NCBI RefSeq assembly: GCF_003340475.1
Contig: NZ_QBKA01000002.1
Coordinates: 2,241,501 to 2,305,500, forward strand
Direction: 5' to 3'
From: Alteripontixanthobacter maritimus
GTDB taxonomy: Bacteria; Pseudomonadota; Alphaproteobacteria; Sphingomonadales; Sphingomonadaceae
Length of the DNA: 64,000 nucleotides
Made by a program: the position numbers and the translations under genes. Every line of letters begins with the position of its first letter. Position 1 is the stretch's first letter. The notes under the pieces were generated by a model that saw nothing but the letters and a program-made list of their open reading frames with translations, searched no databases and was not told the origin of the DNA. This document shows positions 1 through 64,000 of this stretch, one piece after another.

Positions 1-651
1 ATGCAACCGCTCTCGCCCGTCCTCGCCCTCCGGCAAATATTGAAGGAGCAGGCCCGCGGCCAAGCAACCGTCCTTCCCGGATGAAATCGCAACGCGCAAC
101 AGCGTCGGCACCTGTTCCGACTGCACAAAATACGCCTCGCAAGCAGCGGATAGAGATGCCCCTTCCAGCGGGACAATCCCCTGATAGCGGCCACCGCTTT
201 CCGGTCGATCGAATGTGATGGCCAGATACGCCTTGTCGAACAGCGCATCGAGCGACGGATTTGCCCCGAGCAAGGCCAGCGCCTTGTCGTCGAAATCGAC
301 GTAACCCCTGATATCCCCATCCTTGTAATCGCAAGCCAACAGTCGGACGACACCGCCATCGGTCTGCGCCTGTATGGTCATCTGATCGCCTGCATCCTTT
401 AGCAGGCCGCCAATGAGCGCAGTCAGCACGAGCGCCTCTGCCAGCAGGTGCGTAATGGCCGGAGGGTAGTCATGCGCCGACAATATGGTGTCGATCGTCC
501 GATCCAGCCTCACCGTGCGCCCGCGAACATTGCGCGACGGAATGGTAAAGCCCAGCAGTTGGTCGGCATAGGTTTCGTCTTCCACTCGCGCGGCGGTACC
601 GGGCGCAGGTGGATTGCCGTCCGGCGCTGCCTTGCGTCTTGTATCTGTCAT
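1..651 (-). CDS. hslO: Hsp33 redox-regulated chaperone, 3' end cut by window edge
   Basis: Cytoplasmic holdase chaperone switched on by oxidation. The 217 visible residues give the N-terminal Hsp33 core: YADQLLGFTIPSRNVRGRTV, then HYPP-like HDYPPAITHLLAEALVL, TIQAQTDGGVVRLLACDY and the GRYQGIVPLEG strand region. The C-terminal zinc-binding CxC/CxxC domain lies beyond base 1, so redox competence cannot be judged. An in-frame ATG three codons upstream (660) is also possible; neither start has a clear Shine-Dalgarno, and 651 (MTDTRRK) was chosen by family habit. It follows argF by about 45 bp on the same strand, probably as the last gene of an argD-argF-hslO operon. Confidence 0.9.
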   Translation of the reverse strand, partial: MTDTRRKAAPDGNPPAPGTAARVEDETYADQLLGFTIPSRNVRGRTVRLDRTIDTILSAHDYPPAITHLLAEALVLTALIGGLLKDAGDQMTIQAQTDGGVVRLLACDYKDGDIRGYVDFDDKALALLGANPSLDALFDKAYLAITFDRPESGGRYQGIVPLEGASLSAACEAYFVQSEQVPTLLRVAISSGKDGCLAAGLLLQYLPEGEDGRERLH

Positions 652-696
652 GGCGACCATATGGGAAGCGGGCGGCACAAACCCAAGATGCAACCG

Positions 697-1635
697 CTAC
701 AGCCGGCCAAACGCCCATAGCAGGATGGACTTTTGAGCATGCAGGCGGTTCTCCGCTTCGTCGAAGACCACCGATTGCGAGCCCTCGAACACGCTTTGCG
801 AAATCTCGTCCCCGACATGGGCAGGCAGGCAATGCAGGACGATCGCGTCCGGCTTGGCCTGTGCCAGCAGGGCGTCGTCCACCCGATATGGTTCCATCGC
901 GGTTAGCTTGGATTGGGCTTCGGCCTGTCCCATAGAAACCCAGGTATCCGTAATCAGCGCGTCGGCTCCTTGCGCTGCCTCCCCAGCCGACCGGGTCAGA
1001 GTGATTGTGGCGCCTGCTGCGCGAGCTTGTTCGACGAAGCCTGGATCGGGCTCGAACCCGGCGGGCGTCGCAACACGGACATTAAATTTGAAGATGCCGG
1101 CCGCCTCGAGGATCGAATGCAACACGTTGTTGCCATCCCCGAACCAGGCCACTTCAAGTCCGGGCAAAGGCTTCCCGCGCTCCACGATTGTCAGCAGATC
1201 GGCTACGATCTGGCACGGGTGCGATTTGTCCGTCAGGCCATTGATAACAGGTACGCTGGCGTAGTGAGCGAATTCCTCGATCTTGGCGTGATCGTCTGTA
1301 CGCAACATGACGGCATCGGCCATCCGGCTGAGTACGCGAGCGGTGTCGGCGATGCTTTCACCCCGGCCCAGCTGGGTTGTGCCTGCGTCAAGGATCAAAG
1401 CGCCGCCCCCCAATTGACGCATTGCCATGTCGAAACTTACCCGGGTGCGTGTCGAGCTCTTTTCGAACACCATGGCAAGAGTGTGATCGGCGAGCGGCCT
1501 GTCGGCATCCGCGCGTCCCTTCGGCCATCCATCTCTGGCAGTCTTGCGGTCCTGCGCGTCCGAAAGCATCGCAGCAAGCGCATCGCCGCCCGCATCGGAC
1601 AAATCCAGAAAGCGCCGCACGGTGCCGGCAGCCAT
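697..1635 (-). CDS. argF: Ornithine carbamoyltransferase
   Basis: Makes citrulline from ornithine and carbamoyl phosphate in arginine synthesis. The 312 residues match the family's usual length. The carbamoyl-phosphate motif STRTR is at about residues 61-65, followed by [12 protein letters not shown] and the ornithine-side HCLPAH motif near the C-terminus. The start codon overlaps the argD stop by one base (TGATG), so the two genes are translationally coupled. Nothing is truncated or missing. Confidence 0.97.
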
Positions 1636-2825
1636 CAGGCAGCTTCGGGAATGGTGTAGCTGGCCGCTCCGGCCGACAGCTTGTCGAAAAATTCGTCGAT
1701 TTCCGCATCGCCGATCACCAGCGGAGGAAGCACGCGCAGCGTGTTGTCGCCAGCCGCGACGGTAAGCAGATCATGGTTTTCGCGCAGATGGACGAAGAAC
1801 GGACGGCTTTCGACCTTCATCTTGATACCCAGCATCAGACCCTTGCCGCGAACCAGTTCGAACAGGTCCGGGTAATTTCCAATGAACTGTTCCAACCGGC
1901 CGCGAATCCGCTCACCCTTCTCGGTCACTTCCGCGAGAAATTCATCGTTTCCAACCGCATCCAGCACGGCCATACCTGCCGCCATCGCGAGCGGGTTACC
2001 GCCATAAGTGCTGCCATGGGTGCCGAAGGTCATCCCGCGGGCGCCCTTTTCCGTGGCCAGGCAGGCTCCGAAGGGGAAGCCGCCACCGATGCCCTTGGCA
2101 CTGGCAAGAATGTCGGGATCGATACCGTAATGTTCGTGGGCGTACATCTTGCCGGTCCGCGCCACGCCGCATTGCACCTCGTCCAGCACAAGCATCAGGT
2201 CATGCTTGTCCGCCAATGCGCGCAAGCCCGTCATGAATTCCTGGCTCGCGGGCCGGATGCCGCCCTCGCCCTGTATCGGTTCGACCAGGAAACCGGCCGT
2301 TTCCGGTCCGATCAAAGCTTCCGCTGCCGCAAGATCGTCGAATTCGCAATATTTGAAGCCCGGCAATAGCGGCATGAAGCCCTTGTGCATCTTCGCCTGG
2401 TTGGACGCACTGATGGTGGCCATGGTCCGACCGTGGAAGGCGTTGGTAAAGGTGATCAATTCGTGCCGATGCGGATTGCCGTTCGCCTGATGATAGGCGC
2501 GCGCCGCCTTGATGGCGCATTCGACAGCCTCGGCCCCGGAATTGGTGAAGAATACGGTGTCGGCGAAGGTCAGGTCGACCAACCGCTGCGCCAGCACCTC
2601 GCCCTGCGGGCTGCCATACAGGTTGCTGACATGCATAAGCTTTTCAGCTTGCGCCTTGATCGCTTCGATCAGCCCGGGATGCGAATGGCCCAGCAGATTG
2701 ACCGCGATCCCACTTGCAAAGTCGAGGTAGCGCGTACCGTCTTCATCGATCAGGTGGCAATGATCGCCTTCGACCGGGCGCACACCGCACCGGGGGTAAA
2801 CGGGCATAAGGGGTGTAATCGACAT
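1635..2825 (-). CDS. argD: Acetylornithine/succinyldiaminopimelate aminotransferase
   Basis: PLP-dependent class-III aminotransferase of the arginine pathway, with possible dual use in lysine synthesis. The 396 residues carry the fold landmarks: TNSGAEAVE near 95-103, [11 protein letters not shown] near 215-225 (the Asp that contacts the pyridine nitrogen) and the PLP lysine in SAKGIGGG (Lys244). It is the first gene of the argD-argF-hslO unit. A GAGG Shine-Dalgarno lies 7 bases before the ATG. Upstream is the terminator zone of the cold-shock gene, so argD must have its own promoter at about 2826-2890. Confidence 0.96.
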
Positions 2826-2897
2826 GGCTGGGCCTCGGATAGATGCGGGTATGAAACGGGACCGGAATTGAGCGATTGCCGCCGACCGGAAACAAGA

Positions 2898-2923
2898 ATG
2901 GCGGCCCCATATGGGGCCGCCAT
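2898..2923 (-). terminator. Perfect 26-bp palindrome, terminator of the cold-shock gene
   Basis: Thirteen-base arms (ATGGCGGCCCCAT and its complement) meet with no spacer. On the minus strand the hairpin is followed by TTCTTGTTT, a moderate U-tract. It sits about 60 bp past the stop of the tandem cold-shock gene and about 70 bp before argD. Confidence 0.6.
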
Positions 2924-2941
2924 CATGGTGATGTCAGACTG

Positions 2942-2970
2942 TGCATACCCGGTCAAATAAAGGGTATGCA
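2942..2970 (-). terminator. Second hairpin behind the cold-shock gene
   Basis: Inverted repeat TGCATACCC / GGGTATGCA with 9-bp arms and an 11-base AT-rich loop (2951-2961), starting 12 bp after the cold-shock stop codon. It lacks a strong U-tract. It could be an mRNA 3' stabilising hairpin or the first part of a tandem terminator with the palindrome at 2898-2923. Confidence 0.5.
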
Positions 2971-2981
2971 AGCAGCGCCGA

Positions 2982-3764
2982 TCAATCCTGTGCAGGCACC
3001 AGATTGACAGCCGAATGCTTGCCGCGCCGGTCCATCTCGATGTCGAACGTGTAGCGTTCGTTCTCGTTGATGGTCGACAGGCCGGACCGTTCGACGGCGC
3101 TAATGTGCACGAAGGCATCGGGCTGGCCATCATCACGCACCAGGAAGCCGAAGCCTTTGGTGGCGTTGAAGAACTTGACCGTACCGGTCGCCTTTTCGCC
3201 GGTCAGCTCGCGCTGCGGCGGCGCTGCCTTGGCCGGTGCTTCGATAACATCGCCGACGACCTGCAGATCCTGCGCCGACGTCTTGCCGCCGCGATCGATG
3301 AGGTTGAATTCCAGCTCCTGCCCTTCGGCAAGACCGGACAGGCCGGCACGCTCGACAGCGCTGATATGGACGAACACGTCCTCGCCGCCGCCTTCCTGCG
3401 CGATAAAGCCGAAGCCCTTTTCGGAATTGAAGAACTTGACCGTACCCTTGCCGGTACCGACAACCTGGGCCGGCATACGGTTGCCGCCGCCAGCAGCGCC
3501 GCCAGGTCCACCTGCACCGCCGCCGAAGCCGCCTCCACCGCTACGGGGACCACCGCCGCCACCACCGCCGAAACGATCTCCGCCGCCTCCGCCGCCGCCA
3601 AACCGGTCACCACCGCCACGATTGCCGCCACCGAATCGGTCGCCTCCGCCGGAGCCGCCGTAACTGTCGCCGCCACCGGGGCCGCCAAACGGATCGAAAC
3701 TGTCTTCGCCAAACCCATCGCGCTTGTCGCGCCCGCGGCCCTTCCGGCCTCTGTCGTAACCCAT
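2982..3764 (-). CDS. Tandem cold-shock-domain protein with glycine-rich N-terminus
   Basis: Predicted cytoplasmic single-strand nucleic-acid-binding protein of 260 residues. Residues 1-100 are a low-complexity, Gly-rich region with repeats of the type GGDRFGGG (about 40-70) and an Arg/Lys-rich start. Two full cold-shock domains follow, at about 105-172 and 192-257. Each has RNP1 (KGFGFI/KGFGFL) and RNP2 (DVFVHI/DAFVHI). Classical CspA is about 70 residues, so this is a double-domain form as is common in alphaproteobacteria, with an added disordered arm. It is monocistronic, with hairpins downstream and a roughly 290-bp upstream gap that could hold a long cold-shock-type leader. An RNA-chaperone role is inferred. 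Confidence 0.9.
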
Positions 3765-4053
3765 ATTGAAACTTAAACCTTCGTGTTGCCGTCCGCATGA
3801 TATTTTCAGCGAGTCGTCGACGGCTCCGACTCGCCGGTCCGAAGGGCGCGGTTTTGCCGCTCGCCTTCATGGCAAGGCCCCTGCATAGCGTAAAATCAGA
3901 TAATGCGCGAATAATTTAGGTTTAGATCGCCTGCTGCTGCTTATAGGACAGATCGAGCGAGGTGTGCGACTTGCCAGATACACGCCATAAGACCGCATCG
4001 GCAGCACAAATACGTGGCCTTACCTTCCACGCAACCTAGAGCACGGATTTCCC
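3765..4053. other. Divergent intergenic region
   Basis: A 289-bp gap between the minus-strand cold-shock gene and the plus-strand DUF442 gene. The stretch at about 3890-3950 is AT-rich relative to its surroundings and is the likely place for the cold-shock promoter, which would leave a leader of roughly 100-150 nt. I could not identify a convincing -35/-10 pair, and no ORF or RNA gene was recognised. Confidence 0.4.
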
Positions 4054-4509
4054 ATGAGCGACACAGAACCCGACTTCCGCCGCCTGTCCGACATGATGTA
4101 TGTAAGCCCGCAGATCGGGCTGGAGGACATCGCCGCCGCAGCGGATCGCGGCATTACACTGATCGTGAACAATCGTCCCGATGGCGAGGATTCGGGGCAA
4201 CCCGATGGCGCCGAGATCGAAGCAGCCGCACGTGCCGCCGGGATGGACTATCTTGCGATCCCAATCACGCAAGCCGGCTTCAGCGAAGCGCAGATTGCCA
4301 CGTTCATCGCGGCGCTCGCCGAGGCCGATGGTCCGGCGCTGGGCTATTGCCGGTCGGGAACACGGTCGACATTCCTGTGGTCGCTGGCGCAATCGCAAAC
4401 CGGGCATGCGCCCGCAGAAACGGCGAAAGCAGCCGCCGATGCAGGTTACGACGTAACTCCGATTCGGCCCATGATGGATATGTTGGCCGCGAACACCCAG
4501 AATAGCTGA
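4054..4509 (+). CDS. TIGR01244/DUF442 family phosphatase-like protein
   Basis: A 151-residue cytoplasmic protein of the Blh/DUF442 family (dual-specificity-phosphatase fold, often annotated as sulfur transferase). The N-terminus RRLSDMMYVSPQIGLEDI and ITLIVNNRPDGE are family landmarks. The Cx5R phosphate-binding loop CRSGTRS is present at about residues 107-113. In other bacteria this domain occurs alone or fused to a beta-lactamase-like persulfide dioxygenase and is tied to sulfide handling; no such partner is near here. The substrate is unknown. Confidence 0.85.
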   Translation: MSDTEPDFRRLSDMMYVSPQIGLEDIAAAADRGITLIVNNRPDGEDSGQPDGAEIEAAARAAGMDYLAIPITQAGFSEAQIATFIAALAEADGPALGYCRSGTRSTFLWSLAQSQTGHAPAETAKAAADAGYDVTPIRPMMDMLAANTQNS

Positions 4510-4547
4510 GTGAGTGCCGAAGTGCGTGTGCCAACCGATCAGGCGCG

Positions 4548-4958
4548 ATGATAGAACAGGCGTTGCAGTTCGGCGGCTCGCTCGCAGCGATCCTGCTGCT
4601 GACTTATGGCGTATACCGTTTGCGGCTGGGTACAGCGCCGACGCTCGAAACCGACGCTTTCGCGATGGAGGAGGCGCGACTGGCCGATAGTGGCTTCGAA
4701 CCGGTTACCATTGCCCGCAGTTTCGACGGCACGGCTGCGCTACTGATGGATGATGCAGGCAGAATCATGCTGCTGCGCCTCCATGGCGCGCAATGGGCGG
4801 GCCGGCTGCTCGGCCCAAATGCCCGCGTCAGCCGGGACGGGCCAACCCTGACCATACATACCGGCGAGGCGCAGTTTGGTGCTGCCGTGTTGACACTGAA
4901 AGAGCCGCCGGACGCCGCCCGCATTTGGGAACAGCGCATCGCTGCGCTATCATCCTGA
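4548..4958 (+). CDS. Small single-pass membrane protein, unknown function
   Basis: A 136-residue protein not recognised as a named family. Residues 7-22 (GGSLAAILLLTYGVYR) form one predicted transmembrane helix. The rest is a soluble domain with beta-strand-like segments (GTAALLMDDAGRIMLLRLHG, GPTLTIHTGE). It ends three bases before the sterol-desaturase-family gene, so the pair is probably co-transcribed and could share a membrane role, but no function can be assigned. Confidence 0.7.
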   Translation: MIEQALQFGGSLAAILLLTYGVYRLRLGTAPTLETDAFAMEEARLADSGFEPVTIARSFDGTAALLMDDAGRIMLLRLHGAQWAGRLLGPNARVSRDGPTLTIHTGEAQFGAAVLTLKEPPDAARIWEQRIAALSS

Positions 4959-4961
4959 TCC

Positions 4962-5918
4962 ATGCCCGATTTCTCTCCTACCGATTATGCCGTGCCGCTA
5001 TTCGTCATCCTCGTGCTGGCAGAAATCGTCTGGGCCAAGTTCCGCAATCCGCAGGCCTATGAAACCCGCGATACCCTGACCAGCCTGGCATTTGGCTTGG
5101 GCAGTACGGTGGCAGGCGCGGTGTTCGGCGTGGCAACGCTGGCGGCTGCCATGTGGCTCTATGAATGGCGAGTGTTCGAGTTCGGCTGGGTGTGGTGGGC
5201 ATGGCCGCTGGCCTTCGTGCTCGACGATTTTGCCTATTACTGGTTTCACCGCACCGCACACCGGGTGCGCTGGTTCTGGGCGGCCCATGTGAACCACCAT
5301 TCCAGCCAGCATTACAATCTCTCTACCGCGCTACGGCAAAGCTGGACCGGGCCATTGGCGCTATCCTTTATCTTTGCCCTGCCGTTGGCGCTGCTTGGCT
5401 TCCATCCGTTGATGATCGCATTCGTTCGCGGGCTGAACCTCGTTTACCAGTTCTGGATCCATACAGAAGCGATCAAGCGGATGCCGCGCTGGTTCGAAGC
5501 GGTGATGAACACACCCAGCCACCACCGTGTGCATCACGCCACCAACCCCCGCTATCTCGACCGCAATTATGCCGGCGTCTTCATCGTCTGGGACCGGATG
5601 TTCGGTACATACGAGCCAGAAACCGATGGCGAGCCGATCCGCTATGGCATCGTGAAGCAGCTGGGTAGTTTTAACCTGTTATGGGCGGTGTTCCACGAAT
5701 GGATCGGCATGGCGCAGGATGTGTGGCGCGCGCCGTGGCGGCACAAGCTGTCCTACGTATGGCGCGAGCCCGGGTGGAGTCACGATGGCAGCCGCGAAAC
5801 CTCCCGTACCATCCGTGCCCGCTGGCAGAGCCGACAGTCCGCCGGTTCGCGCCCCAATCCTCCGACCGAATCGGTTTCAGACGAAAACGCGATTGCGGAG
5901 GGGAGCCGCCCCGCCTAA
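4962..5918 (+). CDS. Sterol desaturase / fatty acid hydroxylase family protein
   Basis: Integral membrane di-iron oxygenase-type protein of 318 residues. The histidine clusters of the FA_hydroxylase superfamily are intact: HRTAH (96-100), HVNHH (109-113) and SHHRVHH (186-192). Hydrophobic helices lie at about 10-25, 40-65, 75-95 and 130-165. The C-terminal roughly 60 residues are polar and probably disordered. The likely reaction is hydroxylation or desaturation of a lipid or carotenoid; the substrate cannot be read from sequence. It forms a short plus-strand unit with the small membrane protein upstream, and the GMC oxidoreductase follows after 27 bp. Confidence 0.88.
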   Translation: MPDFSPTDYAVPLFVILVLAEIVWAKFRNPQAYETRDTLTSLAFGLGSTVAGAVFGVATLAAAMWLYEWRVFEFGWVWWAWPLAFVLDDFAYYWFHRTAHRVRWFWAAHVNHHSSQHYNLSTALRQSWTGPLALSFIFALPLALLGFHPLMIAFVRGLNLVYQFWIHTEAIKRMPRWFEAVMNTPSHHRVHHATNPRYLDRNYAGVFIVWDRMFGTYEPETDGEPIRYGIVKQLGSFNLLWAVFHEWIGMAQDVWRAPWRHKLSYVWREPGWSHDGSRETSRTIRARWQSRQSAGSRPNPPTESVSDENAIAEGSRPA

Positions 5919-5945
5919 CCTCCCGCACAAACTTGGGAGAGTTGC

Positions 5946-7556
5946 ATGGCTGAGAACAATTGGGACGAGTTCGACATTATCGTGGTCGGCGGCGGCAGCG
6001 CGGGTAGCGCGGTCGCAGGACGGCTGGCCGAACGCGGCAAGCGCGTCTGCCTGTTGGAAGCGGGCGGCCGCAACAACGATATGCTGGTTAAGACGCCGGG
6101 CTTCATGCCGTTCCTGCGCGGCAAACAGAATTACCGGTTCGACACCGTCCCGATGAAGGGCCTGAACGGCCGCGTCGGGTATCAGCCACGCGGCAAGGGG
6201 TTGGGCGGATCGTCGGCCATCAACGCGATGGTGTACATTCGCGGCAATCGCTGGGACTATGACAACTGGGCCGAAATGGGCTGCGACGGATGGGCCTATG
6301 ACGATGTGCTGCCGTATTTCAAGAAATCCGAAAACAACGAACGCGGCCGCGATAACTATCACGGCGCGGACGGCCCGCTGCACGTTTCGGATCAGCATTA
6401 CGCCTTCAAGGGCAGCCGCGAATTCGTCGACAGCGCTGCGCAGCTGCAACTGACGACCACCGACGATTTTAACGACGAGGACCAGGCAGGCTTTGGCCTT
6501 TACCAGGTTACCCAGAAAGACGGCGAACGCTGGTCTGCCAGCCGTGCCTATATCGAGCCACTGCGCAGCAACAAGAACTTGGATGTCCGTATCGGAGTGA
6601 CTGTCCAGAAGCTTGAAATCGACGACACCGGCGGCACGAAACGGGTCACCGGAGTAACCTATAGTGTCGGCAATAAGCAGCGCACGGTAACAGCGCGCGG
6701 CGGCGTTGTGCTGAGCGCCGGTGCCTTCAATAGCCCGCAAATCCTGATGCTTTCGGGGATCGGTCCGGGTGGGCATCTGCAGGACCAGGGCATTTCGGTA
6801 AAAGTCGATGCGCCCGATGTCGGCCAGAACCTGCAGGACCATATCGACTACGTTTCCAGCTTCGAAACCGAATCGAAGGAGTTCATCGGCAGTTCGATGA
6901 AGGGCAATCTGGCCATGGCCAAGGCGATCGTCGAACATCGCCGCAAGCGCACCGGCATCATGACCACGCCCTACGCGGAAGCCGGCGGTTTCTGGAAAGT
7001 CATGCCCGATGCGCCAGCGCCCGATATCCAATGGCATTTCGTTCCAGGTCTGCTCGAGGATCACGGCCGCGAGAAGGTGAAGGGCCATGGTTTTTCCATC
7101 CACGCCTGCGTGCTGCGTCCGGAAAGCCGCGGAACGGTGACGCTATCCAGCAAGGACGCGCGCGCCGCGCCGGTCATCGATCCCAACTTCCTCGACGATG
7201 ATCGCGACATTGCGGCCTTGCGCGCAGGCGTGCGGCTGACCCACCGGATCGTGGAAGCCCCTCCGCTTGCCAATCACAACCCGAAGGACCGTTATCCGAT
7301 CGATCTGGAAGACGATGCGGCGCTGGATGATCTGATCCGCAGCCGCGCCGACACCGTCTATCACCCGGTCGGTACCTGCCGCATGGGAAACGACGACGGA
7401 TCGGTTGTCGACACCACACTGAAGGCGCGCGGCGTAGAAGGGCTATGGGTGGCCGATGCCAGCATCATGCCCCGGCTGGTGAGCGGCAACACCAACGCGC
7501 CGAGCATCATGATCGGCGAACGTGCCGCCGATTTCGTAAGCGCGGCGCTTCGATAA
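5946..7556 (+). CDS. GMC family FAD-dependent oxidoreductase (choline/alcohol dehydrogenase-like)
   Basis: A 536-residue flavoprotein. The ADP-binding GGGSAGS is at about residues 15-21, the first GMC signature region [19 protein letters not shown] at about 81-99, and the second [16 protein letters not shown] at about 259-274. The C-terminal [10 protein letters not shown] contains the catalytic His, with [15 protein letters not shown] behind it. It resembles BetA, but many sphingomonad GMC enzymes oxidise other alcohols and no betaine genes are nearby, so I do not call it betA. A GGGAG Shine-Dalgarno lies 6 bases before the ATG. Confidence 0.9.
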
Positions 7557-7560
7557 AAGA

Positions 7561-7589
7561 ACCCGGAGCGCGGGTGCCGCGCTCCGGGT
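7561..7589 (+). terminator. Stem-loop after the GMC oxidoreductase gene
   Basis: An 11-bp perfect stem (ACCCGGAGCGC) with a 7-base loop starts 4 bases after the stop codon. Only a weak T-rich tail follows (GTGTTGTT), so termination may be Rho-assisted. Confidence 0.6.
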
Positions 7590-7620
7590 CGAGGTGTTGT
7601 TCGCAGGAGGAACATGGTTT

Positions 7621-7660
7621 GGCGGGTCGGAAACGGGGAGAGGATCGCTCCCGTCCCGCC
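7621..7660 (-). terminator. Imperfect GC-rich hairpin after amtB
   Basis: GGCGGG (7621-7626) pairs with CCCGCC (7655-7660), with an inner CGGG/CCCG pairing and mismatches. It lies just past the amtB stop on the minus strand. A weaker candidate than its neighbour at 7561. Confidence 0.35.
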
Positions 7661-7671
7661 AATTCTTGAAA

Positions 7672-9057
7672 TCAATTATACGCCCGCTCGCCATGTTCGC
7701 CGATGTCGAGGCCTTCGCGTTCGACATCTTCGCTGACGCGCAGGCCGGTCAGAGCCTTCACGATTACCGCGACGATGGCGGTGCCGATGGCAGCCCAGGC
7801 GATGGCAACGGCGACGGCGATGATCTGGATCACCACCTGCTCGCCCATTGCGACCGAACCGTCACCCGGTCCGCCAAGCCCCGGCTGGTAGACGATGCCG
7901 GTGCCGATCGCTCCGACGATACCGGCCACTCCGTGGATGCCGAACACATCGAGCGCGTCATCATAGCCAAGCTTCGCCTTGAGCTTCGCGACCGCGAAAT
8001 AGGCGACGACCGAGGCAAGGATACCCAGCACGATCGCGCCAAACGGTCCGCTGTTGCCGGCAGCCGGTGTCACCGCGACCAAGCCGGCGATGACGCCCGA
8101 GCAGAAGCCCAGCGCGCTGCCCTTATGACCGGCGAACCGTTCCATCAGCATCCATGTCAGCGCACCCGCCGCCGTGGCGACGAAGGTGTTGATCATGGCG
8201 AGCCCGGCGGTGCCGTCCGCTTCCAGTTCGGACCCGGCGTTGAAGCCGAACCAGCCCACCCACAACAGACCCGTACCGATCATCGTCATGACCAGGCTGT
8301 GCGGCGGCATGGGTTCAGTGGGATAGCCCTTTCGCTTGCCTAGGAACATCGCCAGGACCAGCGCCGATACACCGGCATTGATGTGGACCACCGTGCCGCC
8401 GGCAAAGTCCAGCGCGCCCATGTCAAACAACAGCCCGCCTTCGGCCCAGACCATATGGGCAATGGGGAAATAAACGATCGTCAGCCAGATTGCGGTGAAC
8501 AGCATCACGGCAGAGAACTTGATCCGTTCCACCGTGGCGCCCACCACGAGCGCGGCGGTAATCGCAGCGAAGGTCATCTGGAAACTGACGAACACATATT
8601 CGCTGATGACTTCATCGCTGAATGTGGCCGCCGTGCTGTCCGGTGTAACCCCGCTCAGAAACAGGTTCCCCCAACTGAAGAACGCATTGCCTTCCGGCCC
8701 GAATGCGGTGGAATAGCCCCACATCACCCAAATCAGCATCGCTAGCGATGCCGCCCCGCCAACCTGTGTCAACGTGCTGAGCATATTCTTGGACCGGGTC
8801 AGCCCGCCATAGAAAAGCGCGAGGCCCGGCAGGATCATCAACAATACGAGGATGGTGGCCATCATCATGAACGCGTTGTTGCCCGGATTGGCGACCGCAG
8901 CGACCTCGGCCGCGGCTTCCACCGGAGGGGCGGCGATGGGAGAGGCGGCCTCGGCGACGTCCTGTGCGAACGCAGATGACGCGGCGAATGCGGTGGCAGC
9001 GAAGGCCCCGATATTGCGGCTGCTGCGTAGTCCTGTGCGAAATGTCGTTTGGAGCAT
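7672..9057 (-). CDS. amtB: Ammonium transporter with signal peptide
   Basis: Inner-membrane ammonium channel of the Amt/Rh family, 461 residues. A cleavable N-terminal signal (ending ASSAFAQ at about residue 32) precedes a spacer and the eleven-helix core. Typical motifs are LALFYGGLTRSKNMLSTL, AHMVWAEGG, FAGGTVVHINAG and the late DVFGIHGVAGIVG with one of the pore histidines. The C-terminal tail carries the GLRVSEDVEREGLDIGEHGE segment that PII proteins contact. It lies 29 bp behind glnK in a glnK-amtB operon, with a GAGGG Shine-Dalgarno before the ATG. Confidence 0.96.
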   Translation of the reverse strand: MLQTTFRTGLRSSRNIGAFAATAFAASSAFAQDVAEAASPIAAPPVEAAAEVAAVANPGNNAFMMMATILVLLMILPGLALFYGGLTRSKNMLSTLTQVGGAASLAMLIWVMWGYSTAFGPEGNAFFSWGNLFLSGVTPDSTAATFSDEVISEYVFVSFQMTFAAITAALVVGATVERIKFSAVMLFTAIWLTIVYFPIAHMVWAEGGLLFDMGALDFAGGTVVHINAGVSALVLAMFLGKRKGYPTEPMPPHSLVMTMIGTGLLWVGWFGFNAGSELEADGTAGLAMINTFVATAAGALTWMLMERFAGHKGSALGFCSGVIAGLVAVTPAAGNSGPFGAIVLGILASVVAYFAVAKLKAKLGYDDALDVFGIHGVAGIVGAIGTGIVYQPGLGGPGDGSVAMGEQVVIQIIAVAVAIAWAAIGTAIVAVIVKALTGLRVSEDVEREGLDIGEHGERAYN

Positions 9058-9086
9058 GTTTGGTCCCTCTGTTCGATGACGGGCGC

Positions 9087-9497
<411 letters not shown>

Positions 9498-9554
9498 CTA
9501 TCGGCGCAAACTGGAGGCTTTTGTTCGCAGGCCCAACAAAAAGCCTGGCAGATG

Positions 9555-9571
9555 TGCCTAATGATTAGGCA
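9555..9571. repeat. 17-bp dyad upstream of the glnK promoter
   Basis: Perfect inverted repeat TGCCTAA-TGA-TTAGGCA. A further half (TTAGGCA) occurs at 9584-9590 in the last codons of the EEP gene. It may be a regulator site for glnK or the terminator of the EEP operon; the minus strand continues to a CTTTTTG run at about 9538-9544. Confidence 0.45.
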
Positions 9572-9579
9572 AGAGCTTA

Positions 9580-10332
9580 TTAGTTAGGCAGTTCGATATC
9601 CGCCCAGACCGGTAGGTGGTCCGATGCGATGCTTGCCAACCCGCTGTGATGGACTCCTGAAGCGACACAATGCAGGTTTCGGGTAATGACGATCCGGTCG
9701 AGCTGCGCCACGGGGCGGCGGCCGGGAAAGGTGGGCCCAGGGGTCAGCACCTGCCATCCATTGCCGAACGCGCGCATCGCTCCGCTCGCCACGCCCCACT
9801 GGTTGAAGTCACCCATCAGGACCGTTGGCAAATTAGGCCGCTGCGCTTCGGTATGGTCGAGCACAGCGCGGAACTGCGCGCGGCGGCGGAAGCCCGACAA
9901 GTCACAATGCATACCCGCCACGCGCAGCGCGCCGCCGTGCGTTACAATATCGGCGGAAACGGCACCGCGCGGCTCCAGCGTGGGTACGTCGAGCGCGTGC
10001 ACGGCCCTCGCTTCAAGCCCCCGCCGCACCAGCAAGGCGTTACCGTGCCAGCCGATACTGCGTGGCCTGCGCCCTAGGTCGAGTGGCCGCCATGGCGTAT
10101 CGTCGAGAGCGACAAGCGGAAGAGTACTCGCTCGACTACCGAAGCGGCGGTCAGCTTCCTGCAAGGCGACGATATCGGCATCCATCTCGCGCAGTACCGA
10201 AATGATCCGCATGGGATCGCACACCCCGTCCGTGCCGATGGACTTGTGGATGTTGTAGGTTGCAACCCGGATCCGGCCGGTGGGGCCATGCGGTTTGTGC
10301 GATCCGTGCGGTCTGTGTACGGCCCCGCTCAT
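9580..10332 (-). CDS. Endonuclease/exonuclease/phosphatase family protein
   Basis: A 250-residue member of the EEP (DNase I-like) fold. RVATYNIHKSIG near the start, ALQEADRR with the metal-binding Glu, MHCDLSGF, MGDFNQW and the terminal IASDHLPVWADI are the catalytic blocks. The chosen ATG at 10332 overlaps the upstream stop as ATGA; a longer reading would run well into the upstream gene. Last gene of a three-gene unit with the PNPOx-like protein and an alpha/beta hydrolase. The substrate is unknown: DNA, phospholipid or phosphoesters are all possible. Confidence 0.85.
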   Translation of the reverse strand: MSGAVHRPHGSHKPHGPTGRIRVATYNIHKSIGTDGVCDPMRIISVLREMDADIVALQEADRRFGSRASTLPLVALDDTPWRPLDLGRRPRSIGWHGNALLVRRGLEARAVHALDVPTLEPRGAVSADIVTHGGALRVAGMHCDLSGFRRRAQFRAVLDHTEAQRPNLPTVLMGDFNQWGVASGAMRAFGNGWQVLTPGPTFPGRRPVAQLDRIVITRNLHCVASGVHHSGLASIASDHLPVWADIELPN

Positions 10333-10901
10333 TCGAGCCCGGGTGGGAATTCGCCCTCGATATATCGGTCGGTCGCGCGGGTCGGCAGTCCATCGATGCT
10401 GGATGTGCGGCTGCTCATCTTGGACGCCCACTGCTCCGGCTCGCTATTGGCATGAGCCTTGAGCAGGGTCTTGCGTTCATGATCCAGCTCCATCACCGGC
10501 ACGCCCCATCCGCAACTGGTCTGTACGCTGTCCACCTCGATATCGAAGATCTGCCGCGTCCCCGGCATCAGCGTGAAGTGGGCAGCCAGTGCGTCCCACC
10601 CGCCATCCTGCGGCAGGACCGGCGTAACCGCGCCATACAATCGCAGGATCAGCGCCGGTTGCTGCCAGTTGCAGAACATGACCGTGATGCGCCCATTGGC
10701 GAGGGCATGGGCGTGGGTCTCATTGCCCGATCCGCCAAGGTCCAGATAAGCCACTCTGTTCGGACCGAGGATGCGAAAGGCATCATAACCTTTGGGACTC
10801 AAGTTGATGCGCCCGCTCGCTGCCGCAGTCGCCACGAAGAACACCGGCTGCGCCTCGATCATGGCCCGGTGTTTGGCGTCGATTGCGTCCGAAAATTCCA
10901 T
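10329..10901 (-). CDS. Pyridoxamine 5'-phosphate oxidase-like flavin protein
   Basis: A 190-residue split-barrel FMN-binding protein. VFFVATAAASGRINLSPKG and VAYLDLGGSGNETHAH match the PNPOx-like, heme-utilisation-related family rather than true PdxH. The C-terminal half is specific to this subfamily (CGWGVPVMELDHERKTL). Coupled at both ends: TGATG to the hydrolase upstream and ATGA to the EEP protein downstream. No specific substrate can be given. Confidence 0.82.
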   Translation of the reverse strand: MEFSDAIDAKHRAMIEAQPVFFVATAAASGRINLSPKGYDAFRILGPNRVAYLDLGGSGNETHAHALANGRITVMFCNWQQPALILRLYGAVTPVLPQDGGWDALAAHFTLMPGTRQIFDIEVDSVQTSCGWGVPVMELDHERKTLLKAHANSEPEQWASKMSSRTSSIDGLPTRATDRYIEGEFPPGLE

Positions 10902-11764
10902 CAGATGAAATCCGTGACGGTGTCGATGAAATCGTCGAACCGGTCATGGTGCAGCCAGTGCCCGGCGCGGTCGAATTCGATGACCTTCGCGGTGTTGAAA
11001 TGTTCCATCCGCCCGTCGCCTTCCGGATTGCTGGCCCAGCTATCGGCACCGTACAACAACAGGGCTGGCGCGATTATGTTTCCCCAGATCGCATGCATGG
11101 TGTCGCGGGGCGTATCCTCGAATGGCCAGACGTTGAGATGCGGGTCGAATTTCCAGCTGAAAGTGCCGTCCTCGTTCCTGTTGACGCCGTGCAGGGTCAG
11201 ATGGGTAGCCTGAGCGTCCGTCAGATAGCTGTTGGCCTCCTGCATCCGGGCCTGCGCCTCCGCCAATGAGACATAACGTTTGGTCAACCGACCTGCCGCC
11301 TTGCGCTTCTTCTCGATCCATTCGCGCGCGCGGTCGGGATAGGGCTTCGCCTGCCGCTCCTCCAAAGTCTTCGGCGACGGTCCCAGCCCTTCAATCGCCA
11401 CGATGCGGCGGACCTGTTCGGGAAATATTCCGGCAAAGCGCAGCGCGACATTGCCGCCCAGCGAATGCGCGATGATGGTAACCGGCGCCAGTCCCAGCTG
11501 ATGGACGAGCTGCGCCACGTCATAGACCATGTCCTGCGCCTCGTAGATGCCGTCGGTCACCCACTCGCTATCGCCGTGCCCGCGATGGTCCATGGCAATG
11601 ACGTGCCAGTCCTTGCTCAAGGCCTCCGCTGTCCAGTCCCAGCTGCGGCAATGGTCCTTGCCGCCATGGATCAGCAGCAGCGGCGGTTTGTCCGCATTGC
11701 CCCAATCGACATAATGCAGGCGAAGGCGCTGGGAGAAAAACGTCTGGGAGGTCGGTCCGGTCAT
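10901..11764 (-). CDS. Alpha/beta hydrolase
   Basis: A 287-residue serine hydrolase-fold protein. LLLIHGGKDHCRSWD supplies the oxyanion HGG, AHSLGGN the nucleophile elbow and GHWLHHDRFDDFI a C-terminal His. The acid residue is probably the Asp in the LYGADSW segment. The ATG at 11764 (MTGPTSQ) has AAGG just upstream; a TTG 18 bases earlier is less likely. Starts the hydrolase, PNPOx-like, EEP unit only 37 bp after prfC, so may be read through from prfC. Substrate unknown. Confidence 0.85.
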   Translation of the reverse strand: MTGPTSQTFFSQRLRLHYVDWGNADKPPLLLIHGGKDHCRSWDWTAEALSKDWHVIAMDHRGHGDSEWVTDGIYEAQDMVYDVAQLVHQLGLAPVTIIAHSLGGNVALRFAGIFPEQVRRIVAIEGLGPSPKTLEERQAKPYPDRAREWIEKKRKAAGRLTKRYVSLAEAQARMQEANSYLTDAQATHLTLHGVNRNEDGTFSWKFDPHLNVWPFEDTPRDTMHAIWGNIIAPALLLYGADSWASNPEGDGRMEHFNTAKVIEFDRAGHWLHHDRFDDFIDTVTDFI

Positions 11765-11801
11765 GCGGCCTTCATGCTGCAATGCAGCGCGGCCTGCAAC
11801 A

Positions 11802-13400
11802 TCAGCGTTCCTTGGTCGCGCTGAAGGTCAGGTCGGTATGCTTTTCCGCCTGATAATTCACGTCCCAAGGGCTTTTCGCCATGAAGACGATGTCACCGTC
11901 ACGGTCGCGCGCAAGGTTCGCGCTGTTGAAGCGTTCGAACTCGGCCAGCGGGGCTTCCGGACCCAACACCCACCGGGCGGTGGAGAACGGCGATTGTTCC
12001 AGCACGGCTTCCACCTTGTATTCCGCAGACAGCCGCGAAACCAGCACTTCCAGCTGCAACTGGCCCACCACACCGACGATCCACTGTGCGCCCAGTTCGG
12101 GGTAAAACACCTGGATCACGCCCTCTTCGGACAGGTCGTCCAACGCCTTGCGCAGCTGCTTGGTTTTGGTCGGATCCTTCAGGATGACACGGCGCAGTAT
12201 TTCGGGCGCGAAGTTGGGAAGACCGGTGAAGCGGACGTCGTTGTTCTCGCTCAGAGTATCGCCAACCCTCAGCGTGCCGTGGTTCGGAATGCCGATGATG
12301 TCGCCCGGCTGGGCTGTGTCGGCAATTTCCCGGTCCTGCGCGAAAAACATGATCGGCGAATGCACCGCGATAGGTTTGCCAAGGCCTGACGGCGTCAGCT
12401 TCATGCCGCGTTTGAAGGTGCCCGAAACCTGCCGCATGAAGGCGATCCGGTCGCGGTGGTTCGGGTCCATATTGGCCTGCACCTTGAAGATGAAGCCGGT
12501 CACTTCATCGCGCTCCGGGCTGATTTCACCATCGTCCGAAGGCTGCGGGCGCGGCGGGGGTGCATATTTGGCGATGGCATCGATCACCTCGGTCACGCCA
12601 AATTGCTTGAGGGCGCTGCCGAAATACACTGGGGTCAGATCGCCATTGCGATACGCCTCGTAATCGAACGGCGCATAGCCTTCGCGGGCCAGCAGCCCTT
12701 CCTCGGCCACTCGTGCCACGCCTTCGGGCGAAAGGAATTCCGCCAGTTTGGGGTCATTCGCCCCCTCGACGGAAACCACCTTGCCGCGATATTCCTTGCC
12801 GTCGCCTTCGGGCAGCCGCAGCTTGTTCTCCTCGAAATCGAACACCCCTTCGAACAATCCGCCCATGCCGACGGGCCAGTTCATCGGGCTGACATCCAGC
12901 GCCAGTTTCTCCGCAATCTCGTCCAGCAACTCGAACGCGTCGCGCCCCTCGCGGTCGATCTTGTTGATGAGCGTGATGATGGGGACCGACCGCAGCCGGC
13001 ACACCTCGAACAGTTTCAGCGTCTGCGGCTCGATCCCGGCGGCGGCGTCCAGCACCATGATTGCAGAATCGACAGCCGTCAGCGTGCGGTAGGTGTCTTC
13101 GGAGAAATCCTCGTGCCCCGGCGTGTCGAGCAGGTTGAAGGTGATGGTGTTGCCATCCGGATCGGTGCGCTCGAACGTCATGACGGATGACGTTACCGAG
13201 ATGCCGCGCTGCTGCTCGATCTTCATCCAGTCCGACCGCGCACGCCGCGCGGCCCCGCGCGCCTTGACCTCGCCCGCCAGATGGATCGCGCCGCCCTGCA
13301 GCAACAGCTTTTCCGTCAGCGTCGTTTTACCGGCATCGGGATGCGAAATGATCGCAAAGGTACGGCGGCTGTTCACCGAATTGTCAGTGGAGCCAGACAT
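11802..13400 (-). CDS. prfC: Peptide chain release factor 3
   Basis: GTPase that recycles RF1/RF2 from the ribosome. The 532 residues begin with the G1 loop SHPDAGKTTLTEKLL (about 19-33). RGISVTSSVM (switch I), DTPGHEDF (G3) and NKIDREG (G4) follow. The RF3-specific second half includes GVIQVFYPELGAQWIVGVVGQLQLEVL. It starts two bases after the pheT stop codon, so it is probably co-transcribed with pheST. Confidence 0.96.
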   Translation of the reverse strand: MSGSTDNSVNSRRTFAIISHPDAGKTTLTEKLLLQGGAIHLAGEVKARGAARRARSDWMKIEQQRGISVTSSVMTFERTDPDGNTITFNLLDTPGHEDFSEDTYRTLTAVDSAIMVLDAAAGIEPQTLKLFEVCRLRSVPIITLINKIDREGRDAFELLDEIAEKLALDVSPMNWPVGMGGLFEGVFDFEENKLRLPEGDGKEYRGKVVSVEGANDPKLAEFLSPEGVARVAEEGLLAREGYAPFDYEAYRNGDLTPVYFGSALKQFGVTEVIDAIAKYAPPPRPQPSDDGEISPERDEVTGFIFKVQANMDPNHRDRIAFMRQVSGTFKRGMKLTPSGLGKPIAVHSPIMFFAQDREIADTAQPGDIIGIPNHGTLRVGDTLSENNDVRFTGLPNFAPEILRRVILKDPTKTKQLRKALDDLSEEGVIQVFYPELGAQWIVGVVGQLQLEVLVSRLSAEYKVEAVLEQSPFSTARWVLGPEAPLAEFERFNSANLARDRDGDIVFMAKSPWDVNYQAEKHTDLTFSATKER

Positions 13401-13402
13401 GG

Positions 13403-15796
13403 TCAGCCGCGCAGCTCCGCATCCTGTTTCGCGGCAGCGGCGACGATCTTGTCCGACACCGCTTTCAACTCGTCATCGGTGAAGCTTTTTTCGCCCGGTT
13501 GCAGTGTGACTTCCACCGCGATGGACACCTTCCCGTCAGCCACGCCTTGCCCAGCGAACACGTCAAAAATGCGCGCATCGGTTATGGCCTGCTTGTCAGC
13601 GCTTTTGACTGCACGCAGCAAGTCGGCGGCTGGCTTGTCCGCATCGAACAGGAACGCGAAATCGCGAGTAACGGGCTGCAACGCGGGCGGTGCATAGGCG
13701 CTGCGAGCGAAGCCGGACTTGCCCTTGGGCACCGGTATTGCATCGAGGAACAGTTCCACCGCCATGACTGGCCCGTCCATATCGAACGCCGCCAAAGTCG
13801 CGGGGTGCAACGCGCCAAACCGAGCGAGCACGTTTTTTGGGCCAAGGCGCAAGGTTCCCGACTGGCCGGGATGGAATTGCGCGCCCGCTTCGCCCATCAC
13901 CATCAGGTTCTGGACCGGCGCGCCTGCCTCACCCAGCAAAGCCATTGCTTCTGCCTTGGCATCATAGGCATCGAAGCCCTGCGCCTTGCCATTTTGCCAG
14001 CCGCGCGCCTTGCGATGGCCCGCCAGTACGATGCCAAGCGTCGGTTTTTCGTTGCTCGACCCATCCTTGGCGCGAAAATAGCGCCGCCCGATTTCGAACA
14101 GACGGCTGCTGTCCGTGCCGCGATCCGCGTTGCGCTTCGCAGCGGAAAGCAGGCCGGGGATGAGCGATGGCTGCATTGCCTTCATATCTTCGCTGATCGG
14201 ATTTTCCAGCACCCACAAGTGCTGCCCGTCGGCGGCGAAATGCTCCGCCTGCGATAGAGGCAGGAATGACCAGGTGACGGCCTCGTTCAACCCGCGAGCC
14301 GCAGCGGCACGGCGCAGCCGGCGCTCCTGCTGCTGTTCGCGGCTGGCAGTCGGGCGCGCAACGCCTTCGGCGCGAGGCAAAGCCACGCTGGCAATATTGT
14401 CGAGACCGTGGATGCGGACCACTTCCTCCACCAGATCGGCTGGCCCTTCGATGTCGTGGCGGCGCAAAGGTACGGTCACCTGCCAATCGTCCGACACGGC
14501 GAAATCAAGCGCGGTCAGGATGCGGCGCTGGTCATCCTCGGCAATCGTGACCCCGCCCAATTGCTGGGTGAGAGCGGGATCGAACGCGACGACCATCGGT
14601 GCGGTGGGCGGCGATCCAGCGCGGGCGATTGCTGATGCGGTTCCGCCAGCCAGCTCCACGATCAGTCCGGTAAGAAGGTCCATCCCATCATCGAGAAACG
14701 CAGGATCGACGCCGCGTTCGAACCGGGTGCGCGCATCGCTGGCGAGGCCCAGTTTCCGGCCGGTCGTGCCGATGCGTTCAGGATCGAAATAGGCGATTTC
14801 CAGCAGCACGTCGGTCGTGTCCGGCCCGCAACCGCTACCCAGACCGCCCATGATCCCGGCGATATCGTGAACACCCTGATCATCGGCAATAACGGTCATG
14901 CTGTCGTCGAGGGTGTAGGTCTTCTCGTTAAGCGCGGTGAACTGTTCGCCCTGCTTTGCGCGCCGAGCGACAACCGCACCATCTAGCTTCGCCAGATCGT
15001 AGGCATGCGCTGGGCGCCCATAGGCCAGCATAAGGTAATTGGTGAGGTCGACGATCAGCGAGATCGGTTTCTGGCCTGCCGAAAGCAAGCGCTGCTTCAA
15101 CCAGTCCGGTGAAGCGCCGTTGTGCACGCCGGTAATCGTGCGTCCGTAAAACGCGGGGCAGCCCTCCGGATCGTCCGTACGGATGGTGGGCGCGCTTTCT
15201 CCACTTTCCGCAAAATCCGGCATGGCGATCCGCTTGAGCTTGCCAATCCCCGCCGCCGCCAGATCGCGCGCGATACCGTACACACCCATGCAATCCGGCC
15301 GGTTCGGCGTAATCGCGACGTCGAACACCGGCGATGTGCCCTGATATCGTGCAAAACTTTCGCCCACAGGCGCATCGGCCGGCAATTCGATGATGCCGTC
15401 ATGCTCGTCGCCCAGCTCCAGCTCGCGCACGGAACACATCATGCCATTCGATTCCACGCCGCGAATGGCGCTCTTCCTCAGCTCCATGCCATTGGCGGGA
15501 ACCACCGCGCCGGGCAGGCCCAGCACGCCCTTCATACCGGCCCGCGCATTGGGCGCGCCGCAGACGACCTGCAGCGGATCGCCCTCTCCGGTATCGACGG
15601 TGAGCACTTGCAGCTTGTCGGCATCGGGATGCTTTTGCGCTGTCAGCACTTCGGCGACGCAGAAGCCGTCCAGGCGCTCCGCCGGATCGTCCAGCCCTTC
15701 CACTTCCAGCCCGATACGATTGAGCGCGTCGGAAATGTCCTGCGCGCTGGCGTCGGTTTCGAGGTGGTCCTTCAACCATGTGAGTGAGAACTTCAT
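13403..15796 (-). CDS. pheT: Phenylalanine-tRNA ligase beta subunit
   Basis: Beta chain of the heterotetrameric PheRS, 797 residues, the standard length. Domains in order: a tRNA-binding OB domain (about 39-150, [29 protein letters not shown]), the B3/B4 editing domain, the B5 domain, the catalytic-like core ([26 protein letters not shown]) and the C-terminal anticodon-binding FDX domain ([15 protein letters not shown]). Overlaps pheS by 4 bases (ATGA). Confidence 0.97.
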
Positions 15797-16899
15797 GCCC
15801 GCTCTCCTACACCGGCGGAAAGCGTCGGCTGGGCCAGCGGGTTGAAGCCGTAATGCGCCAGCCAGCGATTATCACCATCGAAGAAGGCGCGCAGATCGTC
15901 CATGCCGTATTTCAGCATGGCCAGCCGGTCCACGCCGACGCCGAAGGCAAAGCCCTGATATTTGTCCGCGTCCAGCCCGGCGAATTCGATCACGCGCCGG
16001 TTGACCATGCCGCTGCCGAGCAGCTCCATCCATCCGTGCCCCGGCGCATCGCCGCTTCCGCCTAGAGTGCGTTTGCCAGCATCATTCACAGCGAAGCCCA
16101 CATCAACCTCGACCGAGGGTTCGGTGAAAGGGAAGTAGGACGGCCGCAGCCGCAGCACGATATCGTCGGTTTCGAAAAACGCTTTCAGGAACGTCTCAAG
16201 GGTCCATTTCAGGTGGCCGAGGTGAATGTCGCGGTCGATCACCAGCCCTTCGATCTGGTGGAACATGGGCGTATGGGTGGCATCGCTGTCGCTTCGATAG
16301 ACGCGGCCTGGCGCGATGATGCGGATCGGCGCGCCTTCCGCCATCATCGACCGGATCTGCACCGGCGACGTATGCGTGCGGAGCAGCATCTTGCGCCCCT
16401 CTGCATCCGTGTCAGGGAAATAGAACGTATCGTGCATCGCGCGCGCCGGATGGCTTTCGGCCATATTGAGCGCGGTGAAATTGTGCCAATCATCCTCGAT
16501 TTCCGGGCCGGTTTTAACCGCAAAGCCCAAGTCGGCGAAGATCTCCGCCAGCTCGTCCATCACCTGGCTTACCGGATGGACGCTGCCGCGCGGGGTTTCG
16601 GGTGCAGGCAGTGTCAGGTCGAGTGTTTCGTTCGCCAACCGCGCATCCAGCTCTGCCGCATCGATCGCTGCCTTGCGCGCCGCGATGGCATCGGCGACCG
16701 CAGCGCGCACGGCCTGGATTTTCGGACCTTCGCTCTGCCGCTGTTCGGGGGTCATCCCGCCAAGTGTTTTCAGAAGCGCGCTGACCCAGCCCTTCTTGCC
16801 CAAAGCGGCAACGCGCAACGCCTCCAGCGCCTCGCCGTCGGGTGCGGCGGCAATGTCGGCCAAGGTGGTGTCCGTGCGGGTCTGAAGTTCGTCTGCCAT
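15793..16899 (-). CDS. pheS: Phenylalanine-tRNA ligase alpha subunit
   Basis: Catalytic chain of PheRS, 368 residues. The N-terminal coiled coil (about 1-90) is followed by class-II motifs: motif 1 [19 protein letters not shown], motif 2 [20 protein letters not shown] and motif 3 [15 protein letters not shown] longer in-frame reading would add 45 low-complexity residues derived from the terminator upstream, so the ATG at 16899 was taken. A terminator-like hairpin sits 30 bp upstream, between rplT and pheS. Confidence 0.96.
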
Positions 16900-16929
16900 G
16901 ATGCCTGCGGTCGTTAAGGGGGACAAAGA

Positions 16930-16966
16930 AAAAGCGCCACCCCCGGCTGGCGGGAATGGCGCTTTT
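16930..16966 (-). terminator. Rho-independent terminator or attenuator between rplT and pheS
   Basis: A 10-bp stem of AAAAGCGCCA against TGGCGCTTTT with a 17-base GC-rich loop that can itself pair. On the minus strand it is followed by TTCTTTG. It starts 25 bp past the rplT stop and ends 30 bp before the pheS ATG. It may be the plain rpmI-rplT terminator or an attenuator controlling read-through into pheST. No phenylalanine-rich leader peptide was found. Confidence 0.8.
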
Positions 16967-16990
16967 CCGGTTGTCGCTATGGCGTGCGGT

Positions 16991-17350
16991 TTACGCGGGC
17001 AAGGCCTTCTTGGCCTGCGCGATGATACCGGCAAACGCCGCTTCTTCGTTCATGGCGAGGTCGGCCATGATCTTGCGGTCGAGTTCGATCCCGGCAAGCT
17101 TCACGCCGTGCATGAACTGCGAATAGGTAAGCCCTTCCGCGCGAACCGCAGCGTTGATGCGCTGGATCCACAAGGCGCGGAAATTGCGTTTCTTGATCTT
17201 GCGATCGCGATAGGCGTACTGGCCGGCCTTTTCGACGGCCTGACGCGCAACGCGAATGGTGTTCTTGCGGCGACCGCGATAGCCCTTGGCCTGTTCGAGA
17301 AGCCGTTTATGTTTCTGGCGCGTGGTAACGCCGCGTTTGATGCGTGGCAT
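16991..17350 (-). CDS. rplT: 50S ribosomal protein L20
   Basis: A 119-residue large-subunit assembly protein. [18 protein letters not shown] and [13 protein letters not shown] are diagnostic. Follows rpmI after 52 bp. infC, the usual first gene of this operon, is not next to it in this window. Confidence 0.98.
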
Positions 17351-17402
17351 GTGAAATTATCCTTTTGAAAGTCGGCCGCTGCGTAAGCGGCCGGTTACCA
17401 GT

Positions 17403-17606
17403 TCAGCTGAGCCCGTATGGAGCCCACTTTTTCACGGCAGCCCAGTCGGCTTTCGCCAACACGTCGGTGCCGCGGTTCTGGCGGATATATTTCGCACGGT
17501 GATGCGTCAGGCGGTGGCGCTTGCCGGCCACCCCATGCTTCACCTTGCCGGTTGCGGTCAGTTTGAAGCGTTTCTTCACACCGCTCTTGGTCTTCAGCTT
17601 GGGCAT
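17403..17606 (-). CDS. rpmI: 50S ribosomal protein L35
   Basis: A 67-residue basic ribosomal protein, [20 protein letters not shown] with [20 protein letters not shown], of standard length. First gene of rpmI-rplT, with a GGAG-type Shine-Dalgarno (CAGGAGACAAAA) before the ATG. The promoter must lie in the 133-bp gap to the sulfatase stop at 17740. Confidence 0.98.
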
Positions 17607-17739
17607 TTTTGTCTCCTGTTACGGAACACGTCCAGTCAGCCCTGGCAGCCCTAACGGCCAGGCCGACTTCTTGGAATCACGTGTCAGTGAAGCGCGGGCA
17701 ATTAGGGCGCGTGCACCCGAAAAGCAAGCAAAAGCCGCG

Positions 17740-19821
17740 TCAGTCGCGAAGATGGTCGCGCCAACGTTCGGAACCCCACCGCGCCACAAGCGCAGCAACC
17801 CGCTGCGCGTCCTTACCCCGCAACTGTTTATGCGGGATGCAGCGGCCTTTTTCGAGCAGACACGCCTCACCCGTATCGAGCCGCAAGCTCGTCAGTTCGC
17901 GCCCAGGCCCTGCCAGCCCGATCGCGGTGGGAGCACCCAAGGGGCCGATATGCAGGAATGGCGGCGCGTCCGGGGTATCCGGCCGGGAGCCCGTCAGCAT
18001 AGCAGCGACGATCGCCCGGTAATCGGATAGCGCCAACGGGCCACCGGGCAGGCTGTCCGGTCGGTTCGTGGCGAGAAACGTGCCGAATTGCCGCTGGTTG
18101 ACGATATGCCCGTGGCCGAGGAATCCGTTTTCGAACAGATCCTCCCCATGATCGCCGGTCACGATCAGGACCGTGTCGTCCCACACACCCTTCGATTTGA
18201 GCCGGGCGATGACTTCGCCGAGCCAGTAATCCGCATTGGCGACGGCATTCCAGTAGGTCGTGCGGACAGCTTGCGCATTGCTGGCGCGGATATCAGCGCG
18301 GGCGACGGGTGTCTCGGCAACCCGCATGTCCACGCCATCATGATGATAGGGGAAATGCGCGCTCTGGAAATTGAAATAGGCGAAATGCGGCTTGTCCCAA
18401 TCGTTTTTGCCAAGGCTACTGTCGAAAGCATCCAGCAAATGCGCCTCGTCCACCAGCAACGAGCCCTCTGCGGCGAAGTCGAAAGCGCGCTTTTCACGCA
18501 GCACTTTTGCATCGACGAAAGTGTCTGCGGTTTCACGCATTCCCACGGTTTCCGCAATACCGCCGAAGTCTTCCGCCTGCCCGGAAAAGACGCCGATCCG
18601 GTAATCCGCCGCATCAAGGTCTCGGAACAGCGACGGGTCGCCTTCGCGCGGAGCGAGCTGGCCCGAAAAGATAGATTTCAAGCTCTCCGTCGTGAAACCG
18701 ACATGGCTGTAAGCGGGGGCTACCGCGTCTCCGGCAACTACCAGCCGTTCCAGATTGGGTGCGACGGGCTTTCCGCCGACCCGCTTGCCCAGCACATCGA
18801 ACCGGGTCGATTCCATCACCACGACCACCACGTGCGGCGCGCCGTCCGGGATCGCGAGCGCCGGCAATGCGGCAGGCAGCGCGACGAGCTGCAAGTCTCC
18901 GCCAAAGCCGTCTTCGTCCACGCCATTGCCGGGAATATCCAGCGCCAGCGGGTGACGCGCGCCGTCGAAGGGGGCAGTGTCATGCTGGATGGCAAACAAG
19001 CCGTAGCCATCGCCATCCACATCGCTCGCAAGATCGAGCGATCCTGTAAGAATCTGCCAGCCGAGCGTTCGATTGAGGCCGAAGGCAGCATCGCTGCCGC
19101 TGCGCGGAATGAACCAGCCTGTCAGCACCAGAGCAGCTATTGAAAACAGCAACAGCATGCCGGAAGGCGCGCGCGGAACCGGCAGGTCGGCAGGCAGGAA
19201 TCGCTTCGCTAGTTTCCAGACGCACCAGACCACTCCGGCTAAACCGGCCAGAGCAAGCAAGGCGATGCCGATTTCGCTGAGGCCATAAAGCAGCGCATCG
19301 ACCAGGCTTCCACCGCCCAGCTGTTTCAGCAATGCAAAACCAACCGCGTCGCTGAAGTAGCTGTGTAGCTGGTATTGCGCGGCCAATGCCAATGCGAACA
19401 CGATGCCATTAGTGAGCGCGAAGACAAACACCGCTGCCCAACCCAGCCGACCGCGTGTGACCCGCCGGGCAAACGCCCAGCCTGCAATCGCAAGAAACAG
19501 CATCGATGCGGTATAGCCGATAGCAAACAGGGCCAGCTCGGCCGGGCTGTCCACCGCGCGCGACTGGCCGAAGCCGCCGGTGAACAGCCCGTATTTCCGG
19601 TCCGCCAGAACCAGTTCCACGAACATTGCCGCGAGTACGACTGCTACCGGGCCTATGCCAAGCCAGCGCGCCAACACGCTGCTTCCGGCACCCGAACGCG
19701 AAAGCTCGCTCGCGCGCCCTTCTACGGCGCGCGAACTCGTATCGTGTGTTGAAGCGGCGTGGGTGGCCACGGCGGCGTATCTCCCTGTTCGGGAACGCGC
19801 GATAACCTGAAAACCTTGCAA
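17740..19821 (-). CDS. Membrane sulfatase-family transferase with embedded MopE-like motif
   Basis: A 693-residue inner-membrane protein of the LtaS/EptA/YejM-like sulfatase superfamily. About five transmembrane helices lie at 55-72, 95-118, 128-150, 180-200 and 220-238. The periplasmic catalytic domain has MESTR (metal-binding Glu337), GFTTESLKSIFSG (candidate Thr nucleophile 377/378), TGDHGED and LGHGHI. Residues about 263-308 (DVDGDGYG ... DIPGNGVDEDGFGGD) look like a MopE/thrombospondin-3-type metal-binding motif, unusual in this family. The listed TTG start gives a 50-residue polar extension; the true start may be further in. The head-group substrate is unknown. Confidence 0.8.
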   Translation of the reverse strand: MQGFQVIARSRTGRYAAVATHAASTHDTSSRAVEGRASELSRSGAGSSVLARWLGIGPVAVVLAAMFVELVLADRKYGLFTGGFGQSRAVDSPAELALFAIGYTASMLFLAIAGWAFARRVTRGRLGWAAVFVFALTNGIVFALALAAQYQLHSYFSDAVGFALLKQLGGGSLVDALLYGLSEIGIALLALAGLAGVVWCVWKLAKRFLPADLPVPRAPSGMLLLFSIAALVLTGWFIPRSGSDAAFGLNRTLGWQILTGSLDLASDVDGDGYGLFAIQHDTAPFDGARHPLALDIPGNGVDEDGFGGDLQLVALPAALPALAIPDGAPHVVVVVMESTRFDVLGKRVGGKPVAPNLERLVVAGDAVAPAYSHVGFTTESLKSIFSGQLAPREGDPSLFRDLDAADYRIGVFSGQAEDFGGIAETVGMRETADTFVDAKVLREKRAFDFAAEGSLLVDEAHLLDAFDSSLGKNDWDKPHFAYFNFQSAHFPYHHDGVDMRVAETPVARADIRASNAQAVRTTYWNAVANADYWLGEVIARLKSKGVWDDTVLIVTGDHGEDLFENGFLGHGHIVNQRQFGTFLATNRPDSLPGGPLALSDYRAIVAAMLTGSRPDTPDAPPFLHIGPLGAPTAIGLAGPGRELTSLRLDTGEACLLEKGRCIPHKQLRGKDAQRVAALVARWGSERWRDHLRD

Positions 19822-19863
19822 TCCTGCTAAATTGCGGATGTGACGAGATTGGACGTGGAGCGC

Positions 19864-20649
19864 CTACCCCATGGCCTCCAGCACATCCTCCAACCGCGCC
19901 GGATCGCCCAGTGCGAGAATGGTCCCGTCGCTATCCGCGTCCAGCGGATTGCCCTGCCAATCGCTCACAGTGCCGCCCGCGCCTTCCACGATCGGAACAA
20001 GAGCCGCGTAATCGTAGATTTCCAGTCCGGCCTCGCACACCACATCCAGATGGCCGCCCGCGAGCAGGCCATAATTATAGCAGTCCCCGCCATAGACGAT
20101 GGTGCCCTGCCGCTCGTTGCCGCCGACCTTGGCCGCCAGCTTCATATACGGGTCGGCCTGCTGCGAGGTGAAATAATGCGGGCTGCTGGTGGCGAGAACC
20201 GCCTGATCGAGCGATGGACAGGAACGCGCGCGAACAGGGTCCTGGTTCAGCGTCGTGCCTTCGCCAATCACCCCGGCCCAGCGCTCGCCCGCAATTGGCT
20301 GGTCGATAATGCCCAGGACCGGCCAGCCGTCCTGCAACAACGCAATCAGGGTGCCGAAGATCGGGCGTCCGGCCATGAACGAAATGGTGCCGTCGATCGG
20401 ATCGAGCACCCATTGCCGCCCGGCGGCTTCATTGCTGCGCCCGTATTCCTCGCCGATGATGCCGTCATCGGGACGTTCGGATTCCAGAATAGCGCGCATG
20501 GCAGCTTCCGCCGCCCGGTCTACCTCGGTTACGGGAGAAGCATCGTGCTTGCGCTCATGTTCGAACGCCCCGCGGAATTTGGGCCGGATGGCTGCCCCAG
20601 CCGCCTCTGCCAGCCGGTTCGCCAATGCGAGTTCGGCAGCATATGCCAT
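19864..20649 (-). CDS. hisN: Inositol-monophosphatase-family histidinol phosphatase
   Basis: Mg-dependent phosphatase of 261 residues. It has GEEYG (metal Glu), WVLDPIDGTISF (the DPIDGT metal site) and the late EIYDYAALVPIVEGAGG. The sequence resembles HisN-type histidinol phosphatases of alphaproteobacteria; plain inositol-1-phosphatase is the alternative. It starts one base after the prs stop, and the pairing with prs (PRPP for histidine synthesis) fits HisN. Confidence 0.85.
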   Translation of the reverse strand: MAYAAELALANRLAEAAGAAIRPKFRGAFEHERKHDASPVTEVDRAAEAAMRAILESERPDDGIIGEEYGRSNEAAGRQWVLDPIDGTISFMAGRPIFGTLIALLQDGWPVLGIIDQPIAGERWAGVIGEGTTLNQDPVRARSCPSLDQAVLATSSPHYFTSQQADPYMKLAAKVGGNERQGTIVYGGDCYNYGLLAGGHLDVVCEAGLEIYDYAALVPIVEGAGGTVSDWQGNPLDADSDGTILALGDPARLEDVLEAMG

Positions 20650-20650
20650 A

Positions 20651-21586
20651 TCAGTCGAACAGGCTGGAAACGCTGCTTTCGTCGGCGATGCGGCGTACCG
20701 CCTCGCCGATCAGCGGGGCGATGGTGAGGTATCGGATGCGCTGCGAATCGGTGGCGGCATCGGTCGCGCGAATGGTGTCGGTGATGACCAGTTCCTTCAG
20801 CGCGCTGGCGTCGATCCGCGCCACGGCCCCACCCGACAGCACACCGTGCGTAATATAGGCTGCCACGCTTTTCGCGCCCTTGTCGAGCAATGCCTGAGCT
20901 GCGTTGCAGAGCGTGCCACCCGAATCGACGATGTCGTCGATCATGATGCAGGCGCGGTCCTTCACGTCGCCGATGATATTCATCACTTCGCTTTCGCCGG
21001 CACGTTCACGGCGTTTGTCGACAATAGCCAGCGGGGCATTGTCCAACCGCTTGGCAAGCGCGCGCGCGCGCACCACACCGCCCACATCGGGGGAAACGAC
21101 CATCAGATCCTGATCGCCATATCGCGCCTGGATATCAGCCGCCATGACGGGCGCTGCGTACAGATTGTCTGTCGGGATATCGAAGAAGCCCTGTATCTGG
21201 CCAGCGTGCAGGTCGACAGACAACACGCGGTCGGCACCAGCCTGCGTTATCAGGTTCGCCACCAGCTTCGCCGAAATCGGTGTGCGAGGGCCCGGTTTGC
21301 GGTCCTGCCGGGCATATCCGAAATACGGCACCACGGCGGTAATCCGCTTGGCCGAGGCGCGGCGCAGCGCGTCGATCCCGATCAGCAGTTCCATTAGATT
21401 GTCATTCGCCGGGAAGCTGGTCGACTGCATGATGAACACGTCTTCGCCGCGAACGTTCTCGTGGATTTCCACGAAGATTTCCTCATCCGCAAACCGCCGC
21501 ACGCTGGCGTCGGTCAACGGAATTTCGAGATAGCCTGCAATGGCACGGGCAAGCGGCAGGTTGGCGTTGCCGGACATCAATTTCAT
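20651..21586 (-). CDS. prs: Ribose-phosphate pyrophosphokinase
   Basis: Makes PRPP from ribose-5-phosphate and ATP. The 311 residues have [30 protein letters not shown] and the PRPP-binding [10 protein letters not shown]. The ATG at 21586 ([12 protein letters not shown]) is preceded by GGAACC at usual spacing; a longer in-frame reading would add 29 unlikely residues. Followed immediately by hisN. PRPP feeds hisN's pathway and the apt and purine genes elsewhere in the window. Confidence 0.96.
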
Positions 21587-21725
21587 CAGCAGGTTCCGTT
21601 CTTGAGCGCCAGATTCGGGGCCGGGGGCGCCATATCGCAGCGGATTGCAAACCCGCCGAGCGATTGCAACCACCGGCCGGTTTAGATTGTGGAGGTATTC
21701 AGGATCGCAGGACCAAGTCCTTGAA

Positions 21726-22730
21726 TTAACCGACCCGGTGTTCCCCGCGTACCCAGCGCACAGTGCCGCTGCTGGCGCGCATCACGACGCTCTCGGTCGT
21801 CATCACCCCGCCGCGCTTGCGCTTCACGCCATCCAGCAACGAGCCCGATGTCACACCGGTCGCGGCAAAAATGCAGTCCCCGCTGGCCAGCTCCTCCAGC
21901 TTGTAGATCCGGTCGAAATCCGCATCCGCGATGCCCCATTTGCGGGCGCGCTCCTTTTCTTCTTCGTTGCGGAACACCAGCCGCCCGTTGAATTGCCCAC
22001 CGACGCAGCGCAGGGCCGCCGCGGCCAAAACGCCTTCAGGCGCACCGCCCTGCCCCATATACATGTCGATCGTGGTATCTTCATCGGTGGTGGCGATCAC
22101 GCCCGCCACATCGCCATCACCGATCAGCACCACGCCGCAACCGATACCGCGCAGTTCGGCAATGATGTCCGCATGACGCGGGCGGTCGAGCACGCAGACG
22201 ATGATATCCTTGGGTTGCACACCCTTGGCGGCAGCCACCGCCTCGACATTTTGCGTCGGCGTCTTGGCCAGGCTGATGACGCCTTCGGGATAGCCCGGAC
22301 CAACGGCGATCTTGTCCATGTAGGTATCGGGCGCATTGAGCAGCCCGCCCTTTTCTGCAGCGGCCAGTACGGCAAGCGCATTTGGCCCCGCCTTGGCAGT
22401 GATCGTGGTGCCTTCCAGCGGGTCCAGCGCGATATCGATACGCGGGCCTTTGCCCGGTGCGCCGCCGACTTTCTCGCCGATATACAGCATGGGCGCCTCG
22501 TCCCGCTCGCCCTCACCGATGACTACGGTTCCGTCCATGTACAACTCGTCGAACGCCTTGCGCATGGCTTCCACGGCAGCAGCGTCGGCGGCCTTTTCGT
22601 CGCCCCGGCCGATCAGTTCGGACGCAGCGATGGCGGCGGCTTCCGTGACGCGCACCATCTCCAACACCAGAACCCGGTCAAGCACCGAGGATGCGGCCGG
22701 TTTGGCGCTATTCTTGGTCATATCATTCAT
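21726..22730 (-). CDS. glpX: Class II fructose-1,6-bisphosphatase
   Basis: Gluconeogenic phosphatase of 334 residues. GlpX hallmarks are [40 protein letters not shown] and the C-terminal [17 protein letters not shown]. It is divergent from the secreted unknown at 22783 across a 52-bp gap that must hold both promoters. No glycerol genes are nearby, so a central-carbon role is favoured. Confidence 0.95.
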
Positions 22731-22782
22731 AAGTTATTCAGTCCCATTGGCGTGTGTCGGCGCTTAACCAAGGGGACGGGGC

Positions 22783-23526
22783 TTGTCGACCAGAACACCG
22801 ATATGGGCGGCAGTTGTATCGGCATTGGTCGGTCTGGCTCCCGCCGTTGCGATGGCGCAGGACGAGCCGCCGCCAATCGCCCCATCCCCCGGTGAGCGAA
22901 CTCCACCAGATCGATCGCCGCCGTTACGTATCGATATCCTCGTGCCGATGCCGCATCCGGACGACCGGCTGCCCAAGGGGTGCAAGGATCTTGAACCACC
23001 TGCCGACGGCAATGATGGCGACCCGGGCGAAATCGTGGTCTGCGGCGAGAGCGGGGACGATTCGGCCTATTACTGGAGCGGCAGCAAGGAAGCTGCAGAA
23101 GACCGGATTGCTCGGGAAACCGCCAATGCGGGGGATATCCCGCCACCGGACGTAGCCGGCGCAGGTATCTTTCGCGGGCCTGCTACGGTCAGCGGATTAT
23201 GCGGCTTCGGCCTTAATCCGTGCCCGCCCCCGCCTGCCTTGTTGATCGATCTGGAAGCCATCGAGGAAAGCCCGCCCGGGTCCGACGCAGACCGCGTCGC
23301 GCGCGGCCTCGCGCCGCTGGACAACGGAAACGCCGTGCGAGAAGAATTGTCGGAATTTGAAAAGCAGGAGCGCAAGGAGGCGCTGGGCTTGCCGCCGCCG
23401 AACCTGTCGTCGGGAGGCGAATTGGACGAAGCGCAATCCGACGGTCGGACTGGCGAATCCCGCCCCATTACTGGCGCGGGCAGCGATCTTGGGAGCAGGG
23501 AATCGCTGTTCGACGAGCCTGTTTGA
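22783..23526 (+). CDS. Secreted acidic, proline-rich protein of unknown function
   Basis: A 247-residue protein starting at TTG with a GGGGAC ribosome site. Residues 1-25 form a signal peptide (cleavage after AMA). The mature part is acidic and Pro-rich. It has the segments GEIVVCGES and SGLCGFGLNPCPPPP, so four cysteines could pair. The E-I-V-V-C-G motif recurs in exported proteins of sphingomonads as I know them, but no function is established. The C-terminal 80 residues look disordered. Converges with hom, 3 bp apart. Confidence 0.75.
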   Translation: MSTRTPIWAAVVSALVGLAPAVAMAQDEPPPIAPSPGERTPPDRSPPLRIDILVPMPHPDDRLPKGCKDLEPPADGNDGDPGEIVVCGESGDDSAYYWSGSKEAAEDRIARETANAGDIPPPDVAGAGIFRGPATVSGLCGFGLNPCPPPPALLIDLEAIEESPPGSDADRVARGLAPLDNGNAVREELSEFEKQERKEALGLPPPNLSSGGELDEAQSDGRTGESRPITGAGSDLGSRESLFDEPV

Positions 23527-23529
23527 AGT

Positions 23530-24879
23530 CTATCCCCGATCTTTCAGAATCGGCATGACCAGCGGGGGGCCGGTCAGGCTGTCCGAACCTTCCAGCAATT
23601 CCAGCGCGCGCGTGACGCTACGCTCTTCGCCTTCATGGGTGACGAGCGCTACCAATGCTTCGCCGCCGGCATTTTCCGACAGGGCAGGCTGGTTGAGGCT
23701 TTCGATGGAAACGCCTGCATCGCGCATGGCAGCGGCGATCTCCGCCAACACGCCGGGGCGGTCTGTCACAGTGAAGCGCAGATAAGTTCGTCCCATACGC
23801 CCACCGGGATCTGCAGCCGGCACCGCTTCCATCGCCCGCGTGGGCACGGAAAAGGGCGAGTAGGTATCGCCCCGCGCAAGGTCGATGAGGTCGGCCACTA
23901 CCGCACTTGCAGTAGGACCATCGCCCGCGCCTGCACCCTGGAACAGCAACCGCCCGGAGAAATTTCCTTCTGCCACCACAGCATTGGTCGGTCCCGTAAC
24001 GTGGGCCAGCGGATGCCGCTTGTGCACCAGGCACGGGCGCACCCGCTGGAGCAGTTTGGCTTCCCCAACCGCCCCCGGCTCCCCGTCAAGCATATCGGCC
24101 ATTCCGATCAGCCGAATCACATAACCCAGCACGTCGGCCTGCGCGATATCGGCGGCGCGTACAGCGGCGATCCCGGTGCAGGCGACGGCGCTGAAATCGA
24201 TGCGGCTGCCGAACCCGATCGCTGCCAGGATGGCGAGCTTGTGCGCAGCGTCCACCCCATCGATGTCGAACGCCGGGTCAGCCTCGGCATACCCCAGCGC
24301 CTGGGCCTCCTGCAGCGTTTCGGCAAAATCCGCGCCAGTGCTTTCCATGGCGGAGAGGATGTAATTGCAGGTGCCGTTGAGGATGCCGTAAATGCGTTCG
24401 ATGCGGTTGGCTGCGGCCCCTTCGCGCAGGCCCTTCACCACCGGAATGCCACCTGCCACCGCCGCTTCGAATTTAAGAGCGGCGTTTCCGGCCTCGGCTG
24501 CTTCGGCCAGTTCCATGCCGTGCATCGCCACCATCGCCTTGTTCGCGGTGACAAAGGACTTGCCGCGGCCAAGCGCCTGGCGGGCCAGCACCAGCGCCGG
24601 TCCATCCGATCCGCCGACCAGTTCCACCACCACATCGACATCGTCGCGCGCGGCCATCGCGGTCATGTCGTCTTCCCACGCGATATGCGAGATATCGACC
24701 CCGCGATCGCGGCTGCGGTCGCGCGCGCTGACAGCGGTGATGGCGATCGGCACGCCCGCCCGCGCCTCGATCAAGGCGGCATTTTCCCGCAATAGCCGGA
24801 TCACGCCGGTGCCGACCGTGCCCAATCCTGCGATCGCGACTCGCAAGGGTTTGTCATGCAATTGGCCGGCATCGGTCAT
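23530..24879 (-). CDS. hom: Homoserine dehydrogenase
   Basis: NAD(P)-dependent enzyme of the threonine/methionine branch, 449 residues. It has the Rossmann start VAIAGLGTVGTGV, then NKAMVA, GGIPVVKGLREG, GILNGTCNYILS and EADPAFDIDGVDAAHKLAILA. An ACT regulatory domain follows at about 365-440 (YLRFTVTDRPGVLAEIAAAM), suggesting threonine feedback. The ATG overlaps the thioesterase stop by 4 bases. Confidence 0.96.
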   Translation of the reverse strand: MTDAGQLHDKPLRVAIAGLGTVGTGVIRLLRENAALIEARAGVPIAITAVSARDRSRDRGVDISHIAWEDDMTAMAARDDVDVVVELVGGSDGPALVLARQALGRGKSFVTANKAMVAMHGMELAEAAEAGNAALKFEAAVAGGIPVVKGLREGAAANRIERIYGILNGTCNYILSAMESTGADFAETLQEAQALGYAEADPAFDIDGVDAAHKLAILAAIGFGSRIDFSAVACTGIAAVRAADIAQADVLGYVIRLIGMADMLDGEPGAVGEAKLLQRVRPCLVHKRHPLAHVTGPTNAVVAEGNFSGRLLFQGAGAGDGPTASAVVADLIDLARGDTYSPFSVPTRAMEAVPAADPGGRMGRTYLRFTVTDRPGVLAEIAAAMRDAGVSIESLNQPALSENAGGEALVALVTHEGEERSVTRALELLEGSDSLTGPPLVMPILKDRG

Positions 24880-25337
24880 GCGGAGATATCCTGTTGTCGG
24901 GCCAGTTCATTTCCAAATGCCTTGCGCGCATGGTCCGGAACCGGGGTGGGACGTCCGCTGGCCAGATCGACATGGACCATGGTGAGATCGATTGTGGCAC
25001 GCGGTGCGGCAGCGGCATCGTCGCGGGCTTCGCGCAAGGTCACCCGAATCGTCAGGCTGCTATTGCCCAGCCTCGCGATTTGCGCCGTTCCGCGCACCAC
25101 GTCGCCGCCACGCAGCGGCGCAAGAAAGTCCACTCCGGCATGGCGAATATGGAATTGAAGGTCGGGCGCATCCGGCCCCGAAAGCCCCAACGCGCGCCAG
25201 TATTCGCTGATCACGACATCGGAATATTCCAGATAACGCGAATTGAAGACTACATTCTGCGGGTCCAGTTCGGCATAGCGGACTGCAAACTCGGTGGTGA
25301 ACGGGCTGGCGGTATGGTTGTTCGGGGCGTCGGACAT
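24876..25337 (-). CDS. Acyl-CoA thioesterase, hot-dog fold (4HBT family)
   Basis: A 153-residue single hot-dog domain. FAVRYAELDPQNVVFNSRYLEYSD holds the active-site region of YbgC/FadM-like thioesterases, with a NVVFN variant of the usual G-V-V/H-V-N context. The ATG at 25337 (MSDAPNN) is preferred over an earlier in-frame start. Coupled to hom by ATGA. The substrate is not known and no link to threonine synthesis is evident. Confidence 0.82.
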   Translation of the reverse strand: MSDAPNNHTASPFTTEFAVRYAELDPQNVVFNSRYLEYSDVVISEYWRALGLSGPDAPDLQFHIRHAGVDFLAPLRGGDVVRGTAQIARLGNSSLTIRVTLREARDDAAAAPRATIDLTMVHVDLASGRPTPVPDHARKAFGNELARQQDISA

Positions 25338-25385
25338 GATGTGCCGCGCTGTGGCCTGTGCCTCGGCATTTGTGAACCGTGAAAG

Positions 25386-25403
25386 GCTTGGGCACACCCA
25401 AGC
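25386..25403 (-). terminator. Small hairpin between lipoprotein and thioesterase genes
   Basis: A 7-bp stem (GCTTGGG/CCCAAGC) with a four-base loop lies 10 bp after the lipoprotein stop and is followed on the minus strand by CTTTC. A plausible weak terminator. Confidence 0.4.
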
Positions 25404-25413
25404 GCCGGTTGGG

Positions 25414-26307
25414 TCAGGGGGCGAAGTTCATACGCCGATCGCACGGGCCCAGCTCGTCCAGTACGAAGGCGTAATCGGCTGCTGCCCGCTGACGGGCGGC
25501 AGCATCGTTCGACAGGCTGGCGCTGGCAGGCAGCGTGCGCGGCAGGAAGCATGCGAGGCGGTACCAGGCCAGCGTATCGCGGCGCGGTGCGGCAGCGGCC
25601 TGGTCCACGATATCAGACCACGACACACCCCACCTGGGCGGCGCGCCAGGCCGACGCACCACGGTTATCGAAGCCGGATCGCCCGATGCCGTCGCGAGGA
25701 AGATCTGCGTTTCCGATTCGCCGGACAGATTGCCTTCGACCGACAGCGCATCGCGTATCGCCGTTACGGCCGGGCGCGCAGCGGGATCGGCAAAGGCCGA
25801 CAATATGGGGCGCAGCCGGGCCTCCAGCGCGGGGCTCCAGTCGAGCTGCGCGTCGGGTTTCACCAGCTGAATTACGCCGGGTTGTCCCGGCACGTCGCGC
25901 GCGAACAGAATGACCTGTTGCTTCTTCAACTTGGGCGCGCGGCCTTTTGCGTTCAGGGGCACATCGACCAGATAGGCCAGCGATTCGCCAACCGCCGCAT
26001 TGCCGGCGATCAGTGCCCCGGTCCGTGCTTCGATATAAAGCCGGGTATAGCCCGCGGCGAGGCCGGGGGCGCGCTCGGGCTTTAATTCCGCCTGATTTCT
26101 GATTTCGGCGCGCACGACCATAGGTGCGGCGTCCGCCAGATCAGCAAGATCAGCCCAGGATACACCATCGGACAGCGTGGTTTGCCCACCCTGCACGCTG
26201 CTCGAATCAGGCTGCGAATCGGCAGTAACCGGGGCTTGCGCCATACTTGGCACAAGCGGAGCGCAGCCAGCCGACAAGGCCAGGGCGACAAAAGCGATAC
26301 GGCGCAT
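25414..26307 (-). CDS. Predicted lipoprotein of unknown function
   Basis: A 297-residue exported protein. MRRIAFVALALSAGCAPL gives a lipobox (LSAGC, Cys15). The mature protein has a Ser/Gln-rich linker and then SWADLADLADAAPMVVRAEI, GYTRLYIEARTGALI and KLKKQQVILFARDVPGQPG. The DGVSWADL-type phrase recurs at VSWSDIVDQA, hinting at an internal duplication of a short motif. Not recognised as a characterised family. The gene is probably transcribed alone from the gap upstream. Confidence 0.75.
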   Translation of the reverse strand: MRRIAFVALALSAGCAPLVPSMAQAPVTADSQPDSSSVQGGQTTLSDGVSWADLADLADAAPMVVRAEIRNQAELKPERAPGLAAGYTRLYIEARTGALIAGNAAVGESLAYLVDVPLNAKGRAPKLKKQQVILFARDVPGQPGVIQLVKPDAQLDWSPALEARLRPILSAFADPAARPAVTAIRDALSVEGNLSGESETQIFLATASGDPASITVVRRPGAPPRWGVSWSDIVDQAAAAPRRDTLAWYRLACFLPRTLPASASLSNDAAARQRAAADYAFVLDELGPCDRRMNFAP

Positions 26308-26662
26308 GATACAGGTTCCGATCCATGGTGGTTCGCCGAAGCGCGACAGGACATAACGCGCCGAAGCCTCAAGGTTTCCGTTGTTTCAAGAGATTTGCGA
26401 TGAATCGTCTATTAACCGATAAAGCGTTTGCATCGTGCCTTTCATCGCCGCTAAGGAATGAGGCTCTTGGGGTAACAAAACACAATATCCCCGAGAGATT
26501 CCGCCTCGCACGGCAGCATCGAAACGGCCCTTCGGTCTTTTGTTCGCATCGGTAGCGCGGCGGGATACGACGAAATTTCCGGTTGTGGCATCCTTGTCTG
26601 GTGCCAGGCCGGGTCCGAAGCCGGGACGTCCCCGGCAGGTTACGATGGAGTGATGGGACTGA
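26308..26662. other. Divergent intergenic region upstream of tonB
   Basis: 355 bp between the lipoprotein gene (minus) and tonB (plus). It contains AT-richer patches at about 26395-26430 and 26470-26490 that may hold the two promoters. No clear Fur-box palindrome or strong -35/-10 pair was seen. Short ORFs here look accidental. Confidence 0.4.
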
Positions 26663-27373
26663 ATGGCCTACGCTGACCAAGAAATGAGCGGTAACAGGGT
26701 AATTGCCCTGATTATCGTCGCGCTGATCCATATCGGTGTCGGCTACGTACTGGTTACCGGCCTTGCCTTTTCCGCGGTTGAGAAGATCGTGGAGCGGGTG
26801 ACGACGGTAGATATCGAGGAACCGCCTCCTCCGGAACCGGAGGATGAACCGCCTCCACCGGAACCAGAAACTCCGGATGTGGCTCCCCCGCCTCCCGTTG
26901 CACCGCCGCCGCCGATGAATATCGCGCCAAGGCCACCTGACGTGCAGACGCAAATCAGAATTCCGCCACCTGCACCGCCGGCGCGGATAATTCCGCCGCC
27001 AGCACCGCCTGCGCGCGTAATTCCGCCACCTGCGCCGCCTCCGCCACCACCACCGCCACCACCACCGCCGTCACAGGCGCGCGGTGTTCAGCCTGAAGGC
27101 CAAAGCCGTTGGGCATCGCGGATCCAGGCCGATTATCCTTCGCGTGCGTTGCGCGCCGAAGAACAGGGCGTGGTCAGTATGTCGATTACGGTAGGCACAA
27201 ACGGCCGCGTGTCGGGATGCAATGTGACTGGCAGTTCGGGATCGAGCGAACTCGACAGGGCCGCCTGCCGCGGGATGGAACGTTATGCACGGTACAAGCC
27301 GGCGTTGAATGCTGCAGGCAACCCAATCGCAGCGACCATTTCGCAGTCCATTCGTTACGTTCTACCTGATTAA
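26663..27373 (+). CDS. tonB: TonB family energy-transducing protein
   Basis: Periplasm-spanning protein that passes proton-motive energy from ExbBD to outer-membrane receptors, 236 residues. A short cytoplasmic start precedes one membrane helix (about 13-33). A long Pro-rich spacer (about 52-140) includes a run of 12 prolines and three PPPAPPAR/PPPAPPP-type repeats. The C-terminal TonB domain (about 150-236) has YPSRALRAEEQGVVSMSITVG. It heads the tonB-exbB-exbD cluster; exbB follows after 36 bp. Confidence 0.93.
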   Translation: MAYADQEMSGNRVIALIIVALIHIGVGYVLVTGLAFSAVEKIVERVTTVDIEEPPPPEPEDEPPPPEPETPDVAPPPPVAPPPPMNIAPRPPDVQTQIRIPPPAPPARIIPPPAPPARVIPPPAPPPPPPPPPPPPSQARGVQPEGQSRWASRIQADYPSRALRAEEQGVVSMSITVGTNGRVSGCNVTGSSGSSELDRAACRGMERYARYKPALNAAGNPIAATISQSIRYVLPD

Positions 27374-27409
27374 GCCAACAACTAATTTTTATCTGAGAGG
27401 ATACTCGCA

Positions 27410-28240
27410 ATGACAATCGACCTTCTTGCCGCTGCCGCGGAAGCCCCGAAGAACCAGTTCGGTTTCTGGGAAGCCATGGAACAGGGCGGTCCGATCGCCT
27501 GGGCCATCTTTGGTGTTCTGGTTATCATGTCCGTAGGTTCGTTCTACATCCTGTTCACCAAGCTGTTCGAACAGCAAAAAGTGCTCAACCAGTACAAGGA
27601 CGTACGCTCCTCTTTCTGGAAGACCAACTCGCTGAAGGATGGCGCTACCAAGCTGGAAAAGAACAGCGCATGGCGTCAGCTCGTCGACGACAGCATCGCG
27701 GCGCAGGATGATTACACCAAGATGACCGACAAGATGGAAGCGCATGACTACATCCACGGCACGATGGCCCGCTCGGAAGCAGCCATCAATGCCAAGCTGG
27801 CAAGCGGTCTTTCGTTCCTCGCATCGGTTGGCGCGACGGCACCGTTCATCGGCCTGCTGGGTACGGTGATCGGTATCTACCGCGCGCTGATCAACATCGG
27901 CCTCGCCGGGTCGGCTTCGATCGACAAGGTTGCGGGTCCGGTCGGCGAAGCGTTGATCATGACCGCCATCGGTCTGCTGGTCGCTGTGCCTGCAGTGCTC
28001 GCGTATAACTGGCTGCAGAGCCGCAATCGCAAGATTGCTTCGATGCTGACCGGTTTCTCGACTGCGCTTCTGGCCAACATTAACTCCGGCGGCAATGTGA
28101 AGCCGCAGGTTATGACCGCCACGTCGACCAAGACGGCCGGCCAGGCGGCTGCCAAGCCCGCCGCTACAAAGCCAGCGACCGCTCCGGCCCGTCCGGCTTC
28201 GACCACAACGACAACGACTACGGTTCCGCCGAAGCGTTAA
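27410..28240 (+). CDS. exbB: ExbB / MotA-TolQ-ExbB proton channel protein
   Basis: A 276-residue inner-membrane protein forming the pentameric ring of the TonB motor. An N-terminal helix lies at about 28-48 (IAWAIFGVLVIMSVGSFYIL). The paired C-terminal helices include FLASVGATAPFIGLLGTVIGIYRAL and GPVGEALIMTAIGLLVAVPAVLAYN, with the conserved Thr residues that line the proton path. The tail (from about 225) is Ala/Pro/Thr-rich and disordered. A good Shine-Dalgarno (GAGAGGAT) precedes the ATG. A hairpin follows the stop codon. Confidence 0.95.
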   Translation: MTIDLLAAAAEAPKNQFGFWEAMEQGGPIAWAIFGVLVIMSVGSFYILFTKLFEQQKVLNQYKDVRSSFWKTNSLKDGATKLEKNSAWRQLVDDSIAAQDDYTKMTDKMEAHDYIHGTMARSEAAINAKLASGLSFLASVGATAPFIGLLGTVIGIYRALINIGLAGSASIDKVAGPVGEALIMTAIGLLVAVPAVLAYNWLQSRNRKIASMLTGFSTALLANINSGGNVKPQVMTATSTKTAGQAAAKPAATKPATAPARPASTTTTTTTVPPKR

Positions 28241-28249
28241 AGTGCTTGC

Positions 28250-28278
28250 GGGGGCGACCGCATCGGGTGGTCGCTCCC
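28250..28278 (+). terminator. Stem-loop between exbB and the first exbD
   Basis: A 10-bp stem (GGGGGCGACC with GGTCGCTCCC, one G-U pair) and a 9-base loop lie 10 bp after the exbB stop, followed by ATTATT rather than a full U-tract. It is likely an attenuator or 3'-end stabiliser that sets ExbB above ExbD, as the motor needs more ExbB than ExbD. Confidence 0.5.
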
Positions 28279-28335
28279 ATTATTCCAACCGGGTCGGTAA
28301 CGGCTGGTCCGGTCACAACGGATAGGATGTAATTC

Positions 28336-28866
28336 ATGGCAGTATCCTTGGCAGGTGGCGGCGAGACGCCAATGTCGGACATCAACACCACGCCGCTGGT
28401 GGACGTGATGCTTGTGCTCCTGATCATCTTCCTCATCGCGGTTCCAGTTGCGATCCAGACCATCGAAAAGCTAGAAATTCCGGTGTTCGAATCGGTCGAA
28501 TCCAAGGACAAGGTTGAAAACCTGTTGCTGACTGTCTCGACCACGGACGAAGCCGGTCGCAGCGCAGGGGAACCTGGGTTCACAGGTGCCGCACGGCAAG
28601 GTGAATGCCGGGTCTATTTCAACAACACGACCCCGGTGACGTCGACCGAACTGTACGACCGTTCCTTCGAGCGGCTGGACACGATCGTAGAACGCGCAGG
28701 CGGTCCGGAAGCCATACTGGAAGATCCCGACCAGATTCCGCAGGTTCATATTCGCGGTGACGTAAATGCGCCGTGGCGCTGCGTCGCAGGTGCGATCTAC
28801 AACGTTCAGGCCGCTGGATATCCGACGGTCGGGTTCATTTCCAATCCAGTCGATCCGAACGGCTAA
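28336..28866 (+). CDS. exbD: ExbD proton-channel subunit, first copy, with enlarged periplasmic domain
   Basis: A 176-residue single-pass membrane protein. SDINTTPLVDVMLVLLIIF carries the essential transmembrane Asp (Asp23). The periplasmic domain is longer than in the other copies and has two cysteines (Cys91 in GECRVYF, Cys149 in WRCVAG) that could form a disulfide. It ends in GYPTVGFISNP, matching the GFVGN end of ordinary ExbD. It lies 95 bp after exbB. Confidence 0.92.
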   Translation: MAVSLAGGGETPMSDINTTPLVDVMLVLLIIFLIAVPVAIQTIEKLEIPVFESVESKDKVENLLLTVSTTDEAGRSAGEPGFTGAARQGECRVYFNNTTPVTSTELYDRSFERLDTIVERAGGPEAILEDPDQIPQVHIRGDVNAPWRCVAGAIYNVQAAGYPTVGFISNPVDPNG

Positions 28867-28939
28867 GGCGGTTCAGGATTGGCAGGCGGACGGTGCAATT
28901 CGCTTTGTCCGATAGTTTACACGAAGACTTTAGGAGTAT

Positions 28940-29389
28940 TTGACGATGGCAATGGCAGGCGGCAGCGACGACGGTTCGCCGATGCTGGACATGAACATGA
29001 CGCCGCTGATCGACGTCCTGCTTGTGCTCCTCATCATGTTCATCATCACCATTCCGGTGGCTACCCACGCGGTGAATATCGATCTTCCGCAACCAAGCCC
29101 GGACGATGACCAACAGATCATCGATCCGGTAAAGAACAAGCTTATTCTCACCCAGAATGACGAGATTCTCTGGAACGGCGAAGCGATCAACGAAGGGCAG
29201 CTAGTTTTCAATCTTCAGGAATCACTGAAGTTCGAAGTCGAGCCGGAACTGCAGTTCGAGCCAGAAGCACTCGCCAGCTACGATATCTCGGCGCGAGTGC
29301 TGGAGCTGATCAAGGCGTCGGGCGTCTCGAAGTTCGGCTTCGTCGGTAATGAAAAGTACCGCACCTTCGGATCGATCGCCGCGGAATAA
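28940..29389 (+). CDS. exbD: ExbD proton-channel subunit, second copy
   Basis: A 149-residue ExbD. DMNMTPLIDVLLVLLIMF has the membrane Asp (Asp23), and the periplasmic domain ends SGVSKFGFVGNEKYRTF. The ribosome site is weak, TTAGGAGT lying 11-18 bases before the ATG. It is 73 bp behind the first exbD and closes the canonical tonB-exbB-exbD-exbD cluster; a strong terminator follows. Its periplasmic half resembles the third copy (29886) much more than the first, so those two look like a duplication. Confidence 0.93.
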   Translation: MTMAMAGGSDDGSPMLDMNMTPLIDVLLVLLIMFIITIPVATHAVNIDLPQPSPDDDQQIIDPVKNKLILTQNDEILWNGEAINEGQLVFNLQESLKFEVEPELQFEPEALASYDISARVLELIKASGVSKFGFVGNEKYRTFGSIAAE

Positions 29390-29410
29390 CCCGGCAGGAC
29401 CGGATACCCA

Positions 29411-29444
29411 CAAAAAGGGGGCGGAGCGATCCGCCCCCTTTTTG
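29411..29444 (+). terminator. Strong rho-independent terminator closing tonB-exbB-exbD-exbD
   Basis: A 15-bp perfect stem (CAAAAAGGGGGCGGA and its complement) with a GCGA tetraloop ends in TTTTTG. The A-run on the other side makes it look bidirectional. It starts 22 bp after the second exbD stop. Confidence 0.92.
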
Positions 29445-29598
29445 TATCTGCCTAACAGGCTAGCTTCCTGTGCCAACAGGATGGTCAAGCGTCACCAAGT
29501 CGAAGGCGCATTTAGCTAAGAGCGGTGGATGCGGTCGATCAGGTTGGGCTGGTACAGTCCGTACAATGGGCATGGTCGGCACGATAGGCATGGCGTCG

Positions 29599-29619
29599 AC
29601 CTGTTGCCGGGCAACAGGT
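29599..29619. repeat. 21-bp operator-like palindrome
   Basis: Two perfect 10-base arms (ACCTGTTGCC and its complement) flank a single G. A smaller dyad of the same motif, CCTGT-GCCA-ACAGG, lies at 29467-29480 and a half site at 29451-29459. The arrangement looks like binding sites for a dimeric regulator of the downstream exbD pair, or a small cruciform. Confidence 0.5.
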
Positions 29620-29835
29620 TCGGCGCGTTTCTCTATGCCAAGTTTTGCCAGCTTACCTCGCTCAGGAAAAACCACGCTGCTCTTGGTACAGGCGGGTTAC
29701 CAAGCACTAACCCATATAAAAATTCTCGATCGATATTCCCTTTTAATCAGAGCGCTCAACTACACAGCTCTTACGGTCAATCTTCCGACACTCCCCACAG
29801 CATCCGAAGCGAAAGTAAAGATTTCGCTCGTTCCC

Positions 29836-29863
29836 TTGCCAAACTACAATATTTAGATATGTT
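29836..29863 (+). promoter_or_regulatory. Candidate promoter for the second exbD pair
   Basis: TTGCCA (29836-29841), a 16-base spacer and TATGTT (29858-29863) resemble a housekeeping sigma promoter in the most AT-rich stretch of the window, 22 bp before the exbD ATG. The short leader leaves just enough room for the GGGAGAAG ribosome site. Confidence 0.4.
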
Positions 29864-29885
29864 GTATCATGCATAACGGGAGAAG

Positions 29886-30326
29886 ATGATGGCCTTCGCA
29901 ACTTCGCATTCCGGCAGCGACCCCATGAGCGAACTGAATACCACGCCGCTCATCGACGTGATGCTGGTCCTGCTCATCATGTTCATCGTCACGATACCGG
30001 TGGCAACCCACGAAACCGCCGTCGACTTGCCCCAATGCGGCGCCAGATGCGACGATGTCGCATTCGACGATATCAAGAACAAACTCGTTATCACTCAGCA
30101 AGACGAGCTGTTATGGAACGGCGAGGCTATCAGCGAAACGCAGCTCCTGCGCGTGCTGCATGCCACTCGCAACGCTGCCATTGAGCCGGAACTCCAGTAC
30201 GAACCTGACGCACAGGCCAGCTACAGTACCGCCGCGAGTACGCTAAACCTGATCCGGCAATCCGGCGTAACCAAATTCGGTTTCGTGGGCAATGACCGCT
30301 ACCGCCAGTTCGCGCGTGCCGATTGA
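29886..30326 (+). CDS. exbD: ExbD proton-channel subunit, third copy
   Basis: A 146-residue ExbD. SELNTTPLIDVMLVLLIMF retains the membrane Asp (Asp24), and GVTKFGFVGNDRYRQF closes the periplasmic domain. It is clearly close to the second copy but has a Cys-x3-Cys insertion-like turn (QCGARCDD) just after the membrane segment. The Shine-Dalgarno is GGGAGAAG; the second Met is in frame (MMAF). It has no ExbB or TonB partner of its own nearby and overlaps the next gene by 35 bp, so the two proteins are probably made together. Confidence 0.9.
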   Translation: MMAFATSHSGSDPMSELNTTPLIDVMLVLLIMFIVTIPVATHETAVDLPQCGARCDDVAFDDIKNKLVITQQDELLWNGEAISETQLLRVLHATRNAAIEPELQYEPDAQASYSTAASTLNLIRQSGVTKFGFVGNDRYRQFARAD

Positions 30327-30861
30327 CCCCTGCCGGCGGGATCTGTTCGCAAACTACATCGAGCCGTTCGATCATGGCGAACCGATCTGGCGCCCCAACT
30401 TTGCGCCGATAGCCGGAGTCCTGATGATTGTCGGCATTCTGTTCTTCGCAGCATGGCCGGTGCAAACCCATGCACTACTCATCGATCTCCCGTTCCCGGG
30501 CTATGACGGCGAGGCTCCTCATTCGGACATGCCCGTGTATACAATCACAATTATGCCAACGGGGACGATTTATGTTGATGGTAATGTAGCACCCTTGAAT
30601 GCGCTTCCAAAGCGATTGGAAACGATTGCTAGCCTACCTACCGAAGCGGGAATTATCTTTGCACCGGCGGACAATACGGCAACATCCCAATGGTTGCCGG
30701 TTCTGGCAGTCATCAAAACGGCTGGACTTGCCAGCTGGCAATTCTGTTTTGGCGGCACCACAGCGAACCAGCGATACGAAGCCCTGGACGGCAAGACGAC
30801 AGCCGCAACGCCAAAGGAATGCAACCCGCGCACGAATTACCGGCCGGACCTTCACTGGTAA
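30292..30861 (+). CDS. Degenerate ExbD-like protein lacking the membrane aspartate
   Basis: A 189-residue single-pass membrane protein. NFAPIAGVLMIVGILFF...PVQTHALLIDLP lines up without gaps with NTTPLIDVMLVLLIMF...PVATHETAVDLP of the third ExbD, but the proton-path Asp24 corresponds to Gly42. The periplasmic part keeps the ExbD pattern (TGTIYVDGNV, VLAVIKTAGLASWQFCFGG). It has a longer N-terminus and C-terminus and Cys14, Cys152 and Cys177. The ATG lies inside exbD3; a GTG at 30316 would cut the overlap to 11 bp. Base composition is lower in GC than the neighbours. A non-conducting or structural ExbD partner is the inference. Confidence 0.78.
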   Translation: MTATASSRVPIDPCRRDLFANYIEPFDHGEPIWRPNFAPIAGVLMIVGILFFAAWPVQTHALLIDLPFPGYDGEAPHSDMPVYTITIMPTGTIYVDGNVAPLNALPKRLETIASLPTEAGIIFAPADNTATSQWLPVLAVIKTAGLASWQFCFGGTTANQRYEALDGKTTAATPKECNPRTNYRPDLHW

Positions 30862-30873
30862 CCTCTGCGAGTG

Positions 30874-33426
30874 TCAGTCCGGCTCCAGCTCCTCCAGCGG
30901 ATCGGTTCGCATGGCTGCATCGGCCAGGCTTTCCGCTTCCAGCAGCAATTCGTCATCCGCTGCACCCTGCGGCACGTTTTCGCGGCCGATCAGCACCATC
31001 ACCGGCACTGCTAGCGGACTGACCCGGTCGAGTTCGACATGGACGAGCTGTTCGGCGGCCACATCAAGCATATCGCCCAATCGGCCGATATCAGTCATTA
31101 ATGTGCGCGCGTCGGCCCACGCGGCCTCCAGCAGCACGTGATCCGGCTCGTATTTTCGCAGCACTTCGTAAATAAGGTCGGTGGAAAACGTGACCTGCTT
31201 GCCCGTCTTGCGCTTGCCCGGTTGTTGTCGTTCCACCAGCCCGCCGATCACCGCCACTTCGCGAAAGGCGCGGCGGAGCAAGTGCGAATCCTGCACCCAG
31301 TCGATAAATTCGTCGGTAAGAATGTCCGGTGAGAGTAGCGGCACGGGATCCTCTACCGGGCGCAGGCTCCACACCGCGAGGCAGTAATCATTGGCGTTGA
31401 ATCCCAGCGGTTTCAGCCCGCGATCTTCCATCCGCTTGGTCACCAGCATCCCGAGGGATTGGTTCGCGTTCCAGCCGATGAAGGTGTAGTACACCGTAAA
31501 ATACCGCTTCCCATGCGGAAAACTTTCCACCAGCAGCGTACCGGGCGCGGGCATCTTGCTGCGCCAATCCTGCACTTCCAGCCATTCGCGGACATCGTCC
31601 GGAAAGCGGCCCCATTTTGCCCGGTCGATCAGCATTTCGCGCACACGGTCGGCCAGATGCGTGGTCAGCGGCATCCGCGCGCCGCCATAGGACGGGATCA
31701 TCGCCGCCTTGCTACTGGCGCGGACCACCACGTCCATGTCCTGCACTTTTTCAACTTCCAGGCTCATGCCCGCAAAGCCGAATGTATCGCCGGGCGAAAG
31801 CTGCGCAGCGAAGCGTTCCTCGACCTTGCCGAGCGAGCGACCGTTGCGAAACCTGACCTGCAGCATCTCGCCATCCATGATAATCCCTGCGTTCAGCCGG
31901 TGTTTGGCGGCCTGCTGCGGATGCGCGAGCCGCCATGTGGCATCGCCGCCGGCTGCCGCTTTTTTCGCTCCGCCTTCGCGTACGATTCGTCGAAACCGGT
32001 CATAGGCCTTCAACGCGTATCCGCCGGTTGCCACGAATTCGAGCACGCGAGTAAAGATCGCAGTGTCGACCCATGCATAAGCATGGCTGGAGCGAATTTC
32101 CGCCAGCAGCGCGGCCTCTTCGAACGGTGCGGCGCAGGCGCACCCCATCACATGCTGCGCCAGTACGTCGAGTCCGCCGGGGCGGAAATCCTCGCCATCG
32201 CGCTGGCCTGCATCCACCGCTTCCTTGGCCGCGGTCGCTTCCAGGAATTCGAAGCGGTTGCCGGGCACCAGCACCGCGCGGCTTGGCTGGTCAAGCCGGT
32301 GATTGGCACGGCCGATGCGCTGCAACAGGCGGGACGAACCCTTCGGAGCACCCATTTGCACAACGCAATCGATATCCCCCCAGTCGACCCCTAGGTCGAG
32401 GCTGGCAGTGGCCACCAGGGCCCGCAATTCGCCGCGCGCCATTGCGCCTTCCACCTTGCGCCGCGCTTCCTTCGACAGCGACCCGTGATGGATACCGATC
32501 GGCAGCTTGTCCTCGTTCGCATCCCACAGATACTGGAAGATATATTCCGAAAGAAAGCGTGTGTTGGTGAACACCAACGTCGTGCGGTTCTGCTTGATCA
32601 GATCGTATAGCTGCGGGATCGACCAGGTTGCGGCGTGGCCGCCCCACGGCACGCGTTCTTCGATGGGCAGCAGGATTTCCACTTCGGCAGGCGCACCATC
32701 CTCCCCCTTGATCAGCGCGACTTCCTCGATATCGCCCCAAGGCGCGAGCCATGTGCGGTAGTTTTCCGGATCGGCTAGCGTCGCGGACAAAGCGGCCCGC
32801 TGCAGATCGGGCGCGATGGCCTGCAACCGGGATAGCGCCAGCGCCAGCAAATCGCCGCGTTTGCCTGTTGCGAAAGCGTGGACCTCATCCACGATCACGC
32901 GCTTCAACCCGGCGAACATTGCAAAACTGTCAGGATAGGACAGCAGCAAGGAAAGCGATTCCGGCGTTGTCATCAGAATATGAGGCGGCTTTGTACGCTG
33001 GCGTTTCTTGCGATCCGACGGCGTATCGCCGCTGCGCGTTTCGATCCGCAACGGCAAGCCCATGTCTTCCACGGGCGTTACCAGATTACGCTGCACATCA
33101 TGCGCCAGCGCCTTCAACGGGGAGACATACAGGGTGTGCAGGCCTTCGGGCGGGTCTTCACCATTCAACCGCGAAGGACAAAATGCCGCCAGCGTTGGCA
33201 GGAAACCGCCCAGCGTTTTGCCGGCACCGGTATCGGCCACCAGCAACGAATGCCGTCCGGCATCGCTGGCTTCCAGCATTTCGGTCTGATGGCGGCGCAC
33301 GCGCCAGTCGCGGCCTGTAAACCATGCCTCGATTTCAGGCGGCACCACGCGGGATGCGGTTTGGGTGGTGCGCTTGTTCACATCCTTAGAATGCGCCGCG
33401 CGGCAAAAGTCTCCCGCGCGGGACAT
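30874..33426 (-). CDS. Lhr-type DEXH-box helicase (ligase-associated DNA damage response family)
   Basis: An 850-residue SF2 helicase. Motifs are Walker A ADTGAGKT (about residues 64-71), Ia YVSPLKAL, DEVH in VIVDEVHAF, SATL, the second RecA domain with TASLDLGVDWGDID and QRIGRANHR, then the Lhr-core winged-helix and DUF4175-like C-terminal parts. It matches the helicase normally encoded with an ATP-dependent DNA ligase, a nuclease and the phosphoesterase PdeM; none of those is in this window. No clear ribosome site precedes the ATG, and a GTG at 33381 is possible. Convergent with the exbD cluster, 12 bp apart. Confidence 0.88.
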   Translation of the reverse strand: MSRAGDFCRAAHSKDVNKRTTQTASRVVPPEIEAWFTGRDWRVRRHQTEMLEASDAGRHSLLVADTGAGKTLGGFLPTLAAFCPSRLNGEDPPEGLHTLYVSPLKALAHDVQRNLVTPVEDMGLPLRIETRSGDTPSDRKKRQRTKPPHILMTTPESLSLLLSYPDSFAMFAGLKRVIVDEVHAFATGKRGDLLALALSRLQAIAPDLQRAALSATLADPENYRTWLAPWGDIEEVALIKGEDGAPAEVEILLPIEERVPWGGHAATWSIPQLYDLIKQNRTTLVFTNTRFLSEYIFQYLWDANEDKLPIGIHHGSLSKEARRKVEGAMARGELRALVATASLDLGVDWGDIDCVVQMGAPKGSSRLLQRIGRANHRLDQPSRAVLVPGNRFEFLEATAAKEAVDAGQRDGEDFRPGGLDVLAQHVMGCACAAPFEEAALLAEIRSSHAYAWVDTAIFTRVLEFVATGGYALKAYDRFRRIVREGGAKKAAAGGDATWRLAHPQQAAKHRLNAGIIMDGEMLQVRFRNGRSLGKVEERFAAQLSPGDTFGFAGMSLEVEKVQDMDVVVRASSKAAMIPSYGGARMPLTTHLADRVREMLIDRAKWGRFPDDVREWLEVQDWRSKMPAPGTLLVESFPHGKRYFTVYYTFIGWNANQSLGMLVTKRMEDRGLKPLGFNANDYCLAVWSLRPVEDPVPLLSPDILTDEFIDWVQDSHLLRRAFREVAVIGGLVERQQPGKRKTGKQVTFSTDLIYEVLRKYEPDHVLLEAAWADARTLMTDIGRLGDMLDVAAEQLVHVELDRVSPLAVPVMVLIGRENVPQGAADDELLLEAESLADAAMRTDPLEELEPD

Positions 33427-33532
33427 TCACACGTTTTCACCAGGCGCGACGACTTCAGCGGCAGGCCATTAGACAACGACACTTATAGTGGCGAGCGAAA
33501 TACCGACCGCCGCCAAGCAACCGATACGGAAT

Positions 33533-34567
33533 TCAGGCTTCCTGACTGGTGGCATCCGCGCCGATCTCTTCTTCGACCTCGACTTGGGAATTCAGCGCTT
33601 CTTCACCAGCACGCAGTTCCGCCTCCGCCTTGCCGAGTAACGACGCCAGTTGCCCCTGTTCTGCGGCGGTCAGGTCGGAAAAGGCACGCGCTTCGCCGTA
33701 TTCTTCAGTGACCGCCTCGAACTCTTCCATCATCTGTGGCATCAGCCCGACCATTGCCGGGCCCATCGCTTCCATGGCGCCCATCACTTCCGGATCGGCA
33801 GATATTGGCAGTAGCTCGCGGGCGAACTTGCCGCCCGTAGGTGTATCGAAGAACAAGGAAAGCGTTGCCAGTTCTGCCGCGTCGAAGCGTTTTACCAGTG
33901 CGCGCGAATAGCCCGTTCGCAAAGCTGGCTCGATCGCTCCCATCAACTCGCCCATCAGTCCGGTCAGCGCTTCGCCCATTGCGCGATTACGCTCCTTGTA
34001 ACGCGGATCGAGCAGAGCCAGCGCCTGTTCCATCGCTGTATCCTCCAGCTCTTCGAAGGTTTCTTCCTCCAGCCCCGTAACATCCACCAGATGGCTGGCG
34101 GGATCGTCCATCAGATCACCGAAAATACCGCTGAAGATCGGTTCCATCGTGTCCTGCATGATACGGGCATAACTGCCATCCGGCACAAGATCATTCGCCA
34201 GCTTTTCAGCTTGCGGCAGCAGCGCTTCCTGCTCCGTCGTCAACGGTGTCGTCGGAAACAATTGTCTGAATATGCCAAAGGCCTCCGCCATCTCGGCTTC
34301 GTCTTCGGGCGAGAAAACGGGGTTCGAAAAATCATCTGCCGGTTCGGCAGCGGCCTCTTCTTCGGTGCACTGTGCGTCCTCGGGCAGGTCGGCGCGTTCC
34401 TTGCAGGTAAGATCCTCCACCCGCATCGTCATGACAGGAACGGGCGCATCGCCGATCCTTTTGCCAAGCGTGATAGGTGGCACTTCGTCCGCATCCTGCG
34501 CCGAAGCGGGAGCAATAAAAGCGAGCGCAGCGCCAATGGCGCTTAATGCGACTATTCTATGTTCCAA
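33533..34567 (-). CDS. Exported acidic protein, DUF2059-like
   Basis: A 344-residue protein with a signal peptide (LSAIGAALAFIAPASAQ, cleavage after ASA) read from a TTG start at 34567 that has GAGGGG upstream; a longer frame would overlap the mutase gene. The mature part is Glu/Met-rich and helical. The segment FDAAELATLSLFFDTPTGGKFARELLPI resembles the DUF2059 core (L.. F..S..G......). Two Cys (TCKERADLPEDAQC) sit near the N-terminus. Function unknown; it follows the mutase by 38 bp. Confidence 0.75.
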   Translation of the reverse strand: MEHRIVALSAIGAALAFIAPASAQDADEVPPITLGKRIGDAPVPVMTMRVEDLTCKERADLPEDAQCTEEEAAAEPADDFSNPVFSPEDEAEMAEAFGIFRQLFPTTPLTTEQEALLPQAEKLANDLVPDGSYARIMQDTMEPIFSGIFGDLMDDPASHLVDVTGLEEETFEELEDTAMEQALALLDPRYKERNRAMGEALTGLMGELMGAIEPALRTGYSRALVKRFDAAELATLSLFFDTPTGGKFARELLPISADPEVMGAMEAMGPAMVGLMPQMMEEFEAVTEEYGEARAFSDLTAAEQGQLASLLGKAEAELRAGEEALNSQVEVEEEIGADATSQEA

Positions 34568-34604
34568 CTCAAATCCCCTCAGTAACCAAATTTGTGACTT
34601 GCCC

Positions 34605-36035
34605 TCAGTGTCCCGCCTGCGGTCCGCGCTCCAGTCCGGAAAGCTGCAATTGCTCATCGATCTTCGCCACGAGCCGGGCAAGACCTTCTTCGCTGTCGCT
34701 TTCGGCGCGGGCGACAAGCACGTCTTGCGTATTTGACGCGCGCAGCAACCACCAGCCATCCTTGCCGGTCACGCGCACACCGTCGGTACCGTCCACATCG
34801 TCCGTACTATTGGCAAGGCGCGCCTTCACTTCGTCGATGGCGGCGAATTTGCGGCTTTCATCGACCTGGAACCGCAATTCCGGCGTGTTGACCATAGCGG
34901 GCATCTCGCCGCGCAATTGTGTGACCGATTTGCCGAGCCGCGCGGATGCCGCCATCAACCGCACTCCTGCATAAAGCGCGTCGTCATAACCATAATAAGT
35001 ATCGGCGAAGAACACATGACCGCTCATTTCGCCCGCGAGCGGCGAACCGGTTTCCTTCATTTTCGACTTGATGAGGCTGTGCCCGGTTTTCCACATCACC
35101 GGTTTTCCGCCCAGCTCGGCAACCGTATCGAACAGCGCACGGCTGGCTTTCACATCGGCGATGATGGTGGCGTTAGGTATTCTTACCAGGAGGTCACGGG
35201 CATAGATCATCAGTAGTTGATCCCCCCAGATAACCCGTCCTTCGCCGTCGATCGCGCCGATCCGGTCGCCATCGCCGTCGAAGGCAATGCCGAAATCGAG
35301 GCCTTTGTCCGCCACCAGCTGGCGCAGATCCTCCAGATTGGCCTCGACAGTGGGATCGGGATGATGGTTGGGAAAGTTTCCGTCGACTTCGGTGTAGAGG
35401 AGGTGATGCTCCCCGGGCAGCTTAGCCGCGAGCTTTTCAAGCGCGGGTCCGGCAGCACCGTTCCCGTTATCCCAACCGACGCGCAATCCCGAAAGCCGGG
35501 CGGTGTCGATACCGTCCAGCCCTTCGGCGATGCGCTCGACATACTCGTCCAGGACCTCGCGGCTTTGCGTAGTGCCGCTCCCGGTCGTCCAATCCCCGCC
35601 AGCGGCCAGTCGGCCGATCTCCTGGATATCGTCGCCGAAGAACGGACGGCCCTGAAACACCATCTTGAAGCCGTTGTAATTGGCGGGATTATGGCTGCCG
35701 GTTATCTGTATGCCGCCGTCCACATCTTCGGCTGACGCTTCGGCGTAATACAGCATCGGGGTCGGCCCCATACCGATCCGCACCACATCGCAGCCACTGA
35801 CGGTCAGCCCCTCGATCAGGGCCGCTTCCAGCACCGGCGAGCTGGTGCGCCCATCATAACCGACCGCAACACGCTTGCCGCCCGCGCGGGTGAGCAGCGT
35901 TGCAAAACCGCGCCCGATCGCACGCGCATCGGCTTCCCCCAAAGTCTCCCCCACGATGCCGCGAATGTCGTATTCGCGCAGGGTGGTAGAGTCGAACTGG
36001 TGGCTGTCATGGTCGGTCATTGGTTGTCCGTTCAT
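34605..36035 (-). CDS. Phosphomannomutase/phosphoglucomutase
   Basis: A 476-residue alpha-D-phosphohexomutase of the AlgC/ManB type that interconverts mannose-6-P and mannose-1-P (or the glucose pair) for exopolysaccharide and LPS sugars. It has the phosphoserine loop TGSHNP, the metal loop DGDGDRIGAID, sugar loop GEMSGHVFF and the phosphate-binding RASNTQD near the C-terminus. The ATG overlaps the J-protein stop by 4 bases (ATGA). Whether mannose or glucose is preferred cannot be told. Confidence 0.92.
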   Translation of the reverse strand: MNGQPMTDHDSHQFDSTTLREYDIRGIVGETLGEADARAIGRGFATLLTRAGGKRVAVGYDGRTSSPVLEAALIEGLTVSGCDVVRIGMGPTPMLYYAEASAEDVDGGIQITGSHNPANYNGFKMVFQGRPFFGDDIQEIGRLAAGGDWTTGSGTTQSREVLDEYVERIAEGLDGIDTARLSGLRVGWDNGNGAAGPALEKLAAKLPGEHHLLYTEVDGNFPNHHPDPTVEANLEDLRQLVADKGLDFGIAFDGDGDRIGAIDGEGRVIWGDQLLMIYARDLLVRIPNATIIADVKASRALFDTVAELGGKPVMWKTGHSLIKSKMKETGSPLAGEMSGHVFFADTYYGYDDALYAGVRLMAASARLGKSVTQLRGEMPAMVNTPELRFQVDESRKFAAIDEVKARLANSTDDVDGTDGVRVTGKDGWWLLRASNTQDVLVARAESDSEEGLARLVAKIDEQLQLSGLERGPQAGH

Positions 36036-36343
36036 TGATCGATGATGTCGTTTTGGCCGGGCTCGTAAGGCAATTCGCCCAGCAGCAGATCACGCGCCGC
36101 CGTTGCCTCGTGAACCTGCGCGTCGGAGCCGCCGCGGTCGGGATGGACCAATATCAGCAGCCGTTTATGCGCCTCGCGGATGTCAGCGTGATTGGCATTT
36201 TCGCGCACGCCGAGCAGCTTGCGTGCGCGGAACACGGCCTGCTGGCGCGTGGAAGTGGTGCGGAGGTAATCCCACGGCCAGCGGCCTAGCGCCAATTTGC
36301 AGCCGATGGAAATCAGCGCGGCGATAACGAAAATGCGGAGCAT
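36032..36343 (-). CDS. Membrane-anchored small J-domain protein
   Basis: 103 residues. An N-terminal hydrophobic segment (MLRIFVIAALISIGCKLALG) is followed by a J domain (about 37-90). The J domain carries the essential HPD in LLILVHPDRGGSD. The topology, membrane helix then C-terminal J domain, resembles the Pam18/TIM14 and small DjlA-like proteins that recruit DnaK to membranes. It sits 3 bp after the mipZ stop and is coupled by ATGA to the phosphomannomutase gene, an uncommon three-gene set. Confidence 0.85.
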   Translation of the reverse strand: MLRIFVIAALISIGCKLALGRWPWDYLRTTSTRQQAVFRARKLLGVRENANHADIREAHKRLLILVHPDRGGSDAQVHEATAARDLLLGELPYEPGQNDIIDQ

Positions 36344-36346
36344 CGT

Positions 36347-37174
36347 TCAGGCAGGCTCCAGCAACGGTTTGGCCCGATCTGCAATTTTCGACAATTTCAG
36401 TGCCGCCAGCAGGTTTCGCAGCTCCTGCCGCGCTACCAGATGACTGGTGCCGAGGTTGCCCAGATGACCCTTGTCGAGCAGCGTCAGCCCAGACGGAAAC
36501 AGTTCGCGGTAGATCACGCGTTCGGACAGGCCATGCGCCACGCGGAAGCCCACGCGCTTCGACATTTCGGCAAGTGCCTGTTCGATCCGGCTCATATTGC
36601 GCGCCTCGGTATAACCGGTGCGATTACGCACCACGATCCAGTCAAGCTCGCGCCGCTTTTCCTCGATAGTGGCCCGGCTGCGCTTCAGACGCGCCTCCCA
36701 GATCAGTTCGGCGTAGAAGGACAACTTCCTGACCTTGAATGTTTCGGCATCGACCTGCCCGATCAGATCGAAATCCACGAAGCTGTCATTCATCGGCGTG
36801 ACCAGCGTATCGGCCTGCGCGGCAGCATGGCGGGCGAGCGGATCGTCACGGCCCGGCGTATCCACGATCAGGAAATCCGCCTCTCGCTCCAGCTCCGCCG
36901 CGAGCGCTTCGAACTCCTGTGGATCGGTGGAATCGAGCACTTCGTACCGTGCCCCCGGCAAGGTCACGCCGCGCTTTTCCTGCAAGGCGTCGCGGTTTTC
37001 CATGTAGCGGTACAGCGTGCGCTGCCGGGGATCGAGGTCGATTGCGGCCACTTTCGCGCCGCCATAGGCCAGCGCAATTGCGATATGCACGGCGGTCGTG
37101 GACTTGCCCGTTCCGCCCTTCTCGTTTGCGAAAACGATCCTGTGTGCCTGTTGGGTGTTTGAAGGTGGCGGCAC
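36347..37174 (-). CDS. mipZ: Division-plane positioning ATPase (MipZ/ParA family)
   Basis: A 275-residue P-loop ATPase that in alphaproteobacteria forms a gradient from the poles and blocks FtsZ away from midcell. RIVFANEKGGTGKSTTAVHIA is the deviant Walker A; DLDPRQRTLYRY and FLIVDTPGRDDPLARHA are MipZ-like, as is YTEARNMSRIEQALAEMSKRVGFRV. The GTG at 37174 has GAGG 8 bases upstream and gives normal length; a longer frame from 37273 would run across most of the gap to panC. Divergent from panC. Confidence 0.9.
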   Translation of the reverse strand: MPPPSNTQQAHRIVFANEKGGTGKSTTAVHIAIALAYGGAKVAAIDLDPRQRTLYRYMENRDALQEKRGVTLPGARYEVLDSTDPQEFEALAAELEREADFLIVDTPGRDDPLARHAAAQADTLVTPMNDSFVDFDLIGQVDAETFKVRKLSFYAELIWEARLKRSRATIEEKRRELDWIVVRNRTGYTEARNMSRIEQALAEMSKRVGFRVAHGLSERVIYRELFPSGLTLLDKGHLGNLGTSHLVARQELRNLLAALKLSKIADRAKPLLEPA

Positions 37175-37295
37175 GCAGGGAACCTCGCGGTGGTTGGCGC
37201 AATTGCGCGGGACAGTCTTGTCCGGCAAGGCCGGTTTCTCGATACAGGACGCCGAACGCGTCCGATGCTGCAAATCCTACCGGAGCCAGGCCCCC

Positions 37296-38150
37296 ATGCA
37301 AACCGTCAAACGGCTGGATATGTTGAGAACCTTGACAGCACAGTGGCGCAGCGCGGGCGAAACCCTGGCGCTGGTGCCGACCATGGGCGCCCTGCATGAA
37401 GGACATCTCGCACTGGTGCGGGCCGCGCGATCGGAGGCGGATCGGGTGGCCGTGTCGATTTTCGTCAACCCCACCCAATTCGGCCCGGACGAGGATCTGG
37501 ACGCTTACCCCCGCACGCTGGACGCCGACAGCGCCCTGTTGAAGGCGGAGGGGGTGGACCTGTTATGGGCTCCCAGCGCAGCTGAAATGTACCCCGACGG
37601 GTATGCGACCAGCATCACGGTAGCTGGCGTGAGCGACCATTTCTGCGGTGCCGACCGGCCGGGGCATTTCGATGGCGTGGCGACAGTGGTGAACAAGCTT
37701 TTCAATCAAGTGCAGCCGGACGTGGCGGTGTTCGGGGAAAAGGATTGGCAGCAACTCGCGGTTATTCGCCGCATGGCCCGAGACCTCGACCTTACGCGCC
37801 CGCAAGCCGATGCCATCCTTGGAATTCCGACCATACGCGAGACGGACGGCCTCGCCCTGTCCAGTCGCAACCGTTATCTGGATGCCCAGCAGCGAGGGCA
37901 GGCCGCCGCCCTGCCCCGCCTGATGCGTGCCGCAATCACTGCGATGGAAGCTGGAACGACGCCCGGCGCTGCATTGGCGGAATTTCGCGAACAGCTGTTG
38001 GAAGGGGGCTTCGAAAGCGTGGACTATGCCGAACTGGCCGACGCGGAAATGCTGGTCCCGCTTGAAAGCGTGGGAGAGCGGCCTGCCCGCTTGATCGTGG
38101 CGGGCAGGATCGGCGGTACACGGCTGATCGACAACATGGCGGTAGGATGA
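37296..38150 (+). CDS. panC: Pantothenate synthetase
   Basis: Joins pantoate and beta-alanine with ATP in vitamin B5 synthesis, 284 residues. Motifs are LVPTMGALHEGHLALV (HIGH-like ATP site), SIFVNPTQFGPDEDLDAYPR, VFGEKDWQQLAVIRRMARDL and GLALSSRNRYL. The ATG at 37296 is chosen because it gives MQTVKRLDML and the standard length; the frame is open further upstream but would run into mipZ. Confidence 0.95.
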   Translation: MQTVKRLDMLRTLTAQWRSAGETLALVPTMGALHEGHLALVRAARSEADRVAVSIFVNPTQFGPDEDLDAYPRTLDADSALLKAEGVDLLWAPSAAEMYPDGYATSITVAGVSDHFCGADRPGHFDGVATVVNKLFNQVQPDVAVFGEKDWQQLAVIRRMARDLDLTRPQADAILGIPTIRETDGLALSSRNRYLDAQQRGQAAALPRLMRAAITAMEAGTTPGAALAEFREQLLEGGFESVDYAELADAEMLVPLESVGERPARLIVAGRIGGTRLIDNMAVG

Positions 38151-38214
38151 GGCAGCAGCGTTGGCGGCTTCCGGATCACGAAATGCACATAGCGTGAAAC
38201 CGGATTGTAAAGGT

Positions 38215-38288
38215 TGGAGCGGGTAGCGGGAATCGAACCCGCATAACTAGCTTGGAAGGCTAGGGCTTTACCACTAAGCTATACCCGC
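38215..38288 (-). tRNA. tRNA-Gly (anticodon TCC)
   Basis: On the minus strand the cloverleaf starts GCGGGTATAGCTTAGTGGTA and its anticodon arm is CTAGC-CTTCCAA-GCTAG with anticodon TCC. The T arm is GCGGGTTCGATTCCCGC. The acceptor arm pairs GCGGGTA with TACCCGC, the discriminator base is T, and CCA is encoded. 74 nt including CCA. Confidence 0.97.
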
Positions 38289-38406
38289 ATCGCACTTTTG
38301 CCCGCACAACAAACCATATCGTTCGCGCCGAGTGCTGATCGATGGCACGGCAATTGCCCCAGACAGGTGCCTGCCGTCAACTGCCCACTGCGCCTCACCG
38401 GCTCGA

Positions 38407-38973
38407 TTATTCGGCAGTATCCTCGATCACATCCGGCGTCTCGCCATCCGTGTCGGCAATTGGTTCGGCGTCTGAAACAGCCTCTGCCAGGTTCACCGAG
38501 ACATCCACCCGCCGGTTTGCCTCGCGGCCTGGCTCGTTCGGTTCGCCATCGGGCAGAGCGTTGGGCTGGATCGGATTCTGTTCTCCGAAAGCGATAACCG
38601 TGATGCGGTCTTCGGCGATGCCGCGCTGAATCAGGGCATCGCGCACGAGTTCGGCCCGTTCCAGCGATATCCGCATGTTCACGGCATCGCTGCCGCCTGC
38701 ATCGCTATGGCCACGCAAGATGATCTGACCGTTCTCCTCCGTTTGCGGGGCGTTCACAATCGTAGCAATTTCCGCTGCGGCTTCTTCGGTCATCTCGATA
38801 CCGCCGCCAGCAAAGGAGATGCTGGTTTGCAGCGGCTCCAGCGCGGGCGCTTCGATCGGCTGCTCGATATCCTCACGGATGATCGAAACCTGTTCTTCCG
38901 GCTGCACCGGCGGCGTGTCTTTCTTGCAAGCGCCCAGAACGGCCAGCATCAGGATGGCGGGTAGCCAGCGCAT
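38407..38973 (-). CDS. OmpA-family outer-membrane lipoprotein
   Basis: 188 residues from the ATG at 38973. MRWLPAILMLAVLGAC gives a lipobox (LGAC). The OmpA C-like peptidoglycan-binding domain covers about 50-155 (IILRGHSDAGGSDAVNMRISLERAELV, REANRRVDV). An AAGGAG ribosome site lies 6 bases before a GTG and 9 before this ATG; an earlier ATG at 39000 overlaps the antiporter stop as ATGA and cannot be excluded. The acidic C-terminal tail of about 30 residues is unusual. Probably co-transcribed with the antiporter. Confidence 0.85.
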   Translation of the reverse strand: MRWLPAILMLAVLGACKKDTPPVQPEEQVSIIREDIEQPIEAPALEPLQTSISFAGGGIEMTEEAAAEIATIVNAPQTEENGQIILRGHSDAGGSDAVNMRISLERAELVRDALIQRGIAEDRITVIAFGEQNPIQPNALPDGEPNEPGREANRRVDVSVNLAEAVSDAEPIADTDGETPDVIEDTAE

Positions 38974-38996
38974 CACGGTGTACTCCTTCTTGTAAG

Positions 38997-40907
38997 TCAT
39001 GCAGTTTGCGGTCCGGTATCCGGATCGGTTGTCGGGCCCGTCCGGGCGCCTTCACGCGATTCCGCGGTGGCTTTTTCTGCCTTGCGCGCGGCCTTTTCGT
39101 CCGGCTTGCGTTCGACCGGGGGGGAGAACGAAATGATGGTATCGCCAGCGCGCGGTTCCGGACGGGATGCGTGGGTGAAAAAGCGCATTACGCCGCTGGA
39201 GCGAAGCAATAGCAGCATATGCGTTGCTTCGGGCAGGGTTTGCTGCGCGTCCTCGAAGTCGAATTCTTCCGACAGCTTGGTCTTGCGCAGCCGCCAGCCC
39301 TGCTGTTGCCGTTCATGCACATCTGACACGCCGAACCCGCTTTCGAACAAGGCGCGCCCGCGCAGCGACGGCGGCAAGGCATGGCGATCGTGCTCGCTGC
39401 CCGCCTCGCCCAGCTGATACACCGAATCGCGACCGATCTCGTGCGCGAATTCGTTGCAGACAAGCGTGTTGTAAGCTTCGTTCTCAGTCGCGGCGACAAG
39501 CACCTGGAACGGCGCAAGGTCGAGATTGTGCTCGGTCGCCTCGTTCAGGATTTCACCATGATAGAACGGCAGCCCCTTTTGCCGCGCGGCACCGAGCCGC
39601 TGCCAGCTCGGGTCCACGACCATAACCGGCGTTCCCAGATCCTTCATCTCCTGTGCCAGCGAGATAGTCCACGGAGTGCTACCGACAATCAGCAGGCCGG
39701 GCCTCGACACGCCCTTGATGCCGAGCCAGCGTGCGACAAGATCGATGGTAAAGCCGTGCGCCACCACTGTCGCCACGACGACCGCGAAGCTGAGGCCGAT
39801 CAGCAGCTCTCCACCCGCATAACCCAGATCGCCCAAACGTAGCGCGAACAGGCCGCTGATCGCGACCAGCACGATCCCTCGGGGTGCGATCCAGGCCACG
39901 AACAGCCGTTCGTTCCACGGTACATCGCTGCCCAATAGCGAAATCAGGACGGTTGCCGGACGGACCAGGAACAGCAGCGCCAGCAGGAATGCACCGAAGC
40001 GCCATGTCGTGCCGAGATATGTGAGATCTTCCCATTCCAGCGATGCCGAAAGCAGAATAAATATGCCCGAGACAAGCAGGACCGCGATATTCTCCTTGAA
40101 CGGATGGATCGACCGCAGCGATTGCACATTCATGTTCGCCATCGCCACACCCATTACGGTGACGGCTACCAGGCCAGCCTCATGCTCGATCGCGTTGGAG
40201 AGCACGAACACGCCGACCACCACTGTGAACAGCACCGGCACTTTGAGATATTCGGGCACCCCTCCGCGCGGGAATGTGTAGGCGATGACCCAGGCGGCCG
40301 CATAGCCGATCGCTCCTGCCAGCAGGGCCGCGATGATCAGCGGCGGGACCACTTCGAACAGCGAAGCGCCGGGGCTTTCGGCGACCTTGCGAAAATATTC
40401 ATACGCGATAACAGCACATAGTGCGCCGGTCGGATCGTTGACGATCGCTTCCCATTTCAGGATCGAGCTCGGTCTGGTCTTGACGTTGGATTGTCGGAGC
40501 AAGGGCAGCACCACCGTGGGTCCGGTGACCACGAGGATCCCGCCAAACAGAATTGCGACCGGCCACACCAGGCCGGCGATGTAGAACCCGGCAAGCGAGC
40601 CAAACGCCCAGCCAACTAGCACGCCGATCGTGGCCAGTCGCCAAACGGCATCGCCCGAATGTCGCAACTCACGAACATTCAGGCTGAGCCCGCCTTCGAA
40701 CAGGATCAGCGCGACGCCGATGCTGACCATCGGGCTCAACAGTTCGCCGAATGCTTCCTTGGGATCGAACAGGTCGAACACCGGCCCGGCGAGAAAGCCT
40801 GCAGCCAGCATCAGCACGATGGCTGGCCAGCCTGTACGCCAGGCGATCCACTGTGCGCCAATGCCCAGCAAGCCGACCATGGCAATTACCAGTGCCTGTT
40901 CTTCCAT
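38997..40907 (-). CDS. Cation/proton antiporter with C-terminal NAD-binding (TrkA-N-like) domain
   Basis: A 636-residue inner-membrane protein. About 12 helices (1-400) form a Na+/H+ exchanger fold with the ND pair in KWEAIVNDPTGALCAV, typical of CPA1 (NhaP-like) exchangers. Residues about 415-540 form a cytosolic Rossmann-like domain (LLIVGSTPWTISLAQEM, VLVAATENEAYNTLV) like RCK domains, suggesting regulation by nucleotide. The last 50 residues are charged and disordered. Upstream of the OmpA lipoprotein gene. Ion specificity (Na+ or K+) is not decided by the sequence. Confidence 0.88.
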   Translation of the reverse strand: MEEQALVIAMVGLLGIGAQWIAWRTGWPAIVLMLAAGFLAGPVFDLFDPKEAFGELLSPMVSIGVALILFEGGLSLNVRELRHSGDAVWRLATIGVLVGWAFGSLAGFYIAGLVWPVAILFGGILVVTGPTVVLPLLRQSNVKTRPSSILKWEAIVNDPTGALCAVIAYEYFRKVAESPGASLFEVVPPLIIAALLAGAIGYAAAWVIAYTFPRGGVPEYLKVPVLFTVVVGVFVLSNAIEHEAGLVAVTVMGVAMANMNVQSLRSIHPFKENIAVLLVSGIFILLSASLEWEDLTYLGTTWRFGAFLLALLFLVRPATVLISLLGSDVPWNERLFVAWIAPRGIVLVAISGLFALRLGDLGYAGGELLIGLSFAVVVATVVAHGFTIDLVARWLGIKGVSRPGLLIVGSTPWTISLAQEMKDLGTPVMVVDPSWQRLGAARQKGLPFYHGEILNEATEHNLDLAPFQVLVAATENEAYNTLVCNEFAHEIGRDSVYQLGEAGSEHDRHALPPSLRGRALFESGFGVSDVHERQQQGWRLRKTKLSEEFDFEDAQQTLPEATHMLLLLRSSGVMRFFTHASRPEPRAGDTIISFSPPVERKPDEKAARKAEKATAESREGARTGPTTDPDTGPQTA

Positions 40908-41046
40908 GACCTAATTCTCTTCCCACACGACGGCATATCGGGGCCATTGTTCGACTTTGGCGATCGATCCGCCAGTCGCTGCACGATGGCTTGCCAACTT
41001 CCTGATACGGCTGCGGCGTTTGCGGGGTGCCGTCAATCCCCGATCC

Positions 41047-41583
41047 TTATTTGCCTGGATAGGCCATCAGCGAAAATGGCGCGCAATCCGCCTCGCGAAG
41101 CGCCTTGCTGCCGCCCAGATCGGCAAGATCGATTGCAAAAGCGCCGTGAGTGACCCGCGCCCCGGCGCGGCGCAACAGTCCCAACGCCGCGAGCGCGGTT
41201 CCCCCTGTGGCGATCAGATCATCCACCAACAGGATATTCGCGTCGTCGGCGATCAGCGTAGGGTCGAGCTCAAGCCGGTCGTTACCGTATTCCAGTTCGT
41301 ATTCCGCCTCGATCACGGGCACGGGTAGTTTGCCCGCCTTGCGCAACGGCACGAACCCCTTGCCGCAAGCGGCGGCGATAGCTGCGCCCAAGATAAAACC
41401 CCGCGCTTCGATACCCGCAATCGCGTCCGCACCGATCGACCGTGCATGACTTGCGAGCTGGTCGACTGTGGCTGCGAGGCCGGCCGGGTCGGCAAACAGG
41501 GTCGTAAGGTCACGGAACATGATGCCGGGCGCGGGGAAATCCGGCACGGTGCGTACCAACGCCTGCAATTGCCGCGAGTTCAT
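41047..41583 (-). CDS. apt: Adenine phosphoribosyltransferase
   Basis: Purine-salvage enzyme making AMP from adenine and PRPP, 178 residues. PDFPAPGIMFRDLTTLF, GIEARGFILGAAIA and the PRPP loop VDDLIATGGTALAAL are diagnostic. It lies 72 bp after cytochrome c1 on the same strand; the 139-bp gap on the other side separates it from the antiporter gene. Confidence 0.95.
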   Translation of the reverse strand: MNSRQLQALVRTVPDFPAPGIMFRDLTTLFADPAGLAATVDQLASHARSIGADAIAGIEARGFILGAAIAAACGKGFVPLRKAGKLPVPVIEAEYELEYGNDRLELDPTLIADDANILLVDDLIATGGTALAALGLLRRAGARVTHGAFAIDLADLGGSKALREADCAPFSLMAYPGK

Positions 41584-41655
41584 GCGCTGGAGGCTGCTTG
41601 GACGTCGCTGAACGGGCGGCCGAACCGACTGCCCAGTATCGATATCGCCGCGAGC

Positions 41656-42507
41656 TTAATCCTTGCGCTTCTTCGGCTTCGCACCCGCCCAGACCTGTTT
41701 CTTGGACATATATGCAAGGATAGTCGCGAAGATCAGGAAGCCGATGAACACGAAGCCCGTCTGGCGGCGTTGCTCCAGCTTCGGCTCCGCCGACCACGTC
41801 ATGAACGCCGTCACGTCCTTCGACATCTGCGAGATCGTCGCGTCGGTACCATCGGAATAGGTCACCTGACCGGCGGCCGTCAGTGGCGGAGCCATCGCGA
41901 TGTTGAGGTTGTGGAAGTACTGGTTGAAATAAAGCCCCTGCGGAGTTTCGAAGTCCGGATACGCCGCCTTCAATTCAGCCGGGATTGGGCCATAGCCCGA
42001 TAACAACGAATAAACGTAAGCCGAACCATCATGACGAGCCTTGGTCATCAGCGAAAGATCGGGCGGAATGGCGTTGTTATTCGCTGCGGCCGCGGCAATG
42101 TCGTTTGGATAGGGACCGACCATGTAATCCGTTGCCACTGCTGGACGGAGGACGGGTTCGCCAGTCGTGGGATCGACACCGGGAACCTGGAATTGGCTGG
42201 CAATTGCAGCCACTTCCGGTTCGGTATAGCCGAGCGCGCCCAGATCGCGAAACGCCACGAACTTCATGCCGTGGCAAGCGGCGCATACTTCCTGATAGAC
42301 CTTCAACCCGCGCTGCAATTGCGCACGGTCATAGGTGCCGAGCGGCCCATCGCTGGAGAAAGACACATCTTTGGGATGTACGTAAAATTCGTGTTCTACG
42401 GTCTCCTCGGTTTCCACGGTCATGGCGGTGTAGGCCCCAACGCCCAAAGCCCAGAACGCGGCAACGGCGAAGAAGAGACCGCCAAGGATTGCGATAATGC
42501 GGATCAT
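41656..42507 (-). CDS. petC: Cytochrome c1 of the bc1 complex
   Basis: 283 residues from the ATG at 42507. An N-terminal hydrophobic segment precedes the heme motif CAACH (75-79). GALGYTEPEVAAIAS and the distal heme ligand region with Met (NIAMAPPL) follow. A C-terminal membrane anchor (FVFIGFLIFATILAYMS) ends in a basic tail. A longer frame would overlap petB. Last gene of petABC. Confidence 0.95.
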   Translation of the reverse strand: MIRIIAILGGLFFAVAAFWALGVGAYTAMTVETEETVEHEFYVHPKDVSFSSDGPLGTYDRAQLQRGLKVYQEVCAACHGMKFVAFRDLGALGYTEPEVAAIASQFQVPGVDPTTGEPVLRPAVATDYMVGPYPNDIAAAAANNNAIPPDLSLMTKARHDGSAYVYSLLSGYGPIPAELKAAYPDFETPQGLYFNQYFHNLNIAMAPPLTAAGQVTYSDGTDATISQMSKDVTAFMTWSAEPKLEQRRQTGFVFIGFLIFATILAYMSKKQVWAGAKPKKRKD

Positions 42508-42529
42508 TGTTCTGTGTCTTTCTTCAGGA

Positions 42530-43825
42530 TCAAACCGCAGGTGAGGCGTTTTCGCCAAGTACGGCCTTCTTGTCCGACCCCAGCACCGCTTCGGTAATGG
42601 AGTAAGGCATCGGCTGCGGCGTTTCGATCTTGGATACGATCGGCAAGATCACCAGGAAATGCAGAAAGTAGTAGGCGGTCGCTGCCTGGCTGAGCATCAC
42701 ATACGGTTCATAAGGCGGAGCCCCGCCGCAGATGAACAGCACCAGCATCGCCGGGATCAGGCCGAACCAGAAGAATTTGCGGAACAACGGGCGATAATGG
42801 CCACTGCGAACCGGGGACCGGTCGAGCCATGGCAGAATGAACCAGATGAGGATCGCGGAGAACATCGCCAGCACGCCCATCAATTTGGCCGGAATGAAGA
42901 AGAAATCCATCGTGAACGCACGCAGGATCGCGTAAAATGGCCAGAAATACCATTCGGGCACGATGAGAGCCGGGGTCGAAAGCGGGTTTGCTTCGATGTA
43001 ATTGTCCGGATGGCCCAAATAGTTGGGCAGGAAAAACACCATGATCGACAGGAGGATGAGGAAGACGCCGAGCCCGAACCCGTCCTTCGCCGTGTAATAC
43101 GGATGGAAGGGCACGGTATCGCTCTCGCTCTTGATCTCGACGCCTGTCGGGTTGGACGAACCGGGAATGTGCAGCGCCCAGATATGCAGGATTACCACGC
43201 CAGCCGTTACGAATGGCAGCAGGAAGTGCAGGCTGAAAAAGCGGTTCAGGGCAGCATTGTCAGGCGCGAAACCGCCCAGAAGCCAAACCTGGATCGGTTC
43301 GCCAACCAGCGGAATTGCGCCGAACAGGCCGGTAATGACCTTCGCGCCCCAGAAACTCATCTGGCCCCACGGCAGCACATAGCCGAGGAACGCGGTCGCC
43401 ATCAGCAGCAGGAAGATCACCACGCCCAAGATCCAGATCATTTCGCGCGGCGCCTTGTAGGACGAATAGAAAAACCCGCGGAAAATATGGAGGTAGATCA
43501 CGATAAAGAAGAAACTGGCACCGTTGGCATGCATATAACGCATCAGCCAGCCCCAGTTTACGTCGCGCATGATGTGTTCTGTAGTGGCGAAAGCGACCTG
43601 CGCATTGGCGGCATAATGCATCGCCAAAACGACCCCGGTGACGATCTGCAGCACCAGACAGAACCCGGCGAGCACGCCAAAATTCCACATGTAGTTAAGA
43701 TTGCGCGGCACCGGATAACCCGCGCCCACGGCGTTGTAGACCAGCCGCGGCAACGGCAGCTTCTCGTCCATAAAACGCATGAAGCCGTTGGTCGGCGTAT
43801 ATTGTTTGGCCCAGGGGAAGCTCAT
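42530..43825 (-). CDS. petB: Cytochrome b of the bc1 complex
   Basis: A 431-residue membrane subunit with eight helices. The heme-ligand histidines are in GVVLAMHYAAN, MRYMHANGASFFF and FLLPFVTAGVVILHIWALH. The Qo-site PEWY (IVPEWYFWPFYAILRAF) and GYVLPWGQMSFWGA are intact. Sits 21 bp behind the Rieske gene. Confidence 0.97.
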   Translation of the reverse strand: MSFPWAKQYTPTNGFMRFMDEKLPLPRLVYNAVGAGYPVPRNLNYMWNFGVLAGFCLVLQIVTGVVLAMHYAANAQVAFATTEHIMRDVNWGWLMRYMHANGASFFFIVIYLHIFRGFFYSSYKAPREMIWILGVVIFLLLMATAFLGYVLPWGQMSFWGAKVITGLFGAIPLVGEPIQVWLLGGFAPDNAALNRFFSLHFLLPFVTAGVVILHIWALHIPGSSNPTGVEIKSESDTVPFHPYYTAKDGFGLGVFLILLSIMVFFLPNYLGHPDNYIEANPLSTPALIVPEWYFWPFYAILRAFTMDFFFIPAKLMGVLAMFSAILIWFILPWLDRSPVRSGHYRPLFRKFFWFGLIPAMLVLFICGGAPPYEPYVMLSQAATAYYFLHFLVILPIVSKIETPQPMPYSITEAVLGSDKKAVLGENASPAV

Positions 43826-43846
43826 GGTCTCAGCACTTTCTAAGCG

Positions 43847-44437
43847 TCAACCGACGCGTATGACCGTATCGGACGTGAATTCGTAATCGGGAACCACAAG
43901 GTTCGTCGGTGCAGGGCCTTTGCGGATGCGGCCTGCGGTGTCGTAATGCGAACCGTGGCAGGGGCAGAAATAACCGCCATATTCACCCTTATTCTCGCCT
44001 TCCGCCGCACCCAGCGGGACGCAGCCCAGATGGGTACAGACGCCCATGGTGACCAGCAAGTCGCCATGCCCTTCCTTGGTCCGGTCGGCCAGCGATTGCG
44101 CGTCGCGCAACGAACCGGTCGGCACGGCGTTCGCCTCGGCAATTTCGGCTGGAGTCAGACGGCGCACGAACAGCGGTTGTTTGCGGAAGATTTCCTTGAT
44201 CGACTGGCCCGGCTCAATCAGCGAGACGTCCACATCGGTCGAGCTTTCAGCCAACACATCAGCGGATGGGGCCATCTGACTGATCAGCGGCAACAGCACG
44301 AACACACCGCCGACGCCCAGGGCGCTGACGGCAGCAATATTGATAAAATCGCGGCGGCGCACGCCATCGTCACCCGTTTCCGCCCCATGCAGAGCCGGGT
44401 CCGCGCTGTCTGCCGGTACCGTGCTGTTAGCCATCAA
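43847..44437 (-). CDS. petA: Rieske iron-sulfur protein of the bc1 complex
   Basis: 196 residues. A twin-arginine type start (RRRDFINIAAVSALGVGG) both exports and anchors the protein. The 2Fe-2S ligands are in CTHLGC (134-139) and CPCHGSH (158-164). First gene of petABC; the promoter must lie in the 162-bp gap before pgeF's end. The complex moves electrons from ubiquinol to cytochrome c and pumps protons. Confidence 0.96.
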   Translation of the reverse strand: MMANSTVPADSADPALHGAETGDDGVRRRDFINIAAVSALGVGGVFVLLPLISQMAPSADVLAESSTDVDVSLIEPGQSIKEIFRKQPLFVRRLTPAEIAEANAVPTGSLRDAQSLADRTKEGHGDLLVTMGVCTHLGCVPLGAAEGENKGEYGGYFCPCHGSHYDTAGRIRKGPAPTNLVVPDYEFTSDTVIRVG

Positions 44438-44599
44438 CCTGCCTTATCTTCGAACCGAGCCCGTTACCGCACCGTTGGAGGGGATGTCGCGCACGCGCCT
44501 CGACGAACCGCGCATTGCCCCAACCGGCCGTTTGCTCAAACCATTTTGTCGCGCGATAGCCAAGCGGCCCGCTTTTGCCAACCGCCATTTTGGCAACCA

Positions 44600-45391
44600 T
44601 CATGCGCTTTGGTGCAACCCGATGACGGATATCTGGCGGCCATAAGTAGCTTCGCCGAGATGTGTGGCCCGGCGATAGGAATAGAACCGGTCCGGCTGGC
44701 TATAGGTATCTTCCGCGCAATCGCTCACCTGAGTGACACCTGCGGCATGCAGGCGGGCGGCGCAAAAGGCGGGCAGGTCGAACTGCCAATGCCCGCCGTG
44801 TCCTTCAGCAAAGAAACGGTCATCGGCCGCGCTAAAATTGGCGCGAAACGCCTCGTCAACTTCGTAACTGGCTTGCGCGATGCACGGGCCGATAGCGGCA
44901 ACGATGCGCGACGGACGGGCGCCTGCCTGTTCCATTGCGGCAACGGTCGCTTCCAGGATGCCGCCCGTTGCTCCGCGCCAACCGGCATGGGCGGCGGCGA
45001 CGACACCTGCTTGGGCGTCGGCGAGCAATACAGGCGCGCAATCCGCCGTCACGATACCAAGCAGCAATTGCGGCACCGCTGTGACGACGGCGTCGGCGCG
45101 CGGACGATTTTCATGGCTCCAGGGGGCTTCGACAATCACCGCTTCCGCCGAGTGCACCTGATAGGGTGTGGCAAGCGAGGCGCTCGGCAGGGTAGCGGCA
45201 ATTACGCGGCGGCGGTTTTCCGCCACATTGCTGTCATGGTCCTCCGCGCCGAAACCGCATTGTAAGCCCGCTACCTTCCCGGTTGAGACGCCCCCCATCG
45301 CCGTTCCGAACCCGTGCGGTATACTGTCCAGCGCGGCAGCCTGCAGGAGCACCGCGGCTTCCTCAGCCAAGGCTGCGGCTGACCTGTTCAT
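44600..45391 (-). CDS. pgeF: Peptidoglycan editing factor / multicopper-like purine nucleoside phosphorylase
   Basis: A 263-residue YfiH/LACC1-family protein. The zinc ligands are in YQVHSAEAVIV, LGIVTADCAPVLL and VVAAAHAGWRG, with AAIGPCIAQASYEVDE also typical. Family members act on purine nucleosides and prevent misincorporation in peptidoglycan. The start codon overlaps pepN by 29 bases; no closer start fits better. A TTGCCAA/TTGGCAA hairpin (44575-44596) lies just past the stop. Confidence 0.92.
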   Translation of the reverse strand: MNRSAAALAEEAAVLLQAAALDSIPHGFGTAMGGVSTGKVAGLQCGFGAEDHDSNVAENRRRVIAATLPSASLATPYQVHSAEAVIVEAPWSHENRPRADAVVTAVPQLLLGIVTADCAPVLLADAQAGVVAAAHAGWRGATGGILEATVAAMEQAGARPSRIVAAIGPCIAQASYEVDEAFRANFSAADDRFFAEGHGGHWQFDLPAFCAARLHAAGVTQVSDCAEDTYSQPDRFYSYRRATHLGEATYGRQISVIGLHQSA

Positions 45392-48005
45392 GGGTGTCGC
45401 GAGACAGGGTGGGAGAGGCGGCGATCCGCTCCAGCTCGGCCCGCATCAGCTTGGCCCGGCCAGCCTCGATCCGCCGGAACCGGCCGAGATAGGGCACGAA
45501 CCGCGCGGCAGTTTGCGGGTTGATCGGGTCGAGCGCCAGAATAACGTCGGCGATCAGCTTGTAGCCCGAGCCATCGGGCGCATGGAAACCCTGCGGATTG
45601 GCGGCGAACGCCATATATAGCGAACGTACGCGGTTGGGGTTGCGCATGGTGAAATCGGGATGTTCTGCCAGCGCCTTTACATGCTCGATGACATTGGGAT
45701 GGAGCGAGGCGGCCTGCGTTGCGAACCATTTGTCGATGGTCAGTTCGTCACCGCGATAGCGGTTGTAGAAATCCATCAGACGCGCTGTGCGTTCAGGCGA
45801 ATTAAGCCCCGCCAGCACCATCAGCGCACCCTGCCGGTCGGTCATGTTGTCCGCCGCGTCATATTGGCCTGCCGCCCGTTTCGCGGTCCCGTCCGCGTCG
45901 GCGGCGGCAAGGAAGGTCAGCGCCAGCGTCTTCACCTTGCGGGCTCCGCGCGCTTCCGCGGACTGGCCGTAAGGGACATTATTGGCCCGGTCATGTAAAG
46001 CCCGAAGCTGATCGCCAAAGGTTTCGCCAAGCCACGCCTTCAAACCCTGCCGCGCCTCGTGAATGCGGCCGGGATCGGCAGCGTCGACTTGTTCGGCCAG
46101 ATAGGTTTCGCCCGGCAGGATCATCAGTTCGCCGCGCATGGCGTCTTCGAGGTCGCCATCCTGCATAATGGCTGCAAAAGCCTCGCCGATGGCGGCGCGC
46201 ATCGCGTCATCCTGCGAACCGGCGGCGACCTGCGTGAGATAGTCGGTGACAAGATCCTGCATCGCTTCGTAACGAGCGAAGGGATCATCGTCATTCGCAG
46301 CGAGGAACACCAGTTCGTCCTGCGGAATATCGCGGCGAACCGTGACCGGCGCGGAGAAGCCGCGATTGATCGACAATACGGGCTTTTCGGCGAAACCTTC
46401 ATAGGTGAAGGTCTGTTCGGCATCCGTCAGCATGACCAGTTCCTCGCCGCGATGCGTGGCCGTAGCCCGGTCGAACAGCGCAATCCGCAAGGGGATCGGC
46501 ATAGGTTGCTTTTCAACCTGGCCGGGCGTTGGCGGCACGGTCTGCTTTAGTGTCAACGCGGCAGTATCGCCGTCATGGACAAGAACGGCTTCGACGACAG
46601 GCGTCCCGGCCTGCGAATACCAGCGGCGGAACTGTTCGAGCTCCAGCCCTGCACCATCCTCCATCGATCTGACGAAATCCTCGCAGGTCGCTGCCTCGCC
46701 GTCATGGCGGCCGAAATACAGATCGGTGCCTTTGCGGAACGCGTCGGGCCCCGCCATCGTGCGCATCATGCGGATGACTTCGGCGCCCTTGTTGTAGATC
46801 GTGGACGTATAGAAGTTGCTGATCTCGCGGTAGGAATCGGGACGAATGGGGTGCGCGAGCGGGCCGGAATCCTCCGGAAACTGCACGCTGCGCAACACGC
46901 GAACATCTTCGATCCGCTTGACGGCCTCACCCTGCATATCCTGACTGAACAGTTGATCGCGCAGCACTGTGAAGCCCTCTTTCAGGGACAGCTGGAACCA
47001 GTCGCGGCAGGTGATGCGGTTGCCTGACCAATTGTGGAAATACTCGTGCGCGATCACACCTTCCACGGCGTCGAAATTACCATCGGTCGCGGTTTCGGGG
47101 TCGGCCAGCACATATTTCGTGTTGAAAATGTTGAGGCCCTTATTCTCCATCGCGCCCATGTTGAAATCGCTTACGGCGACGATGTTGAACAGGTCGAGAT
47201 CGTATTCCCGGCCGAAGGTCTCCTCGTCCCAGACCATCGATTTCTTCAGCGATTCCATCGCATGTTCCGTGCGCGGCAGATCGCCGTCGCGGACATAGAT
47301 GTTGAGCGTAACCTCACGTCCCGACATGGTGGTGAAGCTGTCCGAGTTGGCCACCAGATCGCCGGCCACCAGCGCGAAGAGATAGGATGGCTTGGGCCAC
47401 GGATCGTGCCATTCCGCCCAATGCGTGCCGCCTTCGCCCTCCCCGCTATCGGTGTTGTTGCCGTTCGACAGCAGCACCGGGAATTCTGCATTCGGCGCGC
47501 TCATCCGCACGGTATAGGTGCTAAGCACGTCGGGCCGGTCAGGAAAGAAGGTGATGCGGCGGAAACCCTCCGCCTCGCACTGTGTGCACAACATCCCGCC
47601 GCTGGCGAACAGGCCCATTAACTGGGTGTTTTGCGATGGGTCGATTTCGGTCACGATGGTAAGCGTGTGGCTGTCGCCTTCCAGCGTCACCACCAGATCG
47701 TCGCCATCCATAGTGTGGCCGCTGCACTTGGCGCCATCGCATTTGAACTCGCCCAGTTTCAGCCCGTCACCATTCAACCGGATAGTCGGCGAGGCCTCTG
47801 CCTCTGGATTGCGCTCTACCGTAAGCGTTGCGGTAACACGCGTTTTCTCGAGGCCCAGTTCAAACGACAAATGTGTCTGCGGAATCAGCCATGGAAATGG
47901 CTTGTAATCCTTGCGTTGGATGATCGCGGGCGCCTTGGGCTCCGGCGGAGCGTCCGCCATTTGCAGATTGTCTTCGGCGGTAGCTGGCGTGCTGACAATA
48001 TCCAT
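45363..48005 (-). CDS. pepN: Aminopeptidase N
   Basis: An 880-residue M1 metallopeptidase. GAMEN (284-288) binds the substrate N-terminus and HEYFHNWSGNR (from 320) supplies the zinc histidines. The C-terminal half is the helical Ig-linked domain of the bacterial PepN type (DUF3458), ending LERIAASPTLSRDTHEQVSRSL. Full length. Divergent from the SDR-like gene across 74 bp. Confidence 0.96.
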   Translation of the reverse strand: MDIVSTPATAEDNLQMADAPPEPKAPAIIQRKDYKPFPWLIPQTHLSFELGLEKTRVTATLTVERNPEAEASPTIRLNGDGLKLGEFKCDGAKCSGHTMDGDDLVVTLEGDSHTLTIVTEIDPSQNTQLMGLFASGGMLCTQCEAEGFRRITFFPDRPDVLSTYTVRMSAPNAEFPVLLSNGNNTDSGEGEGGTHWAEWHDPWPKPSYLFALVAGDLVANSDSFTTMSGREVTLNIYVRDGDLPRTEHAMESLKKSMVWDEETFGREYDLDLFNIVAVSDFNMGAMENKGLNIFNTKYVLADPETATDGNFDAVEGVIAHEYFHNWSGNRITCRDWFQLSLKEGFTVLRDQLFSQDMQGEAVKRIEDVRVLRSVQFPEDSGPLAHPIRPDSYREISNFYTSTIYNKGAEVIRMMRTMAGPDAFRKGTDLYFGRHDGEAATCEDFVRSMEDGAGLELEQFRRWYSQAGTPVVEAVLVHDGDTAALTLKQTVPPTPGQVEKQPMPIPLRIALFDRATATHRGEELVMLTDAEQTFTYEGFAEKPVLSINRGFSAPVTVRRDIPQDELVFLAANDDDPFARYEAMQDLVTDYLTQVAAGSQDDAMRAAIGEAFAAIMQDGDLEDAMRGELMILPGETYLAEQVDAADPGRIHEARQGLKAWLGETFGDQLRALHDRANNVPYGQSAEARGARKVKTLALTFLAAADADGTAKRAAGQYDAADNMTDRQGALMVLAGLNSPERTARLMDFYNRYRGDELTIDKWFATQAASLHPNVIEHVKALAEHPDFTMRNPNRVRSLYMAFAANPQGFHAPDGSGYKLIADVILALDPINPQTAARFVPYLGRFRRIEAGRAKLMRAELERIAASPTLSRDTHEQVSRSLG

Positions 48006-48079
48006 AAGGCGGGCTGGCTTTCTTTATACAATAGAGGATGAGCCCTTTTGCCTAGGCCCTGAACCGCTACAACGCACCG

Positions 48080-48850
48080 ATGGCGACAATGTTCATTTTC
48101 GGTTTAGGTTATACCGCAAAACGCGTGAAATCGGCGCTGGAAGCAGATGGTTTCGCAGTGCGCGCCACGGGCAGGGACGGTGACACCGATTTTGCCGACG
48201 GGGATGCGGTGAGCGAGGCGTTGTCGGGCGCAGATCACGTATTGTCGAGCGTGCCTCCCGCAGACGGCAGCGATCCGGTGCTCGATGCTTATGGCGAGGC
48301 TTTGACGGGCAAGCGGCTGGTCTATCTGTCCTCAACCGGCGTTTATGGCGATGCGGACGGCGCCTGGGTGGACGAGGCCAGCCCGACCGGCGGCGGTCGG
48401 CGAAGTGCACGGGCAAGGTGCGATGCGCGCTGGCTGGATATGGGCGCGCGGGCGCTGCGCCTACCCGGCATTTATGGGCCGGGCCGGAGCGCGCTGGACC
48501 GTGTGAGAGCGGGCCGCGCGCATCGGATCGATTTGCCAGGACAAGTCTTCAGCCGGGTACATGTGGACGACATCGTGTCGGGTGTGCTGGCAGCGATGAA
48601 TGCGCAGGCGGGAGCGTATAATCTCAGCGATGATCTGCCATGCAGCCAGAACGCCGTGATCGAGGAAGCTTGCCGGTTGCTGGGCGTGGACCAGCCGCCC
48701 TTGCAGACCATGGACGAGGCGGGCCTGTCCGCAATGGCGCGCGGATTCTATGCGGAAAACCGCCGGGTCGCCAATGGTAGAGCGAAGCGGGTGTTGGGAT
48801 GGCAGCCGGAATTCGCCGATTACAAAACGGGTCTTCGCTCGCTGCTTTAG
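48080..48850 (+). CDS. NAD(P)-binding SDR-like epimerase family protein
   Basis: A 256-residue extended/atypical SDR. FIFGLGYTAKRV gives a nucleotide-binding loop (GxGYxA variant rather than TGxxGxxG). VYLSSTGVYGD and LRLPGIYGPGRSALDRV match YeeZ-type proteins. The usual YxxxK catalytic pair is not clearly present (the region after GVYGD reads GRRSARARCDAR), so catalysis is in doubt. Monocistronic between two opposing genes. Confidence 0.8.
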   Translation: MATMFIFGLGYTAKRVKSALEADGFAVRATGRDGDTDFADGDAVSEALSGADHVLSSVPPADGSDPVLDAYGEALTGKRLVYLSSTGVYGDADGAWVDEASPTGGGRRSARARCDARWLDMGARALRLPGIYGPGRSALDRVRAGRAHRIDLPGQVFSRVHVDDIVSGVLAAMNAQAGAYNLSDDLPCSQNAVIEEACRLLGVDQPPLQTMDEAGLSAMARGFYAENRRVANGRAKRVLGWQPEFADYKTGLRSLL

Positions 48851-48855
48851 ACGTA

Positions 48856-48905
48856 CCGCGCGCGGGTCTGGTCAGGCGCGCCGCGCGCGGGTTTGGTCAG
48901 GAGCG
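48856..48905. repeat. Two tandem 25-bp direct repeats
   Basis: 48856-48880 and 48881-48905 are identical except at two positions (core CCGCGCGCGGG, then TTTGGTCAGG in the second copy). The pair lies between convergent genes and its second copy runs over the last codons of the EamA gene. Confidence 0.8.
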
Positions 48906-49847
48906 CCGTGCGCGCAGGGCGACCACCAGCCCGATCAGCGCCAGTACTGCACCCAATCCCGTGAGCGGCGTCCAGCGGTAATCTTCGAACAGGGTCGACA
49001 GGATCATTGCCACGATCACCACTACGATCCCGTTATATGCCGCGCGCCCCGCCCCGATCTGGCGCACCAGCGTGTAGTGAAGCGGAAACGTTACCACGCT
49101 ACCCGCTAGCGCCAGCCAACCGATGCCCAACCAGAAACTTGCGCGCACCGGCAGTTCCGGCGGACCGGCGGTGAACCATGCTAAGCCCACATCGGCGATG
49201 GTGCCATACAGCATCGCCCAGGCCAGCAGGCTGACCATCGGCAGCCCGCGCCCGGTTTCGTTTGCCTGCACGACATTGGCAATGGAGGCTGACAGGATAC
49301 CGCCGACCGCCAGCGCAACGCCCAGCCCGATATTCCCGCCCAGCGGCGACAATTGCGCCTCGTGAAGCAGCAGCAGCGCGATACCGCCCAAAGCAATCAC
49401 CGTACCGATCACGAAATTGCGCGTGATGCGCTGACCCAGCAACAGCCAGCCGAAGGTCGCATTGGCCACGATCAGCATCGTAAACAGCACCGCCACGATA
49501 CCCGAAGTCAGATGCAGTTCGCTGCGATAAACGAAATTGAAATTGCCGCAGAATTGCGCGATCCCGATAGCCAGCGCCAGCAGCTGGCCTTTCGTGCCCA
49601 GGCCAAGCGGCTTGCCCATCAGCTTTGCCACAAGGAACATCGCGGGCGTCGCCAACAGGAAGCGCCAGGCGACCGACCAGCTTGGCGGCACACCGTCGAT
49701 CTGGTCGGTGATAACCCACCAAGTGCTGCCCCAGATCACTCCTGTCAGGACGAACGGCACCGCAATCCGCCAATGCAGCAGGCTGTGTTCCGAAACGTTA
49801 TGCTGCCCGGAGATTTGGGGCGGCTGGCCCGGCGGTGGCTCGCTCAC
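48897..49847 (-). CDS. EamA/DMT family transporter
   Basis: A 316-residue inner-membrane protein with ten helices in two EamA halves (about 30-160 and 170-300), e.g. FVLTGVIWGSTWWVI and GSVVTFPLHYTLVRQIGAGRAAYNG. Start is GTG, overlapping the threonine aldolase stop as GTGA. Export of amino acids or metabolites is the family norm; the link to threonine aldolase suggests an amino acid but this is inference. The last codons fall in a tandem repeat. Confidence 0.87.
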   Translation of the reverse strand: MSEPPPGQPPQISGQHNVSEHSLLHWRIAVPFVLTGVIWGSTWWVITDQIDGVPPSWSVAWRFLLATPAMFLVAKLMGKPLGLGTKGQLLALAIGIAQFCGNFNFVYRSELHLTSGIVAVLFTMLIVANATFGWLLLGQRITRNFVIGTVIALGGIALLLLHEAQLSPLGGNIGLGVALAVGGILSASIANVVQANETGRGLPMVSLLAWAMLYGTIADVGLAWFTAGPPELPVRASFWLGIGWLALAGSVVTFPLHYTLVRQIGAGRAAYNGIVVVIVAMILSTLFEDYRWTPLTGLGAVLALIGLVVALRARRS

Positions 49848-50887
49848 AATCGGGAAACGGCTTCGCCAAGCGCGGTGGCGGCATCCGGTGATGCGTCCCA
49901 GCTCATGACGAAGCGTGCTGCATCGGCGCCCCAGTCGTAAAACCCGAAGCCCTGCGCGCGCAAAAGTTCACGTTCGGCAGCGGTGCAGCGCAGGAACACC
50001 TCGTTGGCCTCGATCGGATGCATCAGGCGATCTTCCGCGCCCGCCAGACTGGCTGCCGCGTGGTTTGCCGCGCGGGCGTTTTCCAGCCAGAGATCGTCTG
50101 TCAGCATGGCCTCGATCTGCGCCGCCAGAAACCGCCCCTTGGATTGCAGATGCCCCGCACGCTTGCGCCGATACCGCGCCTCGCGCGCAGCATCAGGATT
50201 GCGGGCCGTGTCGAAAAACACGATGGCTTCCGCATTCATGCCGCCGTTTTTTACAAACCCGAAACTCAGCGCGTCCGCCCCGCCGATTGCTTCTGCCGGC
50301 GAGCATCCGAGATAGGCAACCGCATTGCCGAAGCGCGCGCCGTCGACATGGAAACCCAGATCCCGCTCATGCGCAAGCCGGCGCAGAGCCGCAATCTCGT
50401 CCGGCTTGTAGGCACAGCCGTATTCGCTGACCTGCGTGACCGAGATAGCGTGCGGCTGCACCTGGTGCACATCGTCGCGGATCGGGTCGATCACTACGCG
50501 TACGGTATCCGGCGTCAGTTTTGCCGAAGGACCATCGGCCAGCAACAGCTTCGCGCCATGCAGGTAAAAGCCCGGCGCACCGCCCTCGTCCGCCTCGATA
50601 TGCGCCTCGCGGTGGCAGACGACGCCGCCGTAGGGCGGACACATCGTCGCCAGCGCCAGGCAGTTCGCCGCCGTTCCAGTCGCCACCCACAACACCGCGC
50701 ATTCGCGCCCGAACAGCGCGGTCACATGCGCGTCGAGCCTCGCGGAAACCGCGTCCCCGTCATACGGCGCGTCCTGCGCATCGGCGGCGCGCATCGCGTC
50801 CCACACCTTTGGATGAACCGGCGCGGCATTATCGGACAGGAACTGGCGGCCCTGATGCGGAACGGGATTGGTGGCTGGCTGCATCAC
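49844..50887 (-). CDS. Threonine aldolase family PLP enzyme
   Basis: A 347-residue fold-type-I PLP enzyme that would split threonine to glycine and acetaldehyde. FLSDNAAPVHPKVWDAM, VATGTAANCLALA, HVDGARFGNA and the PLP lysine in SFGFVKNGGMNAEAIVF are typical of low-specificity L-threonine aldolases. Coupled to the EamA transporter downstream. Confidence 0.88.
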   Translation of the reverse strand: MMQPATNPVPHQGRQFLSDNAAPVHPKVWDAMRAADAQDAPYDGDAVSARLDAHVTALFGRECAVLWVATGTAANCLALATMCPPYGGVVCHREAHIEADEGGAPGFYLHGAKLLLADGPSAKLTPDTVRVVIDPIRDDVHQVQPHAISVTQVSEYGCAYKPDEIAALRRLAHERDLGFHVDGARFGNAVAYLGCSPAEAIGGADALSFGFVKNGGMNAEAIVFFDTARNPDAAREARYRRKRAGHLQSKGRFLAAQIEAMLTDDLWLENARAANHAAASLAGAEDRLMHPIEANEVFLRCTAAERELLRAQGFGFYDWGADAARFVMSWDASPDAATALGEAVSRL

Positions 50888-50937
50888 GGAACGGCCATAG
50901 TCGGCCTTGCGTTGGGTGCAAGAAGGAGAACATCTGC

Positions 50938-51270
50938 ATGACTGTTGAAAACACCACTGAAAACATGGGCGCCGACGTCGAAATCACCCACCACGAAGAA
51001 GCCTCGGAAGGGGAATATCGCGCTTCTCCCGCCGACAATGATGCGGTTGGACGGCTGACTTACAAGAAGCGAGGCAACGTCCGGATCGCGGATCACACAC
51101 GGGTGCCTGACGAAATCGGCGGGCGCGGTATCGCGGCGCAGCTGGTCGACCGGCTGGTGGCCGATGCCCGGGCGGAAGGGTTCAAGATTCGCCCGCAATG
51201 TTCCTACGTCGAAGCGAAGTTCCGCCGCAATCCCGATTGGGCGGATTTACGTGCCGAAATCGAGAGCTGA
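50938..51270 (+). CDS. GNAT-like N-acetyltransferase (YjdJ/COG2388 family)
   Basis: A 110-residue minimal acetyltransferase. RLTYKKRGNVRIADHTRVPDEIGGRGIAAQLVDRLV has the acetyl-CoA-binding GGRGIA loop, and KIRPQCSYVEAKFRRNPDW matches the family C-terminus. The ATG at 50938 has AGAAGGAGA upstream. It stands alone between divergent threonine aldolase and the convergent YdbT-like gene. Substrate unknown. Confidence 0.88.
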   Translation: MTVENTTENMGADVEITHHEEASEGEYRASPADNDAVGRLTYKKRGNVRIADHTRVPDEIGGRGIAAQLVDRLVADARAEGFKIRPQCSYVEAKFRRNPDWADLRAEIES

Positions 51271-51273
51271 ACA

Positions 51274-52872
51274 TCAGCCTGCCGGGCGCGCCGAGATCGT
51301 TGACGCGGGCGGCGCGTCCACCAGCTCGCTGAAATCCGTCTGCGCGATGCTTTCCAGAATGGCGGTGCGCAGGCTTTGTGCACGATCGAGCGAAATGCCG
51401 GTGATAGATAGCTTACCGCCCGCCAACCCCAGATGCAGCGTGGCATAGCCGCGCCATTTGGTGATCGGCCCTTGCGCGATCTCGACCGATTGCAGCTTCA
51501 CCCGGCTGGCGACTGCAAGTTTCGGTGCAAGCCAGCCCTCGCGGCGGAATAGCTGCGTTTCGCTTAGCGCGTGACGTTCGAACCGCCACAGAAACGCCTG
51601 CCGCATTACCTGCAGCGCTCCGATTGCGAGTGGGATTATGGCGAACCAAGGGTAATCGGACAGCGCGACACCCAGCGCAACCACCCCCATGAACAACCCG
51701 TTCAAAACCGCGCTATCGAAGCGGTAGCGACTGCTTGCTCGATGCCAGTCGAGATCGCCCTGCGGCAGCGCGAAATTGGCCGCTGCGGCGATTGGGCGAA
51801 TTTCCTCCACCTTGGCAAACGGAGCGACCACGTGATTCGCACTGCCTGAATCCTGCGCGAGGCTGACGAATTTCAGATTATGCCAGCCAAACCGGCGGCG
51901 GATCAGCCCGGTGCCCACGGTTACCGCCTGAACCCGGTGCGCCGGCATGACCACGTCAGTTTTCGTCAACAATCCGCGCCGCCTGCGAAATCCCTTCTCC
52001 GTTCGGTCGAGGCGGAAGTTCCATTCGCGCAAAGTAGTTCGCACCAGCCCCGTCGCCACGCCCAGCACGGCCACGGAAAGCAGCGCCATGACGATCCCGA
52101 TGGCTTGGGCCATCGGCCCGAGCGAAGCAATCTGTTCGCCCGGCCCAACCATCAATTCCTTCCAGAATGACGATTCCCACACATCGAATGGCAGCGCGTC
52201 GCCATATTGCTGCAGCAGGCCAAACAACACCGCAAAAACGGCAAGCGAGAACTCGAACAATCCGAATGTCAGAATGCGCTTGGGCGGCATGGCAAATAAT
52301 GGCGGCGGCTCCTGCAGCGGCGACTCGCTATCGTCCGCAGCCGGGGCAGCCTCATGCCCATCGCGCCGCGCTCGCACGGTTTCGCGCAGCCGTTCGCCCT
52401 CATCCTCCGTCAGATAGGCCAGCGCCAACTCGTCCTTGCCGCCAGCGCCGGTTTCGAACCGCACCTGCACCAGCCCGAACAGGCGCGGCAGCAGCCCCTG
52501 TTCGAGGCTGACATCCTGGATGCGTTCATACGGAACAGAGCGGGCCTGACGGCTGACGATACCCGCTTCGACTCTGATGTCGGTTTCACCGACGATATAT
52601 GTGCGGCGGCGCCAGCTGAGCCATGCGAAAAACAACATCAGCAACGCGACACCGACGGCAAGCCCGCCGATATACAGATACTCCCGGCTGACCAGATCGC
52701 CTGCAAAGGCAACCGCCGCCAACCCGAACAATGCGTTGGGCAGGCCTTTCAACGTACCGATGGCAATGCTGGCAGGATGGGTCCGCAGCCCCTCGCCCAC
52801 CGAGGTGGCGGAGCCTGTGCTTTGCGTTTCGGATGCGGCCACCGGCTCTTCCGGATGCGGGATCGCGGTCAC
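51274..52872 (-). CDS. bPH2-domain (DUF304) membrane protein, YdbT-like
   Basis: A 532-residue membrane protein from a GTG that overlaps the YdbS-like stop (GTGA). It has several paired helices (about 30-75, 195-215, 240-275, 375-410) and repeated bacterial PH-2 domains: ETDIRVEAGIVSRQARSVPYERIQDVSLEQGLLPRLFGLVQVRFETG, KTDVVMPAHRVQAVTVGTGLIRRRFGWHNLKFV and a third before the C-terminus. Function unknown; YdbS-YdbT pairs occur widely and have been tied to envelope stress or antimicrobial tolerance in Gram-positives. Confidence 0.85.
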   Translation of the reverse strand: MTAIPHPEEPVAASETQSTGSATSVGEGLRTHPASIAIGTLKGLPNALFGLAAVAFAGDLVSREYLYIGGLAVGVALLMLFFAWLSWRRRTYIVGETDIRVEAGIVSRQARSVPYERIQDVSLEQGLLPRLFGLVQVRFETGAGGKDELALAYLTEDEGERLRETVRARRDGHEAAPAADDSESPLQEPPPLFAMPPKRILTFGLFEFSLAVFAVLFGLLQQYGDALPFDVWESSFWKELMVGPGEQIASLGPMAQAIGIVMALLSVAVLGVATGLVRTTLREWNFRLDRTEKGFRRRRGLLTKTDVVMPAHRVQAVTVGTGLIRRRFGWHNLKFVSLAQDSGSANHVVAPFAKVEEIRPIAAAANFALPQGDLDWHRASSRYRFDSAVLNGLFMGVVALGVALSDYPWFAIIPLAIGALQVMRQAFLWRFERHALSETQLFRREGWLAPKLAVASRVKLQSVEIAQGPITKWRGYATLHLGLAGGKLSITGISLDRAQSLRTAILESIAQTDFSELVDAPPASTISARPAG

Positions 52873-53378
52873 AGCGTTTCGCGCTTGATATGGGCGCGGA
52901 TCTCCTCGCGCATGGCGTTGGCATCGTCGGTCGCGAGGCCCGGCAGATTGACCGAGGCGTTGTGGCTGCCAGCGGTATGCAGGGTGAGGTTGGACAGTCC
53001 GAAAGCACGTTCCAGCGGCCCTTGGCCGACGTCGATATGCTGCACCCGTCCGAACGGCACCACGGTATCTGACCGGAACCAGATGCCGCGCACCACGCGC
53101 AGCCGGTCCGCGCCCATCGTATAACCGCGCGCATGGTATCGGCGCATCGGAATCCTGATGATCACCAAGGCCGCGAGGAGCAGCACCGGGATGAAAAACA
53201 CCCCGGTCCAACCCGGCACAACGAATTCCAGCACACCCGCCCCGATCACGACAATCGCGGCAAGGATCGACAATTCGATCCGCAGCACGGTGCGATATCG
53301 CGGATCGAGCTCAGTCAACGGCGCATCGCCGGTGTTGGACGGCGGCGTGGCCACGGGCGCGGTAGTTTCGATATCCAT
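52869..53378 (-). CDS. bPH2-domain (DUF304) membrane protein, YdbS-like
   Basis: 169 residues from ATG 53378 (MDIETTAPV). Two adjacent helices (about 37-75) and one bPH2 domain (MGADRLRVVRGIWFRSDTVVPFGRVQHIDVGQGPLERAFGL). A longer in-frame start at 53447 would take its first residues from the dispersed repeat, so it is rejected. Partner of the YdbT-like gene downstream. Confidence 0.85.
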   Translation of the reverse strand: MDIETTAPVATPPSNTGDAPLTELDPRYRTVLRIELSILAAIVVIGAGVLEFVVPGWTGVFFIPVLLLAALVIIRIPMRRYHARGYTMGADRLRVVRGIWFRSDTVVPFGRVQHIDVGQGPLERAFGLSNLTLHTAGSHNASVNLPGLATDDANAMREEIRAHIKRETL

Positions 53379-53413
53379 GGAAGCTGTTTCGCGTGCCGGT
53401 ACGGGAAAGGCAA

Positions 53414-53660
53414 TTTTTTGTTTCGCCTCAAGCGCCGGCGGTCGCATTCGCTTCCTTAGGCTATCCTCGCGCTTCGCGCTGCGGGCGGCCCTTTGGGCCT
53501 ATGACTGCCGTAACCTGGAACCGGATCCAAGATTGCGAGGGTAACGCAAGTTCGGTCCGCGACCAGCGGACCGCAAGGCCGAACGGCCGCCCGAGCTTAT
53601 GCGAGGAAGCCAAGCGAGCGGATGCGAGCGCCCGGCGTTTGAGGGGCTAAACAAAAAAAC
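53414..53660. repeat. Dispersed repeat element, copy A
   Basis: Bounded by near-perfect terminal inverted repeats CTCAAGCGCCGG (53427-53438) and CCGGCGTTTGAG (53632-53643), each flanked by a T- or A-run (53414-53423, 53649-53660). It matches copy B at 62608-62836 in the opposite orientation, including a 32-bp identical block (53584-53615) and a central ACCTGGAACCGG. Reading frames through it are not conserved between copies, so it is not coding. Confidence 0.85.
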
Positions 53661-53663
53661 AAA

Positions 53664-53738
53664 TGGTGCTGCTGGAGGGAATCGAACCCTCGGCCTCTCC
53701 CTTACCAAGGGAGTGCTCTACCTCTGAGCTACAGCAGC
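53664..53738 (-). tRNA. tRNA-Thr (anticodon GGT)
   Basis: On the minus strand it begins GCTGCTGTAGCTCAGAGGTA, with anticodon arm CTCCC-TTGGTAA-GGGAG (anticodon GGT) and T arm GAGGGTTCGATTCCCTC. The acceptor stem is GCTGCTG/CAGCAGC, discriminator A, CCA encoded; 75 nt. Repeat copy A starts 3 bp past its 3' end. Confidence 0.97.
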
Positions 53739-53849
53739 CGGGCCGGCGCATGGATACGCGCTGGCTTACAGGGGGCGCGCTATTGTCGCGAGGCCTTGCA
53801 AAGTCAAGTTAAGCTTGTGCGGGCGGTCGCTGCCGACCATGTTGATGTG

Positions 53850-53993
53850 ATGACGATTGGCAACGATTCATCGCGGGACGAGCGGCTGGCGGCAAAACTG
53901 CGGGAGAACCTGAAGCGGCGCAAGACCCAGGCGCGCCAGATGGAAAGGGATGCGCAGCAATCTAAGCTTCCCAAACCGGCGTCCGAAAGCTAA
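53850..53993 (+). CDS. Small basic conserved-type protein
   Basis: 47 residues from ATG 53850: a polar start, then a charged helix (ERLAAKLRENLKRRKTQARQ) and a flexible end. Similar small proteins are common in sphingomonads as I recall them; no function is known. No strong ribosome site is visible, and a start 18 codons upstream is also open. It lies 48 bp before gpmA on the same strand. Confidence 0.55.
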   Translation: MTIGNDSSRDERLAAKLRENLKRRKTQARQMERDAQQSKLPKPASES

Positions 53994-54041
53994 CCCGCAT
54001 TGCTCCCGAACCGTCGCGGTTCGAATTTTTCGGAGCTTGCC

Positions 54042-54728
54042 TTGCCCACACTCATCCTCGTCCGTCACGGCCAGAGCGAATGGAACCTCCAGAACCGTTT
54101 CACCGGCTGGTGGGATGTCGATCTGACCGACAAGGGCGTGTCCGAGGCGAAAGCGGCGGGCGCTTTGCTAAAAGAACGCGGCGTTCTGCCCACGATCTGC
54201 TTCACATCTGTGCAGACCCGCGCCATCCGCACCGCGCATCTAGCCTTGCTGGAAGCGGGCCGGGTGTGGATCCCGGTGACTCGCGACTGGCACCTGAACG
54301 AGCGGCATTATGGCGGGCTGACCGGGCTGGACAAGCAGGAAACCCGCGACAGGCACGGCGACGAGCAGGTGCATATCTGGCGCCGCAGCTTCGACACGCC
54401 GCCCCCGCCGATCGAGCCGGGCAGCCAGTATGATCCGGCCAACGACGTGCGGTATGAAGGTATCGATGTGCCATCGGCCGAAAGCCTGAAAATGACCATC
54501 GAGCGGGTGCTGCCCTATTGGGAAGCGGAAATACTGCCTGTGCTGGCCAGCGGCGAGACGGTGGTGATTTCCGCCCACGGCAATTCCCTGCGCGCGCTGG
54601 TCAAGCATCTCTCCGATATTTCCGACGAAGATATAACGGGCCTGGAAATCCCGACCGGGCAGCCGATCATCTATGAATTCGATGATCGCATGCAGCCGGG
54701 CGAAATGCGCTATCTGAAGGATATTTGA
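54042..54728 (+). CDS. gpmA: 2,3-bisphosphoglycerate-dependent phosphoglycerate mutase
   Basis: Glycolytic mutase of 228 residues from a TTG start with GGAG 7 bases upstream. [12 protein letters not shown] holds the phosphohistidine, [13 protein letters not shown] the substrate site and [16 protein letters not shown] the second His. The longer frame (ATG 54000) would add 14 non-family residues. Starts the long plus-strand run into purE, which begins 1 bp after its stop codon. Confidence 0.94.
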
Positions 54729-54729
54729 G

Positions 54730-55236
54730 ATGGCCGCGCACCAGCCCTCCGCACAGAAACCCGAAGTCGTGATCTGCATGGGCAGCCAGTCCGACTGGCC
54801 GACTATGCGGAAATGCGCCGATGTGCTGGCGCATCTCGACGTCCCGCACGAAGCGCGCATCGTGTCGGCCCACCGCACCCCCGACCGGATGGTGGAATTT
54901 GCGAAATCGGCCGAGGCGGAAGGGGTAAAAGTCATCATTGCCGGTGCTGGCGGCGCGGCGCATCTGCCCGGCATGATCGCCGCGATGACGCAGCTTCCGG
55001 TGCTGGGCGTGCCGGTGCAGTCAAAAGCGCTTTCCGGGCAGGACAGCCTGCTTTCCATCGTGCAGATGCCCGCCGGCGTGCCGGTCGGCACACTTGCCAT
55101 CGGGGAAGCGGGCGCGACCAATGCCGGGCTGATGGCAGCGGCCATCCTGGCGCTGGGCGATACAGGCCTCGCAGACCGTCTCAAGGCATGGCGCGCCGCA
55201 CGCAGCGATGCCGTGGCCGACCATCCGTCTGACTGA
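54730..55236 (+). CDS. purE: N5-carboxyaminoimidazole ribonucleotide mutase
   Basis: Purine synthesis step converting N5-CAIR to CAIR, 168 residues. [23 protein letters not shown] and [12 protein letters not shown] are the class-I PurE signature. One base separates it from gpmA and 12 from purK. Confidence 0.96.
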
Positions 55237-55248
55237 TCGGGCCTGCGA

Positions 55249-56337
55249 ATGAGCGATAACGCGACACTGAAACCCGGCTCCACCATCGGGATATTGGGCG
55301 GCGGGCAGCTGGGCCGGATGCTGGCGATCGAGGCGGCCTATCTGGGCTACCGTGTGATCACCTACGCACCGGAAGCGCACAGCGTAGCGGCGCAGGTCAG
55401 CAACGACGTGTTTCAGAACAAGTGGAACGATAGCGCGGCGATGGCGGCGTTTGCCGCGCAGTGCGATGTGGTGACGTGGGAATTCGAAAACGTGCCGGTC
55501 GAACCACTTGCCCCGCTGGAAAGCTTGCTCGCCCCGCATCCGCGCGCGCTGGAAACAGCGCAGGACCGGCTGGCGGAAAAACGCTTCGTCGAACAATTGG
55601 GCGGGCGCACCGCGCCTTACGCATCGGTCGAGACCACCGCCGATCTCGATGCCGCGATCGACCGCATCGGCGCGCCCGGCATCCTTAAGACCCGGCGCGA
55701 CGGTTATGACGGCAAGGGTCAGTGGCGCATCGAATCGCGCCATGACGCGGATGGCATCGCGCTACCCGGCACGCCGTGCATTTACGAAGGCCTGGTCACG
55801 TTCGAGGCGGAGTTCTCCGTCATCCTGGTGCGCGGACAGAACGGCGAAATCCGGTTTTGGGACAGCGCGGAAAATACCCACGAAGGCGGCATCCTTACTC
55901 GCTCTACCCTGCCCCCGTGCAAGGCAGTCGCCGATCAGGTCGAGGCTGCGCGCGAGCTGGCGCGGCAGGTGGCGGATGCGTTGGAATATACCGGCGTGTT
56001 GACGGCGGAATTTTTCGCCACGGCAGACGGCCCGGTGTTCAACGAGATCGCGCCGCGCGTACACAATTCGGGCCACTGGACCATCGAAGGCGCGGTCACC
56101 AGCCAGTTCGCCAATCACATCCGTGCCATCTGCGGTCTGCCTCTCGGCGACACCACCACCACCGCGCCGCAAATCGAGATGGAAAACATCATCGGCAAGG
56201 CAGCTGGGACCGCCACTGACCTGCTAGCCGAGTCCGGCGCGCATCTGCATCTCTACGGCAAGACCAAGGCGCGCAAGGGCCGCAAGATGGGCCATGTCAC
56301 GCGCATCGGGCACGATCCGGTAGCGCCAGCGGAATGA
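55249..56337 (+). CDS. purK: N5-carboxyaminoimidazole ribonucleotide synthase
   Basis: ATP-grasp enzyme partner of PurE, 362 residues. IGILGGGQLGRMLAIEA, TWEFENVP, KTRRDGYDGKGQW and FNEIAPRVHNSGHWTIEG are diagnostic. Overlaps folA by 4 bases (ATGA). Confidence 0.97.
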   Translation: MSDNATLKPGSTIGILGGGQLGRMLAIEAAYLGYRVITYAPEAHSVAAQVSNDVFQNKWNDSAAMAAFAAQCDVVTWEFENVPVEPLAPLESLLAPHPRALETAQDRLAEKRFVEQLGGRTAPYASVETTADLDAAIDRIGAPGILKTRRDGYDGKGQWRIESRHDADGIALPGTPCIYEGLVTFEAEFSVILVRGQNGEIRFWDSAENTHEGGILTRSTLPPCKAVADQVEAARELARQVADALEYTGVLTAEFFATADGPVFNEIAPRVHNSGHWTIEGAVTSQFANHIRAICGLPLGDTTTTAPQIEMENIIGKAAGTATDLLAESGAHLHLYGKTKARKGRKMGHVTRIGHDPVAPAE

Positions 56338-56858
56338 GCGATTCCGACGCATCCGAGATCTTCATGGTTTATGCCCGCGCTGCCAATGGCGTGATCGGGC
56401 GCGACGGAACGCTGCCATGGCATATTCCCGCCGACCTCAAGCGCTTCAGGGCGCTAACGCTAGGCCGTCCGATGGTGATGGGCCGCAAGACTTTCGAAAG
56501 CCTGCCCGGCCTGTTGCCGGGTCGTCGCCATATCGTGCTGACGCGGCGTGACAGCTTCCATCCGGACGGCGTGGACATTGCCCATTCCGTCGCCGAGGCG
56601 CGCGCCATGGCAGCACAGGACAATACCAGCGGGCAAGTTGCCGTCATCGGCGGGGCAGCGGTTTACGACGCCTTTCGCAAACTGGCGGACCGCATCGAGG
56701 TGACCGAGATCCACGCCGATTTCGACGGCGATACCGTAATGAAGCCGCTCGGCGCGACGTGGGAAGTCACCGCGCGCGAGGATCATCCGGCAGAGGGAGA
56801 CAGGCCTGCTTTCTCCTTCGTAACCTATCGCCGGACCGCCCCCGGACCAGCCGCCTGA
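56334..56858 (+). CDS. folA: Dihydrofolate reductase
   Basis: NADPH-dependent enzyme regenerating tetrahydrofolate, 174 residues. NGVIGRDGTLPWHIPADLKRF covers the Met20-loop and substrate Asp-equivalent region, MGRKTFESLP and VIGGAAVYDAF bind NADPH. The Asp of the classic W-x-x-PxD position is in PADLKRF. Coupled to purK by ATGA and to ribF by TGATG. Confidence 0.95.
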   Translation: MSDSDASEIFMVYARAANGVIGRDGTLPWHIPADLKRFRALTLGRPMVMGRKTFESLPGLLPGRRHIVLTRRDSFHPDGVDIAHSVAEARAMAAQDNTSGQVAVIGGAAVYDAFRKLADRIEVTEIHADFDGDTVMKPLGATWEVTAREDHPAEGDRPAFSFVTYRRTAPGPAA

Positions 56859-57784
56859 TGCGCTGGCTCGATCACCGTGACGAGGTTCCCAAACCCTTGC
56901 GCGGCGCGATAATCGCGCTCGGCAATTTCGACGGGTTCCACCGCGGACACCAGGCGGTAGCAGGCGAAGCGATCGACTGGGCGCGCAGCGAAGGTCGCCC
57001 TTCCATTGTTGCCACCTTCGACCCGCATCCGGTGCGCTTCTTCAAACCCGACGTACCGCCGTTTCGCCTGACCACGCTGGAGCAACGGCAGGAGCTTTAT
57101 CTGGCCGCCGGAGCAAGCGCGATGCTAGTGTTCCATTTCGACGCGGAACTGGCCGGGACCAGCGCCGAGGACTTCATCACCGAGCTGCTGGTAAGCCGCT
57201 TTGGCGCGCATGGCGTGGTGACGGGAGACGATTTCACTTTCAGCAAGGGCGCGCGCGGTAATGTCGCGATGCTGCGCAAAACGGGCACTTCCGCCGGTCT
57301 GCATTCGCGCACTGTGTCCCCAGTTGGCGACCAAGGCGCGGTCGTATCCTCCAGCCGCATCCGCGAGGCGTTGCGCAATGGCGATCCTGAAACCGCCGCC
57401 GCCCTGCTGACCCGCCCATTCGCGATTCGCGGTATCGTGGAACATGGCGACAAGGTGGGCCGCACCATCGGTTATCCCACAGCCAACATCGCACTGGAAA
57501 CCTATCTCCGCCCGAAATACGGCATCTATGCCGTCACCGGGCGCGTGCTGGCCACCGGCGAGGTGCTGAAAGGCGCGGCCAATATCGGCATCCGCCCGCA
57601 GTTCGAACCGCCCAAGGAATTGCTCGAACCGCATTTCTTTGACTTCGACGGCGATCTCTACGGGCAGGAGATCGAGGTGGCGTTCCACCACTTCCTGCGC
57701 GGCGAGGCGAAGTTCGATTCGCTGGACGAACTCATCTCGCAGATGGACAAGGACTGCGAACGCGCGCGCCACCTGCTGGCATAA
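56858..57784 (+). CDS. ribF: Bifunctional riboflavin kinase / FAD synthetase
   Basis: 308 residues. The N-terminal FMN adenylyltransferase domain has GNFDGFHRGHQAV and TFDPHPVRFF, then SSSRIREAL. The C-terminal riboflavin kinase domain has GRTIGYPTANI and the metal/phosphate loop with NIGIRPQF. Makes FMN and FAD used by the flavoenzymes above. TGATG overlap with folA. Confidence 0.96.
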   Translation: MRWLDHRDEVPKPLRGAIIALGNFDGFHRGHQAVAGEAIDWARSEGRPSIVATFDPHPVRFFKPDVPPFRLTTLEQRQELYLAAGASAMLVFHFDAELAGTSAEDFITELLVSRFGAHGVVTGDDFTFSKGARGNVAMLRKTGTSAGLHSRTVSPVGDQGAVVSSSRIREALRNGDPETAAALLTRPFAIRGIVEHGDKVGRTIGYPTANIALETYLRPKYGIYAVTGRVLATGEVLKGAANIGIRPQFEPPKELLEPHFFDFDGDLYGQEIEVAFHHFLRGEAKFDSLDELISQMDKDCERARHLLA

Positions 57785-57869
57785 CATATCCGTTGGCCGG
57801 GAACGGCGCGGCGCGCGAACCGGTTGGTAAAGCAAACCATCGACGAAATACCCGCATTGGAGCGCCCGC

Positions 57870-58604
57870 ATGCCCATTCCCGACACCATCGAAGCCCAGC
57901 AGCAAGCTTACAGAAACAGCAAACCTTCCTTCCTCGGACGCGGGATCGAGCGGTTGACCAATCCGGTCGGCAAGACTCTGGCAAATCTGGTGCCCAAGTC
58001 GCTGATGGAAGGGGTTCTCAAAGGCATCGACAGCGCGATGAGCGTGCCCGCATTGCTCGATTTCGATCACGACAAGGCTGACTTTGCCGCCAGCCAGAAG
58101 GCGGCGCGCAAGGTTGAGCGCTATGCCCGCAGCATCAACGCCGCCAGCGGCGCAGCGGCAGGGTTCGCCGGCGCGCTGACCGCCAGTGCGGATATTCCCG
58201 CCACCATTGCAGTCGCGCTGCGGAACATCCGCGATACCGGACGCGCCTATGGCTACGAGGGTGATGGCAAGCGCGAACAGGTGTTCCGCCTGCAAGTGCT
58301 GGAACTCGCCGCGCTGGACGATCCAGAGGACCGCAAGGCCCGGCTGGATATGCTGGAAAACGATATTGCCGACGATGGCAGCCTGACACCGATTGCCACC
58401 CAGAGCATCGAACCGCTGGTGGACCAGATCGTGGAGCGCGTCAGCCGCGCCATCGCCTTTGCCACGTTCCGCAGGCGCGCCGGCATGCTGGTGCCGCTGA
58501 TCGGGTCAGCCGTGGGCGGCTTCGTCAATTCGCAGTTCCAGCAGGACGTCAGCAAGGCGGCGCGTTACGCGTTTCAGGCGCGGCGCATCGCACAGGGAGA
58601 ATAG
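57870..58604 (+). CDS. EcsC family protein
   Basis: A 244-residue protein matching the EcsC family (helical, membrane-associated). An amphipathic N-terminal part precedes the Ala/Gly-rich ASGAAAGFAGALTASADIPATIAVALRNI segment (about 95-123), then charged helices and a second Gly-rich stretch (GMLVPLIGSAVGGFVNSQF). In Bacillus EcsC partners an ABC exporter; no such genes are present here. Lies 85 bp after ribF and 40 bp before ileS. Confidence 0.82.
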   Translation: MPIPDTIEAQQQAYRNSKPSFLGRGIERLTNPVGKTLANLVPKSLMEGVLKGIDSAMSVPALLDFDHDKADFAASQKAARKVERYARSINAASGAAAGFAGALTASADIPATIAVALRNIRDTGRAYGYEGDGKREQVFRLQVLELAALDDPEDRKARLDMLENDIADDGSLTPIATQSIEPLVDQIVERVSRAIAFATFRRRAGMLVPLIGSAVGGFVNSQFQQDVSKAARYAFQARRIAQGE

Positions 58605-58644
58605 GGTTTAACGGGGCGCGCTTATGCCGTAACGGCGCATCCCT

Positions 58645-61635
58645 ATGGCCGATACTCCATCCCCTGACCAAACTCCCCCCGATCGGACCCCCGTCGCACC
58701 GCGCGATTACAAGGATACCGTCTTCCTGCCGAAGACCGGCTTCCCGATGAAGGCCGGTCTGCCGCAGAAGGAGCCGGTCATTCAGGCGAAGTGGGAAGCG
58801 GACGATCTGTATGGCCAGACGCGCACCGCGCGGGAGGGCCGCGAAAAGTTCATCCTGCATGACGGCCCCCCTTACGCCAATGGCGACATGCATATCGGCC
58901 ACGCGCTGAACCATGTGCTGAAGGATACGGTGGTCCGCACGCAGACGCTGCTGGGCAAGGACGCGCCTTATGTGCCGGGCTGGGATTGCCACGGCCTGCC
59001 GATCGAATGGAAGGTGGAGGAACTCTACCGCAAGAAGAAGCGCAACAAGAAGGACGTGCCGGCCGACGAATTCCGCGCCGAATGCCGCGCCTATGCCGCC
59101 AAATGGGTGGACGTGCAGCGGGACCAGTTGAAACGGCTGGGCATCGGCGGACGCTGGGACAAGCCCTACCTCACCATGCGCCCCGAAGCGGAAGGCGCGA
59201 TCGTCGCCGAACTGCACAAATTCGCCGAGACCGGCCAGCTCTACCGCGGCGCGAAGCCGGTGATGTGGAGCCCGGTGGAAGAAACCGCGCTGGCAGACGC
59301 CGAGGTCGAATATCAGGACCTGACCGACAGCCCGCAGATCGACGTGGCATTCGAGATTGTGGAGTCGCCGATTACGGAACTCGTCGGCGCATACGCTGTC
59401 ATCTGGACGACGACGCCTTGGACGATTCCTGTAAACCAGGCGCTCGCGTACGGGCCGGAAATTGAATACGCTCTTATCGAAGCCAGTTTTTACGCACCGC
59501 AGAATGGGGCATCGCCCGGCAATGGGTCGATGGATTTTCGTTTGCTGGTCGCAAAAAGCCTCCAAGACGAGTTCTTAAAGCGCAACTCAGGCGATGAAGT
59601 AAGCGTGCAGGTATCTGAATTGTGGTCCGGCAAAGGCTCCGACCTAGCCGGAACCATCGTCCGCCACCCGATGCACCATCTTGGCGGGTTCTACGCCAAG
59701 CCGCGCCCTTTGCTCGCGGGCGATTTCGTCACCACCGACAGCGGCACCGGCATCGTCCATATGTCGCCCGACCACGGCGAGGACGATTTCGACCTGTGCA
59801 AGGCCAACGGCATCGATCCGGTCTTCGCGGTCATGGGCGATGGCCGCTATCGCGACGACTGGCTGTGGCTGGGCGGTGATGATGAACGGCGCCGGTCGGT
59901 CATCAACAAGCCCTTCAACGCACCCGACGGCCCCATCTGCAGCGATCTGCGCGATGCGGGCGCGCTGCTGTCCGCCAGCGCCGATTATTCGCACAGCTAC
60001 CCGCATTCCTGGCGCTCCAAGGCCAAGGTCGTTTATCGGTGCACGCCCCAATGGTTCATCGCAATCGACGAGAAGCTGGAGCACATCTGCCCCAAATCAC
60101 CGGAAGACCGCAGCTGGGAAAGCGAAGGTGGCGCTGTCGATCCGTCCGAAGAAGGCCGCGATGGATCGCAGTCCCTGCGCCAGACCGCGCTTTCGGAAAT
60201 CGAACGGGTGCGCTTCATTCCGGAAAAGGGGCGCAACCGCCTGCGCTCCATGGTCGAAGGCCGCCCGGACTGGCTAATCAGCCGCCAGCGCGCTTGGGGC
60301 GTGCCACTGGCTCTGTTCGTCCACCGCGAGACGGGCGAGCTGTTGGTGGACAGGGACGTGAACCAGCGCATTCAGGCCGCCATCACCGAAGGCACGGTGG
60401 ACGCATGGGAAGCATCCCGCGCGTCGGAATTCCTCGGCCCGGACCGCAATCCGGACGATTACGAGATGGTCACCGATATCCTCGATGTCTGGTTCGACAG
60501 CGGATCGACCCATGCCTTTGTGCTAGAATCGGACGAATGGCCCGAACTTTCCAGCCCCGCCGACCTCTACCTGGAAGGCAGCGACCAGCATCGCGGCTGG
60601 TTCCAATCCAGCCTGCTGGAAAGCTGCGGCACTCGTGGCCGCGCGCCCTATAACGAAGTGCTGACTCACGGTTTCACGATGGATTCCAAGGGCTTCAAGA
60701 TGTCCAAGAGCCTGGGTAACACCGTCAATCCATTGAAAGTGATGGAGCAATACGGGGCCGATATCATCCGCCTGTGGGCGCTTTCGGTCGATTACACCGA
60801 AGACCACCGCATCGGGGACGAAATCCTGAAAGGTGTGGGCGACCAGTATCGCCGACTGCGCAACACGTTCCGCTATCTGCTGGGCGCGCTGGACGGGTTC
60901 GTGGGCGATCTGTCGGACGAGACGCCGATTCCCGAGTTGGAAGTCTATATCCTGTCGCTGCTGGCGCAGCTCGACGCGAATTTGCGCCGCGCCGTGGATG
61001 ATTACGATTTCAACACCTACACTCGGCTGCTGGTGGATTTCTGCAACGAGGACCTGAGCGCGTTCTTCTTCGATATCCGCAAGGACCGGCTTTATTGCGA
61101 CGGACCGGACGCGCCCGAACGGCGTGCCTACCGGCAGGTGCTGGATATCCTGTTCCACGCGCTCGTTCGATATGCCGCGCCGGTGCTGGTCTATACCGCA
61201 GAAGAGGTCTGGCAGACCCGATACCCGCAGGACGGCGAACAGGGCGGCAGCGTGCATCTGCTGGAATGGCCCGATATCCCGCAGGTCACTGTCGATACCG
61301 ACCGCTGGGCGAAACTGCGCGCCTTGCGCGAACGCGCCAATGAGGCGATCGAGCCCTTACGCCGCGACAAGACCATCCGCTCCAGCCTGGAAGCCGACGT
61401 TACCGTGCCTGAAAGTGCCATTCCCGAAGGCGTGAGCGATGCCATGTTGGCCGAGCTGTTCATCGCCGCGTCAGTCACTCGCACGCAAGGCGGAGATGTG
61501 ACAGTCACCCGTACCTCCGACCATAAATGCGGCCGCTGCTGGCGGCTGTTGCCCGATGTGAGTGCGAACGGCGCGCTGTGCGATCGGTGCGACGATGTGG
61601 TTACCAGCCTGGACAATGCAGGAGTGGCGGCATGA
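58645..61635 (+). CDS. ileS: Isoleucine-tRNA ligase
   Basis: A 996-residue class-I synthetase. HDGPPYANGDMHIGHALNH holds HIGH, then the CP1 editing domain (TTTPWTIPVNQALAY at about 252-266, with GIVHMSPDHGEDDF). KMSKSLGN follows, and the C-terminal zinc finger CGRCWRLLPDVSANGALCDRC. It is longer than the E. coli type (938) partly because of an acidic insert at about residues 480-510. The stretch 59463-59640 in the editing domain is about 51% GC against about 66% in flanking codons. Confidence 0.96.
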   Translation: MADTPSPDQTPPDRTPVAPRDYKDTVFLPKTGFPMKAGLPQKEPVIQAKWEADDLYGQTRTAREGREKFILHDGPPYANGDMHIGHALNHVLKDTVVRTQTLLGKDAPYVPGWDCHGLPIEWKVEELYRKKKRNKKDVPADEFRAECRAYAAKWVDVQRDQLKRLGIGGRWDKPYLTMRPEAEGAIVAELHKFAETGQLYRGAKPVMWSPVEETALADAEVEYQDLTDSPQIDVAFEIVESPITELVGAYAVIWTTTPWTIPVNQALAYGPEIEYALIEASFYAPQNGASPGNGSMDFRLLVAKSLQDEFLKRNSGDEVSVQVSELWSGKGSDLAGTIVRHPMHHLGGFYAKPRPLLAGDFVTTDSGTGIVHMSPDHGEDDFDLCKANGIDPVFAVMGDGRYRDDWLWLGGDDERRRSVINKPFNAPDGPICSDLRDAGALLSASADYSHSYPHSWRSKAKVVYRCTPQWFIAIDEKLEHICPKSPEDRSWESEGGAVDPSEEGRDGSQSLRQTALSEIERVRFIPEKGRNRLRSMVEGRPDWLISRQRAWGVPLALFVHRETGELLVDRDVNQRIQAAITEGTVDAWEASRASEFLGPDRNPDDYEMVTDILDVWFDSGSTHAFVLESDEWPELSSPADLYLEGSDQHRGWFQSSLLESCGTRGRAPYNEVLTHGFTMDSKGFKMSKSLGNTVNPLKVMEQYGADIIRLWALSVDYTEDHRIGDEILKGVGDQYRRLRNTFRYLLGALDGFVGDLSDETPIPELEVYILSLLAQLDANLRRAVDDYDFNTYTRLLVDFCNEDLSAFFFDIRKDRLYCDGPDAPERRAYRQVLDILFHALVRYAAPVLVYTAEEVWQTRYPQDGEQGGSVHLLEWPDIPQVTVDTDRWAKLRALRERANEAIEPLRRDKTIRSSLEADVTVPESAIPEGVSDAMLAELFIAASVTRTQGGDVTVTRTSDHKCGRCWRLLPDVSANGALCDRCDDVVTSLDNAGVAA

Positions 61636-62174
61636 CCGTCGTGACCAAGCGCCGCCTGATCGGGCTCGCCATCGCGCTGGCGATCTTCGCCGTCGATCAA
61701 TACATCAAATGGCTGATGGTCGGCCCGCTCGATCTGCGCAACCAACCGGGCGGCGTGATCGAACTGATCCCGTTCTTCGACCTGCGCTGGACGCAGAACT
61801 TCGGCATCTCGCTTGGCCTGTTCGAAGCGACTTCGATGGAAATGCGCTGGGCGCTGGTCGCGGTCACTGCACTGATCGCCGTTGTCGTCACCATCTGGAT
61901 GCTGCGCGAGCGAGTGATGGGCGACATCATCGGCCTGTCGCTGATCCTCGGCGGCGCGCTCGGCAATATCAAAGACCGGTACGATCTTGGCTATGTGATC
62001 GACTATGCCGATCTGCATTTCGGCACCTTCCGACCGTTCCTGATTTTCAACGTAGCGGACGCCGCGATCACCATCGGCGTCCTGATTATCCTTGCCCGCT
62101 CCTTCTTCATGTCCGAAAAGGATGGCGAAAACGACGAACCGGCACCCGATGCCGCGGAGACAAACCATGCGTAA
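61632..62174 (+). CDS. lspA: Lipoprotein signal peptidase
   Basis: A 180-residue inner-membrane aspartic peptidase that trims diacylglyceryl-prolipoproteins. Four helices; the catalytic Asp residues lie in GGALGNIKDRYDLG-VIDY and NVADAAITIGV. Overlaps ileS by 4 bases (ATGA), the common ileS-lspA pairing. Also serves the lipoprotein genes in this window. Confidence 0.96.
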   Translation: MTVVTKRRLIGLAIALAIFAVDQYIKWLMVGPLDLRNQPGGVIELIPFFDLRWTQNFGISLGLFEATSMEMRWALVAVTALIAVVVTIWMLRERVMGDIIGLSLILGGALGNIKDRYDLGYVIDYADLHFGTFRPFLIFNVADAAITIGVLIILARSFFMSEKDGENDEPAPDAAETNHA

Positions 62175-62580
62175 AGCTAAAGTCACCCTTCCCCTGATCA
62201 TCGGCGCGGCCGCCATGCTGGCAGGCTGCGGCAGCGGCGGGTTCCTGAACCGCGAACGGCCAGACGAGTTCGCCGTGCAGCGGCAGGCACCCTTGGTTGT
62301 ACCGCCCGACTTCAACCTGGTGCCGCCAGCCCCCGGCGCTCCGCGTCCGGCGGAAGGCACTGCCAGCGAGCAGGCACTCGAAGTGCTGTTCGGCGGCCCC
62401 GCAGCGCGCAGCGGCGTTGAAACCAGCGCTCTCGACCGCGCCGGCACTGCCGCGCCCGGCATCCGCAGTTCGATCGGCGATCCTGAAACCAACACGGTCG
62501 CCAAGGGCCGCGTCACGCAGGACATCGTCGCCGCACCCGAAGGCGACGGGGCAACTGCGCAGGCGGTGATACCTTCTTGA
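62167..62580 (+). CDS. DUF3035-type lipoprotein
   Basis: 137 residues. MRKAKVTLPLIIGAAAMLAGCGSG has a lipobox (LAGC). PDEFAVQRQAPLVVPPDFNLVPP is the DUF3035 hallmark. The remainder is Pro/Ala-rich and disordered. Overlaps the lspA 3' end by 8 bases. Function unknown; conserved next to lspA in this order of bacteria. Confidence 0.88.
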   Translation: MRKAKVTLPLIIGAAAMLAGCGSGGFLNRERPDEFAVQRQAPLVVPPDFNLVPPAPGAPRPAEGTASEQALEVLFGGPAARSGVETSALDRAGTAAPGIRSSIGDPETNTVAKGRVTQDIVAAPEGDGATAQAVIPS

Positions 62581-62585
62581 TGTGA

Positions 62586-62605
62586 GCCTGACCTAGCGGT
62601 CAGGC
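62586..62605 (+). terminator. Stem-loop after the lipoprotein gene
   Basis: An 8-bp stem GCCTGACC/GGTCAGGC with a TAGC loop, 5 bp past the stop codon. No T-run follows; repeat copy B begins directly after it. Confidence 0.6.
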
Positions 62606-62607
62606 CC

Positions 62608-62836
62608 CTCAAACGCCGGGCGCCTGCATCCGCAGGCTTGGCTTCCTCGCATAAGCTCGGGCGGCCGGTTGGCCTTTGGTTTGCTTGTCGCAAACGGAAC
62701 TCGCGCGAGACCTGCTAGCTCGCACCCGGTTCCAGGTCACGGCGGTCCAGCGTGCGACCGCACGCCGGCCGGTAGGCCGGAAGCGTAAGGGAGCGCATGC
62801 GACCGCCGGCGCTTGAGGCCCAAACAAAAAACAAAA
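62608..62836. repeat. Dispersed repeat element, copy B (inverted relative to copy A)
   Basis: Terminal inverted repeats CTCAAACGCCGG (62608-62619) and CCGGCGCTTGAG (62806-62817), with an A-run (62821-62836) at one end only. A 32-bp block (62636-62667) is the exact complement of copy A 53584-53615. It fills the gap between the converging lspA-lipoprotein operon and the CNNM gene. Confidence 0.85.
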
Positions 62837-62850
62837 CCTCCCCCGCCGCG

Positions 62851-64000
62851 CTACGGTGCAACCTCGCTCACCAGCAGCTTGTCGATCTTGCGGCCATCCA
62901 TATCCACGACTTCGAAGCGCCAGCTCTGTTCTGTAAAGTGCTCGCCTTCGACCGGCAGCTTTTTCAGCACCGACAAAACGAACCCCGCCGTCGTGGCGAA
63001 TTCGCGGTCCTGACCATATTCCAGCCCCAGCCGGTCGGCCAGCGTGTCGGCGGATACCGCGCCCGAGACCAGCAACGAGCCGTCAGCCCGCTCGACGATT
63101 TCCGGTACATCGCCCTGATCCACATCGCTGGCGAAACTGCCCACCAGTGCCGTCAGAACGTCGACCGGCGTCACCACCCCGTCGAGATGGCCGTATTCAT
63201 CATGCACCATCGCCATCGGCACCTCGGACTGTTGCAGGCTGCGAAGCGCATCCATTGCATCGAGCTGGTCGGGGATGATCGCCGGTTTCGCCATCAGGGC
63301 GCGCAAATCGATGCTGCGTCCGGCCACCAGCGCGCCGAGCACTTCGCGCGCCTTCACCACGCCCAGCACGGTATCGGGCGAGCCGTCCGCCACCGGCAAC
63401 AGCGAATGCGGGCTGGCTTCGATGGCCGCGCGGATGGCGTCCTCGTCGGCGGCGATGTCGATCCAGTCCAGCTCGGTCCGAGGGGTCATCATTTCGCGCA
63501 CCGGACGTTCCGTCAAGCGAACCACGCCGGCCAGAATCTGGGATTGCTCCGCCTCGATCACGCCGGAACGGGTGGCCTCCGCGAACAGCATGTGCAGCTC
63601 TTCCGCCGTAACGCTCGTCTGTCCCGCCGGACGTACGCCCAGAAGACGGATTATCAGGGCGGAGGAATTGTCGAGCAGCCACACCAGAGGCGCGGCAATT
63701 CGTGCGATCATCGCCATTGGACGCGCCATGGTAACGGCGATCGGCACTGCCGCGCGCAGAGCCACTTGTTTGGGCACCAGTTCGCCGATGACGAGGCTGA
63801 AATACGTGGTTACCGCAATTACGGTGATGAAACCCACATCGTCCGCCCATTCGGGCGCGACGCCCAGTGCCGCCAGCCGCTCGCCCACCGGACCGCCCAG
63901 ACTTGCCCCAGAGTAGGCACCGGCAATGATGCCGACCAGCGTGATGCCGATTTGCACGGTGGAGAGAAACTTGCCCGGATCCGCCGCCAGCGACATTGCG
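62851..64000 (-). CDS. CNNM/CorC-type hemolysin-family transporter, 5' end cut by window edge
   Basis: At least 383 residues visible. The membrane DUF21 domain (FLSTVQIGITLVGIIAGAYSG, TYFSLVIGELVPKQVALR) is followed by two CBS domains (REMMTPRTELDWIDIAADED, MAMVHDEYGHLDGVVTPVDVL) and a C-terminal CorC/HlyC domain ending DKLLVSEVAP. Probably an Mg/Co-efflux or magnesium-homeostasis protein. The N-terminal residues and start codon lie outside the window. Confidence 0.93.
   Translation of the reverse strand, partial: AMSLAADPGKFLSTVQIGITLVGIIAGAYSGASLGGPVGERLAALGVAPEWADDVGFITVIAVTTYFSLVIGELVPKQVALRAAVPIAVTMARPMAMIARIAAPLVWLLDNSSALIIRLLGVRPAGQTSVTAEELHMLFAEATRSGVIEAEQSQILAGVVRLTERPVREMMTPRTELDWIDIAADEDAIRAAIEASPHSLLPVADGSPDTVLGVVKAREVLGALVAGRSIDLRALMAKPAIIPDQLDAMDALRSLQQSEVPMAMVHDEYGHLDGVVTPVDVLTALVGSFASDVDQGDVPEIVERADGSLLVSGAVSADTLADRLGLEYGQDREFATTAGFVLSVLKKLPVEGEHFTEQSWRFEVVDMDGRKIDKLLVSEVAP

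Follow-up and report, generated by a model that had tools for sequence, protein, structure and literature searches.

A conserved ExbD-related subfamily without the membrane aspartate behind the main Ton operon of Alteripontixanthobacter maritimus and its relatives

The DNA analysed here (the window) is a stretch of 64,000 nucleotides from Alteripontixanthobacter maritimus, and the genes and sites given below with window coordinates lie on its plus strand. Four genes form one run: tonB (26663-27373; TonB1 of the main Ton operon, Pfam TonB_C, 65.5 bits), exbB (27410-28240; Pfam MotA_ExbB, 104.8 bits; the sole exbB at the locus), exbD1 (28336-28866; Pfam ExbD, 50 bits) and exbD2 (28946-29389; Pfam ExbD, 70.4 bits). 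The products of the last two have the membrane Asp in the motifs PLVDV and PLIDV, respectively. The enlarged periplasmic domain of ExbD1 contains two Cys residues (GECRVYF and WRCVAG), unlike ExbD2. A terminator-like hairpin with a T run, recognized by eye at about 29416-29445 and absent from the scan output, lies 3’ of exbD2 at the beginning of a gap of about 500 bases. The gap ends at exbD3 (29886-30326; Pfam ExbD, 68.2 bits), which again encodes PLIDV and whose end is overlapped by exbD4 (30316-30861), an ExbD-type gene whose product is without the membrane Asp and has homologues in 25 further genomes. A helicase gene arrives from the opposite side.

An earlier note, made from the letters alone, had described the open reading frame at 30292-30861 as a 189-residue ExbD paralogue with Gly in place of the essential membrane Asp. 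The frame is present, but its start needs correcting: GTG at 30316, giving 181 residues and an 11-base overlap with exbD3, is preferred over the alternative ATG at 30292 because an ATG or GTG lies equally far from the exbD3 stop codon in four relatives (L009, L012, L013 and L025). The claimed gap-free alignment with the membrane region of the upstream ExbD3 was reproduced (PLIDVMLVLLIMFIVTIPVATHETAVDLP versus PIAGVLMIVGILFFAAWPVQTHALLIDLP), as was Gly at codon 42 (GGA, 30415-30417), where the window’s ExbD1, ExbD2 and ExbD3 have the proton-carrying Asp in the alignments. ExbB-ExbD and MotA-MotB motors are generally considered to depend on an axle Asp that lies in the membrane, and in ExbB5-ExbD2 motors protons pass by way of this Asp on each axle helix. 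The available excerpt of PMC9389320 states a membrane Asp on the axle for several members of the motor family.

Compared with the Pfam ExbD model (PF02472), a check that had been proposed with the original claim, the window’s ExbD4 scored 30.6 bits (E = 3.9e-7), over the curated cut-off of 25.4. Four relatives also pass (L064, 29.1; L081, 28.0; L082, 41.5; L077, 43.3), L070 falls just under the cut-off at 23.9 and L029 gave no match. The match to TIGR02803 (E = 5.7e-5) is far under the cut-off of that model, and BLASTP aligned ExbD4 with ExbD3 at 21% identity (E = 6e-9). Solved ExbD chains are the best structural relatives by family profile (E = 2e-15); the Gly column of the profile pairs with the Asp of P-F-I-D-V in these sequences, which we take to be Asp25 of E. 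coli ExbD. An AlphaFold2 model built on 76 aligned rows (mean pLDDT 81, pTM 0.57) has one membrane helix at residues 29-45, a periplasmic alpha/beta domain mostly above 90 pLDDT and a weakly modelled tail. When this model was searched against the PDB with Foldseek, ranks 1-7 were all periplasmic domains of ExbD or TolR, including ExbD with TonB (8p9r), with E-values of at most 0.008 for ranks 1-6, 0.12 for rank 7 and at least 0.2 for later ranks. The modelled domain agrees with the earlier claim that the periplasmic fold pattern is kept. Of the features of PF02472, ExbD4 has the single N-terminal helix and the ExbD-type periplasmic domain in its model, and it does not have the protonatable membrane Asp, the window having Gly and 25 of 26 homologues being non-acidic. 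A chance open reading frame was rejected as an explanation of exbD4 on the Pfam and fold matches.

The family was represented by 397 genomes, with the window’s genus represented by one genome. A single-protein search found longer frames directly behind exbD3-type genes, and 15 of these frames were built into an ExbD4 profile. Searching the same genomes with the profile gave 18 clear members at 151 bits or more, 15 of them already in the profile and three (G057, G207 and G077) not, and canonical ExbD proteins scored at most 133 bits; two further proteins at about 124 bits (G373 and G382) were assigned to ExbD4 by frame length, place and sequence. An order-level search added the ExbD4 proteins of G514, G529, G589, G594, G596 and G607; G013 is missing from its result because an E-value of 2.1e-39 narrowly exceeds the threshold of that search. 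A class-wide search of 337 genomes at a strict threshold, which scored 8 to 10 candidates per genome so that weak members would escape, matched only the window and G013, of the same family, and scanning the genomes of named species with the single protein turned up no relative. As a lower bound, ExbD4 homologues are found in 26 genomes of 10 genera in one family, the window included.

The gene order tonB-exbB-exbD1-exbD2-(exbD3)-exbD4-Lhr helicase was identical in all 20 loci checked. Sequencing error or a local point mutation was rejected in view of 25 homologues, 24 of them non-acidic, and a recent phage or plasmid origin was rejected on the evidence of the same chromosomal place in the 20 genomes checked. 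An Asp-bearing exbD3 lies 5’ of exbD4 in 18 of the 20 loci. In the remaining two exbD4 is intact; in G358 (L064) an in-frame stop interrupts exbD3, whose membrane segment is also missing, and no exbD3 was found in G164 (L077), so ExbD4 does not always need ExbD3. Conversely, 18 of 40 further genomes without exbD4, drawn from the top canonical rows of the family profile search, have exbD3, so ExbD3 does not need ExbD4. ExbD3 thus often occurs without ExbD4, and ExbD4 rarely without ExbD3. One of the 40, G102 (L032:2528-3112; the same genome as L175), has another protein in the exbD4 slot, with 30% identity to the window’s ExbD1, no Asp motif and a PF02472 score of 24.1 bits, just under the cut-off; judged by its sequence, it is an Asp-less derivative of ExbD1.

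The residue at the Asp column varies. Among 19 aligned ExbD4 rows it is Ala in eight, Gly in six, Ser in two and Ile, Leu and Phe in one each; the broken copy of G057 has Gly, and six later rows (G514, G529, G589, G594, G596 and G607) have two Gly, two Ser, one Leu and one Asp, the last in G594. The column is therefore non-acidic in 25 of 26 homologues. The earlier note had asked for a survey of whether Gly is conserved; it is not (G, A or S, rarely I, L or F), and Gly as a conserved functional residue was rejected. Asp at this position, or a stop codon, had been named there as signs of a local mutation or a decaying gene. Each sign occurs once among the 26 (Asp in L165 of G594 and an in-frame TAG in G057), and the rest are clear of both. 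In L165, the only ExbD4 homologue with Asp, the codon is GAC and its two tree neighbours have GGT or GGC; the exbD3 of this genome is intact and keeps its Asp. The Asp row groups with the two Gly rows at 100/98, and since it is nested among Gly rows, it is probably a reversal, which is likelier than retention. The Asp motif was counted, without filtering, in 40 of 40 ExbD2 and 18 of 18 ExbD3 of the exbD4-less genomes; a separate Asp count over 58 ExbD2 and ExbD3 rows is circular because those rows were chosen by an Asp-containing pattern.

In a tree of 25 ExbD4, 11 ExbD3 and 11 ExbD2 rows, ExbD4 occupies one side of a branch supported at 100/99; many ExbD4 branches are long, and the tree tool warns of long branches meeting. 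In the pairs compared, ExbD4 changes more rapidly than either ExbD2 or ExbD3. This fast evolution and the long branches are what would be expected of a paralogue under relaxed selection that is drifting to loss, with the missing Asp as the first step of decay. The patchy presence of ExbD4 (at least 20 of 397 family genomes), the stop codon of G057 and the 18 of 40 sampled genomes with exbD3 alone fit the same explanation. It nevertheless has to accommodate open frames in 25 of the 26 members, a single clade that spans 10 genera, an Asp position that is non-acidic throughout that clade with one exception, and an Asp-less protein of another kind in the same slot of G102. A check of dN/dS, which had also been proposed, covered 18 ExbD4 pairs within genera and gave a dN smaller than dS in every one, with dS close to or past saturation in most of them; dN and dS were 0.40 and 1.88 in the least diverged pair, dS was infinite in three pairs, and G013 (genus g14) and the later-found members of g78 and g41 were left out. 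A periplasmic-domain Gly is invariant in 19 of 19 ExbD4 rows, HA..DLP is also conserved, and a cytoplasmic DHG motif occurs in 14 of 19. Drift to loss, which is further opposed by the invariant Gly, the dN/dS result and the Cys pair described below, is in our judgement quite unlikely. The claim that ExbD4 is not simple decay gains support from one clade, one gene order in 20 genomes, the non-acidic column and dN below dS; ExbD4 forms a conserved subfamily of ExbD relatives that lacks the membrane Asp.

A pair of Cys residues is present in 25 of 25 intact ExbD4 rows, one at or beside FCF, adjoining the last strand, and another close to the C-terminus; the window’s ExbD2 and ExbD3 have FGF instead of the first and are without the second. 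The Cys pair may indicate that ExbD4 acts away from the ExbB pore: anchored in the membrane, it would serve in the periplasm as an adaptor for docking a TonB paralogue or receptor, with a disulfide fixing its C-terminal tail. Such an adaptor would suit a periplasmic domain that is modelled confidently and matches ExbD domains solved with TonB, as well as a helix that tolerates G, A, S, I, L and F at the Asp position. The membrane segment, however, aligns without gaps with pore-lining ExbD helices and keeps the flanking Pro and THA..DLP, and this suggests the same packing as in those helices. We regard an adaptor outside the pore as distinctly improbable.

The stretch 5’ of exbD3 contains, in many loci, palindromes resembling ATGTTAT-N3-ATAACAT. 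These include the core GTTA-N5-TAAC, which is used for Zur in the excerpt of PMC4176598, and resemble the gamma-proteobacterial Zur box quoted in the available part of PMC3516566. With up to two mismatches the pattern occurs in 1 to 6 places per genome in eight relatives, versus 0 or 1 for a reversed control; in G000 there was no match within two mismatches and the reversed control gave two per strand. For scoring we used a matrix of 14 sites 5’ of genes other than exbD, omitting L112 and L113, which have no evident zinc link, and one overlapping site. The matrix scores above 14 in the gap downstream of exbD2 in 16 of 20 exbD4 loci, using a Zur-type consensus that was picked after the stretches 5’ of 20 exbD3 genes had been viewed and with which the 14 matrix sites were found, and above 14 in none of the 20 stretches 5’ of tonB1; this control is not wholly empty, since scores of 11 to 12.6 are reached in three tonB1 stretches, each from genus g78. 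Because the consensus was chosen after the other gaps had been seen, only five exbD4 loci test the operator freshly (G164, G207, G077, G373 and G382), and three of these five score above 14. In the exbD4-less genomes, where the scored stretch was bounded at fixed distances, 8 of 18 with exbD3 and 0 of 22 without it exceed 14. The genome with the ExbD1-derived slot protein, G102, has an operator-like site 5’ of its exbD3.

In the window itself the match is weak. The site at 29854-29870 has 9 of 14 consensus letters, and 178 of 300 shuffles, which keep base composition only, were as good. It scores 9.1 (rank 3 in the window) with the non-exbD matrix and 11.3 (rank 1) when the exbD3 sites of relatives are added. 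It overlaps a promoter-like match at 29836-29863, of a kind found twice versus about one expected by chance.

Scoring used the Zur-type consensus alone and no Fur or IscR matrix, and the operator is read as zinc-type because of the genes that it adjoins. The sites inspected away from exbD3 comprise 15 stretches in seven genomes and leave out two places in G358 and one in G015. One site adjoins a TonB-dependent receptor with His/Glu-rich loops, for which ZnuD is both the best NCBIfam model (302 bits versus a cut-off of 950) and the best PDB match (E = 2e-43). Four adjoin TonB-like genes (three Pfam-checked), paralogues that lie away from the main operon (L101, L104, L108:6591 and L111; L115 in the window’s genome) and are candidates, by this shared predicted site, for the TonB that works with ExbD3-ExbD4. 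Six lie beside merC-like genes (L100, L103, L105, L107, L109 and L110; L114 in the window’s genome; one merC Pfam-checked), each divergent from a gene that we take to be heme A synthase-like, and since the operator lies between the two genes, the zinc regulon of the family may include the MerC-type protein. The operator also adjoins genes for a SIMPL protein and a 344-residue protein (L108), an operator-like site in G337 (L106) precedes a small His-rich exported protein and then an outer-membrane efflux gene, and L112 and L113 have no evident zinc link.

Candidate regulators are present as well: at least two Fur-family genes were found in each of the 13 genomes examined. For the second Fur paralogue of G000 and G377, Zur is the nearest NCBIfam model, under its cut-off, and that of G000 matched the Fur-family regulator 7dh7 (E = 2e-20), which we presume to be a Zur, and then E. 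coli Zur (E = 1e-12) in the PDB. In the window’s genome the matrix scores 25.4 at merC, 15.2 at the TonB paralogue and 17.6 at a receptor with 56% identity to the ZnuD-type receptor of G013. On these better sites, a zinc-type regulon is likely in the window’s organism. The excerpt of PMC6103462 asks for Zur binding or zinc-dependent expression as proof of membership in a Zur regulon, and zinc control of the window’s own exbD3-exbD4 is putative.

These comparisons establish a conserved Asp-less family with its gene order, modelled fold and constraint, and an operator-like site in relatives; a pairing of ExbD4 with ExbD3, assembly with ExbB, a motor with one Asp, a zinc role and any zinc control in the window’s organism are inferred. 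ExbD4, which has no proton site in the membrane and whose frame overlaps the 3’ end of exbD3, would most likely provide the second axle helix of an ExbB pentamer, the other coming from an ExbD with Asp, usually ExbD3; the overlapping frames favour coupled synthesis of the two. The result would be an alternative Ton motor with one protonatable Asp versus two, whose periplasmic face, formed with ExbD4 and its Cys pair, may be tuned to another TonB or receptor. Given the Zur-type operator in most relatives, zinc shortage would switch on this motor, and the TonB paralogue and the ZnuD-type receptor that have the same operator would be driven by it. ExbD4 may thus be a naturally occurring spare part of a motor for zinc uptake. 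The reading that we tentatively prefer, while holding it to be somewhat short of an even chance, is that ExbD4 is produced together with ExbD3 as an Asp-less partner subunit of a Ton motor linked to zinc. Its fullest form, a rotary motor with a hetero-axle of one Asp-bearing ExbD3 and one Asp-less ExbD4 in ExbB5, made in zinc starvation, running on half as many proton sites and driving a TonB and a ZnuD-type receptor of its own, is doubtful. The Asp-less derivative of ExbD1 that occupies the slot in another lineage suggests that an Asp-less partner may have been selected twice.

The two genomes that keep exbD4 without an intact exbD3 (G358 and G164) weaken the partner reading. They suit an action on the main motor, in which ExbD4 is an inhibitor or governor: taken into ExbB pentamers together with ExbD1, ExbD2 or ExbD3, it would poison these or slow them down and so spare proton motive force at times when TonB paralogues and receptors are turned on. 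The absence of a proton site in ExbD4 and the fact that the sole exbB at the locus belongs to the main operon are also consistent with inhibition. However, the Zur-type operator is common to uptake genes in most relatives, where more motor activity would be expected rather than less, and one row, that of G594, has Asp again. We consider inhibition unlikely and prefer the partner reading over it, as over drift to loss and an adaptor outside the pore.

A conserved subunit of axle type that is naturally Asp-less would make it possible to test whether one Asp per dimer suffices; it would also raise the questions of what determines the heterodimers of one ExbB ring and of a metal-specific gear change of the motor. 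In relatives, the apparent tie between exbD3-exbD4 and a zinc regulon provides a growth condition for testing.

ExbD4 resembles known ExbD/TolR proteins (PF02472) of the ExbB5-ExbD2 Ton motor in family, single helix, periplasmic fold and placement in a tonB-exbB-exbD cluster, and differs from them in the missing protonatable Asp and in a Cys pair and C-terminal tail that are absent from the ExbD2 and ExbD3 of the locus. An Asp-less ExbD family was not named in the literature titles and abstract openings searched, which is weak evidence of absence. A core operon of the same kind with two ExbD proteins, tonB1-exbB1-exbD1-exbD2, is described for Sphingobium SYK-6 in the available excerpt of PMC8599685, according to which it could not be disrupted; the excerpt lists three exbD-like genes, of which exbD3 is tolR, and describes no counterpart of exbD3-exbD4. 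The AglQ/AglS gliding motors of Myxococcus likewise have two MotB/ExbD-type subunits per stator ring; in the part of PMC9389320 available, both are predicted to carry the conserved Asp, unlike ExbD4, and formation of heterodimers is left open. The zinc link is not new in kind, since a Ton operon linked to Zur is reported for Acinetobacter baumannii in the excerpt of PMC3516566: TonB1-ExbB1-ExbD1, beside ZnuD-type receptors, has a predicted Zur box, and its tonB is induced by zinc limitation. There, by the same excerpt, a whole tonB-exbB-exbD operon is concerned, whereas in the relatives studied here it is an ExbD pair behind the main operon, one member of which is Asp-less.
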